Positions 1 to 11,116 of a DNA stretch of 11,116 bases are shown one piece after another. The first letter of the stretch is position 1. Each line of letters begins with the position of its first letter. Under the pieces are notes generated by a model. That model was not told where the DNA came from, ran no database searches, and worked only from the letters and a program-made list of their open reading frames with translations. The stretch is taken from the NCBI GenBank assembly GCA_946614685.1, contig CAMOHF010000012.1, positions 1 to 11,116 of the forward strand. Reading direction: 5' to 3'. A program made the translations under genes and the position numbers. This DNA comes from an uncultured Clostridia bacterium (GTDB taxonomy: Bacteria; Bacillota; Clostridia; Lachnospirales; Lachnospiraceae).

Positions 1-10
1 ACGTGAAACA
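1..10. promoter_or_regulatory. parS: Right part of a parS site cut by the window edge
   Basis: The first ten bases, ACGTGAAACA, equal the last ten of the Firmicutes parS consensus TGTTTCACGTGAAACA. The left six bases lie outside the window. The position, about 140 bases upstream of parA, is typical for parS sites that serve a chromosomal parAB pair. ParB would bind here through its helix-turn-helix and load as a CTP-dependent clamp. The visible match is perfect but covers only ten bases. Confidence 0.55.
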
Positions 11-113
11 TGAAAAAACGCAGGTTTTGGCGAAAATCGTGGGCGGAAATCAATATATTGTAGCGATGGACAGAGAGCAACCATATTTAGGTGTGGAATC
101 AAATAACGAGTAG
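1..113 (+). CDS. 3' end of an unidentified short reading frame (partial)
   Basis: A reading frame is open from the left edge (first whole codon at base 3) to a TAG at 111-113. The visible tail is about 36 residues ending in LGVESNNE, and I do not recognise it. It does not resemble the usual C-terminus of RsmG, which often precedes parA in Firmicutes. The frame runs through the parS-like sequence at 1-10. If the missing left half of that site is canonical, the frame would read a Met-Phe-His-Val-Lys-His start just outside the window, so this could be a small protein of about 39 residues that begins on a parS site, or a chance open frame. It ends 34 bases before parA. No function can be assigned. 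Confidence 0.35.
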   Translation, partial: VKHEKTQVLAKIVGGNQYIVAMDREQPYLGVESNNE

Positions 114-122
114 TGCTATAAT
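94..122 (+). promoter_or_regulatory. Probable promoter of the parAB cluster
   Basis: An extended -10 element TGCTATAAT lies at 114-122, with a perfect TATAAT at 117-122. Seventeen bases upstream, TGGAAT (94-99) matches the -35 consensus at only three of six positions. The TG extension could compensate for that, as is known for sigma-A promoters. Transcription would start near 129 and give a leader of about 20 bases carrying the parA ribosome binding site GGAGG at 136-140. This is inferred from sequence only. Confidence 0.55.
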
Positions 123-147
123 GTTGTGGCAGTATGGAGGTTTGAAC

Positions 148-930
148 ATGGGAAGAATTATTGCCATAGCCAACCAGAAGGGTGGCGTAGGTAAAACAAC
201 TACATCAATCAACTTGGCAGCCTGTCTTGCAGAGAAGGGTAAGCGAGTACTTGCGGTAGATATGGATCCGCAGGGCAACTTAACCAGTGGTCTCGGCATC
301 GACAAGAATTCCCTGGACAAAACCATTTATCACGCCATGTGCGGGGAGATCAATATCGGGGAGTGCATGATCGTGCGTCCCTTTGAAAAGAAGATCGACC
401 TCTCTATCGTTCCGGCGAATCGAGATCTGGCTGGAGCAGAAGTCGAGCTGATCAGCACAGACGATCCACAGCATATTTTAAAGGGAATCCTAAAAAGCAT
501 CCGAAAGCAATTTGATTTTATTATTATAGATTGTCCTCCGGCACTTGGTATGCTGACGATCAATTCCATGACTGCGGCAGACACTGTACTGGTTCCGATC
601 CAGTGTGAATTCTTCGCCCTGGACGGATTATCACAGCTGATATATACCATCGATTTAATTAAGAAGAAACTGAACAGAAATCTTGAGATAGAGGGCGTGG
701 TTTTCACGATGTATGATGCGCGTACGAATCTTTCCCAGGAAGTTGTGGACAACGTAAAGAACAACCTGGATCAGTTTATTTATAAGACGGTGATCCCGAG
801 AAACGTGCGACTTGCAGAAGCACCCAGCTTCGGATTACCCATCAACTTATATGACGGCAGATCCGCAGGAGCCGAAGGTTACCGAAAGCTTGCGGATGAA
901 GTGATAAAGAACAGATTGTTTGCAGATTGA
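148..930 (+). CDS. parA: Chromosome partitioning ATPase ParA/Soj
   Basis: A 260-residue ParA/MinD-type P-loop ATPase. The deviant Walker A motif KGGVGKTT is at residues 11-18, with the signature lysine K11 and the phosphate-binding lysine K16. Walker A' VDMDPQGN is at 37-44 and Walker B IIIDCPP at 125-131. Soj-type ParA dimerises on ATP, binds nucleoid DNA non-specifically and is released when ParB stimulates hydrolysis. In Firmicutes it also regulates DnaA, so it links origin segregation with replication initiation. The protein has no N-terminal helix-turn-helix extension, as expected for the short chromosomal type. I chose the ATG at 148 because GGAGG at 136-140 precedes it and family members begin at this point. 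An in-frame GTG at 91 would add 19 unconserved residues and has no comparable ribosome binding site. parB starts 19 bases downstream. Confidence 0.96.
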   Translation: MGRIIAIANQKGGVGKTTTSINLAACLAEKGKRVLAVDMDPQGNLTSGLGIDKNSLDKTIYHAMCGEINIGECMIVRPFEKKIDLSIVPANRDLAGAEVELISTDDPQHILKGILKSIRKQFDFIIIDCPPALGMLTINSMTAADTVLVPIQCEFFALDGLSQLIYTIDLIKKKLNRNLEIEGVVFTMYDARTNLSQEVVDNVKNNLDQFIYKTVIPRNVRLAEAPSFGLPINLYDGRSAGAEGYRKLADEVIKNRLFAD

Positions 931-949
931 GAGCCAAAAGGAGGAAGTT

Positions 950-1855
950 ATGGCACCCAAGAGAGGGCTTGGAAGAGGACTTGATAATCTGATTCCGACG
1001 GGAGAGAAGGATCAGCCCAAGGCAGTTACAAAGACCAAAACCGAGGTCAAGGAAGTTGTCAAAGAGGTTGAACAGACCATAGATATACAGAAGCTGGAGC
1101 CGAACAAGAGTCAGCCGAGATCACATTTTGATCAGGATGCTCTGCAAGAACTGGCAGACAACATTAAGCAGCATGGCGTCATCGAGCCGCTGGTTGTTGT
1201 TAAGCGTAAGGGCTATTATGAGATCATTGCCGGTGAGCGTCGATGGAGAGCTGCGAAGCTGGCCGGATTAAAAAGAGTGCCCGTGGTCATTCGTGACTAC
1301 ACCGATAGACAAATCGTCGAGATTGCGCTGATCGAGAATATCCAGAGAGAAGACTTAAATCCCATCGAAGAAGCGAAGGCTTACGAGAGACTGATCAAAG
1401 AGTTTTCCTTAAAGCAGGATGAGGTGGCAGAGCGCGTATCCAAGAGCAGGACCACCATTACCAATGCGCTTCGTCTTTTGAAACTGTCGGATCGCGTACA
1501 GCAGATGGTGATTGACGATATGCTTTCCGCAGGTCATGTGCGTGCGCTGATCACGATCGAGGATCCGGAGCTTCAGTACGAGACTGCGATGTACATTTTT
1601 GATAAGCAGCTTTCGGTACGAGAGACAGAGAGCTATGTCAAGAAGCTCTTTAATAGGAAAAAACGAGTAACACCTGTTGAGACGGAACGTGATCTTTCCT
1701 TCATTTATAAGGAGATCGAGGAGAAGCTGAAGAGCTCACTCGGTACCAAGGCAACTATCAAGGCAGCCAACAATCAAAAAGGAAAGATTGAGATCGAGTA
1801 CTACTCACAGGATGAGTTGGAGCGTCTGGCGCAGATGCTGACCCATGTGAACTAG
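950..1855 (+). CDS. parB: Chromosome partitioning protein ParB/Spo0J
   Basis: A 301-residue ParB. A basic N-terminal KRGLGRGLDNLI segment (residues 4-15) matches the motif that stimulates the ParA ATPase. A charged linker follows. The ParB/Srx CTPase fold carries GERRWR (95-100) and ENIQREDLNP (129-138), the arginine- and asparagine-bearing boxes that bind CTP. A helix-turn-helix at about 155-178 (KQDEVAERVSKSRTTITNAL) recognises parS. A C-terminal dimerisation region ends at 301. ParB loads at parS, closes as a CTP clamp, spreads along DNA and recruits condensin and ParA. The ATG at 950 follows a strong AAAGGAGG at 937-944. An in-frame TTG at 920 overlaps parA and is less likely. Candidate target sites are present at 1-10 and 2409-2424. 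Confidence 0.96.
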   Translation: MAPKRGLGRGLDNLIPTGEKDQPKAVTKTKTEVKEVVKEVEQTIDIQKLEPNKSQPRSHFDQDALQELADNIKQHGVIEPLVVVKRKGYYEIIAGERRWRAAKLAGLKRVPVVIRDYTDRQIVEIALIENIQREDLNPIEEAKAYERLIKEFSLKQDEVAERVSKSRTTITNALRLLKLSDRVQQMVIDDMLSAGHVRALITIEDPELQYETAMYIFDKQLSVRETESYVKKLFNRKKRVTPVETERDLSFIYKEIEEKLKSSLGTKATIKAANNQKGKIEIEYYSQDELERLAQMLTHVN

Positions 1856-1867
1856 AGAGGTGATCAC

Positions 1868-2407
1868 ATGGAAGAGAAGATATTCGGAATGGAACCGGCT
1901 ACGGCTGTGAGACTCCTGATGATTCTCCTTGTGCTGCTGATCGCTTTCGTTCTGTTTCTGATCTACAAGATCAACATCATGAGCCGTAAGTATGAAGCAC
2001 TGACCAGCGGCAAGAAGGGTGCGGATCTTGAGAAGATCATACGTCACCGTTTCAAGGAGATGGAACAGTTAAAAGCGAATGCCAAGAGGATCAATCGTGA
2101 GCATCGCGTCGTGAAGGGGCATCTGTCCTCCTGCATCAACAAGTACGCGTTAGTGAAGTACGATGCATTTGATCAGATGGCGGGCAAGTTGTCCTTTGTC
2201 ATCACACTGTTAAATGAAAACAACTCGGGAATCGTGTTAAATTCCATGCATTCCAGAGAGGGTTGCTTCACCTATGCGAAAGAGATCGTAAACGGTGAGT
2301 CCTACATACCGCTTTCGGACGAAGAGAAGGAAGCACTGGAACGTGCGAAGACCGTAGAGGAAGAAATCAAGGATCTGACAACGACGGAGGAAGATCTTCC
2401 GGAGTAA
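1868..2407 (+). CDS. Membrane-anchored DUF4446 family protein
   Basis: A 179-residue protein with one N-terminal transmembrane segment (about residues 14-35, LLMILLVLLIAFVLFLIY), a charged and probably helical region at about 40-85, and the DUF4446 core at about 90-160. The core is recognisable from KYDAFDQMAGKLSF (97-110), the following LLNENNSGIVLNS stretch, the SREG turn (129-132), YAKEI (136-140) and LSDEEKEA (149-156). The tail is rich in Glu and Asp. The molecular function of this family is unknown. It is often found directly after parB in Clostridia, which hints at a role at the membrane connected with segregation, but that is only contextual. The start follows GAGGTGAT at 1857-1864, and the gene begins 12 bases after parB, consistent with one transcript. 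Confidence 0.85.
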   Translation: MEEKIFGMEPATAVRLLMILLVLLIAFVLFLIYKINIMSRKYEALTSGKKGADLEKIIRHRFKEMEQLKANAKRINREHRVVKGHLSSCINKYALVKYDAFDQMAGKLSFVITLLNENNSGIVLNSMHSREGCFTYAKEIVNGESYIPLSDEEKEALERAKTVEEEIKDLTTTEEDLPE

Positions 2408-2408
2408 A

Positions 2409-2424
2409 TGATTCACGTGAAACC
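2409..2424. promoter_or_regulatory. parS: parS-like ParB binding site between the DUF4446 gene and serS
   Basis: TGATTCACGTGAAACC matches the Firmicutes parS consensus TGTTTCACGTGAAACA at 14 of 16 positions (differences at positions 3 and 16). The central twelve bases TTCACGTGAAAC are intact. It begins two bases after the DUF4446 stop codon, in the 56-base gap before serS, about 550 bases downstream of parB. A single 16-base site of this quality beside parAB is very unlikely to be chance. ParB bound here would spread over the parAB-serS region. Confidence 0.85.
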
Positions 2425-2463
2425 ATAGTAAGATAAAACCAGAGACGAAAAGAGGAAACAGAC

Positions 2464-3744
2464 ATGTTGGACATCAAATTTGTGCGAGAGAATCCGGACA
2501 TTGTAAAGGAGAATATCAAGAAGAAGTTTCAGGATGAGAAGCTTCCGCTTGTAGATGAGTCTATCGCATTAGACAAAGAAGCCAGAGAGCTGCAGCAGGA
2601 GGCTGATGAGCTTCGTGCGAAGAAGAACCAGATCGCAAAGCAGATCGGTGCGCTGATGGCGCAGGGCAAGAAGGAAGAAGCAGAAGAAGTAAAGAAGGAA
2701 GTCGCTAAGAATGCTGCACGCCTTGCGGAGCTTGAGGCAAAAGAGCCCGAGGTTCGCGAAAAGCTTCGTTCCATTATGATGACCATCCCGAACATCATCG
2801 ACCCTTCCGTTCCGGTCGGACGTGATGATTCCGAGAATGTTGAGCTTGAGCGTTTCGGTGAGCCTGTTGTACCCGACTTCGAGGTTCCCTATCACACAGA
2901 GATTATGGAGAAGCTCTCCGGTCTTGATCTGGACAGCGCAAGAAAAGTTGCCGGCAACGGTTTCTATTATCTTATGGGAGACATTGCGAGACTCCACTCC
3001 GCAATTATCTCCTATGCAAGGGATTTTATGATCGACAGAGGGTTCACCTATTGTGTTCCTCCTTTCATGATCCGCGGTAACGTAGTTGACGGCGTTATGA
3101 GTTTCGCCGAGATGGATGCCATGATGTACAAGATCGAGGGCGAGGACCTCTACCTGATCGGTACAAGTGAGCACTCCATGATCGGTAAATTTATCGATAC
3201 GATGGTTCCGGAGGAGTCACTTCCCCAGACACTGACGAGTTATTCACCCTGCTTCCGCAAGGAGAAGGGCGCGCACGGTATCGAGGAGCGCGGACTCTAT
3301 CGTATCCATCAGTTCGAGAAGCAGGAGATGATCGTAGTCTGCAAGCCCGAGGATTCTATGGACTGGTTCCACAAGCTGTGGAGAAACACGGTAGATCTCT
3401 TCCGTTCCATGGACATCCCTGTTCGTACCATCGAGTGCTGCTCCGGTGATCTTGCAGATCTCAAGGTGAAGTCTTACGACGTTGAGGCATGGTCTCCCAG
3501 ACAGAAGAAGTACTTCGAGGTCGGAAGCTGTTCCAACCTTGGAGATGCACAGGCAAGAAGACTGAGGATTCGCGTGAAGGGCAAGGACGGCAAGTACTTT
3601 GCACACACCTTAAATAACACGGTTGTGGCACCGCCCCGCATGCTCATCGCATTTCTGGAGAACAACCTGCAGGCAGACGGCAGCGTCCGTATTCCTGAGG
3701 TATTAAGACCCTACATGGGTGGCAAGGATAAATTGGAAGCGTAA
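2464..3744 (+). CDS. serS: Seryl-tRNA synthetase
   Basis: A 426-residue class II synthetase that charges tRNA-Ser with serine in the cytoplasm. Residues 1-105 form the antiparallel coiled-coil arm that contacts the long variable arm of tRNA-Ser; residues 35-100 are dense in Lys, Glu and Ala. The catalytic domain shows TSEH (234-237) at the serine pocket, motif 2 around CFRKEKGAHG..GLYRIHQFEK (263-286) and motif 3 around VVAPPRMLIAFLENN (387-401) with arginine R392. Several stretches (SYDVEAW, FEVGSCSNLGDAQARR, PEVLRPYMGG) are closer to the archaeal/eukaryotic-like branch than to E. coli SerRS. This type is usual in Lachnospiraceae. The start follows GAGGA at 2452-2456. The 56-base upstream gap is too short for a T-box leader. 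The stop codon directly abuts the next start. Confidence 0.96.
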   Translation: MLDIKFVRENPDIVKENIKKKFQDEKLPLVDESIALDKEARELQQEADELRAKKNQIAKQIGALMAQGKKEEAEEVKKEVAKNAARLAELEAKEPEVREKLRSIMMTIPNIIDPSVPVGRDDSENVELERFGEPVVPDFEVPYHTEIMEKLSGLDLDSARKVAGNGFYYLMGDIARLHSAIISYARDFMIDRGFTYCVPPFMIRGNVVDGVMSFAEMDAMMYKIEGEDLYLIGTSEHSMIGKFIDTMVPEESLPQTLTSYSPCFRKEKGAHGIEERGLYRIHQFEKQEMIVVCKPEDSMDWFHKLWRNTVDLFRSMDIPVRTIECCSGDLADLKVKSYDVEAWSPRQKKYFEVGSCSNLGDAQARRLRIRVKGKDGKYFAHTLNNTVVAPPRMLIAFLENNLQADGSVRIPEVLRPYMGGKDKLEA

Positions 3745-4617
3745 ATGCACAGCTATTTAAGAGCCATCGGTTTTTCAAAATATAAGAGCAGAAGACAGCT
3801 TGAGCCCGTATACAAAAGCTGTCTTCGTGAACCCAGTCGCAAAGAGGTAACCACCATCAGTGTGGATACCTCTATGCTTCAGTTTGAGAAAGATTTTGAC
3901 AAGAATCTCGGAATCTCTCTGGTGGGAGAAGTGGATGCGGCAGGAGCCTGTTCCATCGAGCACTACTTCCCCTACTACAAGGGTCGGTACTTTATGGAGT
4001 TCGAGGGCATCAGTATCGAGAAGCAGACGGACAAGGAGTCCTATGCCGGTGTCTGTGAGGATTTAAGACTCGGGATGACCATCATCTTCTATGTGGTCAA
4101 TATCGCCGACTACGCAAAGTCCAAGTGGTTTAACTATTCCAACCGCGGTATGACGCGCGTGAAGCTTTCCGGTCTTTCCACAGAGGGTACCGTACTGCTT
4201 GGCACCAAAAAGCCGAGCGGGCGAAACGCAGGGCCGGACCTTTCTGCACCCTTCTTCGCACCTCCCGGGATGGGGGATCTCGAGGATCCGCAGGAGTACC
4301 ACGACCCCATCAACCACGAGTACGGACGATATGAACTGCTTACCACCAGGGCCTGCAGGGAAGACCTGCTGACGATCGTGGAAACCAGCTTTATGCCTTG
4401 CGGTGTGGAGTGTGACCACTATTTGGTGGTGGGAAACATCCTCGAAGTTCGGGAGATGAAGAATTCTTTCACGGAAGAAAAGATATACAATCTTTTGATA
4501 GAAGCAAATTATCTGACGATCGATGTCGTCATCAATCAGGAGGATCTGATGGGCGAGCCTGAGGTCGGACGCCGTTTCCGCGGCGAGATCTGGCTGCAGG
4601 GTGTCGTGCAGATCTAA
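3745..4617 (+). CDS. DUF3881 family protein of unknown function
   Basis: A 290-residue soluble protein with no signal peptide or transmembrane helix. It begins HSYLRAIGFSK (residues 2-12), the hallmark N-terminus of DUF3881 proteins, which I know from Lachnospiraceae. It has a mixed composition with aromatic and acidic patches, for example HYFPYY (73-78), a hydrophobic strand MTIIFYVVNIADY (111-123), a Gly/Pro-rich loop around 160-182 and EIWLQGVVQI at the end. No catalytic motif is evident and the biochemical function is unknown. The ATG follows the serS TAA with no gap (TAAATG), so it probably depends on translational coupling; the only upstream purine runs, AAGGA (3724-3728) and GGAAG (3735-3739), lie within the serS coding end. 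It is the last plus-strand gene before the convergent junction. Confidence 0.85.
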   Translation: MHSYLRAIGFSKYKSRRQLEPVYKSCLREPSRKEVTTISVDTSMLQFEKDFDKNLGISLVGEVDAAGACSIEHYFPYYKGRYFMEFEGISIEKQTDKESYAGVCEDLRLGMTIIFYVVNIADYAKSKWFNYSNRGMTRVKLSGLSTEGTVLLGTKKPSGRNAGPDLSAPFFAPPGMGDLEDPQEYHDPINHEYGRYELLTTRACREDLLTIVETSFMPCGVECDHYLVVGNILEVREMKNSFTEEKIYNLLIEANYLTIDVVINQEDLMGEPEVGRRFRGEIWLQGVVQI

Positions 4618-4632
4618 ACCAAATAAGAATTA

Positions 4633-4937
4633 TGTATCGCTGACGGAGACGCGCACACGGAAAGCCCTGTGTGAGAGCTCCGGAAGACAAAGTTACTAAG
4701 TATCCCGGTGACAAAGTCGAAAAGGGTGCCTGACTCCCCAATGGGGGTCCGGCACCCTTTTCGGCTTTTGTTGCATCCACCGTACGCAACCGGCGCAGGT
4801 TTGCCATCCATGGCAAATCAGCGCCTGCTTCGACATCCATGTCTCAGCTTGCTGAGTCTCACGGGATACAAGTAACTTTAAGTCTTCCTTCGCAAATTCA
4901 CACAGTGCTCCCCGTGTGCGCGTCTCCTGTTTGTCGA
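4633..4937. repeat. Long imperfect foldback element (about 300 bases), possible structured RNA
   Basis: The two ends pair in order across more than 200 bases. Bases 4645-4660 with 4912-4927 are perfect over 16 bp. Then 4667-4674 pairs with 4898-4905 (8 bp), 4682-4688 with 4882-4888 (7 bp), 4689-4697 with 4871-4879 (9 bp) and 4700-4707 with 4862-4869 (8 bp). A TATCG/CGATA pair lies at the outer edges. The segments are separated by small internal loops, so each arm is about 70 bases. The central part holds a strong GC hairpin (4718-4763), a small GTTGC/GCAAC hairpin (4770-4790), a TTTGCCAT/ATGGCAAA hairpin (4800-4817) flanked by GGCGC/GCGCC (4792-4796 with 4821-4825), and CTCAG/CTGAG (4843-4856). 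No convincing gene is present. Colinear arms with internal loops suit either a structured RNA or a MITE-like inverted repeat. I do not recognise a named family. Confidence 0.75.
4718..4769. terminator. Bidirectional intrinsic-terminator-like hairpin
   Basis: A perfect 13-bp stem pairs CGAAAAGGGTGCC (4718-4730) with GGCACCCTTTTCG (4751-4763). It continues inward through CCCC (4736-4739) pairing with GGGG (4743-4746) over an AAT loop. A-runs and T-runs form the lower stem, and CTTTTG follows at 4765-4770. Read on the minus strand, the stem is followed by ACTTTG. It lies 100 bases after the DUF3881 stop and about 380 bases after the end of the glucosidase gene, so it can end both converging transcripts. 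It sits in the loop of the larger foldback. Confidence 0.75.
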
Positions 4938-4960
4938 TAAAGTGTAAAGCTTTCAATCAG

Positions 4961-5121
4961 CCCAAAGAACAGGAAGGATGTGGCTGCGTTGCCAGGACAA
5001 CGTGGAGCCGCCGGCGCTTAGCGAGGTTCTTTCGAGCTTAGCGTCCGCTGCGTGCGGAACTTAGCGCAAGCGTGTCCAGGCAACACAGTCGGCATCCTTC
5101 CGTCTGTGTTTCTTGGTTGGG
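4961..5121. repeat. Second long foldback element with three CTTAGCG copies, candidate ncRNA or dispersed repeat
   Basis: Bases 4972-4980 (GGAAGGATG) pair perfectly with 5093-5101. Directly inside, 4981-4999 pairs with 5073-5091 at 17 of 19 positions including two G-U pairs. Outside, 4965-4971 pairs with 5107-5114 with one bulge, and CCCA (4961-4964) pairs with TGGG (5118-5121). The result is an almost continuous stem of about 40 bp. The enclosed 73 bases are GC-rich and contain CTTAGCG three times (5017-5023, 5037-5043, 5060-5066), a CGCTT/AAGCG pairing (5015-5019 with 5068-5072) and a TCCGC/GCGGA hairpin (5044-5048 with 5054-5058). A TTTT at 5122-5125 follows the stem on the plus strand. I recall similar CTTAGCG-rich intergenic segments in Lachnospiraceae but cannot name a family. 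Bases 4938-4960 and 5122-5143 on either side show nothing further. Confidence 0.7.
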
Positions 5122-5143
5122 TTTTATCGGAGTGTCTAACGCC

Positions 5144-6562
5144 TTAGTCAGTCAGATCCTCTCCGTTGGTTGCGATCACCTTCTTATACCAGTAGAAGGA
5201 ATCCTTGCGGTAGCGCTTCATATCCTTAAGTTCGAACTCGTCGCGGTTCACGTAGATGAAGCCGTATCGTTTCACGATGCCTTCGTGCGTGGATACGAGA
5301 TCGATAGCAGACCAGGGGCAGTAGCCCATCATTTCGCAGCCTTCTTCGGCTGCAATCTTCAGCTGCTCAATGTGTTTTCTCAGATATTCGATACGATAGT
5401 TATCGTGAATCTTTCCGTCTTCGGTAAGCGTGTCGTATGCCCCGAGCCCGTTCTCTGTGATGATCATCGGAAGGTGATAACGGCTGTAGATCTCGCGGAT
5501 GGTTGCACGGAAACCGTCGGGATCGATCTCCCATCCGAATTCCGTACGAAGGAGGTTGGGATTGGGGAAGGCCTTGTAGACACCCTTCTCGGTAGCACCG
5601 GACTGCTGATCTACCTTACCGGATGATGTATCTTCGCTTCCATCGTCCCACTCCACGGTGGAGGTATTGTAATAGTTGAATCCGATGAAATCGGGTTTTG
5701 CGGCTTTCATGATTTCCATATCGCCGTCTTCGATTTCGGGGATGGCGTCATGTTCTTCCAAGAATTTCCAGACAAGATTGTTGTAGATTCCGTATACAGC
5801 CATATCCAGGTAAAGCCAGTTCCGGATGGCGTTGAAGTTCTGTGCGGCCAGATTATCCTTGGGCTTGCAGCTTGCGGGATAGATCAGGGAGATGTTGGGT
5901 GCGGGACCGATCTTGGCACCGGGGAGCATCTCGTGGCAGAGCTTCATGACCTTGGCCTGCGCCAAGAGCATGTGGTGATTGTCCTGATAGAGTTTCTTCA
6001 CCTTGTTGGTGACGCCGGTGAAATCAGAGGTTCCGATGGCTTCTCCGACCAGGGTGAGCATATTCTGTTCGTTGATGGTGAGCCAGTACTTTACGCGGCT
6101 GCCGTAGTTTTCAAAGAGGATCCGCGCAAAGTTTACAAAGTCATCCACAATGTCACGCCTGCTCCAGCCACCCATCTTTTCAAGCGCGTCGGGTAGGTCA
6201 AAGTGGAACATGGTGACAAGCGGTTCGATGTTGTACTTGAGGCAGGTATCGATCACGTTGCTGTAGAAGTCGATGCCTTCCTGATTGATCTCGCCTCTGC
6301 CGGTGGGAAGGATTCTGGTCCATGCGATGGAGAAGCGGAAGGTCTTGAATCCCATCTCCGCCATCAGAGCGATGTCTTCTTCGTAGTGATTGTAGAAATC
6401 GGCGCAGACTTCGAAACCGCTGGTGCCTTCGGGTACCTGCTTGGTATCCTGAACGCTCGGTCCTTTGCCGTGTGTTAAGCTTTCTCCTTCAACCTGGTAT
6501 GCACTTGTTGATGCACCCCAGAGAAAATCCTTGGGAAGGGGTTTGTGTTTTGTAATGACCAT
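5144..6562 (-). CDS. GH1 6-phospho-beta-glucosidase
   Basis: A 472-residue glycoside hydrolase family 1 enzyme of full length. The N-terminal FLWGASTSAYQVEG (13-26) contains the sugar-binding Gln Q23. H120 lies in the MFHFDLP strand, the acid/base E165 in TINEQN (162-167) and the nucleophile E370 in ITENG (368-372). WSAIDLVSTHEGIVKRYGF (417-435) has S424, K431 and Y433 at the S-x6-K-x-Y spacing that binds the 6-phosphate in LacG and BglA type enzymes. This makes a phosphorylated disaccharide or glycoside the likely substrate, with glucose-6-phosphate as product. A 6-phospho-galactosidase activity cannot be fully excluded. There is no signal peptide, so it is cytoplasmic. The start follows AGGAGG 5-6 bases upstream. 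It lies 25 bases after the ROK kinase gene, which probably supplies its substrate. Confidence 0.93.
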   Translation of the reverse strand: MVITKHKPLPKDFLWGASTSAYQVEGESLTHGKGPSVQDTKQVPEGTSGFEVCADFYNHYEEDIALMAEMGFKTFRFSIAWTRILPTGRGEINQEGIDFYSNVIDTCLKYNIEPLVTMFHFDLPDALEKMGGWSRRDIVDDFVNFARILFENYGSRVKYWLTINEQNMLTLVGEAIGTSDFTGVTNKVKKLYQDNHHMLLAQAKVMKLCHEMLPGAKIGPAPNISLIYPASCKPKDNLAAQNFNAIRNWLYLDMAVYGIYNNLVWKFLEEHDAIPEIEDGDMEIMKAAKPDFIGFNYYNTSTVEWDDGSEDTSSGKVDQQSGATEKGVYKAFPNPNLLRTEFGWEIDPDGFRATIREIYSRYHLPMIITENGLGAYDTLTEDGKIHDNYRIEYLRKHIEQLKIAAEEGCEMMGYCPWSAIDLVSTHEGIVKRYGFIYVNRDEFELKDMKRYRKDSFYWYKKVIATNGEDLTD

Positions 6563-6587
6563 GAGAACCTCCTAACTGACTAACTGA

Positions 6588-7559
6588 TTAGTCAAGCATG
6601 CCGTGTTGCTGTTTGAAGTTACAGAGTGCACCGAGCAGATTGGAATCATTTCGGAATTTACAGGTGTCGATTTGAATGTCTCCGTAAATCTGGGAGGAGA
6701 TTCGAACCAGACGCTTGATGTATCGATTGACACCCTCAAGGAAGGCCGGCTCGGCACTGATACCGCCGCCGAAGAGAATGATGTCCGGATTGAGGATGGT
6801 GTACACGTTGATGGCAAATTTGGCAATCTCATAGTAGAAGTCCTCAAGCAGATCCTGCATCTCTTTGTCGCCTTCTTTGGCCCACTTGTAGATCAGTTCG
6901 CCGTTCACGTCCTCGTAGGCAAGGCCTTTTAGCTTGGCCGCACGGAAACACAGAGAACTGGTGGCCATATAGGTTGAGGCGATGGGAGCTTTGTCCTCAA
7001 AGGCGGTCAGCACGGATTTGTGATCGCCGATGGGGATGTAATCGTCAATCCTGTCACGATCCACATGCGTCAGGACGAAGGAAAATTCTCCTGCAAGCAT
7101 ATCTTTTCCGTGGTGGACTTTGCCGTCAATAACAACGCCTCCGCCGACGCCGGTGCCCAAAGCTACGATAACCGCACACTTTGCACCCTTGGCATTGCCC
7201 AGCCAAACCTCGGCAAGTGCGGCTGCCTTTGCATCATTCTCAATGGAAACGGGAACGCCGTCACAGGCTTCCGAGATAATGGATGCGAGAGGAATATCCC
7301 GCATGTAGTAGATGGCTCCGCCGATGATCACATGGCCTTTTTCGACATCGATCTGACCGGGGAGATCCATGGCGATACCTTCTACTTCGCCTTTTGCTTT
7401 ATAGGTTTGGTAAACGGAGACAATGATGGACAGAAATTCGTCGAGCGTGCTTTCCGGTCCGACGGGAGTCTTGTGCTTTCCTTTTTCAAGGATCTCACCT
7501 TCGCCTGTCATCCGGGCGTATTTGATGAAAGTTCCGCCTACATCAAAAACCAGGAACAT
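6588..7559 (-). CDS. ROK family sugar kinase, probable beta-glucoside kinase
   Basis: A 323-residue ROK (repressor/ORF/kinase) protein without an N-terminal DNA-binding domain, hence a kinase rather than a repressor. The phosphate-binding DVGGT is at 6-10, the catalytic Asp D109 in SIENDAKAAALAE (105-117), the ROK signature GTGVGGGVVIDG at 135-146, followed by AGEF (156-159), and a second nucleotide-binding GGGIS at 264-268. The usual zinc motif (GH...CxCGxxGCxE) is absent: GEFSFVLTHVDRD occupies the position. Because a 6-phospho-beta-glucosidase gene follows 25 bases downstream, the best guess is an ATP-dependent beta-glucoside kinase of the BglK type acting on cellobiose or similar sugars. 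Glucokinase is the main alternative. I chose the ATG at 7559 because GGAGGTG at 7565-7571 precedes it and DVGGT must lie near the start; an upstream in-frame ATG at 7598 lacks both. Confidence 0.88.
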   Translation of the reverse strand: MFLVFDVGGTFIKYARMTGEGEILEKGKHKTPVGPESTLDEFLSIIVSVYQTYKAKGEVEGIAMDLPGQIDVEKGHVIIGGAIYYMRDIPLASIISEACDGVPVSIENDAKAAALAEVWLGNAKGAKCAVIVALGTGVGGGVVIDGKVHHGKDMLAGEFSFVLTHVDRDRIDDYIPIGDHKSVLTAFEDKAPIASTYMATSSLCFRAAKLKGLAYEDVNGELIYKWAKEGDKEMQDLLEDFYYEIAKFAINVYTILNPDIILFGGGISAEPAFLEGVNRYIKRLVRISSQIYGDIQIDTCKFRNDSNLLGALCNFKQQHGMLD

Positions 7560-7571
7560 AGATACACCTCC

Positions 7572-7609
7572 TTCATATGAAACGGACCGGCTGATCACGA
7601 AAGCCGGCC
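7572..7609. other. Hairpin and palindrome in the argS-ROK kinase gap
   Basis: The 69-base gap contains CCGGCT (7587-7592) facing AGCCGG (7602-7607), a 6-bp GC hairpin with a 9-base loop. Beside it is the perfect palindrome TTCATATGAA (7572-7581), whose minus-strand copy leads into the ROK kinase ribosome binding site. On the minus strand the hairpin is not followed by a U-run, so it is at best a weak terminator, and it could instead be an mRNA processing or stability element. The palindrome could be an operator, but no regulator is visible. Confidence 0.3.
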
Positions 7610-7628
7610 GTTATGGTTCTGGGATGAA

Positions 7629-9320
7629 TTACATTTGATCGGGACATTCGATACCAAGCAGTGCCATGGCATCGTTGATGGTCTTTCTTGTGATATGTAC
7701 GAGGGTTGCGCGTGCATTTCGAACACTTTCATCCTCGACGTTGATGCGGTCCGCATCATAGAATTTGTTAAATGCCTGTGCCACATCGACAGCAAATCTT
7801 GCGACTACGAAGGGCTCGTAGCGCTCTGCCGCATCGGATACCACCTTTGGGAATCTGGAGATTTCCTTTAAGAGATCCACGGCTGCAGGCGTTGTGAGTA
7901 CGGAGTAATCGATATCCTCCGAGGGAGTAAAGCCATCGAGTCCGCGAAGGATACTTGCGCAGCGGGCATGTGTGTACTGTACATAGGGACCTGTTTCGCC
8001 GGCGAAGTTTAAGAGCTTGTCCCACTTGAAGGAGACGTCCTTGATACGCTGGTTATAAAGGTCATTGAATAAGACGGCACCGACACCGACCTGACGTGCA
8101 ACCTCATCCTTGTTCGGAAGATCAGGATTCTTCTCCTCGATGATCTCCTTGATCTTGGAGATGGCCTCAAGCAGGATGTCCTCAGCATAGATGATATTAC
8201 CGCTTCTGGTGGAAAGCTTCTCACCGGAGAGACTTACCAAACCGTAGGGGATGTGTACCAAGGCTTCGCGTGCCCATTCGTTGCCGAGCAGCTCGATGAC
8301 CTTGAACACCTGAGCGAAGTGGAGCTTCTGCTCCTGGCCCGTGACATAGAGGCACTTCGTGAAGTTGTAGGTTTCCTTGCGGTAGAAGATGGCGGCAAGA
8401 TCACGTGTTGCATAGATGGAACTTCCGTCGTTCTTTACGATAAGGCAGGGAGCCATGTCGTAGGCGGACAGGTCTACGATCTTTGCGCCGTCGCTTTCGG
8501 TGAGCAGTCCCGCATCGGAGATGCGCTTGATCACATCGTCGGTCATGTTGCGGTAGAAGCTCTCGCCGGTAAAATGGTCGAACTCGATACCGAGCAGCTT
8601 GTAGGTCTTCATGAACTCTTCGAGGCTGATATCCTTGAACCACTGCCAGATGGAAAGTGCTTCTTCATCGCCCTGCTCCATACGGGCAAACCAGGAACGC
8701 GCCTCATCGTTTAAGGAGGGATCCTTCTCTGCCTCATCGTGGAACTTGACATAGAGGCGCATCAATTCCGCTACGCCCTCTTTCTTCACGGCTTCCTCAC
8801 TTCCCCAGTTCTTATAAGCTACGATCAGCTTTCCGAACTGTGTGCCCCAGTCGCCGATATGATTAATGCGTTCGACATGATAGCCGAGCTTCTCATGAAT
8901 CTTATAAAGAGAGTTTCCGATGATGGTGGTACGCAGGTGTCCCACATGGAAATTCTTGGCTACGTTCGGTGAGGAGTAGTCGATGCAGATGGTCTTGCCC
9001 TCGCCTTCTTTTGAGGAACCGTAGTCGTCCGCAAGCATCTCCTTCACGAGACCTTCCACAAAGGTATCTTTCTTCACGAAGAAGTTCAGGTAAGCGCCCT
9101 CGACCTTGATCTCTGAGAGAAAATCCACATCACCGATGGCGGCAGCAACTTCGGATGCGATCATCTGCGGGGCCTTGCGCATGGTCTTGGCGAGGCGGAA
9201 GCAGGGAAATGCGAAGTCACCGAGCTCGGGCTTCGGCGGGATTTCCATAAGGCCTTCTATATCACTTTCCGTAAGATCGGGCACCTGTGCCGCGATGAGT
9301 TTTGCAATCTTTGTTTTCAT
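7629..9320 (-). CDS. argS: Arginyl-tRNA synthetase
   Basis: A 563-residue class I synthetase of normal length that charges tRNA-Arg. Residues 1-90 form the ArgRS-specific N-terminal domain that contacts the tRNA D-loop. The HIGH motif appears as HVGH (125-128) within SSPNVAKNFHVGHLR, followed by GDWGTQFG (156-163). The KMSKS-type loop is GEKLSTRSG (366-374), which keeps its lysine. The DALR anticodon-binding domain runs from about 445 (YVQYTHAR) to the end, and the short LGIECPDQM terminus matches the conserved ArgRS C-terminus. The ATG is preceded by GGAGGA, which overlaps nothing, and lies 10 bases after the kinase-like gene, indicating an operon with it. No T-box leader is present in that gap. 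Confidence 0.97.
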   Translation of the reverse strand: MKTKIAKLIAAQVPDLTESDIEGLMEIPPKPELGDFAFPCFRLAKTMRKAPQMIASEVAAAIGDVDFLSEIKVEGAYLNFFVKKDTFVEGLVKEMLADDYGSSKEGEGKTICIDYSSPNVAKNFHVGHLRTTIIGNSLYKIHEKLGYHVERINHIGDWGTQFGKLIVAYKNWGSEEAVKKEGVAELMRLYVKFHDEAEKDPSLNDEARSWFARMEQGDEEALSIWQWFKDISLEEFMKTYKLLGIEFDHFTGESFYRNMTDDVIKRISDAGLLTESDGAKIVDLSAYDMAPCLIVKNDGSSIYATRDLAAIFYRKETYNFTKCLYVTGQEQKLHFAQVFKVIELLGNEWAREALVHIPYGLVSLSGEKLSTRSGNIIYAEDILLEAISKIKEIIEEKNPDLPNKDEVARQVGVGAVLFNDLYNQRIKDVSFKWDKLLNFAGETGPYVQYTHARCASILRGLDGFTPSEDIDYSVLTTPAAVDLLKEISRFPKVVSDAAERYEPFVVARFAVDVAQAFNKFYDADRINVEDESVRNARATLVHITRKTINDAMALLGIECPDQM

Positions 9321-9330
9321 AATGTCCTCC

Positions 9331-10455
9331 TTAGTCGTTGATGGAAAATCCGAATCGGACGGTGGTTCCCGTCATCAGGTCTCCGGTGATCGACAGGTGT
9401 CCGCCGAGCAGGAAGATGATCTCTTCCGCCTTGTGCAGACTGCTGTACCAGGGCGATTCGGTCATATAGTCAGGGGAGATGCCTACCCCATTGTCGACGA
9501 TGTTTACTTCGATGGCATTGGTCGTCTGAGAAAATGTAAACTGGATCTCACTTGCTTCGGCGTGCTGGTAAATGTTGTCGAAGAAGATCCGAAGCAGCTT
9601 CATGGTGTTGATGGTATAGATCGGATGAAGCTTGCGGCCGGGTTCCGAAAAATCAACGCGATCCCGAATATCCGTATCCGGGTAGGCTGCGCGCTGATCA
9701 GCCAGGAACTCCGTGATCTGCTCCGAGAGTGCGCCGGAACTGTCAATGCCGTAATCCAGGCGCTTCTCCACGTCGTCAATGGAATCGAGGATCTGTGCCT
9801 CGGTGCTTCGCAATTCCTTCAGGGTTACGCGTGCGCGATTCACATCCGTACCCAGCAGGTACTGGATCATATCGAGTTTGTTGCCGAGGGCTGTGACGGA
9901 ATCCTTGACGTGCTTGTCTAACAAAGTAGACGTCACTGCCTTGTCGAAGGCGTCCTGCATCAGGATGTTGTATCCGTGACGAACGACATCCGTGGTATCC
10001 GATTCCTCGTCGATAAAGGTGAATCCTTCGTCCTCTTCATGCTCGCCGGCTTCGGCAAGGTCTGTGGATGAGAGTGAGGAAATCGCATCGCTTGCTTCAT
10101 TCAGGGTGGAAAGCCGGTTCTTCAGTTCGGAAAGCCGGATCTCCATACTGCGGATCTTCATGATCAGGGACTCTCGGACGCCGGTCAGATCCTGCATCTG
10201 TTCGTTGATGATCTTGCCACGCTCCGTGTCCGACCCGTCACTGATGAAGGGAGAAAAGACACTCTTTCTGGAGTTCGTCTTAAAGGTGTAGAGTTCCTTG
10301 GTCTTTTTTAATTCGTCCATCTTGATGTCAATCTCGAAGATCTGTGTCTTGATGGACTGGATGTCTTCCAACTGATTCAGGAACGCCCGGTTGAAGTAAT
10401 CGAGCATTTCACGATTCGCCTGTTTGACGATGTCGAGTTTATCTTGTACGCTCAT
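9331..10455 (-). CDS. DegS-like cytoplasmic sensor histidine kinase homologue, phospho-acceptor His apparently replaced
   Basis: A 374-residue protein with no transmembrane segment. Residues 1-125 are probably a long coiled coil, as in the sensory part of DegS. An acidic linker follows (131-156). The dimerisation helix is at about 172-235 and a GHKL ATPase domain at about 280-374. The ATPase has an N-box with N294 and H298, a G1 box DNGVGI (321-326), GG (351-352) and a terminal TGTTVRFGF (362-370). In HisKA_3 kinases the acceptor lies in an HDS/HDG motif; here the aligned stretch reads KHVKDSV (181-187), so lysine K184 sits where His is expected and H182 is two residues earlier. It may therefore phosphorylate an offset His or be a non-catalytic relative. 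The start at 10455 follows AGGAGGAG (10461-10468) and lies inside the end of the carboxypeptidase gene (17-base overlap). No response regulator is visible. Confidence 0.8.
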   Translation of the reverse strand: MSVQDKLDIVKQANREMLDYFNRAFLNQLEDIQSIKTQIFEIDIKMDELKKTKELYTFKTNSRKSVFSPFISDGSDTERGKIINEQMQDLTGVRESLIMKIRSMEIRLSELKNRLSTLNEASDAISSLSSTDLAEAGEHEEDEGFTFIDEESDTTDVVRHGYNILMQDAFDKAVTSTLLDKHVKDSVTALGNKLDMIQYLLGTDVNRARVTLKELRSTEAQILDSIDDVEKRLDYGIDSSGALSEQITEFLADQRAAYPDTDIRDRVDFSEPGRKLHPIYTINTMKLLRIFFDNIYQHAEASEIQFTFSQTTNAIEVNIVDNGVGISPDYMTESPWYSSLHKAEEIIFLLGGHLSITGDLMTGTTVRFGFSIND

Positions 10456-11116
10456 GGTTTCTCCTCCTTGCAGCAAGACGGCGTCTCCGCCTTACTTCCT
10501 GAACATAGCGATATCTGGCATAGACGGCAATGCCTCCGACGACGATGATGACACCGCCGATGATGAGCCCCCACGGAGCTTTCTTCTTGGAGGCATTGTA
10601 TGCGGGGTTGATGGTTCCGTCCTTCTCGGCCTCCTCGATGGCGGCGGGATCGTTGGACTTGATAAAACCGCTGTAGGTAACAGGTTGTGTATCTACGGTA
10701 AGGCCGTTGTAGGAAGCGGCCAGAGTTCCGATGATGTTCTCGTCAAGCCGATCGGCCGACGGAGTAAACTGATAGGTCAGGTCCTTGATGTCGATGTCGG
10801 AGGGAAAGAGCGCCGTTGCCTCCGTGTCAATCTCCAAGTGCATGTAACCGGCGTTTTGACAGTTGTAATGATCGCACAGGAAATTGGAAGCTGTGGTCAG
10901 CATCTCTCCGTCAAATGTGAAGCCGGCGAAGGGCTGCTGATAGGAGTAGTTGTCAAAGCAGTAGTCAAAGAGAGCTTCGATATCAGGGTACTTGGAAAGT
11001 CCCGGCTTGGCGTACAGGATAACGCAGATCAACTCGGTGTCTCCGACTTTCGCCCATGCTACATGGGTGCCCTGGGCCTCATCGGTAAAACCCGCCTTGC
11101 CACCCTCGCAGGCGGG
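10439..11116 (-). CDS. D-alanyl-D-alanine carboxypeptidase (DacA/DacF type), 3' part
   Basis: The gene runs off the right edge, and about 225 C-terminal residues are visible. The visible part opens with CEGGKAGFTDEAQGTHVAWA, which corresponds to the third active-site motif (KTG) of low-molecular-weight penicillin-binding proteins, here written KAG (codons at 11090-11098). It continues with ELICVIL, a strand typical of this family. The SxxK and SxN motifs would lie outside the window. After a C-terminal domain there is a transmembrane segment (about GLIIGGVIIVVGGIAVYARY) and a strongly basic tail (RRRRRLAARRR), so the enzyme is tethered by a C-terminal helix with the catalytic part outside the cell. 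It trims the terminal D-Ala from peptidoglycan pentapeptides. A TTG at 11032 is an internal codon, not the start. Its 3' end overlaps the next gene, implying co-translation. Confidence 0.85.
   Translation of the reverse strand, partial: PACEGGKAGFTDEAQGTHVAWAKVGDTELICVILYAKPGLSKYPDIEALFDYCFDNYSYQQPFAGFTFDGEMLTTASNFLCDHYNCQNAGYMHLEIDTEATALFPSDIDIKDLTYQFTPSADRLDENIIGTLAASYNGLTVDTQPVTYSGFIKSNDPAAIEEAEKDGTINPAYNASKKKAPWGLIIGGVIIVVGGIAVYARYRYVQEVRRRRRLAARRRNHERTR

Follow-up and report, generated by a model that had tools for sequence, protein, structure and literature searches.

We consider it probable that positions 4961 to 5121 of the window, by which we mean the whole stretch of 11,116 nucleotides analysed here, hold one copy of a REP/MITE-like, non-coding, dispersed and probably mobile DNA element of new architecture, which would act as a folded strand or cruciform. 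The window corresponds to contig C12 in a genome assembly of 1.39 Mb, which is 64% complete and comprises 251 contigs. The cores of the element are near-identical at unrelated sites with different flanks, and they are enclosed by long outer arms whose sequence varies between copies.

The original prediction of a strongly structured element was borne out by folding. The minimum free energy of 4961-5121 is −77.4 kcal/mol (z = −4.6) on the plus strand and −69.2 kcal/mol (z = −4.8) on the minus strand, and 0 of 200 shuffles folded as stably on either strand. Inverted repeats and the pairs listed for the fold define the outer arm P1, with a left side at 4972-4999, whose sequence is specific to this copy, and a right side at 5073-5101 (both on the plus strand). 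P1 contains the predicted perfect block of 9 bp, in which GGAAGGATG at 4972-4980 pairs with CATCCTTCC at 5093-5101, and an inverted-repeat block of 16 nt (4984-4999 and 5073-5088) that is 88% complementary. Interruptions occur in the outermost pairs, between 4961-4971 and 5107-5121, and it is uncertain how far the copy extends outwards. The covariance model R1 matches the plus strand at 4969-5096, the window copy itself being one of the 48 model sequences; the element as a whole (4961-5121) is given without a strand.

Three copies of CTTAGCG are located at 5017, 5037 and 5060, with the spacings of 20 and 23 nt that had been reported. A fourth is found outside the element, at 2703 on the minus strand; the expectation for the whole window is 0.84 copies, and four were reached by 3 of 200 shuffles. 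The description of the three as one repeated loop motif holds in part. The first two (5017-5023 and 5037-5043) share a role as the sides of the core hairpin P2/P3 (5009-5052, plus strand), which is defined by alignment A1, its consensus fold and the listed pairs, but the third (5060-5066) is CTTA joined to a GCAA mini-hairpin, and other aligned copies keep only AGCG there. This GNRA-type mini-hairpin, AGC-GCAA-GCG, lies at 5063-5072 (plus strand) and includes part of the third CTTAGCG. It belongs to the consensus structure, in which it is helix 4 of A1, whereas folds of the single sequence pair these bases elsewhere.

The DUF3881 gene on the plus strand ends at 4617 and the GH1 gene on the minus strand ends at 5144, so that the window copy sits between convergent genes; no host function is ascribed to it. 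Genes for ParA, ParB, DUF4446 and SerS lie further upstream, and those for ROK and ArgS downstream. An open reading frame of 184 amino acids (5072-5626, plus strand) overlaps the copy and is antisense to GH1; it was not accepted as a gene, and the copy is intergenic, as had been claimed. Rfam likewise returned no match overlapping 4961-5121, either at the gathering score or at E ≤ 10, in agreement with the earlier statement that no RNA family fits, and 20 further element loci gave 6S and tRNA matches only.

Other features adjoin the copy. A TwoAYGGAY RNA (Rfam, 60.3 bits) occupies 4756-4891 on the minus strand. At the orthologous locus L062 of G027, the closest relative found to the window genome, an inverted copy of a hairpin module of ~80 nt is placed within a TwoAYGGAY loop, and the TwoAYGGAY match is below the gathering score. 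A distant inverted repeat, identified by eye, flanks the TwoAYGGAY region (GGAGACGCGCACACGG at 4645-4660 and CCGTGTGCGCGTCTCC at 4913-4928) and may be either the outer TwoAYGGAY stem or another palindromic element. A strong 26-nt inverted repeat at 4713-4768, 88% complementary and terminator-like, is also present between the convergent genes.

One reading offered at the outset, that of a dispersed palindromic element, agrees with the distribution of copies and with sites that are empty in one species and filled in another (see below). The source genome holds ten strong copies including that of the window, several located where contigs end. The doubled CTTAGCG pattern is found at 12 places in this genome, compared to 0 for a reversed control. 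Of 61 relatives searched with blastn, 23 gave matches, all of these within the genus group. Scanning the species genome collection with a pattern gave at least 120 stretches, and the matches listed are mostly from Lachnospiraceae records. The covariance model that had been proposed was built, and in ten carrier genomes it detected between 11 and 48 copies per genome (48, 47, 41, 22, 20, 19, 18, 18, 15 and 11). In a sample of the order it matched at least 70 of 294 genomes and 36 of 144 genera, all of one family, counts that are lower bounds, as 11 candidates were scored per genome. In a phylum sample 5 of 348 genomes matched, four from the same family and the fifth (G657) from another class. 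In the latter, nine copies with a variant core (L293-L302) are present, their arms again differing between copies, and the position of this genome in another class suggests transfer or great age. A phage or plasmid origin was considered and rejected: viral contigs searched with one pattern gave 0 matches, and plasmid and phage searches, each with one copy as the query, gave none. A single-copy sequence and an Rfam match had been named beforehand as the outcomes that would speak against the prediction; both were looked for, and neither was found.

In order to obtain alignment A1, 117 pattern matches with enough flank were filtered with a regular expression for the mini-hairpin, which 48 passed; A1 consists of 47 of these together with the window copy, the divergent L177 being left out. 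Since the central hairpin and AGCGNRAGCG are prescribed by the pattern and the regular expression, the conservation of these parts in A1 is partly imposed, and only changes within the letters allowed by the pattern are taken as evidence. The consensus fold is a three-way junction formed by the long outer arm P1, the stem P2/P3 and the mini-hairpin AGC-GNRA-GCG. Stem P2/P3 terminates in CTTAGCGAGG..CGAGCTTAG. As read from the sequence, this terminal hairpin has a T.T mismatch where its two CTTAG halves pair, and tandem G.A mismatches where CGAG stands opposite CGAG. The compensatory changes for which a search had been suggested are abundant, with double changes in 18 of 27 predicted pairs. With a structure of 30 pairs, 90.1% of the alignment cells are paired, compared to 73.4% for shuffles. 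Its covariation score of 0.442 exceeds both the 0.149 obtained with shuffles and the values for the slid structure, which do not rise above 0.116. Helix 4 shows 5 double changes, 0 uncompensated changes and 100% of cells paired.

Such values would ordinarily point to structured non-coding RNAs or UTR elements, such as mRNA stabilisers or a small RNA, that spread by duplication and are selected for their RNA fold. The strong covariation, the stable folding of either strand and the GNRA-type loop with its compensatory changes are in line with this explanation. Selection on an RNA fold is expected to tolerate G-U more than A-C. Over all sets, however, we counted 106 G-T and 118 A-C. Of these, 28 and 30, respectively, come from the 24 core pairs of A1 that are unconstrained (a chosen subset of 14 core pairs alone gives 3 and 7), and 34 and 41 from the outer arms, counted in 45 of 48 copies after arms shorter than 14 had been dropped. 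Alignment A2 is largely independent; 3 of the 48 A1 rows have a central 50-mer in common with it. The core pairs of A2 gave 16 and 23, and 44 further arms gave 28 and 24. For this second arm count, 46 of 57 model matches were taken: orthologous pairs were represented by one member each, and a tandem twin as well as short or weak matches were omitted. Of the 46, 44 passed the same length limit. In contrast, the acceptor stems of tRNAs from the same loci showed 8 G-T versus 0 A-C, in a small control of 12 of 18 distinct tRNAs.

There are two exceptions, the core pair of columns 32-111 (6 G-T versus 0 A-C) and a set of short related hairpins (4 versus 0), and wobble may be tolerated at these positions. 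The short hairpins, CTT-NNN-GAGG..CGA-NNN-TAG, correspond to the terminal hairpin alone and occur between genes, often in tandem, for example in L075, L091, L104, L113, L116, L171, L180, L184 and others. In 160 distinct ones, the variable positions comprise 474 Watson-Crick, 4 G-T and 0 A-C cells.

The orientation relative to co-directional genes is also without strand bias (11 versus 13), with 6 copies in convergent and 3 in divergent contexts; greedy open reading frames served as gene calls, by which 11 of 48 elements lay inside a called frame and 4 had no call. It furthermore has to be taken into account that template switching can make and mend stems and, according to PMC8794818, can yield double changes of the Watson-Crick type in RNA genes as well, which weakens the inference drawn from the type of covariation. 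With G-T no commoner than A-C, the pairing looks, as far as sequences can tell, constrained at the level of DNA and not of RNA. The proposal of selection on RNA structure is therefore unsupported despite the strong covariation. An RNA family is unlikely also in view of the missing Rfam match and of the replacement of both arms between species at fixed loci, which is described below.

The outer arms, which exceed 60 bp in some copies, pair specifically within their own copy. Own arms gave a mean of −53.7 kcal/mol, compared to −22.4 kcal/mol when arms were swapped between copies, and own-arm pairing was below the first percentile of swaps in 34 of 55 copies; these 55 were separated from 62 others by a separate regular expression, under which some full elements fell into the short class. 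The interior varies in another manner. A module of ~78 nt consisting of three small hairpins is found at the same place in several copies (L005, L006, L010, L062, L069 and L070), equivalent to 5057-5060 of the window (no strand assigned), as located by aligning the window copy L001 with its orthologue L062. At this locus the module is present in G027 and absent from the source genome, G000, whereas the reverse is seen for L006 of G000, which has it, and L071 of G027, which does not.

G061 and G096, two related species, have nine element sites in common among the loci fetched. Eight orthologous pairs were compared together and the ninth, L246/L277, separately. At two of the nine sites, L266/L273 and L269/L279, both arms have been replaced jointly: between the species the arms are 53-67% alike, the cores 93-100% and the flanks 91-97%. 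The arms at these two sites pair within each species (22/25, 23/25, 18/20 and 25/28) and hardly at all across species. At L262/L272 the arms have changed and pairing is lost in one species, and six sites, L246/L277 among them, show little arm change. Single arm changes comprise 11 G-T, 10 A-C and 20 others, alongside 2 double Watson-Crick changes; these one-sided changes look neutral, as expected of unselected decay. The possibility that the new arm was copied from elsewhere in the G096 genome was discarded, as no source was found there within 3 mismatches other than its own two arms.

Five sites of G061 and G096 are without a listed partner. At three of them, copies in G061 face empty sites in G096, with inserts of ~160, 180 and 280 nt by their coordinates and flank matches of 88-98%. 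Of the remaining two, one is a G096 copy whose counterpart in G061 is weaker, and the other was located through a single flank only. Inspection by eye showed no target-site duplication at the three empty sites, whose junctions are not clean. At one empty site there is a small hairpin with a stem identical to the base of the arm in the filled copy, which is compatible with insertion into a hairpin or with incomplete deletion. In the source genome, the first flank search gave four matches at three places; since two contigs end near the element, those matches decide nothing. One of them corresponds to a difference of 2.8 kb, where two divergent copies bound a stretch of G027 (L064, 969-3797) that carries a gene for a 753-aa repeat protein, and where G000 (L222) has 143 nt.

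Empty sites may reflect the deletion of old copies. They could in this way be reconciled with old, inert palindromes that are no longer mobile and whose complementarity is kept only by template switching during replication, a process that can create and mend stems according to PMC8794818. That 7 of the 9 orthologous arms are without joint replacement, and that changes are mostly one-sided, would also be consistent with inertness. Near-identical cores, large copy numbers and divergent pairs nevertheless require a spreading process in the past, and template switching alone does not explain a conserved core. We regard this explanation as very improbable and infer that the element is mobile at present.

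REPs and REPINs are the closest known kind of sequence. REPs are hairpins of 20-40 bp, and RAYTs, the REP-associated tyrosine transposases, are Y1 HUH enzymes. The element resembles REPs and REPINs in being dispersed and intergenic, in its imperfect stems and in its frequent arrangement as inverted dimers, which characterizes REPINs: among the matches listed, 21 of 24 distinct pairs less than 1500 nt apart are divergent (p = 2e-10), and pairs at least 1500 nt apart are mixed (9 ++, 6 −+, 4 +− and 2 −−). It differs in its length of ~110-280 nt, several times that of a REP, in its three-way junction and in arms that vary from copy to copy. In place of a short palindrome of 20-40 bp, the covariance model has 127 positions plus arms. 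Stem bases resembling GTAG/CGTC, namely CA[GCC...GGC]GTCC and GTA[GCC...GGC], are found in some copies and are absent from many others. Among the topics treated in PMC3733652 are head-head or inverted REP dimers with tagged ends, families of the CGTC type without a known or dedicated transposase, and some REP families set within longer palindromes.

A REP or REPIN in the strict sense, moved by a RAYT, would account for dispersed palindromes, mismatch-bearing hairpins and inverted dimers, and the literature just mentioned shows that a dedicated transposase is not a constant companion of such families. We searched 61 relatives and 13 carriers for PF01797, the domain of IS200/IS605 and REP-associated transposases. 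It was present in 5 of the 13 carriers and without a match in the other 8, including G027 (48 copies) and G326 (41 copies). Within the genus set it was not enriched in carriers, with 3 of 23 element-positive versus 5 of 14 element-negative genomes. Moreover, no match of the model was located beside a Y1 gene in the 16 loci fetched of 38. A RAYT as the mobiliser found no support in these searches, and the strict REP explanation is in our view distinctly improbable. ORF clustering over 90 loci revealed no recurring neighbour gene, the largest cluster covering 7 of 90. Two further candidates were set aside as well. A conserved 5′ leader, an extra AT-rich stretch at filled sites, showed weak k-mer similarity and is unproven (one leader motif, chosen after looking, occurred in 4 of 24 upstream and 0 of 24 downstream regions), and a conserved end tag is present in some copies only.

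With MITEs the element shares its non-coding nature, multiple copies, long inverted arms and the occurrence of filled and empty sites between related genomes. It deviates from them in that the copies have no terminal sequence in common, the outer arms being different, no target-site duplication was seen at three sites, and no parent transposon was found among the neighbours of 90 loci. The pneumococcal BOX elements are modular repeats, and the element, compared by description only, is modular too, its ~78-nt internal module being variably present. The attC site of integrons may serve as an analogy for a structured single-stranded DNA site. A literature search, whose scope ended short of the supplements of PMC8040213, found no paper on this repeat family. 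That paper describes palindromic candidate structured RNAs in human microbiomes, and the family may be among the numbered candidates in its supplements.

For the dispersed, REP/MITE-like DNA element that we favour, a possible course of events can be outlined. A protein with affinity for folded single-stranded DNA, a form of the strand that is probably exposed at replication, would recognise the core hairpins. New intergenic copies would be generated by this protein or by replication enzymes of the host. The arms would be made or remade as near-perfect inverted repeats through templated synthesis, either by template switching or by fold-back copying, and would then decay through ordinary mutation. 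A more far-reaching version is possible, and we put it forward tentatively, as we consider it rather unlikely: the element might represent a new class of mobile single-stranded DNA elements, a three-way-junction hairpin moved by an enzyme other than a Y1 HUH enzyme, which rewrites its own arms and so surrounds a constant core with a private, near-perfect palindrome.

The repeat family is present in tens of copies per genome and spans numerous genera of a bacterial family that is a major one in gut and rumen. It also provides a cautionary case: covariation of this kind would usually lead to classification as a structured RNA, yet the wobble test makes it look like DNA-level constraint or repair. 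The joint replacement of arms at fixed loci offers a natural setting in which to watch palindromes being made and renewed.
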